A DNA stretch of 64,000 nucleotides. Origin: Ectocarpus siliculosus. Lineage: Eukaryota > Sar > Phaeophyceae > Ectocarpales > Ectocarpaceae. The notes under the pieces are model-generated. The model did not search any database. It saw only the letters and a list, made by a program, of their open reading frames with translations, and had not been told where the DNA came from. The DNA lies in NCBI GenBank assembly GCA_000310025.1, contig FN649740.1, positions 1,869,415-1,933,414 of the forward strand, in the 5' to 3' direction. This document shows, in pieces, positions 1-64,000 of the stretch. Both the position numbers and the translations under genes were made by a program. Position 1 is the stretch's first letter. The number at the start of each line of letters is the position of its first letter.

Positions 1-610
1 ACCCCTTTGGGTTTTTTCGGGAATTTTAAAAAGGGGTTGGGGTGGAAAAATTCTTTGGCCGCCCCCTGGGTTTTGGGGAAAAACGAAAAATTCCATTTTT
101 GGTTGGGGGTTTTGGCCTTCCCCAAAGGGGGGAAAAATTTTCCCCCCCTTGGGGGGGGGGGGGGGGGGGATGACCCCCCTTTTCCTTGGGGAAATTGGGG
201 GGGGGGTGCCCCCCCCTTTTTTGGGGGGTTGGGTTTTTCCGGAAAGAAAAGGGGGGTTTTCGGGGGGAAAATGGAACAGGGGGGGTGTACCATCCAGGGC
301 AAATTTTGTTAATTTAACCACCGGGAAAAAAACGTTCCGTTTATTGGGGGTTGGGGGGGGGCCCCAAGGGCCCCTGGGGGGGGGGGTTAAGTTGCCCAAA
401 AATTTTTTGGGGGTTTTTGGGAAAAAAGAAAAAGGCCCCCAAATTTGGGGGGTTTTTTTTTTGGGAGGGGGGAGGGGTCCCCCTTCTAAAGAGGGGGGGG
501 GGTCAATTTTAAAAAATTTCCCCCAAACCAAAAAAGGGTCCCCCCCCCCCCCCCCCCCCCCCCCCAATTTTCCCCAGGGGCCCCCCCCCCCCCCCCCCCT
601 CCCCCTACAG
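1..610. other. Low-quality contig end
   Basis: The stretch is almost entirely runs of G, C, A and T of 3-20 bases, with no splice sites or codon structure. It looks like a badly resolved read end rather than biological low complexity. The sulfite reductase gene runs into it and cannot be followed further. Open frames called here are homopolymer artefacts. Confidence 0.8.
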
Positions 611-640
611 TACCGGCAACATAAACACACACAAACTCAC

Positions 641-3600
641 GAGGCATGTAGATGTCGCCGTACAGCGGCTCCACCGGGTGGTTGAGCACGATCCCGCGTC
701 CGTTGTCCTTCACCATCTCCTGGTCCACGTCCGCTCCCTTCAGGGCATCGTCCACGTCGTCGCGCCACTCCACCGTGGCCGCCTTCTCGCCGTCCAGCCA
801 CAGCTCCGTGAAGGCCGAGGACAGGGGGCGGAGGAGCTCCGCCAAGATCTGCGTTAGTGGGGCGGGGGGTGGGGGGGGGTCCTCATAGTCGTGCATGCGG
901 TAGTCGTTAGACCATTGACCTCGCATCCCTACAAAGCCGGGACGGAGCACTCCGGGTTCTCACCGGGCCAAGATCTGCGGTAGTGTGGGGGGGGCTGTTG
1001 CATGTTGGTGAGCGCACAATCATTGTCAAACACGCTGAATGAGGAATAAACGTTGTAGTTCTTGTTGCTGTAGGGCTGCTACTGCCTTTTCGGTTGTTGG
1101 CTGGCTGTTGGGATTCTTTCGCGAAGGGGGGGGATGGGTAGCTTGTTTCCAACTTACCTGGGTCGTCCGACTACTGTTGACGCTCAACGGCCGTTCAGAC
1201 GGAGCACCCCCGGCAGAGGGAGGCGGGAGGGGAGGGCAGGGTGCGTGCGAGCATGGTTGAAAGAGAGGTGACCCGCAGAAAAAGGTTGGCTGAACATTGC
1301 TGTGTCCTTAGACTATGCATGGTTTCGGGCAATTTGACACTAGACATCCCATGCCACAGCGCTGTCCAGCTACGATGGTAGCCCGCCATCATGAATAATG
1401 GGTCTTGTGGGAATATGTTGTAGGACGTGAAAGGGCCCAGGGGAAGAAAAAAAAAAAACAGCTTATCGGAAGACTTCCTGAACTTAGGCGGCGCTCTGAG
1501 ACAAGCGACAAAACCAAACCGAAGCAACAATGTGGCGGTGGTCTAGGTGTTCGAAATATACAACAGGCCATTTTGCACAACAAAGCGGGGGAGGGCATGC
1601 AGATAAAAACGTAAAACCGCCACGCCATCACAATCGATTCGCACTACATCACGTCGAAGCGTACCTTCGTGTACTGCCGCGCGTAGACGTATTCCGGGCG
1701 GTTAACGATCGGCGCGGGAGTGCACATGATGTTGCGGTTCACGTCTCCGCACCCTCCCACCGTGCTCGACCCGACCTGCATGATGCTCTGTTGCACCGGC
1801 ATCAGCATCAGCAGCAGCAGCAGCAGGAGTGAGGCAGCACACAGCACCACAACGCGGGAGATGTGAGACGAACGAGAAACCGGGGGAGGGGCAAACAACA
1901 AATGAACGCGCGTGCTGGGGGAGAGGGTGACCGTCGTGAGGTGGGCTGGAAACTACTGCTTGAGCCCTTCAAACCGAACGCGCCAGATGGTTAGCCGCAA
2001 CAGCGAAAATGGAAGTAGGAAAGAAGCAAAAGCATATATACGATGGCTGCTCAGGAGAACGAGGCAATAGAGACGGTGCGCGATGGGTCTGCATGTGCTA
2101 AAACTTGCCTAAATGGATCCCCACCTCTACCCAGTTTCCGCAAACAACGCCCCTCCGTTTCAACCTCCACCCCCCCCGCACTACGCGCAGCAAGCAACAA
2201 CAACAATTGAACAGCAGACGAATTATCAGCGCAGCACCAGCAACCAGCAGCAGCAGCCGGAAAAGCAACCACCCCGAGAACACAGCTCGACAAAGGTTTT
2301 CTGCCGTCGCAACTCACTCCTACTTCCTCACCTTGATGACCGTCTTGAGGTTGTGCTTGGCGACACCGTGCAGCTGGAACGTCTGTCGAGTCGTCAGCCT
2401 GAGGTGTCCGTGCCCGTACTCTCGGGAGAGGTCGTCAAGCAGGGTGTAGAGCTCGGGGGAGCACACGCCGGCCGGCATCTTGAGCCGGAGCATGAACGAG
2501 TAGGCCTGCCGTGTTCGATCAATGAGGGGGGGGGGCGCGGTTGCGAAGTCGGTTTCGCGATGTTGATGAAGCAGGGGTGATTGTCGGCATCTTCGTATTC
2601 TCAAAGGGCAAGAAAACAATCAAGTACTGCTGTTGTGTGACCATGGCTGACGCGTTCAGAAGATGAATTAAGACTACCGAAATGTGTTAAGACGGACGTC
2701 TTGAATAAATGGGATGACATACACTCGCAATGCCAGCACGGGGGGGGCGTTGAAGAGCGAAGGGGATGGGTTTAGCGAGCGCGGTAGACGACAGCACTCA
2801 CAGGTAGACAACATGGAACGACTACCAAACAGGCAGAGGGCACCCCATGTCGGCGAAGTCCCTGTCAGAAGTAGCAACGGTGCTATCGTCCAATAGAGTT
2901 GGATGCGCGGTCGATGGTTGAACAACGACTCAGGAAAAGTGAACAAATTAGCACCCCCGCCGCCTCCCCCCCGCACACGCTTCCCAAACGGCGGTGCCCC
3001 TCATCAAACACAAAAGTTATGACTTCTTCCCCATCGTTCTGCGGTGTCTTGAAGCACACCAACCACCTGTTGCGGGCGAAAAACTCAGGGGTAGCACATC
3101 AGAAGACAGGAAGAGACCTCGTACCCCCCCCCCCCCCCCCCCCGGACGGGACCTGGGCCGGGGAAAACCCGGCATATCGTTCCCTCCCGGCTTTGTAGGG
3201 ATGCCAGGGCCGTGGTCCACCCCCTACGGGATACGGGACGATAAGTACAACCCCCCTCCCCCCCCCCGACTTGTACGTCACCCCCTCCTACCTTCTCCTT
3301 CCCCTTCTTCCTGAGGCTGCGGTCGTCCTGCATGTAGCTCCCGTGGAACTTGAGGATCTGGTACGCGTCGTGGCTGATTGATATCTCCTCCGTCTGCATC
3401 TGGCTGCGCACGGGCTCGCGCAACGCCTCCGAGTTCTGCTTCAGCAGGTTGATCTTGTCCAGCTTCTGGGGCTTGACGGGGGGCTGCGCGACCATCTGCA
3501 GCGCCCCCGCTGGTGATCGCTGCTGCTGCGGCGGCAGCGACTCGCCGCCGGCAACGGCCCGGGAGGGGGCGAACCACGACGACGCCGAGGAGGAAGGCAG

Positions 3601-3687
3601 CGCCGGCGGGGCCAGGAAGGCATTTCCCGGGGAGGCGGTGGCGGAGAGCGCCGCCACCGCGACGGCAAGGGTGCATCCCCTCGCCAT
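641..3687 (-). CDS. SIR: Plastid ferredoxin-sulfite reductase, 5' part (3' end lost at window edge)
   Basis: Sulfite reductase reduces sulfite to sulfide with six electrons from ferredoxin, using siroheme and a 4Fe-4S cluster, in plastid sulfur assimilation. Exons read on the minus strand are 3687-3292, 2505-2332, 1787-1665 and 848-641; the first three end in phase 0 and the last leaves one base. Exon 1 starts MARGCTLAVAVAALSATA, a signal peptide, followed by GNAFLAPP, a stramenopile-type plastid targeting motif, and then the KFHGSYMQDDR segment typical of the family N-terminus. Exon 2 carries LTTRQTFQLHGV. Exon 3 carries GGCGDVNRNIM, and exon 4 ends at YGDIYMPR. The cluster and siroheme cysteines near the C-terminus lie beyond the edge. 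All visible motifs favour sulfite over nitrite reductase. Introns 1 and 3 each contain a copy of the dispersed intron element described below. Confidence 0.93.
841..985 (-). repeat. Dispersed intron element, copy A, with flanking direct repeats
   Basis: A 107-bp element (860-966) lies in the third intron of the sulfite reductase gene, sense to the gene. Its core reads GGTCAATGGTCTAACGACTA and it ends in a C tract. It is bracketed by direct repeats at 841-859 and 967-985 that match at 18 of 19 bases. The repeats include the intron acceptor and the first bases of the following exon. The 5' end of the element reads CCGGTGAGAACC, which resembles a splice donor. Confidence 0.75.
3150..3280 (+). 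repeat. Dispersed intron element, copy B (diverged)
   Basis: TCCCGGCTTTGTAGG and the following ~45 bases align with the other copies but with many substitutions. It lies in sulfite reductase intron 1, just downstream of the donor, and antisense to the gene. It is the only antisense copy of the seven. Confidence 0.6.
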
Positions 3688-6035
3688 GGCGAAATAAAAC
3701 TATGTAGTTCGTAGGAAGGTAGTTGAAGCAGCACCGTAATGAAGGGGGGGGGGAGGGGTAAGTTCGACTCGTTAGCGTTTCCGGTGGGAATATATCTGAC
3801 TTTTACGAGGGTGATAACAACGGGTCTGGAAAAAGCTCTTGGCGGAGTCTCTCCGAAGGGATCCTGCATGCCCTCGGATGGCATCGCTGAGACAGAACGC
3901 ACGCACGGCGGGTCACCCCACTACCGCGGGCAAACTGTGGGAATCGAGGTACGCAGGTCGATCGGTATTCGACGACGTGATGCTGTAGGCTGGCCACAAC
4001 ACGCTGGCACAAGGGTTGAAGTACTTCATCATTCCCCTAGAGTACGATTGTGACACATATCCCTGCCACCACTGCTGTTGTTCCGTAACAAGCAACTTTT
4101 TAGTTGGGGACGATTTTCCGGACCATTGCGGGCCGTCACACTGCTGCTGTGCCTACTCCAAAGGAAAGCGCACCCACGTGCGGTGTGCGATACATGTGCA
4201 ACCGTTGCTCGTACCGTCATCGTCGATGTGACCGCACCCTGTGTACATTTCGTGCCCCCCCCTGGTGCCATACCCCCGATGGGTCCAAACCCTCCGTACA
4301 GAATAACATTTAATGATTTCCTGCTGGCTCTATCGCTGGCCTGTCGGAGGTACCTCCGGTGCGATGCCGAGCATATGCATGAGACAGCACACAAATATCG
4401 TATGTATAATAGTTAGTCGGCCTGTGGAACAACTATCCGTTACAGCAGCGCCAAAGCCACCTTGTGCGGTATGCGCAACGTGCTGCTGCTGTAGCACGCC
4501 GTCATCGCGGTAAATAACTACTGGTAACACCGATACCGGTGCGCAAATCAATTAAATCGCGCTTTCTTTTCTTATCTGCACACCCCATGGTGTCATTCCT
4601 CCGGGTGCGCTTTACTCGCATACTCCTGTCTACTGGCGTACACATGCATACACGCTTACAGTAGTATCTCTCCGATCCTACCCTCTGTGCGCTACAACGT
4701 GTACACAGGTGTCACAGGTGTGATTTGTACGTGTGCTAACTACCAGGGGTCTAGCAGACACAGGCTAGCGGGTGTTCACTCACTCTCCGCTGAAGCCGTT
4801 ATCATTCCTGGGAAACGGCGCGGGCGACGCAGAGGCGTGATATCTATATCTGCGCTAGGACGCAAATAGACCACAGGGTCTAGAACAGCGGGTACTTTGA
4901 CGCGGGACGTTGGGAACCACATGACATGATCTTTGCTTGCTGTTTGGTGAGCCAGATTTTTTTTTACGGGTCATTGCCAGTATCCCGTCGAACGCCAACC
5001 CGACGTGTTTGTACACGGCGGGGACTACTAGGAAACCGTTGCTTGCGCCCAGCGGTGCTCGCCTTGCCTACCACCGCAAATTTGGACGTTGGGCATGTAC
5101 AGCGATAGTCTGCGACAGCACAAGAGGGCACAGCAGTAGTTCAACTGCTGTGTGGATGTGCCCGTCAGGTACCACAAAACACTGCTGCTGCTGCTGCTTC
5201 GGTGCTGTGCCTTCCATGCTGACCTGCAGCGTTCCCGCCCGATTCATCCCAACCCCCAACAAGCGGCAAGCCCTCGCAGCGGTGACTTGCAGACAGACAC
5301 AGCGCCCCAGGCACAACGAGAGCTCAGCGTCGCCTCACAAGACTCCGGAGCAGCGCAGCACTCTCACCTATTGAGTCTTCGGATCTGGTATGTAGCACTC
5401 AGGCCGCCTCAACCCCGCTGATATCAGCGAACCAAGCCTCCCCTTCTCCAAGGACACAGCTGGCGCTAAGTTCGGTGCAGCCACAAACGAAAACTGCTGT
5501 GCTCAGTCGAACCCGTCCTTCCCGCTATCTCGGTCCAAAAGTCTATCTTGCTCGGTCGTCCTTTGCGTGATTGTGATGCACACCAACGCAGCAGCCGGGC
5601 ATCAGGTAGGAGGGAAAGAACGAGCAACCCCCCTCCCCTCTCATCTCGCATTTTGTATATCACTGGGGGTAACATGATCCCTATTGTCATTTTTAACGTA
5701 TACCAGGGTATGTACTACAGTGATTTAGCATTTTGTGGATAGAGGGGGTGGGTGTGAATCCGTTACTCTTTTTCTGCACCTGATGAGACTGACTGACCAC
5801 ACACATGCACAGACCTCCATTTCGCCAGTCGCAGCAACATCGTCAACAACAACATCAAAACGACCGCAAGGGAAAGCGAAATAATTCGTCGAACCCCTAC
5901 GCACCTGTTTCAGGGATTCCGCCCAGCGCTCTACTTTCTGGGGGTAGATAGAACACTGCCGCAGACACTTGGCTGTCGAGCTTTAGTCTGTCCTGCTTGG
6001 CGCCATATTCTCTTGAACACGATCACACACACACC
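3688..6035. other. Intergenic region between divergent genes
   Basis: This is the 5' flank shared by the sulfite reductase gene (leftward) and the BTB/KCTD gene (rightward). I see no conserved coding segment with splice sites, no RNA gene and no mobile element here, only scattered short open frames. Confidence 0.5.
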
Positions 6036-7181
6036 ATGGTCACGAGCACTCACCAGCACCAGGGGGCCGAGATGCCGCCGTCTACGGCGCCAACGCAGCA
6101 ATCCTACAACCGCCAGGGCTCACGAGGGATCGTCCGCCTAAACGTGGGGTAAGTGGCGTGCCCGTCGGGGATGCAATAACATGCTCTGCCCTGCTTTTTT
6201 TCCGCCCATCCATCCATCCATGAGAAGGAGGTATAATAGCGCGCAGGGCACGCCGTTGGTGCATTTTGCTCGAGAAAAGAAGAGAAACGCACGGTCTCTC
6301 ACCCTTTTGCAAGGCAGGCGGTGGTGGCCAGCAAACGGGGCGCGCGTTGGCACCGCTCCCGTGTGTGGGGGGGGGCAATGTCTGCTCTGGTCGTAGCAGC
6401 GGGGGAGGCGTCACAAATACCGACCTACACAAATGACAGAAGAAACATGGCGGGAAATAATGCGATCGACACCGCGCGAGCACGGGGTTGTACATAGCCT
6501 CACACGCCACGCTGTTGTTACTTTGAGAAGACGAGGCGATGAAGGCAGTCGTCGTCTGTGTATGTTGGTTGAGCAATTTCTGGAAATGCACCGTCAAGGC
6601 GTGTGCACACATACATGCAATGCTACCACGTCCTCCTGCAAGTTGTAATAAGAACATAAATAGCATCTTCTGCCCCGATTCCTCCGCAGCTGCGCTCTCG
6701 GTGTCCTTGAGTTTGATCCTCTCCTGCTTCTCGAAGGGGCCAAGTGTCCACGAAACTTACATGGCATGATTGACATTGACGACGAAATGATTGACATTGA
6801 CGACGAAATGGAGAGAGGCTATAGCGGATGGTTTTAGGAGATGGCGTGTGGACGCAGTAGAACTCCGCTGTTTCGTTGACATACTTGCGTGATCACACCA
6901 TCACACCCATGCATGCACATGTGAGAGAAATGATTCCGGTGACTGCGTTTTTAGGTCAACGGCGGGTGCACACGTGAAGTAGCCATGTCACAAATGTGAC
7001 GTGTTGAACGCACCGCTCGTTGAGAGCAATCATTTATGCGCACTGGAGCCACTCCCAGCCTCCCAAACGCCGTTAGGTACCGGCTGCCCTAAGCAATTCT
7101 TTGGCGATAGTCACCCTTCCACACATCAACAGCAGTGGAAATGAACGTTTCATCGGCTACAAGTATTGCATCACGCCCCCT

Positions 7182-7228
<47 letters not shown>

Positions 7229-7978
7229 ACCGTCGTATCAGGGGCAAGAAGTTTCTGACGTCGCGGTCCACCATCATGCAGGCCGGCAACTGCATGCTGG
7301 CCTCCATGTTCAGAGGAAAGTTCAATATGGAGACCGACGAGGAAGGGTTCGCCTTCATCGACCGGGACGGTGCGTATAAACGCCTACTGCTGTCTAGTGT
7401 AGCGTAGCTCCCTGATGGCAGCAACCTGCTGCTGCTGCAGGTAAACACCTACATATGGGTACAGATATGCATGCATGCACCTGTCTCACGCAGTGGGAGG
7501 GGGCTGTGCCCAGGCTCTTGGACGTCGCCGTCGTGGCATATCTATTACTGGTTGGAGGACTGCAAACCACGCGTTCTTTTTTTGCGGTGCTAATGACGTA
7601 CATCATCACATACATGTAGGCGTGTGTGTTGTCAAGAGCGCTACTTTTGCTGGGTATAACAAAGTCGATGTTCCCACGTACAGCATCCCAGGAATGTATC
7701 AAATGGTGTGTGCTTTTTGCTTCACCAACACCGTGCCCCGATTAGCCCAGGTCTGTGCCTACATATGCTTCCGTCTTCCACTCCCTTCGGTGTTCTTATG
7801 CCAGACGTTTGTGTTGGTCATCCCGAGGGTGTAAAACCGGCAAGGACAACGTTCCTGTTGCTGTTAAAGACGCGTGCCAACCCGATTGCATCCACAGACT
7901 CTCGTATACAGCACGCAGCAGTGCCAAGTTCGTTCGGAGTGCCTTGCACACACACACCCCACCCCCGCTATCTCTCAC

Positions 7979-8009
<31 letters not shown>

Positions 8010-9289
8010 TCCCCCCCCCATCTCTAGGAGAGAGGTTTCGGCACGTGCTCAACTTCCTCCGTTGCTCGAGCCTCCCTTCCTTCGATGAAGCGTGGCGGTA
8101 CGAGGAAATCATGGAGGAGGCAGACTTCTACGCGATCGAGGAACTCAGGGAGGTGAGAAACAAGACCACCTGCAGAGCACCTTGCTTGGTTCGTTGCTTG
8201 CTGCTTTGTTCGTGCTTCCCCTGTTTTGGTGGGTTTGTGATCGCAACGCGCGGTTTCGTTGACTGTCTGGATTCTCACGGCAGAGGAGGGTGATAATTAT
8301 GGTTAAGACTGTTGAGAGAACAACACCCACGACGACTACACGACAGTCCTATTTGGACTTGCAGTTGTTCCCTAGTGCTGAAATAATGTTGATTCGTTGC
8401 ACAAGTCAAGTATCGAAGGGGCGAGAGGATTTACACCGTCACGAGTCTTGCGGGAAGCAACCACTATAACGTTCTTTGGGTTCAATACGGTTCGAGACGG
8501 GTCGTCTCCTTCGTCCCACCACGGGATTATGCAAGATTTTCTCACTTCTAGCTGAGGCTTTGAGTACCGCAGGAGAGTACCAAGTACCCAGCAGGTTACC
8601 AGCGGTTGTTCACCGGCGGCAGCAAAAGGAGCAACACCAGTATATAGTCATTGCGTGCGAAGCATTGTCGAAGCCAAGAGGATATTTTCAAGGCTTTTTC
8701 TACTGCTGTAAGGGTACTACGGGAGTCTGTCGAGGCTTTTGTGTCCCTCCCTCTCTCTCCCTGTACTGTAGGAATGTTTATTGAACGTGGCAATGAGAGT
8801 CGGTCAGTGCCTGGCCATTTGCCCTTGGCTGGTTTAATTACCCAACATCTCCCTTTCGTGTTGATTCTACGTACTGCTGTAGAGCCGAACAACGGTTACT
8901 AATGCAACTGCCTGCTGAGTCGCACGAAAACACGCCTCAAGAGATGTTTCAACAACGCCTTTACGCGGATTGAAACTCGGAACAACTTGGTTCACCCTGC
9001 CGTGCACTTCCAAATACCCGCACCCGCCAGCCTTCCATTTCCCCCACCACCACCTCCTACTGCTGCTGCTATTTTTGTCCTTTTTTTTTGTCAGCTTTGC
9101 GAGAGACAACTCGAGGCCCTCGAAGAAGCGAAGCGAAAGGAAAAGGCCAAGTCGTTCGCGTGTAGGGTCACGATAGTGGAGGGAGCGGCGGACGGCACTG
9201 CCGGCCAAGGGAATGGCGGCGGCGGCGGCGTTGGCACCGCCAGGGAGCGCTACGGAACCGGTTACTTTACCCTCGACGAGGACTTCTGA
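6036..9289 (+). CDS. BTB/POZ domain protein of the KCTD (K+ channel tetramerisation) type
   Basis: Four exons join in phase: 6036-6148, 7242-7369, 8028-8152 and 9095-9289 (TGA), giving 186 residues. Exon 1 encodes a short polar N-terminus and the first strand IVRLNVGG. Exon 2 completes it with KKFLTSRSTI and DRDG, and exon 3 gives ERFRHVLNFLRC, the classic T1/BTB signature, then the EEADFYAIEELRE helices. Exon 4 starts LCERQLEALEEAKRKEK and ends in a Gly-rich tail. KCTD proteins form pentameric or tetrameric assemblies and often act as substrate adaptors for cullin-3 ubiquitin ligases. No channel segment is present, so an adaptor or oligomerisation role is likelier (inference). The start was chosen because it is the only ATG in frame with the BTB strand before the GTAAGT donor. 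Introns contain CT microsatellites next to the acceptors. Confidence 0.9.
6766..6807. repeat. 21-bp tandem duplication
   Basis: ATGATTGACATTGACGACGA plus one base is repeated exactly twice in intron 1 of the BTB/KCTD gene. Confidence 0.85.
7187..7225 (+). repeat. (CT)n microsatellite at an intron acceptor
   Basis: About 19 CT units lie 16 bases before the acceptor of BTB/KCTD exon 2 and form its polypyrimidine tract. A second, shorter CT run (7985-8007) lies before the exon 3 acceptor. Confidence 0.9.
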
Positions 9290-11116
9290 TTTTTTTTTTT
9301 TTTTTTGGCCCCATCAAGAGAGACGTCCTCCGATTGGTCGAGGTGTTGTGGTTTGTATTCGTGGTTGATGTTTTCGTGGCGTTTGTTCGTTTTTCCTGTT
9401 CGAGCGTGTGAGTTATCTGATTGGTTGGTTGATGTGAAAAGGGGTACCTACGCGTTGCTTACGGAGTGTCAATGCACTCTGTACCGTACACGGCCAGCGA
9501 AAGAAGTGCATGTTGAATTTGTGGACGCGCTTGACTTACCAGCCAATCAACTCCCTCTCCCGCGCCCACACGCTTATATCAGCTATTTAGTTCCTTGTCT
9601 TGTTGAGGTAGTTCGCCTAGGGTTTTCTCGACGATGCTATATACATCGGGTGTGATCTGTGACCCTCAAAGAGGGAGTGCCGGTATATACGTATTTTTTT
9701 GCGCTTTTCTTGCGTTCAGAGTGTTAGGTGAACGTCATAGAGAATCTCTCCATCGCGCGTGCATGATGCTTGTGGGTGTTCGTTGGGTGGTGCGGGCCAG
9801 TTGTATGTAGAGATAAAGTCGGGGGTATGTAGCACACTAGATTGTTTGTTTGAAGCGATTCACACTCCTCGATGAGGGGGCAGGGGCAAAGGTCAAGCTG
9901 TCCTGGTACGTGTCGGGAGTTTTCGTTTGTTGTCCGGTGGTATCTGTTGGTTGTAAACCATAGCCGTGGTTTAGTTGTATTGTATTGCTACACGCGACAC
10001 TGACACAAACACATTGATGGATTGGCTGGTTGCCTTGGCTATCTGTTGAGCTCTTCTACGTACGAGACATGACATGTGGTCCCATCCTTTAGAGTTTCGC
10101 CGTGTGGTTGGGCCTCGCCATATTTGGACGAGAGATGGGAGCGAGCAACGAGAGGGTGAATTCATTAGCACACGGGAACGGTTTTCACATGCGGCGTTGT
10201 TGTGTACCATACGAGTTGGGGGATGATGCCCCCCGGCCCTTCGTGCGTTTGGCGAGGAGTTGTGGCCTTTCTGTTGGCCTGGTGGGGGGTGCGCAACCGG
10301 CAAAGGGCGCGCATGTTGTGTGCAATGATGCGAGAGTGCGTGTGATGTGTTGAGGCGTATTGCTGGGGGTACAGAATGATGTGATCTCATTGCGTGTTGT
10401 GTGTTTGCTATGGGTGCGGGGAGGAAATAGAAGGAACGCGCCGTCCAACCGGAATTTCATATTGTTATTGATGTTTTCTCTACTTGGTTCGTGTGCGGTG
10501 CGGTGAAATGTGGACAAAAGGGAGTGCTCTTGTTAAGATGCTACTACTTGTTCGATTGTTTGCTTCTTGTGCGGTCTCTGTTCGTCATGTGCCTGTTTGG
10601 TCGCATGAGTGCGTGGGTGGTGTGTGTTTTGTGATGGCCACGGCTGTTTGTTCGTCGTGTCCTTCTTTCTACGCGATGAATGAACTGCTGTAAATCACCA
10701 CTACAAGGAAGCTGTTGTTGGCCCTGCCCCATCCGTGCAAAGCGGTGGTGATGTGGTGGTGCAAGCAGGAGCGGTTGTTCGGACCCGGTGTCCTTGGTGT
10801 GGGACTTTGGGCTACGGTGGGAGGCCTCTATAGTGCCGACGTGTGTCCCGAGATTTTACCGGCTCTACACCGAGCACCGGCCCTGTTCAGAGTACAGAAC
10901 GACTTAGTATTCCAGTGTTTGCGAGCCCAAGACACGAGCACTATAGAGGGCCCCCCACTGGATCCCTTTCTATCTCTTTGCCTCGATCGCTTGGGATCGA
11001 ACTTCTTTGTCATTACCACCAGCTTTCGGGTCGACACTCAAACAAACGCCATGCATCATGCGCAGTTAGTATCCTCCGTGAAGCGTAGATTTTCCCCTCT
11101 TCTTCCTGCTTGACCC
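9290..11116. other. 3' flank and intergenic sequence
   Basis: After the BTB/KCTD stop there is a T run and then about 1.8 kb of mixed sequence with no recognisable coding, RNA or repeat feature. It must include that gene's 3' UTR. Confidence 0.5.
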
Positions 11117-12190
11117 GAAGGATCATGATGCGCGGGACGACGCTACTTTATGCATCGAACGGGCGATCAGATTGATGCGCTATTACACAACAAGGGGGAG
11201 CTCCGCGACATGACCTCATCAAAACCATCCCCCCTCGCATTTGTACAACTCGACCGGAGAAATAGCACAACGACAACAAAGAGAAGTAGAAAGTACTTGC
11301 CTTGTGAACCACCTACCGCATTGATGGCTGCGAAAGCAGCACTCGAGCAGTGGATGAATGCCATGTTGGGGATATCAAGAATCTGCAACGGCAAAAAGTT
11401 GTACCATATGCAACAACCACAACAAAGCTTTGGTCTTCCCGCCTCACAAGCAAAACGGCAAATAATTTGAAGTATGCAACAACCACGACAAAACTTTGTT
11501 CGTCCCTGCCCCATGACCGTCTCCGTCTTCATTTCACCGAGCGCATCTATCTATCTTCCAAACAAACGTGTTCCCGACCCAAAACCTACATACTTCTCCA
11601 TCGCCCCCCCCTATCATCAGTCAAGGCTGTCCTTCTCTTCTCTGCATGCCATTGAGTATCCATCCCTCAGTGAAGTTTTGCCAACCCGGAAGGATCATGA
11701 GCGCCGGAACGACGCTAGTGTATGTATGTATCGAACGAGGCATCGATCGATGCGCTATCGCACACCCAGGGCGAGCTCCGTGACATGTCATGTCCTTCCT
11801 TCTGGCAACATGAGAACCCCCCCCCCCCCGCATTTGCACAACTCGGTCGGAGAAGTATGTACAGCACAACAGAAAGACAATAATAGCAAGTACTTGCGCG
11901 GTGAACCAACCACACCTGCTGCACTGATTGCTGCGAATGCAGCACCCGAACATTAATGAATGCCATCGGAGATAATAAGAACCTTCCAACGGCTAAACTG
12001 TACCAAACGCAACAACCACAACACAACTTTGTTCTTTTCCTGCCTCACGAGCAAAACGGCAAATGATTTTCATGCAACAACGACAACAAACCTTTTCTCC
12101 TCCCTGCCTCATCAACCGAGCACGTCTTCCAAAAAACGCGTTGCCGATCCCAAACCGGCTCTCCGCTATCATCAGCCAACGCCCTTCTTT
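11117..12190 (+). repeat. Diverged tandem duplication, ~572-bp unit
   Basis: Two copies start at GAAGGATCATGA (11117 and 11689). They share blocks in the same order: GACGACGCTA, GAGCTCCG, CAACTCG, AAGTACTTG, GTGAACCA, the CAACAACCACAACA stretches, GCAAAACGGCAAAT and CTATCATCAG. Copies differ by many substitutions and small indels, so the duplication is old. No ORF is conserved between them. The last exon of the neighbouring coiled-coil gene may lie here or just above. Confidence 0.75.
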
Positions 12191-12901
12191 TCTCTAGAAA
12201 CAACCCGCCACTTCAATTTTCTCCTGCGCCCTGTCTACAACGAGGCAGTCAATCAACACACACACACAAAAAAAAAGAGAGATAAAACGTAACGTTTTCT
12301 CCTCCCGCTCTGACTCTTTCCGTCTCGCGCCACACAGCAACCACTCAACCAGACGCTGCTTGTTGATTGATCCCCCACCCGCCCTTCCCTGGCCCACCTG
12401 TGTTCACAGACACACACCAACCCCTCGCTTCAGTGGCTGCCTCCACCAGCGTCGTCGTAAAACAGTAGCGATGCGTTCTTCTTGCCTTGGTTTCCGACTA
12501 AGCCCCCCCCCCCGGCAGAACATGCTTCTTTTCGATGGGTGAACCAGTACACGTTGGTCTCTGTAGACTATATTCCTCGTCGTCTCTCTCTCCCTCGCAC
12601 GCGCGCATCAGTGGGAGGCAGCGGCCGGGCTCGTGGTTTCCTGGAAAGAAAAGAGGAACGGGAAAAAAAAGGTACCAAGATAGCGACGAGTTGCGCGCAA
12701 ACCGTTGATGGTTGTGACTGGCTTTAATTATCGTTCTTATTATTCGAGGAAGCGCGCATTGCGCCGGGGGGGGCTACACAGCAGTAGCAGTTCTTGGCAA
12801 GCGATCAATACCGCCGTAGACTACACCACCCTGTAGAGGCGAAGAAAGCCAAGAACGCCCCCCAAAAAAGAGAGGCCAAACAAGAACCACAACAAACTCA
12901 C

Positions 12902-14543
12902 CTCCGGCGGCTTCGACGGCTTCCCCGCGTCTCCACCCCTGCTGCCCCTGGCCGACGCGCCCCCCTTTTTCTGACCCCCCCGTCGGCCACCCTTCGCACC
13001 ACCACCACCACCACCATTCTCCTTCCGCGCCCTATCCGCCGCGTCTTCGCCGCTCTGCCTACCCGAACCGCCTCTCCCTCCTCCTTCTCCTTCTCCATCT
13101 CCTCCTCCTCCTCCCTCTCCGGCAGGAGCTACGGAGCGGGCACCACCACTGCCAGGCGGCGCGCCGGAGCGTTTCTCAGCGGGAACGCTGCTGCCACCGT
13201 CGCCGTCGCCTCTTCCCGGCCGCTTAGCCCCACCCTGCGCCTGCACCGCCGGCGAAGCAGCCTTCTGCCGACTCGCCCTCGACCCGCCTGCGATACCCTT
13301 GGAAGCCGCGACGGCCGCAACCGAGGCAGCGGTCGAGAAGGGAGGGGGGGCTGCTCCTCCTCCTCCTCCACCACCACCTCCTCCTCTTCCAAGCTTTGAT
13401 GGCGGCGGCGTCGAGTTCCTGCTGCCGCCGCTCCCGCTTCTAGGCGACGGCGCGTGGGACGCGCTGCCGCTGTTGCTCCTGCTGCAGTCCCCGCCGCCGG
13501 CGGCGCTCCGCGCCCGGGCGGCCGCCGGGTTGCGCTTGCCACGATCCTGCCTGCCGGCGGGCGAGTCCAAGCGTTGGTTGCTGCTGCTGCCGCTGCTGAT
13601 GCTGCTGCTGCCGCTGCTGCCCCGCTCCCCTCGGCGTCCACGCCCCCCGCTCGCGCTGCTACGACTGCCGCCTCTACCGCCGCGCGAGGCCGCCGCCGAG
13701 ACCGACACCGCCTTGGTCTTCGAGCCGGCATTGTCGTTGTTGTGATTGTTGCTGTTGTTGTTGTTGGCGGCGGCGGAGCCCTCCGGGGTACGGGCGGTGC
13801 TGCTTCTGTCTGTCCCGCTGGCGCTAGGTGCGCCGTTGTCGAGCCAGTTGAGCCGGCCTTCGAGTGAGTTCCCTCCGCCCCGCGACGGCGAGGGAAGGCG
13901 AACGCCTCCTCGGATCCTCGGCGGGGCCGGGTTTCGCGGCCTGCTCATGTTTGTGGTTTTTGTTACCAGAAGAGGCACGCAAGACAGAGATAGGGGGGGG
14001 CGTGAGGGTGGTGAAAACGTGGACGGAGGGGAGTGGGGCACCAGTAAAGCCTGTGGGGGCCCTGCCTAGGCACCTAGATCCCGGGACAATACAGATACTA
14101 CTTGCCAAGCAAGCGACACTCGTGATGTTCATACCCATGCCCTAGTGGGCGAGTCTAGGATCCAGTCGGGTGTTTGGAACTACCGAGTACTACTGTAGTA
14201 CTTCTAAAACGTTCTCATTCGCCGAAGAACGCGACCTTCTTCTTCTTCTTCTTTCGCCCTCCTCTACACCCTCCCAGCGCACCCGAGCGAGCTTCGACGC
14301 CCGGGGGACCAGCACAAAATATAGCTCTGACACCACAGCTTTACCCCCCTTTCTGTACCCACCGCACCGTACCTGCCGCCGTTGCCGTGACTGTTGCCCT
14401 GCCGTCGGTTGGGCCCTTGGTGGCCCTCGAGTTCCCCCGCCTGGCCAAACGGCGTCGCAGCAACTCCGCTGGATTGGGCACGGGCATCCCTCGCACCCGC
14501 TGGCGGTAGCGCTACCCCTCCTGCCGCTTCGCCAAAGGCCCGG

Positions 14544-14584
<41 letters not shown>

Positions 14585-17500
14585 GCCGTCCGCCCCTGCG
14601 AGGCCCTCTGCCGCCGTCTTGGTTCCATCACCGCCGCTTTGGCCACCGCCGCCGACGGCGAGCGGCTCCTCCCCCCCGCTGCCGACGACCTCGAGCAGCG
14701 CGAACATCTCCCTCACCCTGGCCACGCCTGCAGCCGCAGCAGATCCCTCTAGGCTGCCCGCGCCGGCGCTACCGTTAGCACCAGAAGCACCACCAGCAGC
14801 AGCAGCAGCAGAAGAAGCTGCACTGGTGCCGGAGTTCTTCTTTCCTGTCGCCGCAGACACATCCGGAGGCCGGGGATAATCCAGCCCAGCGGTGCCGCTA
14901 CCGACACCCGCTGCCACGCCACCCACGCCTCCGCCGCCGCCGCCGCCGTATCCTCCAGCCTCGCTAACTAAGCAGCCCGTGGTGCGGGTGCTGTTGTAGG
15001 CGGAGAGGGTACTCTCGAGGACCGCGAACTGGTGCCTGGCCTGGGACATGATGGCATGCTCGGCCTCCCGGTCCTCGGCTACTTCGCTGCGCAGCTGCTG
15101 CATCTTGGCGCGGAGCCCCGTCGTCTGGATTTTGTGTTTTGTAGGGAAAATCAATAAAAAAATGTACAGCAGGAGTCGGAGAGCAACCGATGGGAATCAT
15201 GAATAAGGACTTGTGCTTTTCGCGACAAGAAGAAGACAGATATCAACACAACTAACTCGGAGAGTAATCAACAGGAAACAAGCTTTGATCGCCCTTGTCG
15301 TTTCACTCAACTACTTCGTGCATTTCAAGCGAAGAGGCGCGGAAACGAATCAGGGACACGTACTAGGGGGTTGCCTGTACGATCCACGACATGAATGAAG
15401 AATTGGTACTGATAGGGGAGAGCACACGGGGTGCTCCTAAGAGGTAACCTTATCGCCAAAGGAAGACGTTGTTGCAGTACAGAATGTCCGATACGTCAAA
15501 ACATTCAAGTCTTGGGGTGTTGGGAGTTCTAACCAGGGTGGGCATGTCGAGCCCCTCGTACTCGACCAGCTCGTTCTCTACGGCCGCCACCTCGGCCTCC
15601 TCCGCCCTCGCACGCTCGCGCAGTCGCCGGACGCACTCCGCCTCCGTCTCAAGGTACGCCTGTTTGACGCACACGAGGAATGAATGGGATCAACGGGATA
15701 CTCATAGCCGTGCATGCCGTGGACGTTAGACCATTGACCTCGGGTACTCTCATGTAAGCCCATGCTGTAGTTCACTCACTACCGACCATGTAGGCACCAC
15801 CACACACAGCTGACCTAGACAACCGTTTTCCGTGCCGCTACTGGGCATTTAGAGGCCGGGTGAGACAGACGAACAGATGTCGTGGTGCACACCAAAGAAG
15901 AATCAGGCAACTTGAGAGGAATGCCTCTCAACGGTGAAGGCCAGGTGTTTCGTTTTCTTCACGGCATGGGGTCGATTCTGCCATTTTTGCTCTTCGCACG
16001 AGCTTGGACCAAGGATAGAGAGGCAGCCTTGAGGTAGGAGGGGGCGGAAAATACGGGAATGTGCCGACAACGGCACCATTTTTTCCCTCTGTTCGTCCGT
16101 CCACGCGTCTGTCCTGTCCCTGGATGTCACGCATAGTGCTACCTCTCTTGATTTGGACGTTAGATCGCTGACAACATCTGTGTTACCAAACACCTTAACA
16201 CGATGATGGTTCCATCGCTTGATATTATATTTAATAGTAAACAAAAGGCGAGAAGACAACAAGAAGGATAGCACGAGAAGGATGGAAAAGCACAAGAAGA
16301 GAATGAAGAACAAGAAGCCATGCTGCTTCAACTGAAGAAAAGTGAAACCAAAACCAAACCAATACACGGAGCGTTGATACCCCAGCCTACCTGCAACGAA
16401 TCCGTGTAAGCCCCCAGAGCGCTCGCAGACTGCGCCCCCCCGCCCCCCCCCGGAAACACGCCGCTCAAGGCCGACGCCAGCTGGGTTTCCAAGTATCTCC
16501 GGAGATTGGAGAAGATAGACGGGATGTTCTGGCACTCCCTGACATAGCTGGATTGAAGGAAGCGAGGAGGGGAAAGAAAATTAGACGTTGCACCGAAAAT
16601 ACCTGATCGCTCCCACGGAACAGATTGACGGGCAAGTTTCATCCAAGAGTAACGAAACGATTGGACCACGCCTCCGCAGGCGGAGACCCCGTCGGAAAAC
16701 CGTTACGCCGACGTCGTGGTGGTGGCGAGGGCATCGCTAGGCTGCCGAGTGATGCAGTCATGACAACGATAGCATCATCACGACCAACGACGACGACGAC
16801 ATCGACACCAACAACAACAACAACAACGACAACGCCGCCACCACCACCACCACCACCACCAGCTTCACGGCGTGAATAACGTCTCCACCCAACAAGCTAC
16901 CTGCGGCAACAACAATACTTTCGCCCGACCGCTATCCCCCGTTCATCGCGGTAAACCAGCCAGACACGATGCTTACCTGACTGCGTCCTCCCACTTCCTG
17001 AGCCTCTCGGCCTCCATCCCCCTCCGCTCTTCAAACTTTGCACGCGTCGCCCCCGCTTCGGCAAGCGCCCGCCCGCGTACCTGCTGCTCAGCTTCGATCA
17101 TTTCCTCCGCCTACATGTACAGAGGGAGGTCGGTCCAGCAGGGGAAGAGGGACTGAACACCATCATACAGGTCAGCATGGGGTACAAACTTCTTAATTTC
17201 GGGCATCAAGTACCCTCCAGACAGCGAGGGTCAAACGGACTTACAACCCCCCCGTCGTTCTCTCGCACACAAACACGCACGTGCACACCCACGTTTTAAC
17301 TCTTTGTAAATGTTTGTTTCCCTATTCGAGGGCCTATGTTGCTACTTGTTCCTCAATCGCCTTCTGTTCGTTGGTCAGCTCTGGTGGTAAGCGCGGTAGA
17401 CGAAGAATAATAGAAACACACGAATACCGATTTTAGTTGTCGTGCCCACTGAATGAACAAAAACACACACATGAAACACGCACACCAACTTCAGTTGATC

Positions 17501-20500
17501 CATGACCGCTAAGTGAAAAGAATCACACACAACAAGCACAAAACGCACACACAGCAGTTGTCGATGCCCACAAATAAGTGAAAGTAAACACACAAACAAT
17601 TAAAAAAACACGAACCGTTCTCAGCTGCTCCTGAATCTTCCTGCGCTGCTCCGCGAGCACGTCCAGCCTCGCGCCGCTCTCCGCAACGGCGGCGTCAAGG
17701 GGCTCGAGCTCCCTCTCCGCGTCCTCCTCGAGGCTCCGCAGACGAGCGCGGCACGCTTCCACCTCGTCCTTCCCCCGAGAGAGCTGCACCACCAACCCCT
17801 CCCCCGCCGCACCGCCACCGCCACCACCACCACCACCACGAACATCAATATCAACATCACCAGCACCAACAACAACATCACTAACAACAACAACACCACA
17901 ACGACCACCACCACTAACACATTCCGACGACGGCTTCGACTCAACCGCACAACAATCACCGCCTCCTCCCCCTCCTCCTCCTCCTCCTCCTCCTCCTCCT
18001 CCTCCCCCTCCACCACCACCACCACCGCCACAATCCTCCTCCTCTTCACCTTCCCCTCCTTCGTCCGCTGCAACCAGAGCGAGGGAAAGAGGGTGCGCCG
18101 CCCGCAGCAAGGCCCTCGAAAGATCCGGATCTTCCGACGGCGGGGATCCAGGCGGCGGCGGCGGCGGCGGCGGGTGCTGCTGCCGCTGTTGGTGCGACAT
18201 CGAAGAAGAGCTACCGTTGTTGTCATTGTTGTCCGCGGCTTGCGGTGGGTGGGGGCATGATGAAGACGGAGGGGTCGCCATGGAGGAAGTGACGATGCAG
18301 ACCTGACCCAACGCCGACGCCGCCTCGAGTCTCAACTCCCTGCTCTCAAAAATTGCGCACAGGGAGAAGGGGAGGGGCGAAGGAGAGAGGGGGGGGGAGG
18401 AGAGAAGGAGAGAGAGAGAGAGAGTGTATATGAGGGGGGGGTGAGAGAGGGAGAGAGAGAGAGAGAGAGTAGGAGCGCGAACCCAAAAACTCAATCAACT
18501 TCCACGGATGCATACGGAGTTTGAAAACGTATGCATGCTAGTTTTCGTTGAGACATGGGACAGAAACAGAGACAGCGAGAAAGAAGAAAAAAAAAAGCAT
18601 GTGAAAAACAAGTACTTTGAGAGGGCCTGAAAATACCGAAGGTGGACTCTGTTGGATAGGAACAAAATCTCGACATCGTAGCGTATGGTCACTACACGAA
18701 AGCACCACTAGGCCGCTCCAACACACAGGACATACGAAATGATACCTAGAGAAAATGGGTGGGATGGGGGGGCACATGTAGCACCAGTGTACTTAGCGGG
18801 GGGGAAGCGTAAATCAGTCAAAATAGCAATAGGGACAGAGTTTTCTGCAACGCGCGGCACTACTGACTGCTGTTTCTCAGGAGGACCAAACCAGTGCACT
18901 CAGCCAACTACCCCAACCAAGCCCCATTGTTTTAGCTCAATCAAGTGCCAACCCGTTACCTCTGCCGGAAGAGCTCCTGCATCGGGATACCCCGCTTTCC
19001 CGGTACGCCACCGCCGCCGCCGATGCCGTTGCATTTAGCCGAGGCCGCCGCTGCCATGGCGGATATGCCAGCGGCGGCGGCGGCTCGCTGCTCCACCCGA
19101 AGGGCTTCCTTCCGGTGAGCCCGCAGCTCGTCCACCTAAACCACAGCAAAAAAAAATAGGGAGAAAATATGGAATCAAAATGTTTGGTCAATAAACCGTA
19201 GGAGAGTAGTGGTGGTGGTGGGACGACAAGAAGAAAAAAAAAAAATCAAGGAGAAAAAAAAAAGACGACCGACAATCGAGAAAAGCTGTCATAGCCTCAC
19301 CCCAAAAAACAAAAAGCAGCAGAATAATTATGCCTTGAGAATGAGCTCGCACGGCTTCCCCGTGGGTCACACGAAGTAAGAAAAATGCAAAAATCCTCGC
19401 CAAAGAAACTTACCAGCTTCTGGGACAGCAGGCGCGCGGCATCCGGGGTCAGGGGAACGCCGTCGCCGTGCGAACACAAACGCCGGACAGAGGTTACCAA
19501 CTCCCAGCAGTGCCAGCCCACCGCTTGGGCGCCTGGGTTGTCACCGTCGGGGGCACCGCCATCCTGCTCTCGTGACAAGGGGGGCCGGGTGCGGGGGGTG
19601 GTACTCATGTTTTCGTATGCCGTAGTTGTTAGACCGTTGACCACGTGTCCTCGAGAGGACGCAGGGGGGCGTACTCAATTTTGCATGCCGTAGTTGTTAG
19701 ACCATTGACCATGCGTCCTCGAGAGGACGGAGCATTGTGCCCACAGGACCGATCCCCATCGGCCAATCGTTCCTTCCCGCTTTTTTTTGCCAACAGGTGG
19801 CTCAATCAATTTTTCCTTATCCTATCTATCCTGTCGATACCACAAGGGGGGGGGCATGTAGATGGAAGGGATAAGGGGGAGATGGGGGTCGTATGGGCTG
19901 CCGGAGATGGCACGGGTTGCTCGGAGCCCCACCCGAACCTTACGATTTTGAGGTACATAGGCTATAGTTTATTTTTGGGGTGCAGTTGAACAAGACAGAT
20001 AAGAGGCAGTACAAGCTTGCCCTCTTCTTGTGTCGCGGTGAGCGCTCTAGTAGTGCTGACGTGCTGCCTCTACTTGTCTCCTTTAGTGCTACTCCAGGGC
20101 CCAAACCAAGTGTAGCTACGTGGCAAATGCCAGTTACGGCAAAGAACCACTCGATGGTGGCGGCAAAGAATTTTCAGCACGCACTCGCACCAAGACTAAA
20201 TAGACGGGCGTCTTGCCGGCAGACCGGCGCGCGAAACTCGTGGCTGTGCTTTGCAGCCGGGGCATCTGCCGTGGTGCCCTCTCAAACGACGACAAAAGAA
20301 AAACAAAAGACCAGACGAACCTTTGTTGCCCGCCGCTAAAAGCAAACACAACACGCATAAAAAGACCCCCTACGTACCCGGCGACCGCAGACGCAGCGCA
20401 ACGAAAAACCTCGAGACCGGCGCTGCTACACCGCACCAACTTTAAAACACACCAAGGCTAAGACACAGGAACACGCCTCACTCACCAGGTTGGGCATCGC

Positions 20501-23500
20501 CCAGCGCAGCAGATCGTCCAGCCCGGCCCTCGCCTCCCCCAACAAACCTTCCTCATCCCCCTGCTGCTGCTGCTGCTGCTGCTGCTGGCCATTTCCAACG
20601 TCACCACCGCTACCACCACCGGTGGACATCGTTCCTGTCGTTGCCGAAGCGAGGAGAAGCAGCTTCTCGAAAACGGCTGGCAGCGCGGCGGAATCAAACA
20701 GGGGGGACAGCGGCTCGACGGCGCTTACCCCGGGCGGCCGCAGGAGGAGGCGGCGGTGGGCGGCCCACTTTCCCATCGCGACCAGGGCCGCCCCTGTGTT
20801 TTTTCCCGACGCGATCGATTCCAGTGTACCCTGGTCGGTTTGCATCAAGAGTTTGGCGGGGGGGTTGGTGTGTCGGGCTGTCGTGATTGGTCGACTTGCT
20901 CAACCATGGAACCTTGGCTCCACCGGGTTGAGGCAACCTCTACACCCTTTACGCTTGTAGAACCCTCCCTTGCTGATGAATGAGTGTGTGTGCGGGGGCG
21001 TGCAAGGATTGATGGACTCACGCTTTCCTATTTTTTCCGTCCGACCACTCCCTCTTCTCTTCATTCTCCTCCTTGCGTCTCGCTTTCACGACAAGCCACA
21101 ACCAGCCGTAGGCAGAGTCGAAGAAAATAACAACAATACGGATCGCATCCGCAACCGAACCACCCGTCTCCTCGCCCCAACCACGCATGCTACATATACC
21201 CTCCGCCTAGAGACTGCGGAGCCTGATCTCCAGATTCTTTCTCTCACCTCTATCGTCTGCGCACGAGGAACCGTCGCCCCGCTTGCCGAAATTGGTTTCG
21301 CTGTCTCCATCTCCCTGTCGCCACCCTCCCCGCCACCGCCACCGCCACCGCGGTCACCACCGCTGTGCTGTCTCGAAGACGAGGCAAGGCAGCCGCCGCC
21401 GCCGCCGCCGTCGTCGGCGTCGACGTGACCGTTAGCGTGCGCCGCGCGGCACTCATGATCTAGACCCCGCCCTCCGCTGGCCGTGGCAGGGCCAGCGTGT
21501 CCGTCGCCGCCGCGGCCGCCACTGACGCCGCTGCCGCCGCCGCTGCCGTTGTCATTCATGTCTCTGCCCAGGGAGTGGGGCACAGCCGGCCCCGACTCCG
21601 CTCCTCCACCCACGTCTCCGCAAGGAACAAGGGGAGAAGCTGTGGTATCTTCGCGACCTTCGCCGCCGCCGTTGTTGCCGCTGTGAGCGGAAGATTCAGA
21701 AGAAGAAGGGCGCGACTCGTATCGGAGCTGGTGTTCAACGGTGTCAGGGTCGTCAAAGGAGACGCCAACGCCGCCCATCTCCCACCTTCAGAGAGAAACA
21801 GTAGTGGAGTGCACGAGGGCGGTCGCCGGAGGGGGCCGAAGGATAGGACGAGGCAGGGGGGGGGGGGAGAGTAACAAGGTGGGGGGGGGGGGTGAGCGAA
21901 AGGGAGGTGACCAAAGGCAGGGAATAGTTCATAAGCGGGAGGCGTTGTGTATCTGGCACCAACAACGTTGCTCGCCACCACGGTTGGAGGCGCGCGTAGG
22001 CCAGCCGCAGTTACGCCTGCATGCTTGTTCTCGCATTGTCGACCGTTTCCACCGCACGGTGGGCTTCTCGTGTCACCGCCCTGAACACTTGTATGCTGTG
22101 AAGAAGAAGTATGCCTTAAGAACCGTTGCTTACAAACGGTTTTGGTGCGCTGTTTCTCTCTCGATCTGGACAGGGGAGGAGGAGATACTGTAAAACAACA
22201 GAGTAGGAGAAGACAGACATTGTGTATCCCCCCCTAAGAGAGATAGCGAGGCTGGCTCGTTGCGTACCGCTACAAGTGGCGTCAGTAGCACTCCCATCCC
22301 TTCGAACGGCGAGTACAGGACAGTTACGCTTTATTTGGTCGGAAAGTGTCGTTCATGCCTGGGCAGCGCTTCCCTCTTACGTGCCGTATTCTACCTCTGT
22401 AGTATGTGTTGCCTTGTGGCTCCTCTGCGAGGCTAAGCTCTGCCCGACAGCGGCGCACCGGAGTTTGGTTTTTTGTGTCAGGACTTATTTCTTCTGGTCT
22501 GCTGATATGTGTGCGGAGATTCTGGGGAGACAAAGGTAGAACAAAACAGAGCAACTGAAAGATAGAACGGTAGGCGAAACGGACCCACAAATGACCAGAC
22601 AAGCAGCCGAAGACTGCGGCCCGTTGCCACCAGCAATAACATTTCACCCATCGGTTGAAAGAAATCTTGTAGTGCCCTCGAGAAGAAAACACAAAACATG
22701 AGGAGAGGGAGGAAGGGGCGATGAAGGGGTACGGAGGAGGGGCGAGAATAACCGTAGCAGGCAAGCGGTAGATGCTCTCACATTCCCTCGATAACCTTCT
22801 TGACATCCTGCGCGTTGTAGCCCCTCCTGCAAACCGTCAGGAGAGTGCGTGCAACGGCGTCCCTGCTGCGCACGTCCCAAGCCTGTAGTGTTGAACAAAA
22901 AAATCAACGAAAATGCGAAGGAGAGGGGAAACGAGAGTGTGCGGACAGCACAAGGGACAAGTGCTTGAAAGTGCATCAAGACGAGAAGATAACAGGCACC
23001 ACCGTGCCACAATGACGCAAGACACACCGACGACCACTCTCCCGCAACAGCAACAGGCGATGACGCTAGTTTAGCGACATCAGGCATGGTTGTGTCCAGG
23101 ACAAACAGGCGCTGTGTGACCATACCGAGGCCCTCCCCCCAAACAACCAAACCCGAGACATTTCTCAAGGATTGAGCTGGCCCCCATGGTGACTCCTATT
23201 TCACAAAGTTAAGCTAGCCTCTCATCCGGACTCCCAAAATCGAACACGGTCGCTACCGAAAAATGCCTTGACTTGGCATGTCCCCCAAACGCACGAGGTG
23301 GCCAAGACCGCAGCCCATTCAGAAACACACATCGAAGCCCCCTATGTCGATACCCTACGCAGTAGGTGCCGCGACAACATTTCTACACACACGCGTTGTT
23401 AAAGTTCAACACTAAGCGGAGGTCTCTTTGAAAGGAGCAAACGTACCACGGACTACCCCCCCCGTGTTAATGTCAATGCTCATGTAAAGAACGGGATCCA

Positions 23501-24352
23501 ACTAGAGTTGAGGTATGTCTCCGATCTCCAAAGTTCTTTGACAATTGTGTGTAGGTTTTTTACTTCCATGGACGTAGTATTGACTGCTATGAAAGTATTG
23601 ACTTCCATGGAATTTGGTTGACTTTTGACTTTCATGGAAGCTTGCCAATGATTCCATGAAAGTGTGGGTATGTCTCTGAACACAATATTGGTCCTCTGTC
23701 TCGAGAGGGATGCAGATTCAACGAGCTGTCACAGGCCTCACAGGCAAGCCAAATACTTTGAACATACCCCGGCGTATCCTCCGCCGCTGGAAGCAATAAC
23801 TGCTATTTTCGTACCTCCTGTCCAGAGTACCCAGACGATCCCAGTCCGACCGAATCAAGCAGCGCCATGTCGTCGAGGCCGGCCGGGTCAAGCGGCTCTC
23901 CCCCTTGGCCGGAACTCCTTCCCAAAGAGGGGCGCCCCGTGACGAGATGAGCAGCAGGGGGGGGGGGGGAGGTAGCCGCCTTGCTAACCTTGAGTACCTC
24001 TTCACCAGCCTCCGATTCTGACATTGCTGTGCCTCCTCCTTCTCCTCCTCCAGCCGCCGAGCCTTGGCCTCTTGCCGCAACCTCAGCTGATGGCGCCATT
24101 TTCTCTTCTCCCGCGGCGTTGTTGGTGGCAGTAGTAGGCGTTGTTGTCGTTATTGTTGCCGATGGCAATGCTGCTGGCGTCCCGTCGGCGGTGCCGGAGG
24201 CCTCTGCACCCCTTGCGCCGTATTCACCATCATCACTACCGGTGCCTTCAGAGTCAGATGCAGCGGAAGCCCCGCCCTCGCCGTTCTCAGCACCGCCTCT
24301 CGCCGCCACACCTTCCTCCTCGCCAGGAACGCCTCGTGCCCTTACCTTCGCG

Positions 24353-24391
<39 letters not shown>

Positions 24392-26145
24392 CCTTGCTCG
24401 AAAGAAGGAGCAGCGGGGAGCCTGGCGGGGCTGTTGGGCTGCTGGGTGTCATTTTTTTTCTTGACCATCTTTGCCGCCGCCGCCCCCGTTGTCTCGCTGC
24501 CGCTGCCGCCGCTACGGCTGGGTGGACGACCGGTGGGCGAAGGAGACCCAGCCTCATCTTCCGAGCCGTTGTCCACGTCGAGGACCCTAAAAAAATGGTC
24601 GCCGCCACCGCCGCCGTCAAGACGCACCATCGTTCGTTTTTGCGCGATGGGATCGAAGTCAGGGTATTGTTTGATGAATTCTGAGGGCGCTCTGCTGGGC
24701 GGGTGGTTCAGCAGTAGTTTTGGTGCGGTTCAACATGATGGCCTTTTTCCTCGCGTGACGGGTGGAGTGCTTGATGATCGGGCGTTACTATCGACATAGA
24801 GTGTGTCGTCGATGGCGGGCAACACGAGCTGCGGCGGCAGGCAAAGCAGCGCGGCATTCATCACGTAGGCTAGACTGCTGTGGAGCACGCGGACTTTGCC
24901 TTCTTCAGAGAGGAAACGGGGTCTCAGGCATGCGCCCACACCCTCGTGCAATTTGGAGAACTTGAGGGTGCAACTACAGCAGTACATATGTTCAATTTAA
25001 TTTCTCATAAACTGTAAGAACTTGGAACACCCCCACACTAAACCCAAATATTCTCTGTTGTATGTGGTTTCCTCTCACCAGAGAGGGACTAAAGCCGCGA
25101 CGGTTAGACCAGGATGCCCACAAACAAGCGGATAGGTCAGCGAAATTGGTGGCGCGTTGTGTGTAACTAACGTTTGCGCCGGCCAGCGAGGAGCCTCCTC
25201 AAACGCTCTACCTGTACCTGTCTGTATGTACGAGAGCACTTGAGTGTGCATCCATGGACTATAGCATACAACAGAAAAACGAACGGTTGCATTATTGTGC
25301 CGAAGGTGAATTGCAACGCCAACGCTTCCTTCCGCCGCACCCGGTTGGTCAACAACCCTGGTTGAAACAATGCAATATTATTGCAGTATCGACGTAGCAG
25401 CAGTGATACGTTGTAGGTGCGTACTTGTAGCTGCCCAGAGGCATCGAGAGAGCATGGTACATATACTGGGTAGCTCCCTCTCCGTCTCCGCCCCCCCCCC
25501 CATCTCTCTCTGGAGTATGTAGGGTACACACTATTTCAATTCACCCTATGGCAAAAAAGAAGGAGGGTCTTTGTCTTACCCGTCATTTCATCAGGCTACA
25601 AACACTCTTCTGTGTTCTACGATGTACACGAGCACTCACACCTGTAGAGTTGTGGTGCGAATGAGCAGAAAGGCAAGTTGATCTCTGAGCGAACGCTCGG
25701 CACTGCTGCGGTACAGAATCGCGCCGAGCAGCGAGACAACGGCTGGCTGGTTGTGCTCCAGAACGCTGGTTGGGGTGTGGTTCGACCGTAAGAGAAAGAT
25801 CACAAAAAAAAAATTCGACCAGCACAGACGAGTCCGCACGTGGTGGTACGAGAAAGAATTTTCGAGAGGCCGCCTCCTGCTGGAGGAGTGTCATCACACG
25901 TGCCCACCCCCCTCGTCTTGTGACATCTGTAGCTAGGGTGGTGCCTCCTCAAGAGAGGACACCCGAGATGGAGGACTGATCAACCTTTTTGACATGTTTT
26001 TGAGGCAGCGGGGGGGCAGGCGGGCTTACTTGGATCCTGGCTCTTCGGGGTTTTTCGTTTTTCGACCTGCTCTCTTTTCGACGACGACTGCTGCTCACCC
26101 TTCCGGGAACGCCGTCCCCATAGGCGCACCGTGGTACGACCCCAT
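12902..26145 (-). CDS. Very long coiled-coil and low-complexity protein, function unknown (3' end not found)
   Basis: Fifteen exons on the minus strand join with matching phase: 26145-26099, 25765-25640, 24973-24789, 24680-23815, 22882-22782, 21785-21248, 20830-20486, 19563-19414, 19135-18960, 18339-17616, 17110-16977, 16538-16391, 15659-15534, 15124-14373 and 13940-12902. They give about 1,819 residues, and the last ends at a GAG/GTGAGT donor, so more follows. In order the protein has a helical N-terminal region (about residues 1-130), an acidic Ser/Ala/Gly-rich region with Q12, a short UBA-like helical segment (exon 5, weak), Gly-rich stretches, polyQ, charged heptad-like segments in exons 9-14 (for example AYLETEAECVRRLRERARAE), a polyasparagine tract, and a basic Ser/Gly/Arg-rich tail. 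I do not recognise the family; a cytoskeletal or centrosomal scaffold is possible. The exon 2 and exon 10 donors are less certain. Confidence 0.72.
15690..15765 (-). repeat. Dispersed intron element, copy C
   Basis: The core GAGGTCAATGGTCTAACG and CGGCATGCACGGCTATGAG lies in the intron just upstream of the exon starting at 15659, sense to the gene. A weak resemblance between the sequence before the element and the exon start could be a decayed duplication. Confidence 0.7.
19604..19740 (-). repeat. Dispersed intron element, tandem copies D1 and D2
   Basis: Two copies in tandem, each with GTCAAYGGTCTAACAACTAC and CGGCAT, are separated by GTCCTCTCGAGGAC palindromes. They lie immediately upstream of the acceptor at 19564, sense to the coiled-coil gene. 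Confidence 0.75.
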
Positions 26146-26622
26146 CAGCGCTGCTGGATCGCAGGTATGCCTTGGGGTGCCGGAGACGTCTCCTTGAGAT
26201 TCCTTTCCTTCCGGAGACAGAGTGTGGAACAGCGAAGAGCAGAGAGGACCAGCGGAGCAAGGAGCAAGAGAGAGAGAGAAAGAAGAAGAGACCACCAGCA
26301 AGACGAGGAGACCGGAGATGGGGGGCACGCGGTGGAGATGCGGGGTACGAAGTATTCGTTTTTCGCGCGAGAAATCCCCCCATGTGCTTGGTGCTGTGCA
26401 TGCGACCCAGCACACGGGAGTTTATCATTCGTTATTCGTTGCAGAGCGCTGTGGACAGAGCATTGGCCAGCCGACAGGCATACCAAGGGAAAGGCCGTGA
26501 GCGAGGTTGTCAGCGAGGGATAGAGAAAAGAGAGAGGACGCGAGGTGGACGAGGAGAAACAAGAGAGCAGCGAGACTACACAGCACACTAAGCTGCTTCG
26601 CGGTGTGCAAGTAAGCTTTTCA
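26146..26622. promoter_or_regulatory. Divergent intergenic region shared by two genes
   Basis: Only 477 bp separate the predicted starts of the coiled-coil gene (leftward) and anthranilate synthase (rightward), so a bidirectional promoter is likely. I see no clear TATA box. The leftward start is itself a prediction, so the spacing could change if an upstream exon exists. Confidence 0.4.
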
Positions 26623-29600
26623 ATGACGCCGCGCTTGTCTACGATCGCACTTCTCTGCTGCGCCGTAGGTTGGCGGTATACACCCACGCTAGAAGCAGAC
26701 GCCTTCGTTGCGCCACCCCTGGTAGTCGACAACCGTGGCGGCGTGGCAGCAAGGAGCCCTCCGCGCCAACTCGAATCATCATCGCCAGGCGAGAGGCATG
26801 CAGCACCAACGGCGGCGAGACCTGCGGGAACGAGGAATCACGGCGAGCAGCACCAGCACCAGCATCAGCGGTTGACGATGGCTTCGTCGAGGCTGAACGG
26901 TGCCGACGTCTCTGAGGACTTGACTCAGGTCAACGGCGCGGCAGCCATGCCCCCTCCGGTTGCGGCAAACACTGCTAGGGTGAGTACAGAACTCAGCCAC
27001 CACGAGCACCGCCGAGACCGGTCTGCTGCCGACAGGGAACGGTGGTTGTTGTCGGGAGAGGGATTGCTTTTCTTAGGTTCGCGGGTGAATGGTACTGCTA
27101 CTGCTGTATGTGCCACTTGGATCCTACAGGAAAGAGGGGTGTGTATTTGTGGCTTGCATCGTCATTCACACAAGAGGGTAGGCGCACGCACATGCGGGTC
27201 GCGGTCCTGGATATGTTGTTCGTGCGTCGCTTGCTCTCGGGAAAGTTCCACACAGCAAGCTGCCTCTTCATGTTCAACAGCGTCCCATTGTTGTTCCGCC
27301 GCAGGCATGGCCAGAGCCGCGCGCGCCGCACGAGGATTTGCCTTCTTATTAACGTCTTTCATTGCTGTGGTCGATTCCGTTTCCCTACCACGGACAGCTG
27401 CCAATGCCATATATACTATTCCCTGAGCTCCATACAGCAGGTGTACGCCGCATGCTCGAAGCAGACTTGGGTACCTATGCCCAATACTCAAACCTTTCAT
27501 GTGTAGTCAGCACGTCCGATTGAACACAAGGACATACATCACCGCCATGTAGCGTTTCCATATGCGGTACACCTATAAGCACACAACACGTAGCAAAAAT
27601 ATGGGAAAATGGCATACCAGCATGGAATCCCTGCTTCCGTTATGAAGCTGACTTCACGTGTATAGAGGTGAAACCGACAAGACACCGACCATCCAACAGA
27701 GGCGCAATTCCTCTCGCGCATGTATGTGGCGAGGTCCGCTCAGCGTGGCCGATCGTACAGGTCGGCCTTCTATGTGGATTGGATTGGTCCGGACGTTCTG
27801 CAGTTTGTATGTACCAGCTAAGGAAATACAGCCGTACCCTGGCCTCTCCACACAGCCCGGAGGTATTTCAGCGACTGCGCCACGGCCGAGAAACGAGTCG
27901 CGGTGCAGGGCTACCATAACACGATGTGGACTGACCCAAGCTCAATATCCGTAGGTAGACGCAAGATCTGCCGGCCGGGAGCGTGAGTGCCATCATCCCG
28001 GCGGGGAGGTTTGCGCCCCGTAGGTAGACGCCACAGCCACGCCCACTTGGTGCTGTAACTGGACGGTCGGTGCAAATGCACCTTCGGGTTCCAAATCGAA
28101 TTGGCTACTACTCGTTGCCCCCCCCACTCTGGCGCTTCGCGCGCTTACCATTATCTTTCTTCCTGTCTTCCTCTCTCTCTTTTAAGAAACCGCGCTTGCA
28201 TTCTCCTCCTTCGCCCCCGTCGCCTCCACTCTCTGCCAACTACCAGACGGCCCAGCAGCGAGGGTTTCCGGCAACTCTTTCGCTAGGAGCGCCCCGCCAT
28301 CGGCCCGGGACTGACGGTTACACGACGAAGGGAAACGTGGAGGTTTCTTGCAAGGTGCGTGGCGGTGTGGTGGTGTGGCTTGTGGGCAATTGCGAGCGGC
28401 GTTCAACAGAGAGGCAGAGACTGAGACAGAAAGAGAGGCTGTGGCAAGAACTCTCGCATGTCCCAGGACAAAGCGGACAGGGTGTACACGAACCATCGCT
28501 ATGCGCGCTGCTGGGTGTATGTGTGCGGCAGCTATTACCGCGCGTTCAATCTGCACCTAAGGAGTAGCCGGGTAAGAGCTGCTACCTGCAGCAAGCTTCA
28601 CGAACGAGGTTGGGTGATGCCTCATCAATACATTGACTCTTATAGTAGCCGTGTTACGGTCTCCGCGGAGGCAAGTAAGCGGTGTCAACGACTTGTTGCC
28701 TGTAGTGTGGTAAACACCACATGAACTCTCGCCGGAGCGTCGGCGCCTCATCCTTTCGGGGCTACCAGCAGCCGGGTGATTGTCATTATTGCTTTGGTGT
28801 CGGGGTTCCTGCATAGCTGGGCATACACAAAATTATACGCCTGCTGTTGATTGGTAAGAGGTATGGTGATATGTTGAGTCTCGACTCCTCAACTGCATTT
28901 GGTCGGGGTTTACTAAATAGTCGGGCTAATATGAAACGTACGCTCTTGTTGGTTGGTAGAAGGTGCGGTGAGATGTTGAGTCTTGGCTTCTCAGCTGCTG
29001 AAGATATAGGGTACTTGGCGTGCAGAATTAGTGGTGCTTTTTTGCCGCATGCCAAACTCGAGGTTCATGATTCCATCCGAGACACAACGGTTGATTGCCA
29101 CACCAAAGACACTTTTTGTACTACATCGCAAACACACGATCACTTAGCCACCCCGACCTCACGATACGATACACGCAAAGAGACACACCCATCAAGCAGT
29201 AACACCGCTACGCTTATGACCAACACACGGTATGGTACATATGCCCACCGTGAACAACAAGAAGCGCACCCACGGCACAAAAAATTCCACACGTACACGT
29301 TCCACAAAGACCGGACAATTCAGAAAACACTCCCGCTAGTAAACAACAAGACAATGACACACAAAAACGAACTACCCTGTTACTAACCAATAAGATTGTT
29401 CTTGTTGTTGTAGTTGTTGTTGCCTTCAAACTTAAAAAACCGTTCCGGTCTCCGCTCGGTACCTTGTCATATCCGCATTGGTCCAACTGACGCAAAACGA
29501 TATGGTGATGAATAAGGTGATGGACGTGCCCCACGCCGAGGAGTGCGTGGAAGACCTCGTCCACGCCCTCGACTCGAGGAGAGGCGTTCTGCTCACGTCC

Positions 29601-32511
29601 TCGTACGAGTTCCCCGGCCGCTACGCGCGCTGGACGCTGGGCTTCTCGGACCCGCCGCTGGAGCTGTCGGGCACTGGGCGAGACTTCAGGGTGCGAGCGC
29701 TCAACGACAGGTGCGTCAACTATTGTAATTTTTTCTTGTCGTTTTTTCTTTTTTTTATCGTCCTTTTGTGAGGATACTGGTCCCTGTCCGAGACGGAGGC
29801 CGGTGCCCTTGCATTATTCTCCCACTGCAAAGGGTGGCTTTTTCCTTTTCGTGAGATGTAACGAGGAGGGGAAGGTAGAAAAAGAGTGACCAGAGGGTCG
29901 AGAGAGGAGAGGCTCTCCGTCTCTTCCCTCGGCAATCGGCCATGGACTCCGGAAGAGACAAATCTCCTCGGTGTTTTACTTGCCACTTCTCCCGATGGCA
30001 AGTTACGCCGAGGAATCATATCCTCCTTACTTTGTATGTGCACAGTTGGTTGGTTATATATTCCGACAGGTATCCTCCACATTTTTTTTTTTTGTCTTCA
30101 CTTCAAATCAGCGCTCACAGCACTAGTGCCGTTTTACTCCAACCCGTGGTCACACACAAGAGCCCCTCTCTACCCTCCCCTCCTGCGGTACTCTGCCATC
30201 GATTTTTAATGNNNNNNNNNNNNNNNNNNNNNNNNNNNNNNNNNNNNNNNNNNNNNNNNNNNNNNNNNNNNNNNNNNNNNNNNNNNNNNNNNNNNNNNNN
30301 NNNNNNNNNNNNNNNNNNNNNNNNNNNNNNNNNNNNNNNNNNNNNNNNNNNNNNNNNNNNNNNNNNNNNNNNNNNNNNNNNNNNNNNNNNNNNNNNNNNN
30401 NNNNNNNNNNNNNNNNNNNNNNNNNNNNNNNNNNNNNNNNNNNNNNNNNNNNNNNNNNNNNNNNNNNNNNNNNNNNNNNNNNNNNNNNNNNNNNNNNNNN
30501 NNNNNNNNNNNNNNNNNNNNNNNNNNNNNNNNNNNNNNNNNNNNNNNNNNNNNNNNNNNNNNNNNNNNNNNNNNNNNNNNNNNNNNNNNNNNNNNNNNNN
30601 NNNNNNNNNNNNNNNNNNNNNNNNNNNNNNNNNNNNNNNNNNNNNNNNNNNNNNNNNNNNNNNNNNNNNNNNNNNNNNNNNNNNNNNNNNNNNNNNNNNN
30701 NNNNNNNNNNNNNNNNNNNNNNNNNNNNNNNNNNNNNNNNNNNNNNNNNNNNNNNNNNNNNNNNNNNNNNNNNNNNNNNNNNNNNNNNNNNNNNNNNNNN
30801 NNNNNNNNNNNNNNNNNNNNNNNNNNNNNNNNNNNNNNNNNNNNNNNNNNNNNNNNNNNNNNNNNNNNNNNNNNNNNNNNNNNNNNNNNNNNNNNNNNNN
30901 NNNNNNNNNNNNNNNNNNNNNNNNNNNNNNNNNNNNNNNNNNNNNNNNNNNNNNNNNNNNNNNNNNNNNNNNNNNNNNNNNNNNNNNNNNNNNNNNNNNN
31001 NNNNNNNNNNNNNNNNNNNNNNNNNNNNNNNNNNNNNNNNNNNNTAGGTATTGGAAGTGTTACAGAACTCCACAGATATAATCGGGTTTGTGAGAAGGTC
31101 GTACAGAACCCACAGAACATTTCGGGTAGGTTCACAAATCTCTGCAGACGTTTTCTGTACTGTACTGTCGTGTCACAGAACTCGCAGAAGTTTTCTGTAG
31201 GGTATTGAAAGTGCAACAGATCTCACAGAAATATCCGGTATTGTAACGCAAGTGCCACAGAACTCAACAGAAAAAATCTGGTTTGTGCCAAGGTCGTACA
31301 GAACTCACAGAACCTCGCGGGTAGGTTATCAACTGCTCACAGAAGTTTTCTGTAGGGTATTGGAGCGTCGCCGAAGTCACATTTTCTGTAGGGTATTGTA
31401 GCATCACAGACGTCACAGAAGTGTCCGTAGGGTTTTCAAGTGTGACAGAACTCACAGACGCTTTCTGTAGGGTATTGCAAGTAGTGTGACATAACTCGTC
31501 TGTAACGTTCTGTAGGGTATTGCAAGTGTCACAGAACAGAAAATAGAAAATAGGGGGTATTTAAGCATGTTGCTCAAATGAGAGAATACTCCAGGTATAT
31601 ACCACCCCCCCCCCGGTCTCTCTGCATCCGGTTGTTCGCCCTGGTAACTCCACAAGGATGTGCTTGACGCGCCGAGAAGAGAGCGCCGGAAAAGGTGTGT
31701 CTTGGGCAATGAGCAACCCCGTGAGATCCCGCCAAGTTGTGCCAGATGAGAAAACGCTGAAGGGCAAAATTTTTTCCACGACCATCTTCACAGCCAGGAG
31801 CTGACGGACTCTGCCAAAGGGAACGAAATAGAAACAGAAATACAATACAATGTACCGTATCGGCACAGCATTGCAAAGGGGAGAACGGGACAAGCGTGAG
31901 ATACCAACATCAGTCAGTTGGTTACGTGGTTCGCGCAGGTAAGGTTTCCTCACGGAGTACTACTGCATGCAGTACAGCAGTCACACATACACATACATGC
32001 ATAGACTACATGTACACACACAACAAGCAGAGAAACCTGACGCACACACCTGTCCGTCCCAACACCCGAGTTCTTGCTCGCCGCGAAGTTTGCCGTGATG
32101 CTCTGCTTCGCTGCCTTTCTCTTCCCGTCCTTCACGACGCCACCCACCCCCTGCACTCCGTGCCCATTCTTGAGGTGCGAGTTGACGTTGCTGCGGTCGC
32201 CGCCTTTGCAGGGGATCACTTTGTTCTTGCGGCGGCACAAGGAGTCGGCCATGCAGAAAAACTGGTGCTTGCTTGTCGCTGCTCGACGCCTCGATGTACA
32301 CTCGTAGCGTGTACGACTTCTCGCGTGACCCTTTCCTCACAAAGCCTGCTGGCACCGTGAAGTCATCGACTGCCTTCACCACAGCCGCGTCCACGGCATG
32401 CGGCTCCCCGTTCTTGTTGTAGACGGCTGCGGGTGCGATTACGGGCACGCCTGCATCACCGCCTCCCGCGTCAACTATCTCTACCGCTCCCTCGCGTTCT
32501 GGTGGTGGTGT

Positions 32512-32543
<32 letters not shown>

Positions 32544-35500
32544 TCTCTGCCCGCGTTTTGACTCCTCCCGCAGCGATCGATGATCCGCTCGGAGGGTCCG
32601 CGGTGATGGTAGAGTTAGAGCTCATGTCCCTCTCTTCCACAGCGATACAGATGCGTCGTGGTTGTTCACAATGATGTGTATGTGTGTGGTGTATGTGTGT
32701 GTGTGGTGCATGCTCACCATGATGACTTGTGTGCGAGAACCACGTGATTTGTACTTGTTCTTTTTCTGCAAATAACTGACAAGGTGCGCTTCAAGTTTGG
32801 TTGGTGGGCCTGACTCAGAACATAGAACGTACAGACGTAGCCCGGTAGGTAGGGTATTGACAGCGTCACAGATCGAACAGAAGTTTCCGGTAGGGTATTG
32901 GAAGTGTCACAGATCTCACAGAAGCGTCCGGTAGGGTATTTGAAGTGTGACAGAACTCACAGAAGAATTATGTAGGGTATCGGAAGGGTTACAGAACCTC
33001 ACAGAACGTTTCTGTAGGGTATCAGAAGTGCCACAGAACTTACAGAAATATCCGGTATTGTATCGCCAGTGCCACAGAACTCAACAGATAAAATCGGGTT
33101 TGTGCGAAGGTCGTACAGATCTCACAGAACGTAGCGGGTAGGTTAACAAATGTGTACAGAGGTTTTCTGTAGGGTACTGGAGCGTCACAGAACTCATAAG
33201 GGGTTTTCTGTAGGGTATTGGAAGTGCCACAGATCTCACAGAAGTATCCGGTATTGTAGCGGAAGTACCACAGAACTCGTCTGTAACGTTCTGTAGGGTA
33301 AATACCCGGAAAAATACCGCCGGTACCTTCTGTGGGTACCCTACAGAACACGACTATAGTTGACAGCAGGCGGACCAAATCGGCCGGCCTTACGCACCCG
33401 TTTGCAACATCTGGAGGGCCAGGGCGAGAGACAAGTAGTATTTACTATATACTAGAGTGAGGAATAAGGTATGGCAAACTGGCGCAGGCAACACGTGTTC
33501 GAGGTGGCAGACACAAGAAGACCGAACCATGCCATTGTGTTCGCGTAAGGTTTAGAATGTTCCAAGGGATTTATTCTATGCTCAGCATCCGTCGGTCTTT
33601 ATGGCGTCCAATGGAGGAAGCACCAACCAACGCTGAAAACAATGCGCGAAAATCGATTTAATGTACTACATTACGAGAAAGTGCGCGATGCCTATCCCCG
33701 TTTTCGCAGGAGGAACGCAGCAAGCAGCCGTCGCTGTTCAGCGTCGTGAGGGCCGCGGTTGACCTGTTCTACTACGAGGGGGACCCGCAGCTAGGACTGT
33801 ACGGCGCGTTCGGGTGAGTTCACCTCTGCCTGCACAAGGAAACGAAAATACATACACACACCTCAAGTGTAGTTTTTTGCTTAAGAATCGGTTCGAAAGG
33901 TTGGTGCAACTATGCGTAGCAATTTCTGCATGCGCAATATTTTTGCGTCTCAGACCAATTTTGTGCGATATATTTATTTGTTTTGTCGTGTGTGCAGAGG
34001 AATGGAAAGCGGGAAAACCCGCGTTCTCTCGAAAAACGGTCCAATAACTACTTGCGTTCGGCGTTTGGGGTACCGCCAAACTGGAACCGCACGCACTGTT
34101 TAGTTTTACCAAGATTGGAATTCTGCGGTGAAGGGGTGTTGTGCTCGCCGCACAGCGAAGAAATTTATGCCATGGGTATGTGTATTCTTCAAGACATACG
34201 AGCTTGCCCGGTGATACAGTTCGTTGGCTCTAGGGCCATAAACAAACCCACCCAGGAAAATAATGAGGAAGATTGGTATGATTTGTAGGATTGACTTCCG
34301 TGTGTTGTTATTCTCAACGGGGGTGTTGTTGTTGTCATCGTTCCCTTTTTTCGGCTGTGTTCCCAACCTTCTCCCACACCCTTAATGAAACCCCTCCGCT
34401 ATACAGTGCTAAGACATTCTCGTTTCAGGATTTTAGGTTGGATTCGCGGCTGCGCAGCAACCAATTACGTATATAAGACGAGGCAGGCACCCAAGTTTTT
34501 TAGTATTGAACGCTTCTTGGCTCAGGGAACTCACCGCTTCGAAAATCATTCCTTTTTCGTGAAGTACCTTCCTCTCCCATACCCCCATCCCACTCCGCGG
34601 CCCCCCTCCTACCGCCGTCGTTTCTCGCGTTTTTTTGTCACGCCAGCTACGACCTTACCTTCCAATTCGACTCTATCCCCCTTAAGCACGAGAGAGATGG
34701 ATCCCAGAAGGACTTGCTTCTCTACCTCCCGGACAAGATGCTAGTAGTGGACCAGGCAAGGCTAGAGTTTGGCCTCTGATTTGTTCCATCTGTTTTCGTC
34801 TTTGCTGTTTTTTGTTGTTGTTTTTGGAGTACATCATATGGATGTGTTTTGCTTGTACTTTAACATGTGAATCTGAACGAGGGTCCGGACCAGTGAATCA
34901 TCGGCAAACACCGAGGTACTTAGTTGTGGCCGTCTTATCATGTGTTCCTGTTGCTATTTAGTGTGTGTCCCCGGAATACTGCTGTGTTTGGTGCATTACC
35001 TTTATTCCTCTTCTTCCCCCCCCCCCCGCTGTTGTGATCGTGCCACTTTTTTTTTTTGTCGTTTTGGTCTCTGCGTTCATAAAATTAGGTGATTTTGAGT
35101 CCCGTGATCTCGCCGCTCTCATGCTCCCTAAAACACACTCGGCCGTTGTTCAACATCCGCCGCAGATTGATTTCTTTTTTCTCGACCCAAACTACTGACC
35201 CTCTCAAACTCCTCACATGGCAGTTCCCCCCTCCGTACGTTAAAGTTTTGCTTTTCTTTTTCTTTCCTTTTCTTTCGACATCAGGCGGCACTTGCCCCGA
35301 TGGTTCCCTTCGAGTTTAGTTATATTTTTTGTGGTGGCCTCTTTTTTATTTTTTCTTCCAACAACACAACAATTTTCATCTCTTCCGCAGACGAGAGTGT
35401 GGGATAGATTAACAATGAATCTTTCTTTTTTTTGGGCCTTCAGGACAAGCGGGACGCGTGGAGCATCGAGTACGACTTCGCGTACGGGGGCGCGACGACG

Positions 35501-38500
35501 GAGGGGCTTCCTCGAGAGGGCGAGGTGGTTGCCTACAAGCCGTCCGACAAGCCGGGGGACAGGGACACGCCGCCAGGGGACTACGCCAAAAAGGTACGCA
35601 TGCAAGAAAGTTGCACGAAAAAAAGAACATACTTAAAAAAAAAGAGGTACACGTGCAAGAAAGGTGCAACAAGAAAAAAATACTTGAAAAAAAAGGTACA
35701 CATGCGGTAAACCCCATTGGCGTGCGCCGTCCCGGGATGCGAGGTTAATGGTCTAACGACTACGGCATGCACGGCTAAGAGAACACCCCCACCGCGCACC
35801 TGTACCTATGTATGGACGCAGGGAAATGAAATTCGTCCAAACGAATACAGATTGCGCAAGTGGGTGTAGCGTTTGCCTGTAACAATGGTGAGGTGAGGTG
35901 CGAACGTTGTGTGCATTCTCGCGGATCAAACTATTATTGGTCAGTGTGATACGCCGCGTGGCATATGCTTACTCCTCGGCATATGGGTGCACAACATATA
36001 CCAATAATCGGAGTGAGGCGGTCTATTCTGCGAAGAAAGCCGACAGAAAGGACGCGCGTTGATGCTCGTGCTCCATTCCCCGCTGCCGTCCAACCTTAGG
36101 GCGGGGGCCAGTGACGGGGGTCCTAACAAGGTACCCGGGTGCAAGAAAAGGTGGTAAGGAATGACAAAACTCGTCAGCGCTTTAAAAAAGTGGAAGTACC
36201 AACGTGATGAACACAAACCTGCTTCAATATTAGGATGTTCAGTATTAAGATGAAGGCTTCGGTGATGAAATCGACGCGTGGGAGTTGTACTGCTGCGGCA
36301 TCAACAATCTCGAAGGTAAGTGCGATTTATTGGGAAACGGCGCCGCTGATGGCTGCTTCTTGAGGCGAGTGGCCCATTTTTTCTCTGCAAAACACCTCGC
36401 GTTGTTTTTTGCTGTTTCTTTGTTCCAGGTGGACAAGGCTAAGCAGGAGTTTAAGGTCGGCAACTTGTTTGAGGTGGTCCTGAGCCAGACTTTCAAGAAG
36501 CCGTGCACGTCCAGGTAAAGTGGCATCAACACTTGGCACCGAAGCCCACCGATTCTGTGTGGAGAAGCTTGCATCTGCTGCCGCTGCCGCCGCTGCTGCT
36601 GCTGCTGCTGTTGCTGTTGGCGCGTGTCTTTTTAGGAGATATACATACACCCAAAGGTAGACTAAATACCCGTTCGAGATAGTACATACCACAGCCCAAG
36701 GGAATGGGTTGAAGTCTTTTCAGTGAACGGGGGGGGAAAACCTGCCGGATATGGGCTTGTTTTGAGTTGATTTACACCTTTTGTCTTTTGTTGCTGTCGC
36801 AGCTCCTGTTGCCGTTGTGGCCGTGTTCTCTCTCTCACCCGCCCCTCTGTTTGGTTGTGCCCCCGCCCCCCCCCCCCCCCACGTGTGTGCTTCGCCTTCT
36901 GTAGCCCCGCGAAAGTCTTCCGACGACTACGGAAGAGAAATCCCTCCCCCTACGGCTTCCTCATCAACTTGGGGGACCAGGTGCAACAAAAATATGTGAA
37001 AAAAGTCTCATTAAATAAACAATTGTTGAAGTTTTAGAAAGTGCGGGTGAAAAGGCCCTACTGGAATATGTAAAACGCACTACTGATGGAAAACCATTCC
37101 AAGGAATATATGTAAAACCCAACCGACAAAAAAACATCCCATCCCCAGGAAATTCGCGCTTGGTGATGTGAGAGCCTAGTCCGGTGAGAACCCGGCGTGC
37201 CTCAGTCCCGGCTTTGTAGGACTGCGAGGTCAATGTTCTAACGACTACGGCATGCACGAGTGGCTATGAGTACACCCCCCATCCCCGGGAATATCTAACA
37301 AACGCGCCGACGAAAAAAAAAAATCCCATCCCCAGGAATATCTTGTCGGCGCTTCCCCCGAAATGTTCGTCCGCTGCGAGCGCACGCGGCACGGCATCCG
37401 CGTGGAGACGTGTCCTATCTCCGGCACGATCGAGAGGGGCGCCAACCCGCTAGAGGACGCCCAGAAGATTCGGTCTCTGCTGAGCAACAAGAAGGAGGAG
37501 TCTGAGCTCACCATGTGCACCGACGTCGACAGGTTGGTTGTTGTTGTTGCTGTTGTTGCTGTTGTTGGTTGCGATACGGATGGTGATAGTGATGGTGTTC
37601 TTGTTGTGCGTATTGTTTTTGGTGAAATGCTGTTGTTGTGATCGATGCATTTGTTGTTGGATATGTAGTGGAGTTGTTGTTGTTGGTACGGATGGCGGTA
37701 CTATGATGGTGGTGGTGGTGTTGTGGGTATTGGTGTTGGTGTTGTGATGATGCTGCTGTTGCGAAAGAGTGTTTTTGTTGCTGGGGAGATGGTGCTGGCC
37801 GTTGCTGTTGCCGTCATTACCATCGCCAGTTGCGATTATCGTATCGTCGATCTCCTACCACCGGTCTCGTCTTGGCTTGACCATGTCTCCTATTGATCAC
37901 CAACATGTGAGCGAAGTTCTGCACTCTGGAAACTACGGGTGGCATGCGTGGTTCTGCGAGCAGTGCAGCTCAAGGTTGTTGGTCTGTTTCATCACATTCG
38001 TTCGTGCTCCCCCTCAGCCCCCCCCTCCCCCCCCCCCCCCTTCGGTCTCCGCGTCTCCCCTCTCGCCGCCACGGATGATGCCACCGCCTTGCACCTCTTT
38101 TTTTTTTTTTTGCAGGAACGACAAGAGCCGTATCTGCGAGCCCAGCTCGGTTCGAGTCCTCGGCAGGCGACAGATCGAGATGTACTCGAGGCTTATCCAC
38201 ACCGTTGACCACGTCGAAGGGTGGGTCGGTCTCGTGTGTCTTGTCTTGTGTTGTGTGGCGTTGCCTCTTGTTGCGTCCTGCTGTGTGGCGTGGCGAGGTG
38301 TGAAGAGGCGTTGCTTGTTTTGCCGTGGGGTGCGGTATGGTCTGGTGCTTGTTGGCGATTTTGATGCCCACATGTATACATACGACGCCACACGCCAGAT
38401 CGCCTTAAAAGGTCAGCTCTAGTTTGATCGTACTGGTTACAGCTTGACAACGGCATGAGGAAATCGTCGATGGCAGAAACTCCTTGCATTCGAGAGAGAG

Positions 38501-41500
38501 CGAAGGACGGGGCGTTGCCTCATTTCTTGAAACAGAAACAAGCTCGACCTTTTTCTCCTTTAGAACGCGATTCGATGGCAGATATTTCTTGCGCTTGGTT
38601 GAGCGAAGGATGGGAGTTGCTTCAGTTCTTTGTTCGAAACTCGATCTCCTTATAACGCGTGTGATTCGATGCGATCCGTGTTCTGTCGGCAACCAGGTAC
38701 CTCCGGAAAGGTTTCGACGCCTTGGACGCGTTCTTGTGCCACACCTGGGCAGTGACGGTTACCGGCGCGCCCAAGACGTGGGCCATCCGCTTCGTCGAGC
38801 AGAACGAAGCCAGTCCTAGGGCCTGGTGAGGGGATGGATGACGCGGAAATTGATTGATCGATCGATCTCCGGAGATTTTGATCGATCGATCTCCGGAGAT
38901 GTTTGATCCATTGGTGTCCGGAGATGGTCGTTTTCCCGATTCGGTGGCCTTGTCGTCAGCAGAGTTTGGGGGTAATTTGCTGGGGTTTATCATCATTCCT
39001 CGAGCACGTACTGCTTTACAGTTATTTCGGAGATGTAGCCATATGTTGCCCAGAGACCAGTCGAACCACGGGTATTATAGGTCACACAACACTATCACAC
39101 AACACTTTGAAATCGTTGCCTTCATTTATCCTGAACTGTATTTTGCATCCGTGGATACGGATGATTTTTTTGTTGCTGTTCGAAAAACAACAAAAAAAGC
39201 GGCTGGACGTAATCGATCAAGGCCGTTTTTTTTTGTGTGTGTGTTGCGTGTAGCGCTACCCAACAAGGACGAGGACGCCAACGGCAACGATGGCGACAAC
39301 GACAACCGTTCGTGTGCTCTAAACAGTAAAAACATGCGTCCCTTGCCGGCAGGTACGGTGGAGCGGTTGGTCTCGTCGGGTTTGACGGGCACCTCAACAC
39401 CGGCCTCACGCTCAGGACCGTCAGGGTTAAGGACGGCATCGCAGAGGTACAGCAGCACAAGTACTACTCCACCTCTTTACTGTACGCCGTATGCGTGTAT
39501 ATATGCCTGTCGTTTTCGGTCGCGGTACGGTATGCGATATGGCTATGTGTCGTTTTTCGTGACGGTATGGTCGGTTGGCGGAGCGGTGCTACGACCGTGG
39601 AAGGGCTGGTGCGGTACACGATATGGCATGTTCCGTTTTACGTGACGGTGTATGATGGTTAGCGGAACCGTGCAACAATGCGGAAGGTGCATGGTTAGTG
39701 GTACGCGGTACGGTGTGCGTCGTCGTTGAAGCTACGGTGGAGGGTGGGCCGTCAGGGCGAGGAACGGCGTTGTAGAGATAATCTCTTGGCGTAAAGATGT
39801 GGTGTACGTCCGCAGCAAAAAAAAAAATGGACGTGGATTTTGAAGATTTTGTTTTTCGAGTGTCGAGGCTGGCTCGGACGAATGTCGCACTTGCTCCCAT
39901 CCAACAGCAGGAAATGTTGGGCTTTAGGCCTACCCGATCCGCATGTTGTGTAGGCTGTCGCCTGATACCGTAGATAATTTCATTTCTTGGAAAAGGGCGT
40001 ACCACAAGTGTGTGTTTTTTCGGTACCGTATTGGACCGGTACGGCGGTACAGGACCGCCAGGCGGCAGGGACTGAAGGCATCGCAGAGGTCCTTGTGAAT
40101 TGTGAATTACCAGGATACGGTAGTACAAGCATTAATGCCACCAAAAAAGCTGACAACATTTTATTCCTCGAAGTAGAATACATGCACACAACTAAAGTGA
40201 GTTTGGGTGGGCATCATCTCCTTCCCCCCCTCGTCCCTGCCCCCGCCCCCGCTCGTTTTTCTCCAAAGGTACGTGCGGGAGCGACTCTTCTGTTCGACTC
40301 CGAGCCTGCCCTGGAGGAGGCGGAGACCGAACTCAAGGCTAGCGCGATGATCGACGCCGTGACAAGGGGCGACCCGCAGCCCGGGGCCACGGGATCGGAG
40401 GTATGGTATAGTATGGCATGGCATGACATGGTATGGTACGGTACGGTACGGTACGGTATGGTATGGTATGGTATGGTATGGTATGGTATGGTATGGTATG
40501 GTGTGTGCGTTGATCGGCGGAACCCCCGCTCCTCGCGTGCTGGGGGGGTGCATGGACGTGGCGTGCGACGTGGCTGTTGCTTTGCGAGGAGCCTGGTCAT
40601 GTGTTTTTTTTTTCGTTTTGCTGGGATGCTGCAGGGAGCCCCCAATTCCAACCCACCCAACCCAACCCCAGCTCCCCTCTCCACATCGTATGGCAACTTT
40701 CAGGAGGCGTTTAAGACGTCTATCAGCACCGGGGTCGGGAAGTCTGTTCTCCTCGTGGATCACGAGGATTCCTTCGTGCACACGCTCGGCAACTACCTTC
40801 GACAGACGGGGGCGGAGGTGCGTGTGTGTTGTGTTAACTATCATCGACCGCGCTTTGTGTGCTTGTGGTTGAGTTGGGCATTCGACCGCGCTAACGGGCT
40901 GACCAATGAACGTACGTCAGTCACTACAGCGACTGTTTTATTTCTCGCGTGCAGGCTTGCTCTTCTTGTCCTGAAGAGTGCTCTTGAAGCTGTCGCACTT
41001 ACCGAAGCGCCCGCCATGAAGACGCCTCCGTCTAATCTTGTATCTTGTGGTTTCAGTCGCCTCCTTTTGGTGCACACCAAACGAAAAAAATGTGGTTTTG
41101 TTCGTCCACGCGTGCCTTGTTGATTTTGGGTCCCGCGTGCTCCGCAGTGGTTCAGTGTGCTTGCTCTCTTTGTGCTGAGTGGCTCTCTTGAAAATCTCAC
41201 ACCTAACGAAACGCCCGCCCGCCGTCAAACGCCTCCGTCTCTTTTTGTATCTTGCGATTCCACCGCCTCCTTTTTTCGTGCACATAAAAAAAACGGAACA
41301 GTGTGATTTTGCTCGTCCTCGCGTGTTTTTGGTTGTTTTCTGTCCCGCCTGCTCCTTTTCGTGCACGCGCAAAAATAACGAAACGAAAAGGTGAGCACTG
41401 TCCGCAGTGGAGACCCCCTGGTGGCGTACCTCCGGGGGGTTCGCAAGGGGAAGCAGCCCTACCCTGACCTGGTGGTGCTCTCGCCGGGCCCCGGTAACCC

Positions 41501-43705
41501 GTCGGACTTCGGTTTGTCCGGCACCATCCGAGAGGCAAGAGTTTTTAATCACCATCTTTTTTTTTTTCTGTCGTGAGGTGGTGGTGTTTTTTTTTTCTCC
41601 TTTTTTGGCTTGTTGTTTGTCACCATTTTTTTTTTTTCTGTCGTGAGGTGGTAGTGTTTTTTTTTTCTCCTTATTTGGCTTGTTGCGGGATGTGTGTGCA
41701 GAGAGGCAAGCTGTGTTACGTTTTTATGTACGGTTTGCTATCTCGCATGAAGCGGTGGTGTTTGTGGAGAAGAGAGCAAGCTTATTTAACGCTACGGCAG
41801 CTAAGTGTGATGAGTGTGTATTTTTCACGGCCATTATTGTCGTACTTACACGCAATTGCAGGATTTTTTTTTTTGTGTTTGTGTCATCTACCGTCGCTCG
41901 AAGTGTATCCCGACCGTGCGTGTTCTGTTCATGTACCTGGTAGATAGACAAGGTATGCTTTGTTGTTTGTACACCATGCAGCAACATATACTTGTCCTTG
42001 TATTCTATCGTTCGTGTGTGTTTCATCCCCCGATACGTGTTGCGTGTATCCCAGCCGGTGGATACTTCTGCCCAAGGTATCTCTGCGCTCCGCACCTGTC
42101 TGATTCACCTCGTTGTGTTTTGTTTTGTCTGTGCACTGCTGTAGGATAAAGGGGCCCCGGTGTACGAATACAAGCACGCACCACTGGCAAACCCCGTTAT
42201 CGTTTCTCGAATATATATTTTTTCTCATCTCCCCACGCGGTTCCTTTTTCTCCCGACTCCCGCTTTTTCCAGATGTTGGACCTCAAGGTGCCGGCGTTCG
42301 GGGTTTGTCTGGGGCTGCAAGGCATCGTCGAACACTTCGGGGGAGAGCTTGCTGTGTTGGATTATCCTATGCACGGGAAGGTATGACGCACCCACCTTGC
42401 TGCGACAGATAGACAAGACAAAGAGAGAGAGGGAATTGATGGTTGTATGGTGGACGTACGTATATTGTGACGCACTTTCCTCCCCAATCAGCGCTCAGAA
42501 GACTACATGGCCGTGTTGATGAACGAGTCCCCCCCCCCCCCCGCCTGCGCCCTCGCTGTGCCGACCCTTGTTATTTCAGCCGTCGACGGTGTCGTTAGTT
42601 GACCGTGACTCGCACTCTCGGGCAATATTTGAAGGAGTTCCAGACTCCTTCGAGGTTGCTCGGTACCACTCTCTCTACGGAGCGAGGGAGGAGATGCCGG
42701 ACGTCCTGAGGCCGACGGCGGAAACAGCGGACGGGGTAGTGAGTGTTTTTTTTTTGTTTTTTTTGTCGTGCAGATAGCGATAAGACCCTGTGCTTTTTGT
42801 TGAGGCTGGGGTTTCTCTGGCTCCTAGGGTTGTGCTACGAAATGGCCGCTATATAGGTTTTAGTGTCGGGGTTCTCAACCGAACTCACAAGGGGTGCGCA
42901 AGTTATTGTGTTTGACAGCATGTTGGGCATAAAAATAGTCTTAGCTGCCACGTCTCTCAGGCGCGGGCACTATCTACATCTGAGACCGTCGGAGACCACT
43001 CCTCCGGACACACTCCTCTGGACACATCGCTGTTTCTGAACGCTTTGTGCTCTACGGGACCCCGGGGGCACAGGCTGGGAAATAACGCCGTGTTCAGAGT
43101 GAGTGCTTGCCAAAGCAGACGGCACGACGTCACCCCGGTTCTATCTCTATCCAGGCGTTGCTATCCACTGCGTGCATCCACGTGCTCTGCTGTGGCATAT
43201 TTTGCCCCTGCAGTTGATTGCGCACGTACTTTTGTGTTCCGCTCCATTGGGCTCGAGTAGCCGCCTCCGTCGCCGAGGTCTCTACGATTCTACGGGACCC
43301 CTCTCCGTGGTTTTGTACACGCTGATTGGTCGGTGACGAGAGGGCCTCCTCTTGCTTTTTTGTTGTTGTTGATTTGTGTCTTTGACATGTTATGGATGTG
43401 CGTGACTTCTTGATGCAGCAATCGAGCGCGCTACTCTGTGTCAGTAGTCGCAAATAAATGCCGGTCGTGTTGTGCGTGTGTAGTTCTCACCCGTGAGATC
43501 CCCCCCGCTCTTTTACCTCTTTGTGTTTTTTTTTTGTGTTTTTTTTTTTTTGTGGCAGATTATGGCGATCGAGCACAAGGAGCTTCCTTTCGCCGCCGTG
43601 CAGTTCCACCCGGAATCCATCCTCACGGACCCTAGGACGGGATTGACCATCCTCGCCAACTGCTTCCGCCACTTGCGATACGACGACGCCAAGAACGAGC
43701 AGTAG
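26623..43705 (+). CDS. trpEG: Plastid-targeted fused anthranilate synthase (TrpE and TrpG in one chain)
   Basis: It converts chorismate and glutamine to anthranilate, the first step of tryptophan synthesis. Exons: 26623-26979, 28247-28354, 29517-29710, 33710-33813, 34647-34755, 35444-35593, 36429-36514, 36905-36980, 37336-37532, 38116-38220, 38697-38825, 39353-39446, 40269-40400, 40704-40817, 41391-41534, 42273-42380, 42580-42738 and 43559-43705. Phases agree throughout except between exons 3 and 4, where a segment is missing in or near the assembly gap. Exon 1 encodes a signal peptide and ADAFVAPP plastid motif. The TrpE part shows [37 protein letters not shown] and YGGAVG. The TrpG part shows [15 protein letters not shown] with the catalytic Cys, and AVQFHPES with the catalytic His and Glu. 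The layout and motifs match the bacterial fused TrpEG clade (rhizobia, some cyanobacteria) rather than separate plant subunits. Two introns start with GC. Confidence 0.96.
27949..28031 (+). repeat. Short direct repeat in trpEG intron 1
   Basis: CCGTAGGTAGACGC occurs at 27949 and 28018, about 69 bp apart, a small tandem duplication. Confidence 0.6.
28838..29005 (+). repeat. Tandem duplication in trpEG intron 2
   Basis: Two diverged copies, about 115 bp apart, share the pattern TTGGTTGGTA...GGTGAGATGTTGAGTC...CTCAGCTGC (second copy); the first has TTGATTGGTA and GGTGATATGTTGAGTC. Confidence 0.65.
30094..30155 (+). repeat. Dispersed ~62-bp repeat, copy 1
   Basis: CTTCACTTCAAATCAGCGCT through CCGTGGTCACAC is almost identical to 46800-46861. 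A T run precedes both copies. It sits 56 bp before the assembly gap inside the trpEG gene. Confidence 0.85.
30212..31044. other. Assembly gap (833 N)
   Basis: Undetermined bases. Part of trpEG intron 3 lies here and possibly the missing TrpE exon or exons, along with part of the ~42-bp repeat array that resumes at 31045. Confidence 1.
31045..31545 (+). repeat. ~42-bp minisatellite array, left block
   Basis: Degenerate units of the form TTCTGTAGGGTATTGGAAGT followed by GTCACAGAACTCACAGAAG are repeated about 12 times and start at the edge of the assembly gap. Unusual variant units (a GTATTGTAACGC unit, then one with GGTTTGTGCCAAGGTCGTAC, then GCGGGTAGGTTA) recur in the same order in the right block, which indicates a higher-order repeat. 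Confidence 0.85.
31950..32640 (-). pseudogene. BED-type zinc-finger ORF, frameshifted, probably from a DNA transposon
   Basis: The minus-strand frame from 32640 encodes a Ser/Ala-rich leader, a polyalanine run and a conserved-looking segment ending near [20 protein letters not shown] 4-base tandem duplication (CAAG, near 32269) then shifts the frame. The finger continues in a neighbouring frame as [31 protein letters not shown] and NGHG. Cysteines plus the HLK..H end resemble the BED finger of hAT-type transposases or related regulators (established pattern, moderate match). No transposase core is present. It lies between two minisatellite blocks inside trpEG, on the opposite strand. Confidence 0.5.
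32849..33349 (+). repeat. ~42-bp minisatellite array, right block, with inverted end
   Basis: About 11-12 units of the same minisatellite as 31045-31545, in the same orientation. The block ends with GTTCTGTAGGGTA (33288-33300) facing its inverse TACCCTACAGAAC (33337-33349), a 13-bp perfect inverted repeat. Confidence 0.85.
35593..35790 (+). repeat. Triplicated splice donor followed by intron element copy E
   Basis: The donor of the exon ending at 35593 (AAAAAGGTACGCATGC) is repeated as GGTACACGTGC (35646) and GGTACACATGC (35695), with the intervening A-rich ~50 bp also copied. Directly after the third copy lies element copy E, with GTTAATGGTCTAACGACTAC and GGCATGCACGGCTA (about 35706-35790), sense to trpEG. 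Confidence 0.75.
37090..37335 (+). repeat. Duplicated acceptor and exon start bracketing intron element copy F
   Basis: The acceptor region ATCCCATCCCCAGGAA plus the first exon bases occurs at about 37136-37150, again as CCCATCCCCGGGAATATC (about 37269-37286), and at the true junction 37326-37344. A further AAGGAATATATG sits at about 37095. Between the first two lies element copy F (37161-37268) with CCGGTGAGAACCCGG, TCCCGGCTTTGTAGG and GGTCAATGTTCTAACGACTA, sense to trpEG. Confidence 0.75.
38468..38665 (+). repeat. ~100-bp tandem duplication in a trpEG intron
   Basis: Two diverged copies start at TCGATGGCAGA (38468 and 38573) and share CTTGC, GAGCGAAGGA, TTGC and CTCGA...CTCCTT blocks. Three copies of a CCGGAGAT motif (38869-38925) follow the next exon. 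Confidence 0.6.
39536..39703 (+). repeat. 84-bp tandem duplication in a trpEG intron
   Basis: GATATGGCTATG (39536) and GATATGGCATG (39620) start two copies sharing CGTTTT.CGTGACGGT, GGCGGAGCGG/AGCGGAACCG and GGAAGG blocks. Confidence 0.65.
39700..40096 (+). repeat. Relic copies of the neighbouring exon inside the intron
   Basis: The 3' half of exon 39353-39446 is recognisable twice downstream. At about 39749-39780 CCGTCAGGG and GTAGAGATA align over ~32 bases at roughly 80 percent. At 40051-40090 AGGACCGCCAGG and GGCATCGCAGAGGT match, the second block exactly. Both lack a usable frame. Confidence 0.5.
40401..40502 (+). repeat. GGTAT pentanucleotide microsatellite starting at a splice donor
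   Basis: The exon ending at 40400 is followed directly by GTATGGTATAG and about 20 units of GTATG/GTACG. The donor itself is the first unit, and each later GGTATGG is a potential donor. Confidence 0.9.
40956..41365 (+). repeat. 204-bp tandem duplication in a trpEG intron
   Basis: CTTGCTCTTC at 40956 and CTTGCTCTCT at 41160 start two diverged copies sharing GAGTG.CTCTTGAA, ACGCCTCCGTCT, TTGTATCTTG, CGCCTCCTTTT and GTGCACA blocks in order. CTCCGCAGTGG near the copy border resembles the start of the next exon. Confidence 0.75.
41551..41690 (+). repeat. 70-bp tandem duplication in a trpEG intron
   Basis: CACCAT plus a T run, CTGTCGTGAGGTGGTGGTGT, a T run and GGCTTGTTG are repeated at 41551 and 41621 with few differences, so this duplication is fairly recent. 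Confidence 0.85.
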
Positions 43706-45393
43706 GGACAGGGACAAGGTGTGTAACCTTTTCGCTTCCGGCAGGCCGCGTGAGCGAGGTGGGGGCGGGGAACGACATCAGGTACTCCTACCGCTGCAGC
43801 AGGAGCAGCTGCAAGCACTACGGCAGTGCACGCCCGGCCGACTTGCGGGCAGGGCGGGGGGGGGGAACTCTTAGGCTATCCTATTGCACCGCGAACACGT
43901 CAGCAAAGGACGAGGTTACTCACTCGCGAGGATGTGACCTCCGTCAAGTGCTCTCTGTCGGAAGGGCTGTTGTCATTGGTGCTGGGAGACAGAGGGATAG
44001 CAAACGAAACACCGGTGACATGGCGAAGAATAAACCAGTGCTCTTGACGGAGGATGCTGGCCTGAGGCGATCTGGTCACACTCCCGAGTACTTGCTAGGT
44101 TGCGATGTGTTAGGGGCGGCGTTGTTTTTGGTGTGTGCCAAATCTGCACGCTCTCTCTGTCTCTCTCTCCCTCTCTATTTTAAGTCGTTTGCTGCCGGAG
44201 AGTCTGATTTGAAGCAGTGGGCGGTCGAGCGATGTCAGAGTTACTTGTGTGTGTTTCTTTAATTAGCATCGGACCGTGCTGCTAACCGGTTGACCAATGA
44301 AAAGGCTTAAAAACTGTGTGTGTTGGTTTTGTGAGTGTACTTCTGCTGTGTGCTTGACGGCGTGGCGCAAGACGTCTCTTTTTTTTACCGTTGCGTGTTC
44401 GTTTTTTCGGTTGTTCGTTGGAAGGCCGAAGGGGGGGAGGGAGCGGGGCGTTGATTCGTCTAGGAAAAACAAACAATAGTAAACATGTACCACGGGATGG
44501 TCGTACCGTGGTATGCACAGGAGGGCCGCTACTACAGCAGTAGAGCAAATAACGAGACTCACTCGTCGTGAACCAAGGCCCGGCCCGGCCTCTATGATGC
44601 AGGTGGCGGCTCCGTTTGGTTCGAACGCCACCTCAGGCACTTGCATGCTGCGTGTGAGGGAAATAACGAGGAGTGCTTGAAGACAGGGTTCTACTCTCGG
44701 GTGGCCCAAAAGACAAGGGCCAACATAGCAACATAACCTCCTCCGCGGGTGAGAATGCGCGACACCCACTACATACACCTATCTCATACCGGTACCGCCC
44801 TAAAAACAACAGCAGTTCATTCCTCCAGTCATTCGTACAAGAACGGGGGGGGTGTTCGCCTAGCTGGTGGTCAGCCGACGACAACGAGCCGCCTGAATCA
44901 GTAGGGGATCGCGGTGATACCGGCTGCAGACGTACGGCTAATTGTTGCCACAAAGATTGTGTGGTGAACGTTGAGTGGGTGTGCGGATCGTCTGTGAAAG
45001 AAAATTTCGGACCTCCGAGACCCCCGCGAGCAAGTGGGGGATCGCAGCAGTAGTAGCGTACGTGTACGTATATAGCAAGTGGTCATTTGTTCGCTTCATT
45101 TTTTTTCACACAGACTACACGTACCACAGTGAGCCTCCGAAGTGAGTGTCATCAAAACCCTTAGACTACTAAATTTTAGTTTCGCGAACTGGCATCGCTA
45201 CTTGTAGACTACATGTATTATACACTGTAGGTCGTTCTTGGAACTTTTCGGTCCAAAAAATTAGTTGATGACAGTCTGTAGTCTACACAGACAGACAGCG
45301 GGAATCAACAACCACATCCAAAAAACCACCGAAAATAACCTGCACTATTATACTGCTGCACGCAGCGTCGCTTGCGTCCTACAGCAGTCCCAC
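43706..45393. other. 3' flank of trpEG and intergenic sequence
   Basis: I see no supported gene. The first few hundred bases must include the trpEG 3' UTR. A C-poor G run lies at about 43855-43865; the open frames here lack splice sites and family resemblance. Confidence 0.45.
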
Positions 45394-45750
45394 CTCTAGA
45401 GTGACGTGCAAGTGGCGGATGTCGACGACCTTCTGGGACCACATCACGTCCCGGTCGCCGGTGAAGTAGTTAGTTGATGATGGCGCCTCTGCCGCCCGTG
45501 ATCACGAGAGGGCTGTGCCCTCCACGCCGGCGTTCATCGTCACGATCGGCTCGAGGTAGGTCCCGTCTGCCAAAGATATGATGTCGCCGGCGCCGGCCAC
45601 CTCTAGCGCTGCAGTGAGCGTCATGGGATTGCCGTCGGGGGACACCTCGTACATGGCGGCGTTGGTGCTGGTGGCGAGGACGGCGAGCGCTGCTGTGGCG
45701 AGACGCAGGGCAGCGCCGCCTGCTGTCTTGTTGGTGCATGAAGAAGTCAT
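45394..45750 (-). pseudogene. Secreted parallel beta-helix protein, broken 5' exon
   Basis: From ATG at 45750 the frame encodes a signal peptide (ALRLATAALAVLATSTNAA) and then SPDGNPMTLTAALEVAGAGD and ISLADGTYLEPIV, the first rungs of a right-handed parallel beta-helix of the polysaccharide-lyase/epimerase-like kind. The frame closes at a TGA near 45502. Homologous-looking sequence continues as LVITGGRGAIIN two bases out of frame and then, after a TAAC duplication, as YFTGDRDVMWSQKVVDIRH back in the original frame. The two insertions (2 and 4 bases) add up to six. The segment ends at a GAG/GTGGGA donor-like site, and no later exon was found. It is a decayed gene or carries sequencing errors. 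Confidence 0.55.
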
Positions 45751-46390
45751 GGTAGCGCGATGAGCTTCTTCTTGGGCGAGATAGAGGATATGGTACAGCA
45801 GTACTGTAGAGGTGAGTCTCGAAGAGGTAGAGGATGGCAGGAGGGGGAGGAGAGTGGAGAGGATCAGGGGGAGAGTGAGAGAGTGAGAGGGTGTTGTGTG
45901 AGAGGGGGGGCACAGCCAGAAGTTGTGGATACAACGGTAAATTAGTCAACGCACCCATTCCTACTGGTTTGGGTACCACGTTCCAGAACTTGGCCGTTCG
46001 CTGCGGATCCGCACATACATGTTGTTCTGAAATTGATCTTCTTTCATTCTTTCGGTGAGTTCTGAATCCTCGTCGGCCCAATCTTTGGTCGGTCTCGCCC
46101 TCTCGTTTTCTTGTTCGTTGAGGTTCGCTGGGCAGTTCGATCGTAAACAACAACTGCTCATCTAGACTTTCTGTAGATGGATACGGATTTATTGTGTTAT
46201 AGTAAATGTGAAGACAAAATATATATATATATACCGAGCGCGGCTGTCCTGCTGGTGTGATGGCGCCAATCAATCAATGTGATGGCTTGTCGTTATTATG
46301 CCGCACAGACCTTATTTTCAAAGCTACAACAACAGGAGTACAGCAGTACGTCTACACACAACAGCGGTCGTAGTCCCTCCGGAGTGGTGC
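45751..46390. other. Intergenic sequence
   Basis: It holds a GA-rich stretch (about 45810-45915) and an AT dinucleotide run at about 46220-46232. No gene is supported. Confidence 0.45.
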
Positions 46391-46606
46391 AATGCACTAG
46401 GGAACCTCTGCATTACGGGACCGTTTCCCAGAACAGTGCAAGGGAACCTCTGGATTAGGGAACCTCACCCCCACCAACGTTGGTGGAACGCTGCATTAGG
46501 GAACCTCAACCTGAAATTGGCACGGGAACCCCACACAAATGGGGATACGATCAGATGTCGTAATCAACATCAGCCTTTGCATTTTAGGGAGCCTCACCCC
46601 AGTAGA
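46391..46606 (+). repeat. Cluster of GGGAACCTC repeats
   Basis: TTAGGGAACCTC or close variants occur about six times within 200 bp at irregular spacing (near 46398, 46443, 46458, 46499, 46527 and 46588). A CCACCAACGTTGGTGG palindrome sits among them. No coding sense is apparent. Confidence 0.55.
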
Positions 46607-46799
46607 TTGGGCTCATGAGAGCACAGCAGTGTCACCCGAGATGCGAGATGAAAACGAAAGCAGGTAGCAAGAACAAACCCATAGCTGGCTGCCAGCTGCC
46701 AGCTGTGATGACGTTTCCCAAGCTCAACAGCTCAGAAGGACTCATGACTCACATGACTCGAATTTTTATTTTTATTTTTTTCTTAATTTGTTTTTTTTT

Positions 46800-46861
46800 G
46801 TTCTTCACTTCAAATCAGCGCTCACAGCACTAGTGCCGTTTATTCCAACCCGTGGTCACAC
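46800..46861 (+). repeat. Dispersed ~62-bp repeat, copy 2
   Basis: Nearly identical to 30094-30155, in the same orientation and again preceded by a T run. Flanking sequence beyond the repeat is unrelated. Confidence 0.85.
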
Positions 46862-46992
46862 TTAATATGACACAACGAAACCATCTCTATCATAGAAAAG
46901 AGTCTGAGACAGATTAGCAATGGATTCATAGCGTCAGAAAGTACCTGTATGTCTACGATTTCCCAGACAGCATATAGGGACATCTCCGTTTC

Positions 46993-47037
46993 GAGAGGTT
47001 CGCTGGGCTTTTCGTCGAAAAGCCCAGCGAACCTCTC
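46993..47037. repeat. Perfect 45-bp hairpin palindrome
   Basis: GAGAGGTTCGCTGGGCTTTT plus CG is followed by a single T and then its exact reverse complement: 22-bp arms with a one-base spacer. Confidence 0.95.
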
Positions 47038-47890
47038 AACGAACCTAAAAAAGTACCGTATCGGGGTCATATGTGCTGCCGTCGGCCCGACCTCTTTGGT
47101 ACACATATGCATACAGGCACACACCGTGGTCGCGGTTCGCTCGCTCATCTCGAGCATAGATCCAGGATTCGCCCACCCTCCTTTTCGTACATACGCTCTC
47201 ACCCCACACACCTTGCTCGCGTCAACCCGAAGGAGTCTGACAGTCCCGACGTTCGGTTCAACAATGGCAACATGTATCGAGCCGAATTATTGGTTCAACT
47301 TGCTCGTCAGCCCTGAAGATCCGCAAGAGGTAATCAAAACATCAACACGCCCCGCTAGTTCACAATTCACATTGCTCACGTCCCTCTTCTCTTATATATC
47401 TTCGAGATAGCTTGATTGGAAGAGAACTACGTGTTTGGTTAGAAGGTGAGCACATTGCACGGTACAGGTGGCAGATCAATTCACTGCTGCTGTAGATGTC
47501 ATCGATTGAATTCCTTCTCAGCTCTTGGGTCACCCCCCCCCAAAAGGATAGTCTGCATGCACACAGCAGTGTAGTTCTATGCACAAGGTAATGATGTGAC
47601 CACCAATCTGTCTCCCCGGTGAGTTTATTCTCCACAGATACTTGGAACTATACTGTATGTATGATGTTGAGAAAAAGTCCAGCGCTCGGTGCTAATGTAC
47701 AGTCTACGACTGTAGTACAGGACGAGTACATATAGTAGTGCATGACAACTACTTCTTGTCTTAGACTACGTAAATATTGCCGAAGAAGGTGGGCAGATCA
47801 ATGCCTTGAATGTCCTCCCTATCCTCCGACCTACTGTGTCTAAACCTACATCGCGACCGCGGCGCCGTTACACCTGCTTATCTTAGCACA

Positions 47891-48421
47891 ATGGTATTCG
47901 TGACAAGCGCTGCTTTTCGGCTGGTGGTGGTCATCTTTGCCGCTGCGATACCGGTTGTGCAAGGAGTGCAGAAAGCACTTGAATTCTGCCACCCCCAAAA
48001 AGACAGGTGAGACACCGCTTCTCGATAATACTGTACTACAGTAGCCCACGCGCAGTCTCGACTAATGCTTTTCGTGCCGACCCCAAATCGCGCACCGTTA
48101 ACCATGCTGCAAGCATCTATGAACGAACGAACCCGTCCATGTTGTTAACTTCGACAGCGACTTCAAGGACCAAGATCATGAAGACGTGCAGGACAACCAG
48201 GAGTTGGCGCCGGCGGCACCGGAGGAGGTGATGGTGACGTACGGCCAGGTCATTATAGATCGGTGAAGGGGAGGCGAAGTGTTCTCTAGTTGACCCTCTC
48301 TTGTTGTCCGACGCGTCACCACTCACAGATATTTCCAACTCTCTTTGTAACTCGTTTACATAGAAATCTAGTCGCTAATCCTCACCCAGCTGACTTACTG
48401 ACACGCAACAGATCCCGGAGG

Positions 48422-48476
<55 letters not shown>

Positions 48477-49546
48477 CCATCTGGTGCGAGCCGGCCATGC
48501 TGTTGCTTCGTCGAAAAGGTTTGTAACAGTTGTTATTCCGCCTCACTCAGCGCTTGTGTAACCCCACAGTATCGCCCTGCTTACACGCTCTTAGGGATTT
48601 AGGGCATCCCCCAGAAGGGAGGCCTAGACAAATGCTATGGGCACTTGAGAACGAAGGATATTGGTGTCCGATCGTAGACTTCATACTGTACGAAACCACT
48701 AACCAGGAGAATAATCCCCCCCGGCACCCACTCTCCCTGGCATGGGTCTCATTGCTCGCAATCACAGGGGCATCAAGAACGGTAGCAACTATTGTTACCT
48801 CAACGCCAGCATTCAAATGCTGCTGGCGTTGCCAGGGGTCAGGACTATGGTGTTCCAAAGCATGTCTGGCATGGTCCCAGGTGAGAATTGAACAGAGGAA
48901 TGAATCTGGCAACAAAATCGCAAAACTTAATAGTCTACGCTGTGTTCTCCTCGTGCATGATGACACAAAATGACAACGAACTCCATCAAAATATCCCTTG
49001 AGTGAACGCTGGTGAACTGATTTTGTGATGTGACCGGCCGGCCGTGTATTTCGAGATAATCATCTTATAGTTTTTCCTCTCAAGAAGAGGTCTGTCTCCT
49101 CCGCCGCGTATCAACGCGTCTGAACTCGATGGCGTGATTGCCCTAGCCTTTAACACACATACATACATACATAAACACAGGTCAACCGGAGGAGGATCAA
49201 ACACACGATGAGGCCTTCAACGGCAGTAAATAGTTTCCTCCTTCGTTGAAATAAGTCTCTCAAAACATGACGGGTACTTTGTACCTCATGTTGTTGCAAA
49301 CACCGCAACAACCAGTCCTAAAAAAAATGAACGTTCCCCACTGGGTGCTCCCTCGGTGGTTGATCTATTCCTTTTCTGACAGGCAACGATGTCGACACGA
49401 ACAACACCTGCCCCACAAAGGAGGACGTGATGAAGGTGATAATGGCGGCGAAGAGGTTCACAGAACGAGGGGGCACGCGTGCAGACGGAGACACAGTGCT
49501 CATGGCGAAGAGGATCACCGTCCACGTCTTGGGATGGGCCTTTAAG
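47891..49546 (+). CDS. Secreted protein with ubiquitin-specific-protease-like Cys box (5' part; rest not found)
   Basis: Exons 47891-48006, 48158-about 48248, 48412-48518, 48768-48880 and 49383-49546 join in phase; the end of exon 2 is uncertain (48227 and 48233 also fit). Exon 1 encodes a signal peptide (FRLVVVIFAAAIPVVQG). Exon 2 is acidic. Exon 3 has Q17. Exon 4 reads GIKNGSNYCYLNASIQMLLA, which matches the USP Cys-box pattern with Cys as the nucleophile and Asn and Gln in place. Exon 5 (TKEDVMKVIMAAKRFTERGG) ends at a GTGGGA donor, so more exons should follow. The His box is not visible. A 14-kb retrotransposon starts 271 bp later, within the presumed intron. An extracellular or ER location for a USP-like fold would be unusual; another Cys-protease-like family is possible. 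Confidence 0.6.
48424..48474 (+). repeat. (CAG)17 coding microsatellite
   Basis: Seventeen uninterrupted CAG codons encode polyglutamine in exon 3 of the Cys-box gene. Uninterrupted runs of this kind are prone to length change. Confidence 0.95.
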
Positions 49547-49817
49547 GTGGGAATACCAACGAACACAATAAAACTTACGATGATAACGACAACCTTATAG
49601 CAAACAACCGTAGTACACACAGCACACTACAAACGAGAGGGCATCAAGCGGAACCAGGCTGGGGAGTACTCGGGGAAACCACGCATGAGCCGAATGCTCA
49701 AGTTGAAGGAGCCCCATCGTATCCTAACCCAAGACGTAGTAGGGAAAAAAAAATCTCCAAAACATCAAGATAATAGTACCTGAACATCGTTCGTTGCATC
49801 ATGCTGCGACTAATTCG

Positions 49818-50085
49818 TGTAGTGGTATGCACGCGTGATGAAGTCTGGTTGACCCGTGAAGAAGAACTCACTTGTTGTTACTCTTGTAGAACAGCAGCAG
49901 CAGTAGCTGTTGCCTTGGGTATCGGTAGGAATGACACCAAGGGGCACAGGATCCTCTGCACAAGTAGGGGCTACTAGATCATGTCCCCTACTTTTTATCC
50001 TTCCGCGGAGAGTTACATCTCTCCGCGCCTTCTAGAAGGAACCAAGCTCTTCTATGTTCCGTCTACACATCTGAATCCTATAACA
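49818..50085 (-). repeat. LTR (3' LTR of the element)
   Basis: 268 bp, differing from the other LTR at three positions, all transitions. On the coding strand it begins TGTTATAGG and ends CCACTACA. The short hairpin and the TATA-like box are present, as in the 5' LTR. Confidence 0.98.
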
Positions 50086-50099
50086 CTAGCCCACCCTGG
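50086..50099 (-). promoter_or_regulatory. Possible polypurine tract
   Basis: Directly inside the 3' LTR the coding strand reads CCAGGGTGGGCTAG. It is purine-rich but imperfect; position rather than sequence makes it the candidate second-strand primer. Confidence 0.4.
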
Positions 50100-50659
50100 A
50101 GGTTCTCATACGCAGATACTGTAAAACCTCGAGTCTTGACAAGCAATTGTCGAGTCTCTAAATGAAAGTATCGAGGATGTGGAGCTCCAAAACAGCACAA
50201 TTCACCCTCCCACACCTCTCACTCGATGAGTCGCAAGACCATCGTTTGACTTCTAAAACGACAAAAAGACACAGACAGGAAGGAACTGACGGGGCTAAGA
50301 AAAGCCTACGACGACCGGAAGAAGATCGGAACCAAAGAAAGGAAGACACAAAAAAAGGAAGAAAAACAGAAAAGAAAAACAGAAAAGAAAAACAAAGGTC
50401 GTCAAAACGACAAAAAGAAAGGGTCACTGCAGGAACCACAACAAGACCGGTATCGTAAGAAAACGACAAGATACGCCATTCACGCAGTCGCCACGGCAGT
50501 GTAGAAGGGGCATCAATGGGCGCGAAACACCTACAGGTCGTGACCAAACGCTAAAGGCACAAAATAAAGCGCGGAGAAAGCGAAAACCAACCAAGGCTAA
50601 AAAAAAACAACCCAAACAACGCTGAAACAACAGAAAGCCAAGACAACTAGCACGTCGTC
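50100..50659. other. Retrotransposon 3' non-coding region
   Basis: About 560 bp between the integrase stop and the 3' LTR. It is purine-rich on the plus strand around 50280-50420 (AAAAAGAAAGG-like runs), so the transcript would be pyrimidine-rich. I see no conserved ORF. Confidence 0.5.
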
Positions 50660-53600
50660 TTAATGTGGGCGCGCAACGTTATCAGGCAACGAATCAGTCC
50701 CGGGGTCACCACGCGACATGTCGACGTTGCGAAGGATCCCCTTAAAAAGGGCACTGCCGCTGTGAACTTGGAGGCACCAGGATCCGGAGACGGCGGTTTC
50801 AGCGGTGGAGTAGCGAACATCAGGAAGGGCGAGCTTGACAGGGCCAGGATCGTCCAAGAAGCGGACGACGTAGAAGTCGGACGGTAGAGGCGGTCCAGTA
50901 ATCTTGCCCAACCACCAGAATCCATCGCGAGCTTTGTACCAGAAGAAGGCGCCTGCAGGTAGCGGAGTATTGGCGAAGCGACGGTCCCAAGTTGAACGAG
51001 AGACGAGCGAATAACCCGAAGGCAAAGCTCGCTCCCCTTTAGCGCGCGCCATCTCGCGGGTGGCCGCACCAATACGCATAGCCCGATAGCGACGATTCGT
51101 TTGGCGATGTTGATCAGGCGAACCCGTCCAGTACCGGAGAATGTGGGGCTTGGAATGCTGGAGGTCCATCTCACGTTCCCAAGAAGGACGAAGAAGACCT
51201 TTCCAATGCGTTTGGTATAAAACAGCGATGGTGCCACCACGGCCACGAACAGACTGATGGCCACTAATGCGGTCAACCTCGAGACGTTCGACCGGAGTCG
51301 ACACGTCGTCTTCCGTAACATGGTAGGGAGGAGATTTATTCGCATAGGAGTTTAGCACATACGGTGTAAGGCCGGCAGGCAGGAACCGAGGCAAGTCTTC
51401 AGTGTCATGCGGATTAGCGCAAGGCTTGCAACGCGCAACTGATACACGGTTTTTCGAGTCCGGACCCGGCAGATCCGATGGAAGATCCAAATACAGTAAC
51501 TTGGAAGCCAGAGGACAACCGTCAGGAGCGTCAGGACACGGACCCACGGCCAAGATCTTGAACTGACCAGTCCAAAGGAAAGACAACTTAGCCTTGAGGA
51601 CCTTGTCATCCGTGCCTGAACGAACACCTTGGCGAATGGTAGATTCGGTGTTGTACACCCAAACCCATCCACCGACGGTGTATGAGGGGACCTTGCGCAA
51701 AGCATCCGATAGAGCGGAGTTACGCCGCTCAATCCTCGAAACGGACAGGTTGCGCTGTTCGCGAACTAAATCGTAAGAACGACGTTGGCGATCAGCAGCA
51801 AGATCGCAATACTCAAGTTGATCGCGATGCAAGCTTTGGTGGCCTCGAGCATATGGATGCTCAAAAACCGTCATCGGCATGCGTGGCAGTCGGTTCATAT
51901 GCACCTCGTTGGGCGCCAAACCAGTAGCGGCACTAACCGAATTGTTGTAGGCAAACTCAACGTGCGGCAGATGAATGTCCCAATCATCTTGCCTCTCATT
52001 GACGACCATAGCCAACATCTGAGCCATAGTGTGATTTACGCGCTCCACACCCCCATTGCCGTTGGGATGGTAAGAGCTGGTAGCCACTTTGCGTATAGCC
52101 AGACGGGCGTATACAGCCTGCGACAGTTTAGAACAAAACTGAGAGCCATTATCAGACAAGAGACTCAAAGGGCAACCCCATAAAGGGATATACCGATTGA
52201 CAAGTACGTCAGCGGTGCCTTCGGCGGTGAATTCTGCAGCCGTAACCGCGTACATGTCAGCACGGCGGCTGAAACGGTCAGTGAAAAGCAGAATATATGT
52301 GTTTCCGCGCGGTGTCAACGGGAGGGGACCGAAATAATCGACGCTCACCGATACACCTGGGCCCGAAGGCAGCGGAAGGCACAAAGTAGGCCATCGAGGC
52401 GTTTGACGAGATGACTTGCGAGCTTGGCATCGCAAACAATGCCGTACCCACCACTTCGTGCAAACACTCATGCCAACCCACCAATAAAAACGTTCCAGCA
52501 TGCTAAGCGTGCGAGCGGCACCGAGGTGGCAGGATGCATCAGCGTGACAGGCTTGCATGATCCACGGACGCATGAGCATGGGAACATAAATCCGAATGGG
52601 TTTGTCGTTGAGAAGGCGAGCAGCACGCCCGCCAGGACGTGTGGTCGTAGACGACGGGGGCGCTGTTTGCTTGCGAACAAGCAAGACCAAACCATCATCG
52701 CCGACATGTAACTGGCCTTTGTTAGACAGGTCACGAATCTCCGACAGAGGAGGTCGACGAGCGGACGGAAGATGATCCAGGAAATCCGGAGGGAGAGCCG
52801 AAGGCCGACCCAGAAGGATGAAACGAATAGCTGCATCACAAACAGGTTCGTTACGTTGCTCGCGAGCCCAATCAGCATGCGAGAAACGTTCGACAGACGC
52901 CCGGAAGGCTAAATCTGCCGAGGAATGTAAAGCCGCCTCGATAGAAGAGGGGGCCGATTCCTGAGGCTCCGGCGGCAATCCACCCGAAGGCAGAGTAGCA
53001 GCGGAAACCGAAGACGAAGGCGTATAAGTGGTCGAAACCAAATGCGTCGAAGATTCCGAAGAATCGGGAGCAGCAGAAGACTGCTGGGCAGGAGCAACCG
53101 AAGTTGCAGGATGTGTCGAAGACGCAAGATCCCTTCCACGAGCCAGAGGCGTATGGAGGTCTGGGATCGAAGTGTCAGCACCAGGAGCCGAAACCAACCT
53201 GGTCAAAACGGGGGGCGCCGTCGATGCTGATTGTGCAGGCGGGGAACGTCGAAACGATCTGGGCGAAGCGGAAATCCGAGTAGGAGCCGGCGGGTCCTCA
53301 GAGAAACCATAATCCACGGGCGGGAGGGGCGTGCCTGCCACAACCGCCGTGCGACGGCGAGTTCGCGTGGAAATCAGTTGAGTAGGGTCGAGAGTCCGTC
53401 GTGATGCTGCAGTCGGCGAGACGGCCGGCGAAGACTCGGGCTCGAGAGCCAAAATGTCCTCCACCGAAGAATGTAAGGAGCCAGACCAACCGAGGGTCCT
53501 GTCACGCAAGCGTCGTAGCGAAGGAGACAACCCGCGGGAGTTGATGGACGGCCAGGGTGCAATGTTCCAGATGCCAGACGGAGACGAAAGGCCTGACGGC

Positions 53601-54439
53601 GAGAGACGTGGACCATGCCGACGGAAGTCGACAAAATCATCTGTAGAGGGGGCCAGCCCACCCAAGACCGAAGTCGGGGAAGTTGGGACGAGCCCACCCA
53701 AGCCAACACCCACGGCGCGATGGCCAGAAGGCGTAAGGCCACAAGAACGGATGAAGAATACGCTCTCCTCATCGTCATCCGGTGTCAAGCGACTGCGACC
53801 AGATCGGTCACATTCCGCCGCATCGATCGGAAGGCGAGAGAGGAAATCAGCGTTGCCATTTGCGGAACCCTTGCGGTACTCGAGAGTGTAATTGTAGGCG
53901 GTAAGAAATTCAAGCCAACGCTGAACGCGGGCATTATTCTCCCCCACCTTGGCAAAATGCTCAAGAGATTTGTGGTCGGTAAAAATGCGAAATTTCGTGC
54001 CCCACAAATAACCGCGAAGTCGTTTGATGCACCATAATACGATGCTACCCGCCTCGAGGTCGAGGGGAGTCCAATGACGTTCGGAGTCCAAAGTAGCTCG
54101 GCTGATGAAAACGATGGGCCGGATGGAGCCATCCGGCTGTTCTTGTTCGAGAGTCCCGCCGAACCCATCGCGACTAGCATCACAGTAGAGGCGAAAAGGT
54201 CGCGAGCCGTCCGTAACGGCATCCCAATCTGGATAAACCAAGACAGGAGGGTTGGCCAACTCAGACAACAGGACGCGAACAGCTTGCTCCATGGCAGGGG
54301 TGAAGGCGAACGTCGCCTGCTTCTTGAGAAGAGTGGTCAAAGGTCGAATTCGCGTAGCCATGTTGGGAAGGAACTTGCGGTAGTAGCTGAGGCCGCCGAG
54401 AAGAGAGCGAAGTTGTTTAACATCCTTAGGCATGGGCAT
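50660..54439 (-). CDS. RNase H - integrase - chromodomain - Tudor-like part of Pol
   Basis: An open frame of 1,259 residues. It begins in the RT C-terminus (KDVKQLRSLLGGLSYYRKFL), then RNase H (LYCDASRDGFGG near 54185, FTDHKSLEHF near 53970). A ~300-residue Ser/Pro-rich linker follows. Integrase has the HHCC finger (HADASCH near 52540, HCLRCQ near 52430) and the DDE core: VDYFGPLP near 52335, SDNGSQF near 52150 and NGGVERVN near 52050. After it come a chromodomain (VERLEVDRISGH ... THWKGLLRPSWERE, about 51130-51300) and a Tudor/SH3-like segment (FFWYKARDGFWWLGKI ... YVVRFLDDPGP, about 50790-50955). All catalytic acids of integrase are present. Chromodomains steer integration to marked chromatin in chromoviruses; the tail could add a second reader (inference). 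Confidence 0.93.
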   Translation of the reverse strand: MPMPKDVKQLRSLLGGLSYYRKFLPNMATRIRPLTTLLKKQATFAFTPAMEQAVRVLLSELANPPVLVYPDWDAVTDGSRPFRLYCDASRDGFGGTLEQEQPDGSIRPIVFISRATLDSERHWTPLDLEAGSIVLWCIKRLRGYLWGTKFRIFTDHKSLEHFAKVGENNARVQRWLEFLTAYNYTLEYRKGSANGNADFLSRLPIDAAECDRSGRSRLTPDDDEESVFFIRSCGLTPSGHRAVGVGLGGLVPTSPTSVLGGLAPSTDDFVDFRRHGPRLSPSGLSSPSGIWNIAPWPSINSRGLSPSLRRLRDRTLGWSGSLHSSVEDILALEPESSPAVSPTAASRRTLDPTQLISTRTRRRTAVVAGTPLPPVDYGFSEDPPAPTRISASPRSFRRSPPAQSASTAPPVLTRLVSAPGADTSIPDLHTPLARGRDLASSTHPATSVAPAQQSSAAPDSSESSTHLVSTTYTPSSSVSAATLPSGGLPPEPQESAPSSIEAALHSSADLAFRASVERFSHADWAREQRNEPVCDAAIRFILLGRPSALPPDFLDHLPSARRPPLSEIRDLSNKGQLHVGDDGLVLLVRKQTAPPSSTTTRPGGRAARLLNDKPIRIYVPMLMRPWIMQACHADASCHLGAARTLSMLERFYWWVGMSVCTKWWVRHCLRCQARKSSRQTPRWPTLCLPLPSGPGVSVSVDYFGPLPLTPRGNTYILLFTDRFSRRADMYAVTAAEFTAEGTADVLVNRYIPLWGCPLSLLSDNGSQFCSKLSQAVYARLAIRKVATSSYHPNGNGGVERVNHTMAQMLAMVVNERQDDWDIHLPHVEFAYNNSVSAATGLAPNEVHMNRLPRMPMTVFEHPYARGHQSLHRDQLEYCDLAADRQRRSYDLVREQRNLSVSRIERRNSALSDALRKVPSYTVGGWVWVYNTESTIRQGVRSGTDDKVLKAKLSFLWTGQFKILAVGPCPDAPDGCPLASKLLYLDLPSDLPGPDSKNRVSVARCKPCANPHDTEDLPRFLPAGLTPYVLNSYANKSPPYHVTEDDVSTPVERLEVDRISGHQSVRGRGGTIAVLYQTHWKGLLRPSWEREMDLQHSKPHILRYWTGSPDQHRQTNRRYRAMRIGAATREMARAKGERALPSGYSLVSRSTWDRRFANTPLPAGAFFWYKARDGFWWLGKITGPPLPSDFYVVRFLDDPGPVKLALPDVRYSTAETAVSGSWCLQVHSGSALFKGILRNVDMSRGDPGTDSLPDNVARPH

Positions 54440-55743
54440 TTTGGTGAGGGCCGAACACCGTCAGGGGAGATGGTGTGGCCGAGGAAATCCGCTTCGGTAG
54501 CGCCAATGGTGGCCTTCGGTGGGGTGAGTTTCAAGTTGTGTGTGCGCAAGCGTTCAAACAGAGCGCGCATGGTATCAACATGAGAAGCCGGGTTGTCGTC
54601 GAAAACGATCAAATCATCCAAGTACGATGCAACACCGTGGAGATTTTTGATGACTTCGTTGACCACCTTGCAAAACCACCCAGGGGCAGCAGAACTGCTC
54701 TGAGGCATCTTCAACCACTCAAAAAGCCCGGAAGACGTCACGAATGCCGTCAAAGGGATTGTATCACGGTGAACCGTGATTTGGTGGAACGAAGACTTCA
54801 TGTCGAAGAGGGAATAGATTCGCCCTTTCAACAGCTTGTCCAAAGTATCATCAACTCGAGGAATCGGAAGCTGGCTCAAAGCACAAAGCTTGTTGAGCTT
54901 GCGATAGTTGACAGTGATGCGAACACCACCAGATTTCTTCGGTATGATTACCAAAGGACTCGAGTAGGGCGAGGTCGAATGTTGGATCAGACCAGTCGCA
55001 AGATATTGATCAAGGATCGCGTCAACTTGTTTCGCCACCGGGGGGTTAACGCGGTATGGACGAGACGTGACGGGTGCACTGCCCGGAGGAACTGTAAGCT
55101 TGAAAGGAAAAAGCGAACAAGGTCCAAAGTCGATGGGGGAACTCGAGAAGACATCATGATAGTCGCACAGGACGTTACCAAGCTGAGTGATGACATCCGG
55201 AGTCCAACCCGGACCATGGAGATCAAAAGAAATCTCACGGAGATGGCAGGGGAGCTTATCCCATACGTGGGAAAAACTCTGACGTTGTTCAGACGTCAAC
55301 CGCTCGAGAAGAGCAGGCGGAGGCGACGAAAGAGAAGCACTGGCAGAACCAGGGTCCTCTTTGCCGCTTTGCGACGGCGTGGGTCGCTCATGCAAATTAT
55401 ACACGAAGGGGTCATCAACGCGATGCGTGGCAGACGAATCAATGCCATCTGTCGAAACAGGACCCGGAACCCAGCTGCCCGAAGCAGTGGTGGGATCTTG
55501 AGCCGCAGATTGAAGACCATCGCTCAAACTGTGGCGAGACACAGCACTGAGAGGCACGCGAAGAAGGGGAGCCGAAGCTGTACCCAGAACGTCGCCTGGT
55601 TCGAGTGAAGAGATACCCGCGAGCGGGAGTCGTTGGCAACCATTTTGCACAAAGTGTTCCTCGGAAGAAAACATAGCACATTGTGGAAGCATATCCACGA
55701 GATAGTTACCCACGAGGGCTGGAGAGCCATCGCTGCGTACCAA
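54440..55743 (-). CDS. Reverse transcriptase part of Pol
   Basis: The frame from 55743 runs on to 54337, but useful similarity stops near 54440. It encodes a spacer and then the RT core: SPLVIIPKKSGGVRITVNYR (fingers), SLFDMKSSFHQI with the first catalytic Asp, GLFEWLKMPQSSSAAPGWF, and SYLDDLIVF with the YLDD catalytic box near 54615. DFLGHTISPDG follows, after which a small out-of-frame deletion moves similarity to the next frame (start of the RNase H-integrase ORF). A frame change also separates it from the protease ORF near 55765. Both breaks would prevent a full-length Pol from this copy unless frameshifting occurs. Confidence 0.93.
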
Positions 55744-58172
55744 ATTAACCGGAACAAGGCATGTTCAGGGTGAAGTTGGACGGAATGTTTTCCAGCATAG
55801 CGAAGCTGGTAGTTACCATCTGTGGAAGACAAATCGTGAGCGAATGCGGTGGCACCGCAACTGCTATGCTGAGCCAGGGTAAGCTCACCAAAAACACGGT
55901 CACCAGGGCGTTTGGCACGCAAAGTGCGGTAAGAGCGGTCGCTAAACCGCATCCAACTGTCTCTCCCAAGGAGCACGTCATGATGCATAACACCACCGGG
56001 AACAACGTACGCCCAAACAGCGAGAGAGGAAGTAGGAAGGCGCTTGCGAAGAAACTGCACGCTCAAGCGGACAATAGTCGAAGTTTGAAGTGGAGCAGAT
56101 TCGCCGAAACCTCCCCAACAGCGAGGTTGGGTTTGTTTCTCAGACAACGACGAAGCGGCCGAAGTGGCTTTCATGGATTCCCACGCAGATGCACTAATAA
56201 AAGACTGCGGGGAACCCGTGTCTAAAAGAGCAACACATCCAAACTGAACAGAAGCTGAACCACTGTGAGTGAGGATTTGGGTGGTGAAAGAGTCATCATC
56301 GATGGTAACAACACCATCAACCAAATCCGGACCTTGCTCAGGAAGCAAAGAAGAGGAAGAGAATGGCTGAGGGCACCCGGAAGACACGGCCCAAACAGCG
56401 GTGTCATGATCCGATGGAACATTCGCAGCGTATTGTGAAAACGACGCGAATCGTTCAGTCGACGGAGGGGTTGAGGCCATCCGAAGACGCTGGTGTGTAG
56501 AAGGGCTAACTTCATAAACCGCGTTATGTTGAGACGACGTCGAAACGTGGTCGTTGGGGGGCAGCAAACGAGAGCTGCGCTCGGGCGGCGGGGCATTGCA
56601 TCGCAAAAGACTGCGTACTCGTTGAAGGGCATTGCCCAACAAATTGAGGCCACGCCATCGAGAGGTGGATAGAGCGTCAAGATCATCGGCTTGAAGGCAA
56701 ATGCCCCAAATACGGTCGTAGGGACTAGCTTCGGCAAGGATTTTGTCGCCAGATCCGAGAAGATGCTCGCGCAACTCGGAGTTTTGACTAAATTTTGCGT
56801 AAGAGCCAGTGAGCACAATATTTTCGCGCTCCTGTTCCCAAAGTGATGGGTCGAAACCACGGACACCTCGGCCAAACTTCTTGTGTAGGGCAGGATCGGA
56901 CACGCGCATGATGTTTTGTAAAGCGCAATGGTCTTCGAAAAGACGAGCTTTTTCCGCAGCGAAAAACTGCTCAGCACAAGAGTACACCACTCCATCGACC
57001 ACAAAAGTCGACGGGGTCCATTGGGAAAAGGGAGAGGGGGGCTGCCAAAAGAAGACCATATCAGGAGTACAATACTCGTTAGATGGGTCGAAGACATCGC
57101 GAACTGCAGGAGTCGAAACACCTGGAGTGCGGTCAGCCGAAGCTGAGGTTGCAGCCGAAGCTGATGTAGTCGAAGCGGAGGAGGCAGCCGAAACGCCCGC
57201 ATTGTAATTGACGGCGTGAACGTCCATGTGGACGGTCTCGGGTATGTCAGAGACCGGCGAAGAATCGACGGGAGCCGGATTGTTCGCAATAATTGGGCCA
57301 GCGACATCACGCTGGGTGCGCCCCAATTCTAAACCTGAAGAAACGCCTCGTAAGGTGTCATTCAACAGGTTGCTTTCGCTAGGAACGGCCGCCAAGGCCG
57401 GGTCGGTTAAAGAACCAAACCGGGCGTGGTGCTCCTGGCCATTCCTCCGTGACAAGGTACGCGAGACCGCCGGTTGTTCGGAGGTCACTCCGGGAGGGTC
57501 CTCCCGAAGCGGTGGTGTCAACACTGTCGACGTCGGTCGCGGCGGCCTGGTATCGGGCGCCGTGGGGCGAGCGTGCGTCGGAAGGGATGGAGCGTCCGAA
57601 GACGATCCATGGTCGAAATATCTCGTGGCGGAATCTGATGATGTTCGGCGGTCAGGACCAAGAGAACAACGCGATTCGAAGCCAGGCGAATTTGACCCTG
57701 TAACTTGCCGGTCGGAACCAGTCAAATTAGCTACCGGTGCAACAATCGAGGGCGAACCCTCAACGGAAGCGGGCACAGACGAGTTGAGCGTATCCGAAGA
57801 TTCACCCGAGGTAACCAATTCAGGCGATTCCTCTTCAATCGTCCAAAGCGCATGGCTACGGCCGGTCTGATCTGCAGACGACGGGGGGAGCGAACGAGCG
57901 GTGCCCGACAAACGAGCGGTACTCGATGGCCCCGAAGGTCCTACGGTTCTGTTCCCGCACCTCAAGACAGTACTCGCGCCAGACTGGTTAGTTTCTGACG
58001 GAGCGCCAGTCCGAAGAGACAGAGACGCAGAGGTGGCAGATGATAAGTGCGATGTAGAAGGTGGGACGAGAGCATAATGTCTGGATACCGACCTGATCGA
58101 CACTGGGAGAAACAACGGATACCGAAGTATGGTTGTTATTGTGAGGCACCGAAGTACCAGAAGGGATAACAT
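55524..58172 (-). CDS. NADAR (YbiA-like) domain fused to aspartic protease, in Gag-Pol
   Basis: An open frame of 882 residues. Residues 1-370 are Ser/Thr/Pro-rich. Residues about 372-497 (plus-strand 56681-57059) match the NADAR/YbiA fold: PSPFSQW, VDGVVYSCAEQFFAAEKARL, KKFGRGVRGFD, SLWEQERENIV, GSYAKFSQN and EASPYDRIWGI. The Glu of the AEQ motif, the Trp of LWxxxR and the Asp of SPYDRIWG, which correspond to active-site residues in the family, are all present. YbiA-like enzymes cleave N-glycosidic bonds, and NADAR proteins are linked to ADP-ribose/NAD metabolism (established). Residues about 640-760 hold a retropepsin-like protease with CVALLDTGSPQSFIS (near 56215). Similarity leaves this frame near 55765. 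The NADAR domain is intact although the element is damaged. Confidence 0.88.
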   Translation of the reverse strand: MLSLLVLRCLTITTILRYPLFLPVSIRSVSRHYALVPPSTSHLSSATSASLSLRTGAPSETNQSGASTVLRCGNRTVGPSGPSSTARLSGTARSLPPSSADQTGRSHALWTIEEESPELVTSGESSDTLNSSVPASVEGSPSIVAPVANLTGSDRQVTGSNSPGFESRCSLGPDRRTSSDSATRYFDHGSSSDAPSLPTHARPTAPDTRPPRPTSTVLTPPLREDPPGVTSEQPAVSRTLSRRNGQEHHARFGSLTDPALAAVPSESNLLNDTLRGVSSGLELGRTQRDVAGPIIANNPAPVDSSPVSDIPETVHMDVHAVNYNAGVSAASSASTTSASAATSASADRTPGVSTPAVRDVFDPSNEYCTPDMVFFWQPPSPFSQWTPSTFVVDGVVYSCAEQFFAAEKARLFEDHCALQNIMRVSDPALHKKFGRGVRGFDPSLWEQERENIVLTGSYAKFSQNSELREHLLGSGDKILAEASPYDRIWGICLQADDLDALSTSRWRGLNLLGNALQRVRSLLRCNAPPPERSSRLLPPNDHVSTSSQHNAVYEVSPSTHQRLRMASTPPSTERFASFSQYAANVPSDHDTAVWAVSSGCPQPFSSSSLLPEQGPDLVDGVVTIDDDSFTTQILTHSGSASVQFGCVALLDTGSPQSFISASAWESMKATSAASSLSEKQTQPRCWGGFGESAPLQTSTIVRLSVQFLRKRLPTSSLAVWAYVVPGGVMHHDVLLGRDSWMRFSDRSYRTLRAKRPGDRVFGELTLAQHSSCGATAFAHDLSSTDGNYQLRYAGKHSVQLHPEHALFRLIWYAAMALQPSWVTISWICFHNVLCFLPRNTLCKMVANDSRSRVSLHSNQATFWVQLRLPFFACLSVLCLATV

Positions 58173-58386
58173 TCACCGAAGTGTGGTTATCGTTGCGTAG
58201 GACCGAAGTGCTAGAGGCAACAGTGTGTGACGGCGCGACAGATACCGAAGTATTGTCGTTGTTGCATAAAACCGAAGTATTAGGGGCAACAGAGCGTGAC
58301 ACACGAGCGTCTTGTGAAGAACGAGACGAGGTCCCCGAAGATGCTGAAGGCGGTCCGGGGGAAGTAGGCGAACCACCACCGATGAG

Positions 58387-61125
58387 TCATCCGCTGCGAG
58401 AACGGCCACCATTTTGGAAGTTGCCAGGTTGACGGGCATTGTGATTGGTCGAAACCATGATGCCAGACGAAGGACCGGTGTGTGCATGCGTTTGTGGTTG
58501 ATAGAGGGACAGAGCACCAGTGTGGTTGGTGTTGATCGAAGGGTGTTGCTGAGGGTGAGAGTTACCCGCAGAATTTCCTGGGGCATACCCACTGTTGTGC
58601 GATTGTGTCTGAAGAGTGTGAGGGGAACCACCACCGTCGGAACAGCGATTCCCAGCATGGTTTCGACGCTGAGAGGACGAAGAGGAAGAGCGCTGGTGGC
58701 GTCTACCCTGATTGTTTTGGCGGTTGTCCGCACTTTTTCGTCGAAAAGACCGCATACGGCCTTGCCAACGTCTAAAAGCAGCAGAATCGTCATTGAGGAG
58801 ACCCAACTCGGGGTTCAACAACCCACTCGAATTCGTGAACGGTGCAACGCATTGCTTCATGGAATGGTCTTCACCCGAGCAGTTCAGACAGCGATTCCTG
58901 TTTTCGCGGAAGGCTTGCGAGCGAGCCTCTTGTGTCAACAAAGGAGTCCACAAAAAAGGATCCTCCGTGTTACGAAAACTAGAAGTGAGAGCGTATACAT
59001 CAGACCAATCGGCTTGCGAAGCAGGCCAAGAATTATAGTTGCGTGTGAAAGGGTCAGCATCGTGCGATTGTACCGGCAAAACTACAGGGTTCTGAGCTGA
59101 ACCTGGTGCCCACTGGCCCGAAGGCGCGGGGGCGCGGTGTTGGGACCGCCGAGGCTGCGAGGAGCCACGCGTCGAAGACAACGAAAAATAAGATGAACCG
59201 CCGATAGCCGGGGTTTTATTTGTCGCTAGAGGCGCGAACGCCTCCCACATATCCGCAATCGACGCAAAGGGAGTGACGGCCGTGGCCAGAGCACCCGGGT
59301 ACAAAATCGGAGACAAACTCGGAAATTGCTTGCAGACCGAATGCCGCACTATTTCTAGAACCATGGATACGCTAGGGGCCAAAGTACGCTCAGAGCCAGT
59401 CACAGACGAAACCAACAAACGAAAAGCACGAAGGTAATCCGCGAAAGAAGTACCATCTGCTACTCCAAATTGATGAAGCCTCAAAAACGACTCTTGACGG
59501 TCGCCGACATCAAATTGCTCCGCAAGATGACGCAACAGCAACTGAAAAGCTTCTGGTCCGGTGGCGCCGCCGTCCAAGCTTCTCTTCACCTGCTGAAAGT
59601 AATCAGCGATGGAAAGGACAAGATCGGCAGTAGAGGGCTTGTCAGGGGTGATCGCACCCGAAAGTTTCTTTTCGAGAGGCCGTTCCCATCCAGGCACGTA
59701 ATCAGTACTGTCCAACCCTTCGCTTTGGTCATCACACAGCAACAATATGTCGGACAAGGCCGTTCGTGTTGTGCGGATGAGCTGTTGGTAGCCGTCCCCA
59801 GGCAACAAAGTTGAAGGGAAGGGCATGGTAGCGACATTTCCAACTTTTTTCAAGTTCAGAGTGATGTACGCCCGTTGGACAGTAACTACGTGAGCCTTGC
59901 GAACTGCCGAAGCAGCCGCATCTACCGTGGCTTGACGAGCATGTGCAATGTTGGAAGAAAGTGGCAAAACACTATCATCCAAAACGACAGGGGGTGCAGC
60001 AGCTGCAACCGAAGAAGCAGCAGGCGGAACACGATCCCAAGACGGTACAACCTGATGAACATCTTGTACGGGCACAAAAGTCGAAGGGGGGGTTGGGTTT
60101 GAGAACCCGGGGTTGTGTGCGATTCCTGAGCCTACAGCATAATCAGCGGTAGAAAAAACAGGAGGTGCAACAGTTTCCGAAGAAACGAGGGGGGCCGAAG
60201 CCTGTGCCATGTTCGAAAACGCAACACGAGTTTCCGAAGAAACGGGGGGGGCCGAAGTCGGAGGGACAAAATCATCACGCAACAAAAAACGAGCATCCGA
60301 AGTTGCGTCCATGAGGGACGGAACTACTTGCCTTTGACGACCTGGCTTGCGGGGCAAACTGGTGTCCGAGCCTGACCCGGTCTTGCACTTGCCTTTGGAG
60401 CTGCGAGCTCCATTCCCGCCACGCTTGGCCACCTTTCTCTCCCGGCTACCACCCACCGAAGAGGACGAAGGCGCCGGGGGTCGACGCGATGCTCCAGCCG
60501 AGCTCCAGCCAGACTCCTCGCCCGAGCTACCAGGACCACTCTCCCGACTCGGTTGCGCCTGCTTGACACGACCCGGCGCCGGCTGCTGGAACACATAGGA
60601 AGCCTCTAAAGGCGGACCGCTGCAGCCAGGGTACACCACCGGAGCAGTGGCACGGGCGTTGGCTGTCCGCATCCCAGCGAGGAAACGGCCGGCCAGATCC
60701 CGAAGATCCAGACGGGAGGTGTTGGCCACATCCACCGCCGCCTGTATGGTGGCGGCCGCCGGCAACGCGATGGCCACTTCCGTGGCCAAGTCCCTGACCG
60801 ATTGGCTATCTTCAGGAAGGAAGTTGAACTGCTGGTACTGCGCAACATCGGCTAGCTTAGCCGGGGTGAACCTGTAATCACCTGGCTCGAACGCGATGAA
60901 GCCACGTCGCGACGACGAGGAGCGGGTGACCGGGCTGGTCGAAGCTGCAGCCGCATACGTTCGAGACGAAGCGGCAGAGGTGGTCGGTGCCGAGGCAGCT
61001 CGCCTGCCGATTCCCGAGGAGCGGGACGATCTCGCCGACGCAGAATTCCACCAGGAAGTCTCCGTCCGAGAGGAGGAGCTCAGGCTCCTCCGAGCGACGC
61101 GCGCTTCGAATGCGAAGCAGATCAT
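58387..61125 (-). CDS. Gag, main part, with CCHC zinc knuckle
   Basis: An open frame of 912 residues. Its first ~35 residues are read antisense through an inverted repeat (61024-61179) and are probably not native. A Ser/Gly-rich basic region follows, then a helical capsid-like segment (QLLLRHLAEQFDVGDRQESF, FADYLRAFRLLVSSV). The zinc knuckle CLNCSGEDHSMKQC, a CX2CX4HX4C motif (58849-58890), is followed by a basic Arg/Ser/Asn-rich tail. The frame ends at TGA (58387). The same frame stays open for another ~130 codons past this stop, so it may be a readthrough site or a point mutation. Gag forms the particle and packages the RNA. Confidence 0.88.
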   Translation of the reverse strand: MICFAFEARVARRSLSSSSRTETSWWNSASARSSRSSGIGRRAASAPTTSAASSRTYAAAASTSPVTRSSSSRRGFIAFEPGDYRFTPAKLADVAQYQQFNFLPEDSQSVRDLATEVAIALPAAATIQAAVDVANTSRLDLRDLAGRFLAGMRTANARATAPVVYPGCSGPPLEASYVFQQPAPGRVKQAQPSRESGPGSSGEESGWSSAGASRRPPAPSSSSVGGSRERKVAKRGGNGARSSKGKCKTGSGSDTSLPRKPGRQRQVVPSLMDATSDARFLLRDDFVPPTSAPPVSSETRVAFSNMAQASAPLVSSETVAPPVFSTADYAVGSGIAHNPGFSNPTPPSTFVPVQDVHQVVPSWDRVPPAASSVAAAAPPVVLDDSVLPLSSNIAHARQATVDAAASAVRKAHVVTVQRAYITLNLKKVGNVATMPFPSTLLPGDGYQQLIRTTRTALSDILLLCDDQSEGLDSTDYVPGWERPLEKKLSGAITPDKPSTADLVLSIADYFQQVKRSLDGGATGPEAFQLLLRHLAEQFDVGDRQESFLRLHQFGVADGTSFADYLRAFRLLVSSVTGSERTLAPSVSMVLEIVRHSVCKQFPSLSPILYPGALATAVTPFASIADMWEAFAPLATNKTPAIGGSSYFSLSSTRGSSQPRRSQHRAPAPSGQWAPGSAQNPVVLPVQSHDADPFTRNYNSWPASQADWSDVYALTSSFRNTEDPFLWTPLLTQEARSQAFRENRNRCLNCSGEDHSMKQCVAPFTNSSGLLNPELGLLNDDSAAFRRWQGRMRSFRRKSADNRQNNQGRRHQRSSSSSSQRRNHAGNRCSDGGGSPHTLQTQSHNSGYAPGNSAGNSHPQQHPSINTNHTGALSLYQPQTHAHTGPSSGIMVSTNHNARQPGNFQNGGRSRSG

Positions 61126-61795
61126 CGACCTCGAGGCACTTCAAAAGAAGTGCGAACAGCAGAGGAGTCAACTGGCCGCCACCTTGACGGCAGACCGGCG
61201 CCAGGAGGACGCGCCCGTCGAAGCGGGCCGTAAGGCCGGCAAACGACGGGAGCAGGACCTCCGCGAACGACCGGTCGTTCGCGGCCAGTTGACTCCTCTG
61301 CTGTTCGCACTTCTTTTGAAGTGCCTCGAGGTCGATGATCTGCTTCGCATTCGAAGCGCGCGTCGCTCGGAGGAGCCTGAGCTCCTCCTCTCGGACGGAG
61401 ACTTCCTGGTGGAATTCTGCGTCGGCGAGATCGTCCTGGGCCTGTCGGGCGGCCGCCCGGTCAGCATCGACGGCGGCGCCGCTCGTCATGCGAACGGCGT
61501 CCGTCCAAGCGGTCGAGCGCGCATCCGCGGACATGACGTCCCACAGGGCTGCGGGGACCCACCGCGGGCAGGAGAGAGGTGCAGCCGTGGCCGGAGCCGT
61601 GGCCGGAGCCGTGGCCGAAGCCGTGGCCGAAGCCGGGGGTACTGCCGAAGCAGGGGTGGCGGCCGAAGCCGAGGGCGCCGCCGAAGCAGCGGTGGTGGCC
61701 GAAGCCGAGGGCGCCGCCGAAGCAGCGGTGGTGGCCGAAGCCGAGGGTGCCGCCGAAGCAGCGGTGGTGGCCGAAGCCGAGGGGGGTAGGACCAT
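60878..61795 (-). CDS. Gag leader, second segment, ending in the inverted repeat
   Basis: 305 codons in the same frame as the upstream leader, separated from it by one TAG. It starts with Ala/Ser-rich 12-residue repeats (36-bp units), then a Trp-containing segment (CPRWVPAALWDVM) and a predicted coiled coil (ADAEFHQEVSVREEELRLL, KQIIDLEALQKKCEQQRSQL). After the inverted repeat the frame runs into unrelated antisense sequence, so the native junction to the Gag core is lost or scrambled. Confidence 0.6.
   Translation of the reverse strand: MVLPPSASATTAASAAPSASATTAASAAPSASATTAASAAPSASAATPASAVPPASATASATAPATAPATAAPLSCPRWVPAALWDVMSADARSTAWTDAVRMTSGAAVDADRAAARQAQDDLADAEFHQEVSVREEELRLLRATRASNAKQIIDLEALQKKCEQQRSQLAANDRSFAEVLLPSFAGLTARFDGRVLLAPVCRQGGGQLTPLLFALLLKCLEVDDLLRIRSARRSEEPELLLSDGDFLVEFCVGEIVPLLGNRQASCLGTDHLCRFVSNVCGCSFDQPGHPLLVVATWLHRVRAR
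61024..61436. repeat. 156-bp inverted repeat with central palindrome inside gag
   Basis: Arms 61024-61179 and 61281-61436 are reverse complements with no mismatch noticed. The 101-bp spacer ends in a 24-bp palindrome (61261-61284, centre ACCGGT). Because of the symmetry both strands encode the same coiled-coil segment. Confidence 0.9.
61570..61790 (-). repeat. 12- and 36-bp coding minisatellite in the Gag leader
   Basis: On the plus strand GCCGTGGCCGGA-type 12-mers (about five) pass into a 36-bp unit containing GCCGAAGCCGAGGGCGCCGC, repeated nearly four times. It encodes an Ala/Ser/Thr/Pro repeat. Confidence 0.85.
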
Positions 61796-63709
61796 CTAGA
61801 CAGGCTCGGCCGGCCGGCCGGTGACTGCAGACCTTGTTCCGCCACCGGTGGTGGAATCCCGAAGCTCGGGAGTCGAAAGCCGAGCTGAAGATGTCGGCTC
61901 GTGCTTGGGGGCGGGAGTCGTGGTCACCATGGTGCTAAGAAGGCCGTGGAGATGGCGATTATAGCGTTCTGCGATTTCGAGACGATGCAAAGCATCAGCC
62001 GTAGCGGCACGTTCATGCGAAGAGGAAAGCATGGGGGGGGGTGGGGGCACGGCGTAAGGGTAAGGGGAAAGGGTAGGGGCAGAGGGTACTGCTGAAACAA
62101 CCGAGGTCGCAGCTAGGGGCGCCGAAGCAGGAGCTAGCATGGCAGAGTCGGTCGAAACGGTAGGATCGAAACCCGCCGTGTGAACACGTGAATCTGTGGA
62201 AAATGCGAGCAGAGGCGTATCTACTGGCATGGAAACAGCGGTGTTTACAGCAGCCGAAGCCGCTGACACAGGGTTCTGTGTGGAAGTAGTGTGGGCGGGG
62301 AAAGGGGCAGACGACACTGTACGCAGGGTCGAAACGGTGCGAAGAGGCGGAGCTGCAGGAATAATAGCATCGCCAGCAGTCGAAACTGTGGGCAGGGGCG
62401 GAGTTAATGGAATGGGCAAAAGTACACGTGCAGCAGTCGAAACCGCAGAGACAGGTGCACCAGTAGTGGGAACATGATAGGCATGTGGGTGGGCAGACGT
62501 CACAGCAGTACGCAGCGTCCAAACGGTACGCAAAGGTGGGGCAGCTAAGGCAGCAGCACCGCGAACAGTCGAAACTGTGGGTAGCGGCGGAGCTAAAGGG
62601 ATGGAGGCAAACACACCTACAGCAGTCGAGACCGCAGGGACAGGCACATTAGCAGTCGAAACTGCACGTGTAGTCGAAACTACTGAAGCTAAAGCATCGG
62701 AGGCAAACGAAATGGCCTGTGAGGGCGAAACCACGGGATCAGATGCAGTAGAATCAGCCGAAAGAGCTGGGGTAGACGAGGCTACTGTGGGGAGTGTACC
62801 AGAGGCAATCGAAATCGCCCGTGTAGTCGAAACTACTGGAACAGTGGTTGGTGATGCGGCGGAATCTGCAAGCGGTGATGTCACTGAAGCAGATGCACGA
62901 CGGTCACGAAGCCGTTGAGCGCGAGCCGCTGCTTGTACACGATCGCTACGAGAAGAAAAAGGGGGAATCGCCGGCACTGTATAGTCGAACTGCAACGTGC
63001 TGCGAGAAGCCGAGCGACTGGACAAGCGTGGTACTACAGGGCCAGCAACATGGTCGAAACCGATGTCGGTCCCAAGAGCAGGGTGCTCAACGGTGGATGG
63101 GGCGAGAGGAAAATTCGAGTCGACATGTGGTTCACGCGGGAATTCAGAAAGCTCATCACCAGCAGCCGTCGAGACGGACTGCTGTTGTACACCCAAAGAC
63201 ACAGAGGCAAAAACCGAAGTTCCAGGTGTGGGTGCTGGCGGTTTGAGGACAGCACCCACGGGGTTAGCGTCGATCGAAGCCGGCGAGGCGAACCTCTCCC
63301 GAATGCGTTGAGCGCGAAGCTCTGACAAACGAGCGGCATCGGCAACAGGGTCAGCGGCACGAGCACCGTCCGAAGACAGCAGCAGTTGTGTGGCCTGACG
63401 GCCAGCTGCCGGGGACCCGAAGGTCGCTACACGGGGCGATGACACTGGCGAACGCGAACGTTCCGAATGCTCAGGACTCGCCGAAGCAGAGTCTGATGAG
63501 CCGACGCTAGGTTGAGACATACCGATAAGCGAGGCAAAGCTAAGCTGTGGTTGGGGCGAAAGCGCAAAAAACTGCAGCAGCAGTCCAAAGCACCAAACCG
63601 CGCCAAGACACAACCAAGCCAGACAACACCGTACGAATAAGCCGACAACGCCAAGTGTAGTGGTATGCACGCGTGATGAAGTCTGGTTGACCCGTGAAGA
63701 AGAACTCAC
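61796..63709 (-). CDS. Ala/Ser/Pro-rich leader ORF of the retrotransposon
   Basis: 637 codons open, but the first ATG lies inside the LTR and the preceding residues are hydrophobic LTR read-through. The likelier start is 63520 (MSQPSVGSSDSASASP), giving about 574 residues. It contains Ser/Thr/Val/Pro-rich repeats of about 60 residues (PPLPTVSTV, APPLRTVWTLRT and PPLPTVSTA, APPLRTVSTLRT), then a short helical segment (HERAATADALHRLEIAERYN). It ends at TAG, with the same frame open afterwards. Function is unknown; it could be an N-terminal extension of Gag. Confidence 0.6.
   Translation of the reverse strand: MSSSSRVNQTSSRVHTTTLGVVGLFVRCCLAWLCLGAVWCFGLLLQFFALSPQPQLSFASLIGMSQPSVGSSDSASASPEHSERSRSPVSSPRVATFGSPAAGRQATQLLLSSDGARAADPVADAARLSELRAQRIRERFASPASIDANPVGAVLKPPAPTPGTSVFASVSLGVQQQSVSTAAGDELSEFPREPHVDSNFPLAPSTVEHPALGTDIGFDHVAGPVVPRLSSRSASRSTLQFDYTVPAIPPFSSRSDRVQAAARAQRLRDRRASASVTSPLADSAASPTTVPVVSTTRAISIASGTLPTVASSTPALSADSTASDPVVSPSQAISFASDALASVVSTTRAVSTANVPVPAVSTAVGVFASIPLAPPLPTVSTVRGAAALAAPPLRTVWTLRTAVTSAHPHAYHVPTTGAPVSAVSTAARVLLPIPLTPPLPTVSTAGDAIIPAAPPLRTVSTLRTVSSAPFPAHTTSTQNPVSAASAAVNTAVSMPVDTPLLAFSTDSRVHTAGFDPTVSTDSAMLAPASAPLAATSVVSAVPSAPTLSPYPYAVPPPPPMLSSSHERAATADALHRLEIAERYNRHLHGLLSTMVTTTPAPKHEPTSSARLSTPELRDSTTGGGTRSAVTGRPAEPV
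63641..63653 (-). promoter_or_regulatory. Primer binding site
   Basis: Two bases inside the 5' LTR the coding strand reads TGGCGTTGTCGGC. Its complement, GCCGACAACGCCA, has the CCA end of a tRNA. I cannot assign the tRNA. Confidence 0.7.
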
Positions 63710-63923
63710 TTGTTGTTACTCTTGTAGAACAGCAGCAGCAGTAGCTGTTGCCTTGGGTATCGGTAGGAATGACACCAAGGGGCACAGGATCCTCTGCACA
63801 AGCAGGGGCTACTAGATCATGTCCCCTACTTTTTATCCTTCCGCGGAGAGTTACATCTCTCCGCGCCTTCTAGAAGGAACCAAGCCCTTCTATGTTCCGT
63901 CTACACATCTGAATCCTGTAACA
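63656..63923 (-). repeat. LTR (5' LTR of the element)
   Basis: 268 bp with TG...CA ends, matching 49818-50085 except at three positions. It is directly followed by the TTCG target duplication. Confidence 0.98.
63829..63865 (-). promoter_or_regulatory. LTR promoter: hairpin plus TATA-like box
   Basis: On the coding strand a CGCGGAGAG / CTCTCCGCG hairpin (63842-63865, 6-base loop) lies just upstream of GGATAAAAAG (63829-63838), a TATA-like box. The hairpin could also act in the RNA. Confidence 0.5.
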
Positions 63924-64000
63924 TTCGACGCCAGTTCTAGTTCACATAGACTACATCTATATTTTTCCGATGGCAACCGGACGTTTTTAGAGTAGAGAAT

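What the first reader, a model, noticed from the sequence alone, without database searches (positions are those of the whole stretch)
56681..57059. NADAR (YbiA-like) domain built into a retrotransposon polyprotein
A ~126-residue domain between Gag and the protease carries the whole NADAR signature (AEQFFAAEKA, KKFGRGVRGFD, SLWEQERENIV, AKFSQN, EASPYDRIWGI), with Glu, Trp and Asp active-site positions kept. NADAR proteins cleave N-glycosidic bonds and have been linked to reversal of ADP-ribosylation on nucleic-acid guanine. A retroelement carrying one could remove host-applied ADP-ribose marks from its RNA or cDNA, or deplete an NAD-derived signal. The domain is intact although neighbouring parts are frameshifted. 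I cannot exclude earlier mention of such fusions.
Basis: partly seen in the sequence, partly recalled or inferred. Interest (0 to 1): 0.88.

Follow-up and report, generated by a model that had tools for sequence, protein, structure and literature searches.

The report
Retrotransposon carrying a NADAR enzyme domain
A jumping gene in what looks like a brown alga carries, inside its own enzyme polyprotein, a well-preserved copy of an enzyme domain whose relatives remove ADP-ribose tags from the base guanine; this pairing was already reported in the alga Ectocarpus in 2025, and what the domain does for the element is still untested.

The parts
63656..63923 (-). 5' LTR (268 bp)
   Evidence: Direct repeat; 3 mismatches to the other LTR (1.1%); begins TG, ends CA; flanked by TTCG
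49818..50085 (-). 3' LTR (268 bp)
   Evidence: TTCG on both outer flanks gives a 4-bp target-site repeat
63641..63653 (-). Probable tRNA primer-binding site two bases inside the 5' LTR (TGGCGTTGTCGGC)
   Evidence: Sequence just inside the LTR printed; identification by the usual TGG start (recalled); tRNA not identified
61796..63709 (-). 637-aa Ser/Thr/Pro-rich ORF, perhaps the N-terminal part of Gag
   Evidence: no Pfam match
58387..61125 (-). Gag-like ORF (912 aa) with a CCHC zinc knuckle at 58890-58849 (CLNCSGEDHSMKQC)
   Evidence: motif read directly; no Pfam match
55524..58172 (-). Pol N-terminal ORF of this copy (882 aa): linker, NADAR, protease
56601..57053 (-). NADAR domain, YbiA subfamily, complete (ORF residues 374-524)
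55863..56312 (-). Aspartic protease region (LLDTGSPQSF motif)
   Evidence: Motif read; no Pfam match; region found after NADAR in 20 of 20 longer own loci
54469..54945 (-). Reverse transcriptase (RVT_1)
   Evidence: Pfam E 5.4e-24
53894..54205 (-). RNase H (RT_RNaseH)
   Evidence: Pfam E 7.6e-29
52064..52585 (-). Integrase: H2C2 zinc binding (52585-52409) and core rve (52360-52064)
   Evidence: Pfam E 8.2e-13 and 7.3e-9
51128..51280 (-). Putative chromodomain at the C-terminus of integrase
   Evidence: Pfam Chromo E 0.0034, 17.7 bits, below the cut-off of 25.1; AlphaFold model poor, pLDDT 38

Best explanation
The finding is the NADAR domain of a Ty3/Gypsy LTR retrotransposon lineage that captured a YbiA-type NADAR, most simply once, and has kept it as part of Pol since (fusion, conservation and co-inheritance shown; the donor is not). 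The domain is probably an active ADP-ribosylhydrolase. The likeliest role, inferred: it is made with Pol, goes into the Gag particle, and there or in the cytoplasm strips ADP-ribose from guanine bases of the element's RNA or newly made cDNA, so that reverse transcription is not blocked by ADP-ribosyltransferases of the host, its viruses or associated microbes. Identity and conservation: about 0.97. Active hydrolase: about 0.85. Guanine ADP-ribose on the element's nucleic acid as the selected substrate: about 0.45.
For: Domain. Active site: the nine positions named in PMC11543638 for Phytophthora NADAR (E43, K50, K75, R79, W89, R93, E125, D130, W133; passages; K75 is said there not to interact directly) are identical in the window, and each is kept in 44-47 of 47 other own copies. 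Element: LTRs, target repeat, Gag knuckle, RT, RNase H, integrase. Not a lone copy: 150 matches listed, 127 without internal stop, 22 in stop-free frames of 2,000-2,600 codons; NADAR followed by the protease region in 20 of 20 loci and by RT in 19 of 20. Selection: in four pairs between families dN/dS is 0.069-0.110 for NADAR, 0.056-0.077 protease (3 pairs), 0.037-0.044 RT (3 pairs), 0.045-0.061 RNase H. One capture: a clade of 81 of 150 rows with support 100/96 holds all 11 own rows and all 10 RT- or RNase-H-bearing protein rows of the tree; NADAR and RT identities rise and fall together, r 0.90 over 153 pairs of 18 elements. Biochemistry of the family: NADARs reverse guanine ADP-ribosylation in DNA (PMC11543638) and were the only hydrolase family among those tested to do so in RNA (PMC11833690; passages incl. 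abstract).
Against: No enzyme that ADP-ribosylates guanine was found: DarT PF14487 none, KptA PF01885 none; pierisin/ScARP- or YarT-like writers were not searched. PARP exons exist, but the PARP marks described in the passages that I saw are on RNA phosphate ends or uracil, which the NADARs tested there did not reverse. E. coli YbiA was significantly less active on RNA than C7 NADAR and did not rescue cells from DarT1 or YarT, so membership of the YbiA subfamily alone does not fix the substrate in vivo. Three of 47 own copies have lost K50 and two each R93 or E125. In all four useful pairs NADAR has the highest dN/dS of the domains compared, and dS is near saturation, so the ratios are rough; the closer pair window-L035 gives 0.31 and L039-L042 is too similar to use. 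In the second, unnamed lineage R93, a phosphate contact, is Cys in 40 of 47 rows.
Confidence: 0.5

Rival explanations
1. The domain is an active enzyme, but its selected substrate is a small molecule: an NAD-derived alarm signal or ADP-ribose derivative made by a defence enzyme, which it destroys while the element is expressed.
For: Proposed in print for viral NADARs, phage ones above all (PMC9503650, passages); the active site is intact, which fits any ADP-ribose substrate.
Against: Being built into Pol, in the families sampled here, points to the particle rather than to a diffusible enzyme; in another section the same review favours macromolecular substrates for NADARs of eukaryotic RNA viruses, which lie in polyproteins.
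Confidence: 0.22
2. The domain serves mainly as a nucleic-acid- or ADP-ribose-binding module, for example to hold the RNA or to find PARP-marked chromatin or damaged DNA for integration; catalysis is secondary.
For: C. [quoted passage not shown] Ectocarpus Gypsy Pol proteins carry chromatin reader domains (PMC12477816).
Against: The catalytic Glu (E125 equivalent), E43 and K50 are kept in 45, 46 and 44 of 47 copies, which mere binding might not need.
Confidence: 0.17
3. The domain removes ADP-ribose from the element's or host's proteins (Gag, integrase, histones), as viral macrodomains are proposed to do.
For: Analogy with macrodomains in RNA-virus polyproteins (PMC9503650); PARP exons are present in the genome.
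Against: The NADAR activity described in the passages that I read is on guanine bases; I saw no report of protein substrates, and did not search for one.
Confidence: 0.08
4. A neutral passenger: captured by chance and carried along without function.
For: Some copies have internal stops, 23 of 150; NADAR has the highest dN/dS of the Pol domains compared.
Against: dN/dS of 0.07-0.11 between families; intact active site across families; 52% identity or more to the window in both deep lineages of the tree.
Confidence: 0.03

Closest known systems
NADAR-bearing Gypsy lineage of Ectocarpus, e.g. Gypsy-12_Ec32 (Dinatale et al. 2025, PMC12477816; outline, section 5 part 1 and three passages seen)
   Same: Ty3/Gypsy; [quoted passage not shown] putative C-terminal chromodomain on integrase; the paper says that all families of the lineage carry NADAR.
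   Different: No difference shown. Their consensus sequences and supplements were not available here, so a family-by-family match was not made; the host of the window is inferred, not named.
Ectocarpus sp. CCAP 1310/34 predicted proteins (P0002-P0007 and others)
   Same: NADAR 74-91% identical for P0002-P0007; P0003 joins NADAR, RT, RNase H and integrase, RT 98% identical over 210 residues.
   Different: Unnamed gene models; in P0003 the protease region is missing between NADAR and RT, presumably a splicing guess.
NADAR domains in ORF1 of Tx1 LINEs of Crassostrea gigas (reported in PMC12477816)
   Same: A YbiA-family NADAR in a retrotransposon.
   Different: LINE, not LTR element; in ORF1; called divergent there; not examined here.
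Phytophthora nicotianae NADAR, PDB 8bau, and E. coli YbiA, 2b3w
   Different: Solved as stand-alone proteins; 34% and 29% identity.
NADAR domains in polyproteins of RNA viruses (nidoviruses and others; PMC9503650; BFVD matches such as Ingleside virus and yellow head virus)
   Same: A NADAR built into a replicase polyprotein.
   Different: RNA viruses without reverse transcription; distant sequence (28% and 19% identity for the two named).

Membership tests
NADAR superfamily (PF08719) | Match over the curated cut-off along the whole profile | tested here: met
   151.3 bits vs 35.1, profile 1-163 of 163
NADAR superfamily (PF08719) | YbiA fold | tested here: met
NADAR superfamily, YbiA subfamily | Glutamate (not Asp or His) at the catalytic position of the last strand (E125 in 8bau) | tested here: met
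   E110 of P0001; Glu in 45 of 47 other own copies
NADAR superfamily | Guanine-ADP-ribose hydrolase activity | not testable with these tools
   Needs purified protein
Ty3/Gypsy LTR retrotransposon | LTRs with TG...CA ends and short target-site repeat | tested here: met
   268-bp LTRs, 3 mismatches, TTCG repeat
Ty3/Gypsy LTR retrotransposon | Order protease-RT-RNase H-integrase | tested here: met
   protease by motif only
Ty3/Gypsy LTR retrotransposon | Gag with CCHC knuckle | tested here: met
   Motif at 58890-58849 read; no Pfam Gag match
Ty3/Gypsy LTR retrotransposon | RT groups with Gypsy elements in a tree | not tested
   No RT tree was built; filed as Gypsy by domain order and by close identity to the Ectocarpus proteins
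[quoted passage not shown]
NADAR-Gypsy lineage of Ectocarpus (Gypsy-12_Ec32 group) | C-terminal chromodomain on integrase (stated for Gypsy-12_Ec32) | tested here: inconclusive
   Chromo E 0.0034 below cut-off; poor model
NADAR-Gypsy lineage of Ectocarpus (Gypsy-12_Ec32 group) | Sequence match to the published consensus | not tested

The most novel reading that the evidence does not exclude
The lineage owes its persistence to a captured antitoxin-type enzyme: Gypsy particles carry their own guanine-ADP-ribose eraser, which implies an undescribed guanine ADP-ribosylation pathway, of the alga or of its viruses or bacteria, that restricts reverse-transcribing elements; the single capture and the two deep lineages seen here would then mark a long-lasting conflict in these hosts.
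Probability: 0.25. Interest if true: 0.85.

Novelty: already known. Interest (0 to 1): 0.38.

Why it matters
A retrotransposon that keeps a nucleic-acid ADP-ribose eraser under purifying selection is a natural lead to a base-ADP-ribosylation pathway in a eukaryote. Those make a simple assay on one small, well-folded domain worthwhile.

Tried and rejected
Considered and rejected: chance similarity; a host gene captured in one copy only; BC4488 or phage-type NADAR (Glu at the deciding position); neutral passenger.

Six papers were opened in all, none read in full. PMC12477816 is the only one that I saw to report the fusion; the other, unopened papers listed look unrelated by title. The library lacks most subscription papers and all preprints.

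Errors of mine: the lines about the window itself are void (an alignment row overwrote the window); they were redone. The locus lines stand.

Full report
Observation. The translation of window:56681-57059 on the minus strand is an open 126-residue stretch with all listed motifs. It lies in an 882-aa ORF, 58172-55524 minus. Among solved structures phmmer finds two sequences at E up to 0.001, both NADARs: 8bau (E 3.7e-15) and E. coli YbiA 2b3w (E 2.4e-8).

Element. Two 268-bp LTRs, 49818-50085 and 63656-63923, differ at 3 positions (1.1%), begin TG and end CA, and are flanked by TTCG on both sides. The element is read on the minus strand and is 14.1 kb long. From its 5' end: a long low-complexity ORF; a Gag-like ORF with CCHC (58890-58849); NADAR; a DTG protease motif; RT; RNase H; integrase; a weak chromodomain match. 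RT has Pfam E 5.4e-24, RNase H 7.6e-29, integrase H2C2 8.2e-13 and core 7.3e-9. The copy is young by its LTRs but broken: NADAR-protease, RT and integrase lie in three different frames. Other copies have long Pol frames: 22 of the 150 listed matches have a stop-free frame of 2,000-2,600 codons (two further matches with frames of 6,365 and 10,887 codons left out of this count). In 11 of the 30 loci L001-L030 the NADAR frame opens exactly 1,323 bases upstream of the query start, in one more at 1,320, in the other 18 elsewhere or beyond the stretch; so Pol probably begins with about 440 residues before NADAR. How Gag and Pol are joined in translation was not examined.

Abundance. A search of the window's own genome (189.5 Mb, 492 contigs) lists 150 matches at 53-100% identity; 245 candidates were seen and 150 scored, so this is a lower bound; two pairs of rows are pieces of one domain (on C21 and C394). 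Of the 150 rows 127 have no internal stop. The Pfam profile likewise lists 150 of 230 candidates. In 20 of 20 the protease region follows NADAR; in 19 of 20 RT, RNase H and at least part of integrase follow in the same order, with broken pieces in several; L037 shows only NADAR and protease.

Selection. Nei-Gojobori estimates between families: window against L039, NADAR 0.069, protease 0.064, RT 0.044, RNase H 0.061; window against L042, 0.089, 0.056, 0.037, 0.048; window against L043, 0.087, protease not available, 0.043, 0.057; L035 against L042, 0.110, 0.077, RT not available, 0.045. In each of the four NADAR is the least constrained, by up to about 2.5-fold, yet far below 1. The closer pair window-L035 gives 0.31, 0.28 and 0.22 (RT not available). 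The pair L039-L042 is too similar for a useful ratio. dS is 1.4-2.8 in the four pairs, near saturation. Comparisons with the 67% family are saturated (pS about 0.8); there, window against L048, NADAR pN (0.215) is close to RT (0.217) and RNase H (0.208) and below protease (0.323).

Active site. The residues that bind ADP-ribose or act in catalysis were taken from passages of PMC11543638 and carried over through the alignment. All nine match the window. Among 47 other own copies the counts are E43 46, K50 44, K75 46, R79 47, W89 46, R93 45, E125 45, D130 46, W133 47. In the 96 proteins, R93 is kept in only 26 (Cys in 56), while E125 is kept in 93, K50 in 95, W89 in 95; E43 is Glu in 85 and not covered in 8. 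By clade: Cys at 93 in 40 of the 47 rows of the unnamed lineage, in 1 of 23 protein rows of the Ectocarpus-like part. So the second lineage has changed a phosphate contact, which may matter for substrate; the catalytic Glu is kept in 45 of 47 and 23 of 23.

Origin and spread. Three protein searches returned 96, 965 (120 listed) and 17 proteins. Closest are Ectocarpus sp. CCAP 1310/34 proteins; many further long proteins come from unnamed ENA contigs of up to more than a megabase, in big clusters (P0027, 126 members; P0012, 76). For the tree I took 150 rows: 11 own, and of the 216 proteins held (10 dropped as gappy) the 86 remaining plus, of the 120 stand-alone ones, the first 30 and then every fourth. 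Eighty-one rows form one clade (bootstrap 100, SH-aLRT 96) holding all 11 own rows and all 10 protein rows that carry RT or RNase H; six further such proteins (P0011, P0075, P0088, P0089, P0090, P0095) were among the ten dropped, so their place is untested. The clade splits into an Ectocarpus-like part (34 rows, 99/84) and an ENA part (47 rows, 100/99). The named rows nearest outside it are bacterial MAGs (P0107, P0120, P0165 Planctomycetes; P0111 Myxococcota). One capture, from bacteria or from an unsampled relative, is the simplest reading; the rooting is by midpoint only and some deep supports are modest; no test against several captures was run. One eukaryote protein of 209 aa (P0119) falls inside the clade on a long branch with weak support. 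NADAR identity and RT identity correlate at r 0.90 (18 elements, 153 pairs; protease against RT r 0.97, RNase H against RT r 0.79), as expected if the domain was inherited together with RT.

What is known. Dinatale et al. 2025 (PMC12477816; [quoted passage not shown] That is the finding. The window's host is most probably Ectocarpus or a near relative (inference). I therefore rate it already known.

Mechanism. NADARs remove ADP-ribose from guanine in DNA (PMC11543638, passages; PMC11125620, first part and passages). A 2025 study found NADARs to be the only hydrolases among those tested that act on guanosine-ADP-ribose in RNA, and inactive on phosphate-end marks (PMC11833690, passages); PARP10-made uracil marks were not removed by the NADARs tried (PMC13036486, passages). 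An element that copies RNA into DNA would suffer from bulky guanine adducts on either, and a Pol-borne eraser would be packed with RT. This is inference. The weak point is the missing writer: DarT and KptA models find nothing in this genome, the four PARP matches are exon-sized, and guanine-specific writers of the pierisin/ScARP or YarT kind were not searched. Exon-wise search may miss genes.

Verdict. Real, conserved, well-folded and selected; already published; mechanism open.

Noticed in passing
window 61017-61443: Inverted repeat inside the Gag region: arms 61017-61179 and 61281-61443, 163 nt, 98% complementary, 101 nt apart; it lies where two Gag-region ORFs in different frames overlap or meet and may be a rearrangement private to this copy (not checked).
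   Followed up: no
window 50663-51128, minus strand: After the putative chromodomain, the integrase tail holds a segment (GAFFWYKARDGFWWLGKI...VVRFLDDPG) that recalls Tudor/PWWP-type readers (from memory). Pfam shows nothing there and the model is too poor.
   Followed up: partly
G000:C46:327197-327646 (minus): A full-length but low-scoring NADAR match (90.6 bits, 1055-codon frame) that the search with the window's domain did not list: possibly a host gene or another element lineage.
   Followed up: no
G000:C3:3913880-3914248 and G000:C489:435177-435455: NADAR matches in open frames of 10,887 and 6,365 codons, much longer than Pol; not explained.
   Followed up: no
P0012, P0027, P0221 and relatives: A second deep lineage of NADAR-Gypsy elements in unnamed ENA genomes with large clusters of members; position 93 (Arg in the window) is Cys in 40 of its 47 rows in the tree.
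   Followed up: partly
P0219, P0220 (Patella limpets): Limpet proteins of 958 and 923 aa with four matched NADAR stretches each: tandem NADAR proteins in molluscs.
   Followed up: no
L037: A copy with NADAR (85%) and a diverged protease region (58%) but no RT, RNase H or integrase match in the fetched 9.3 kb; truncated or non-autonomous.
   Followed up: no
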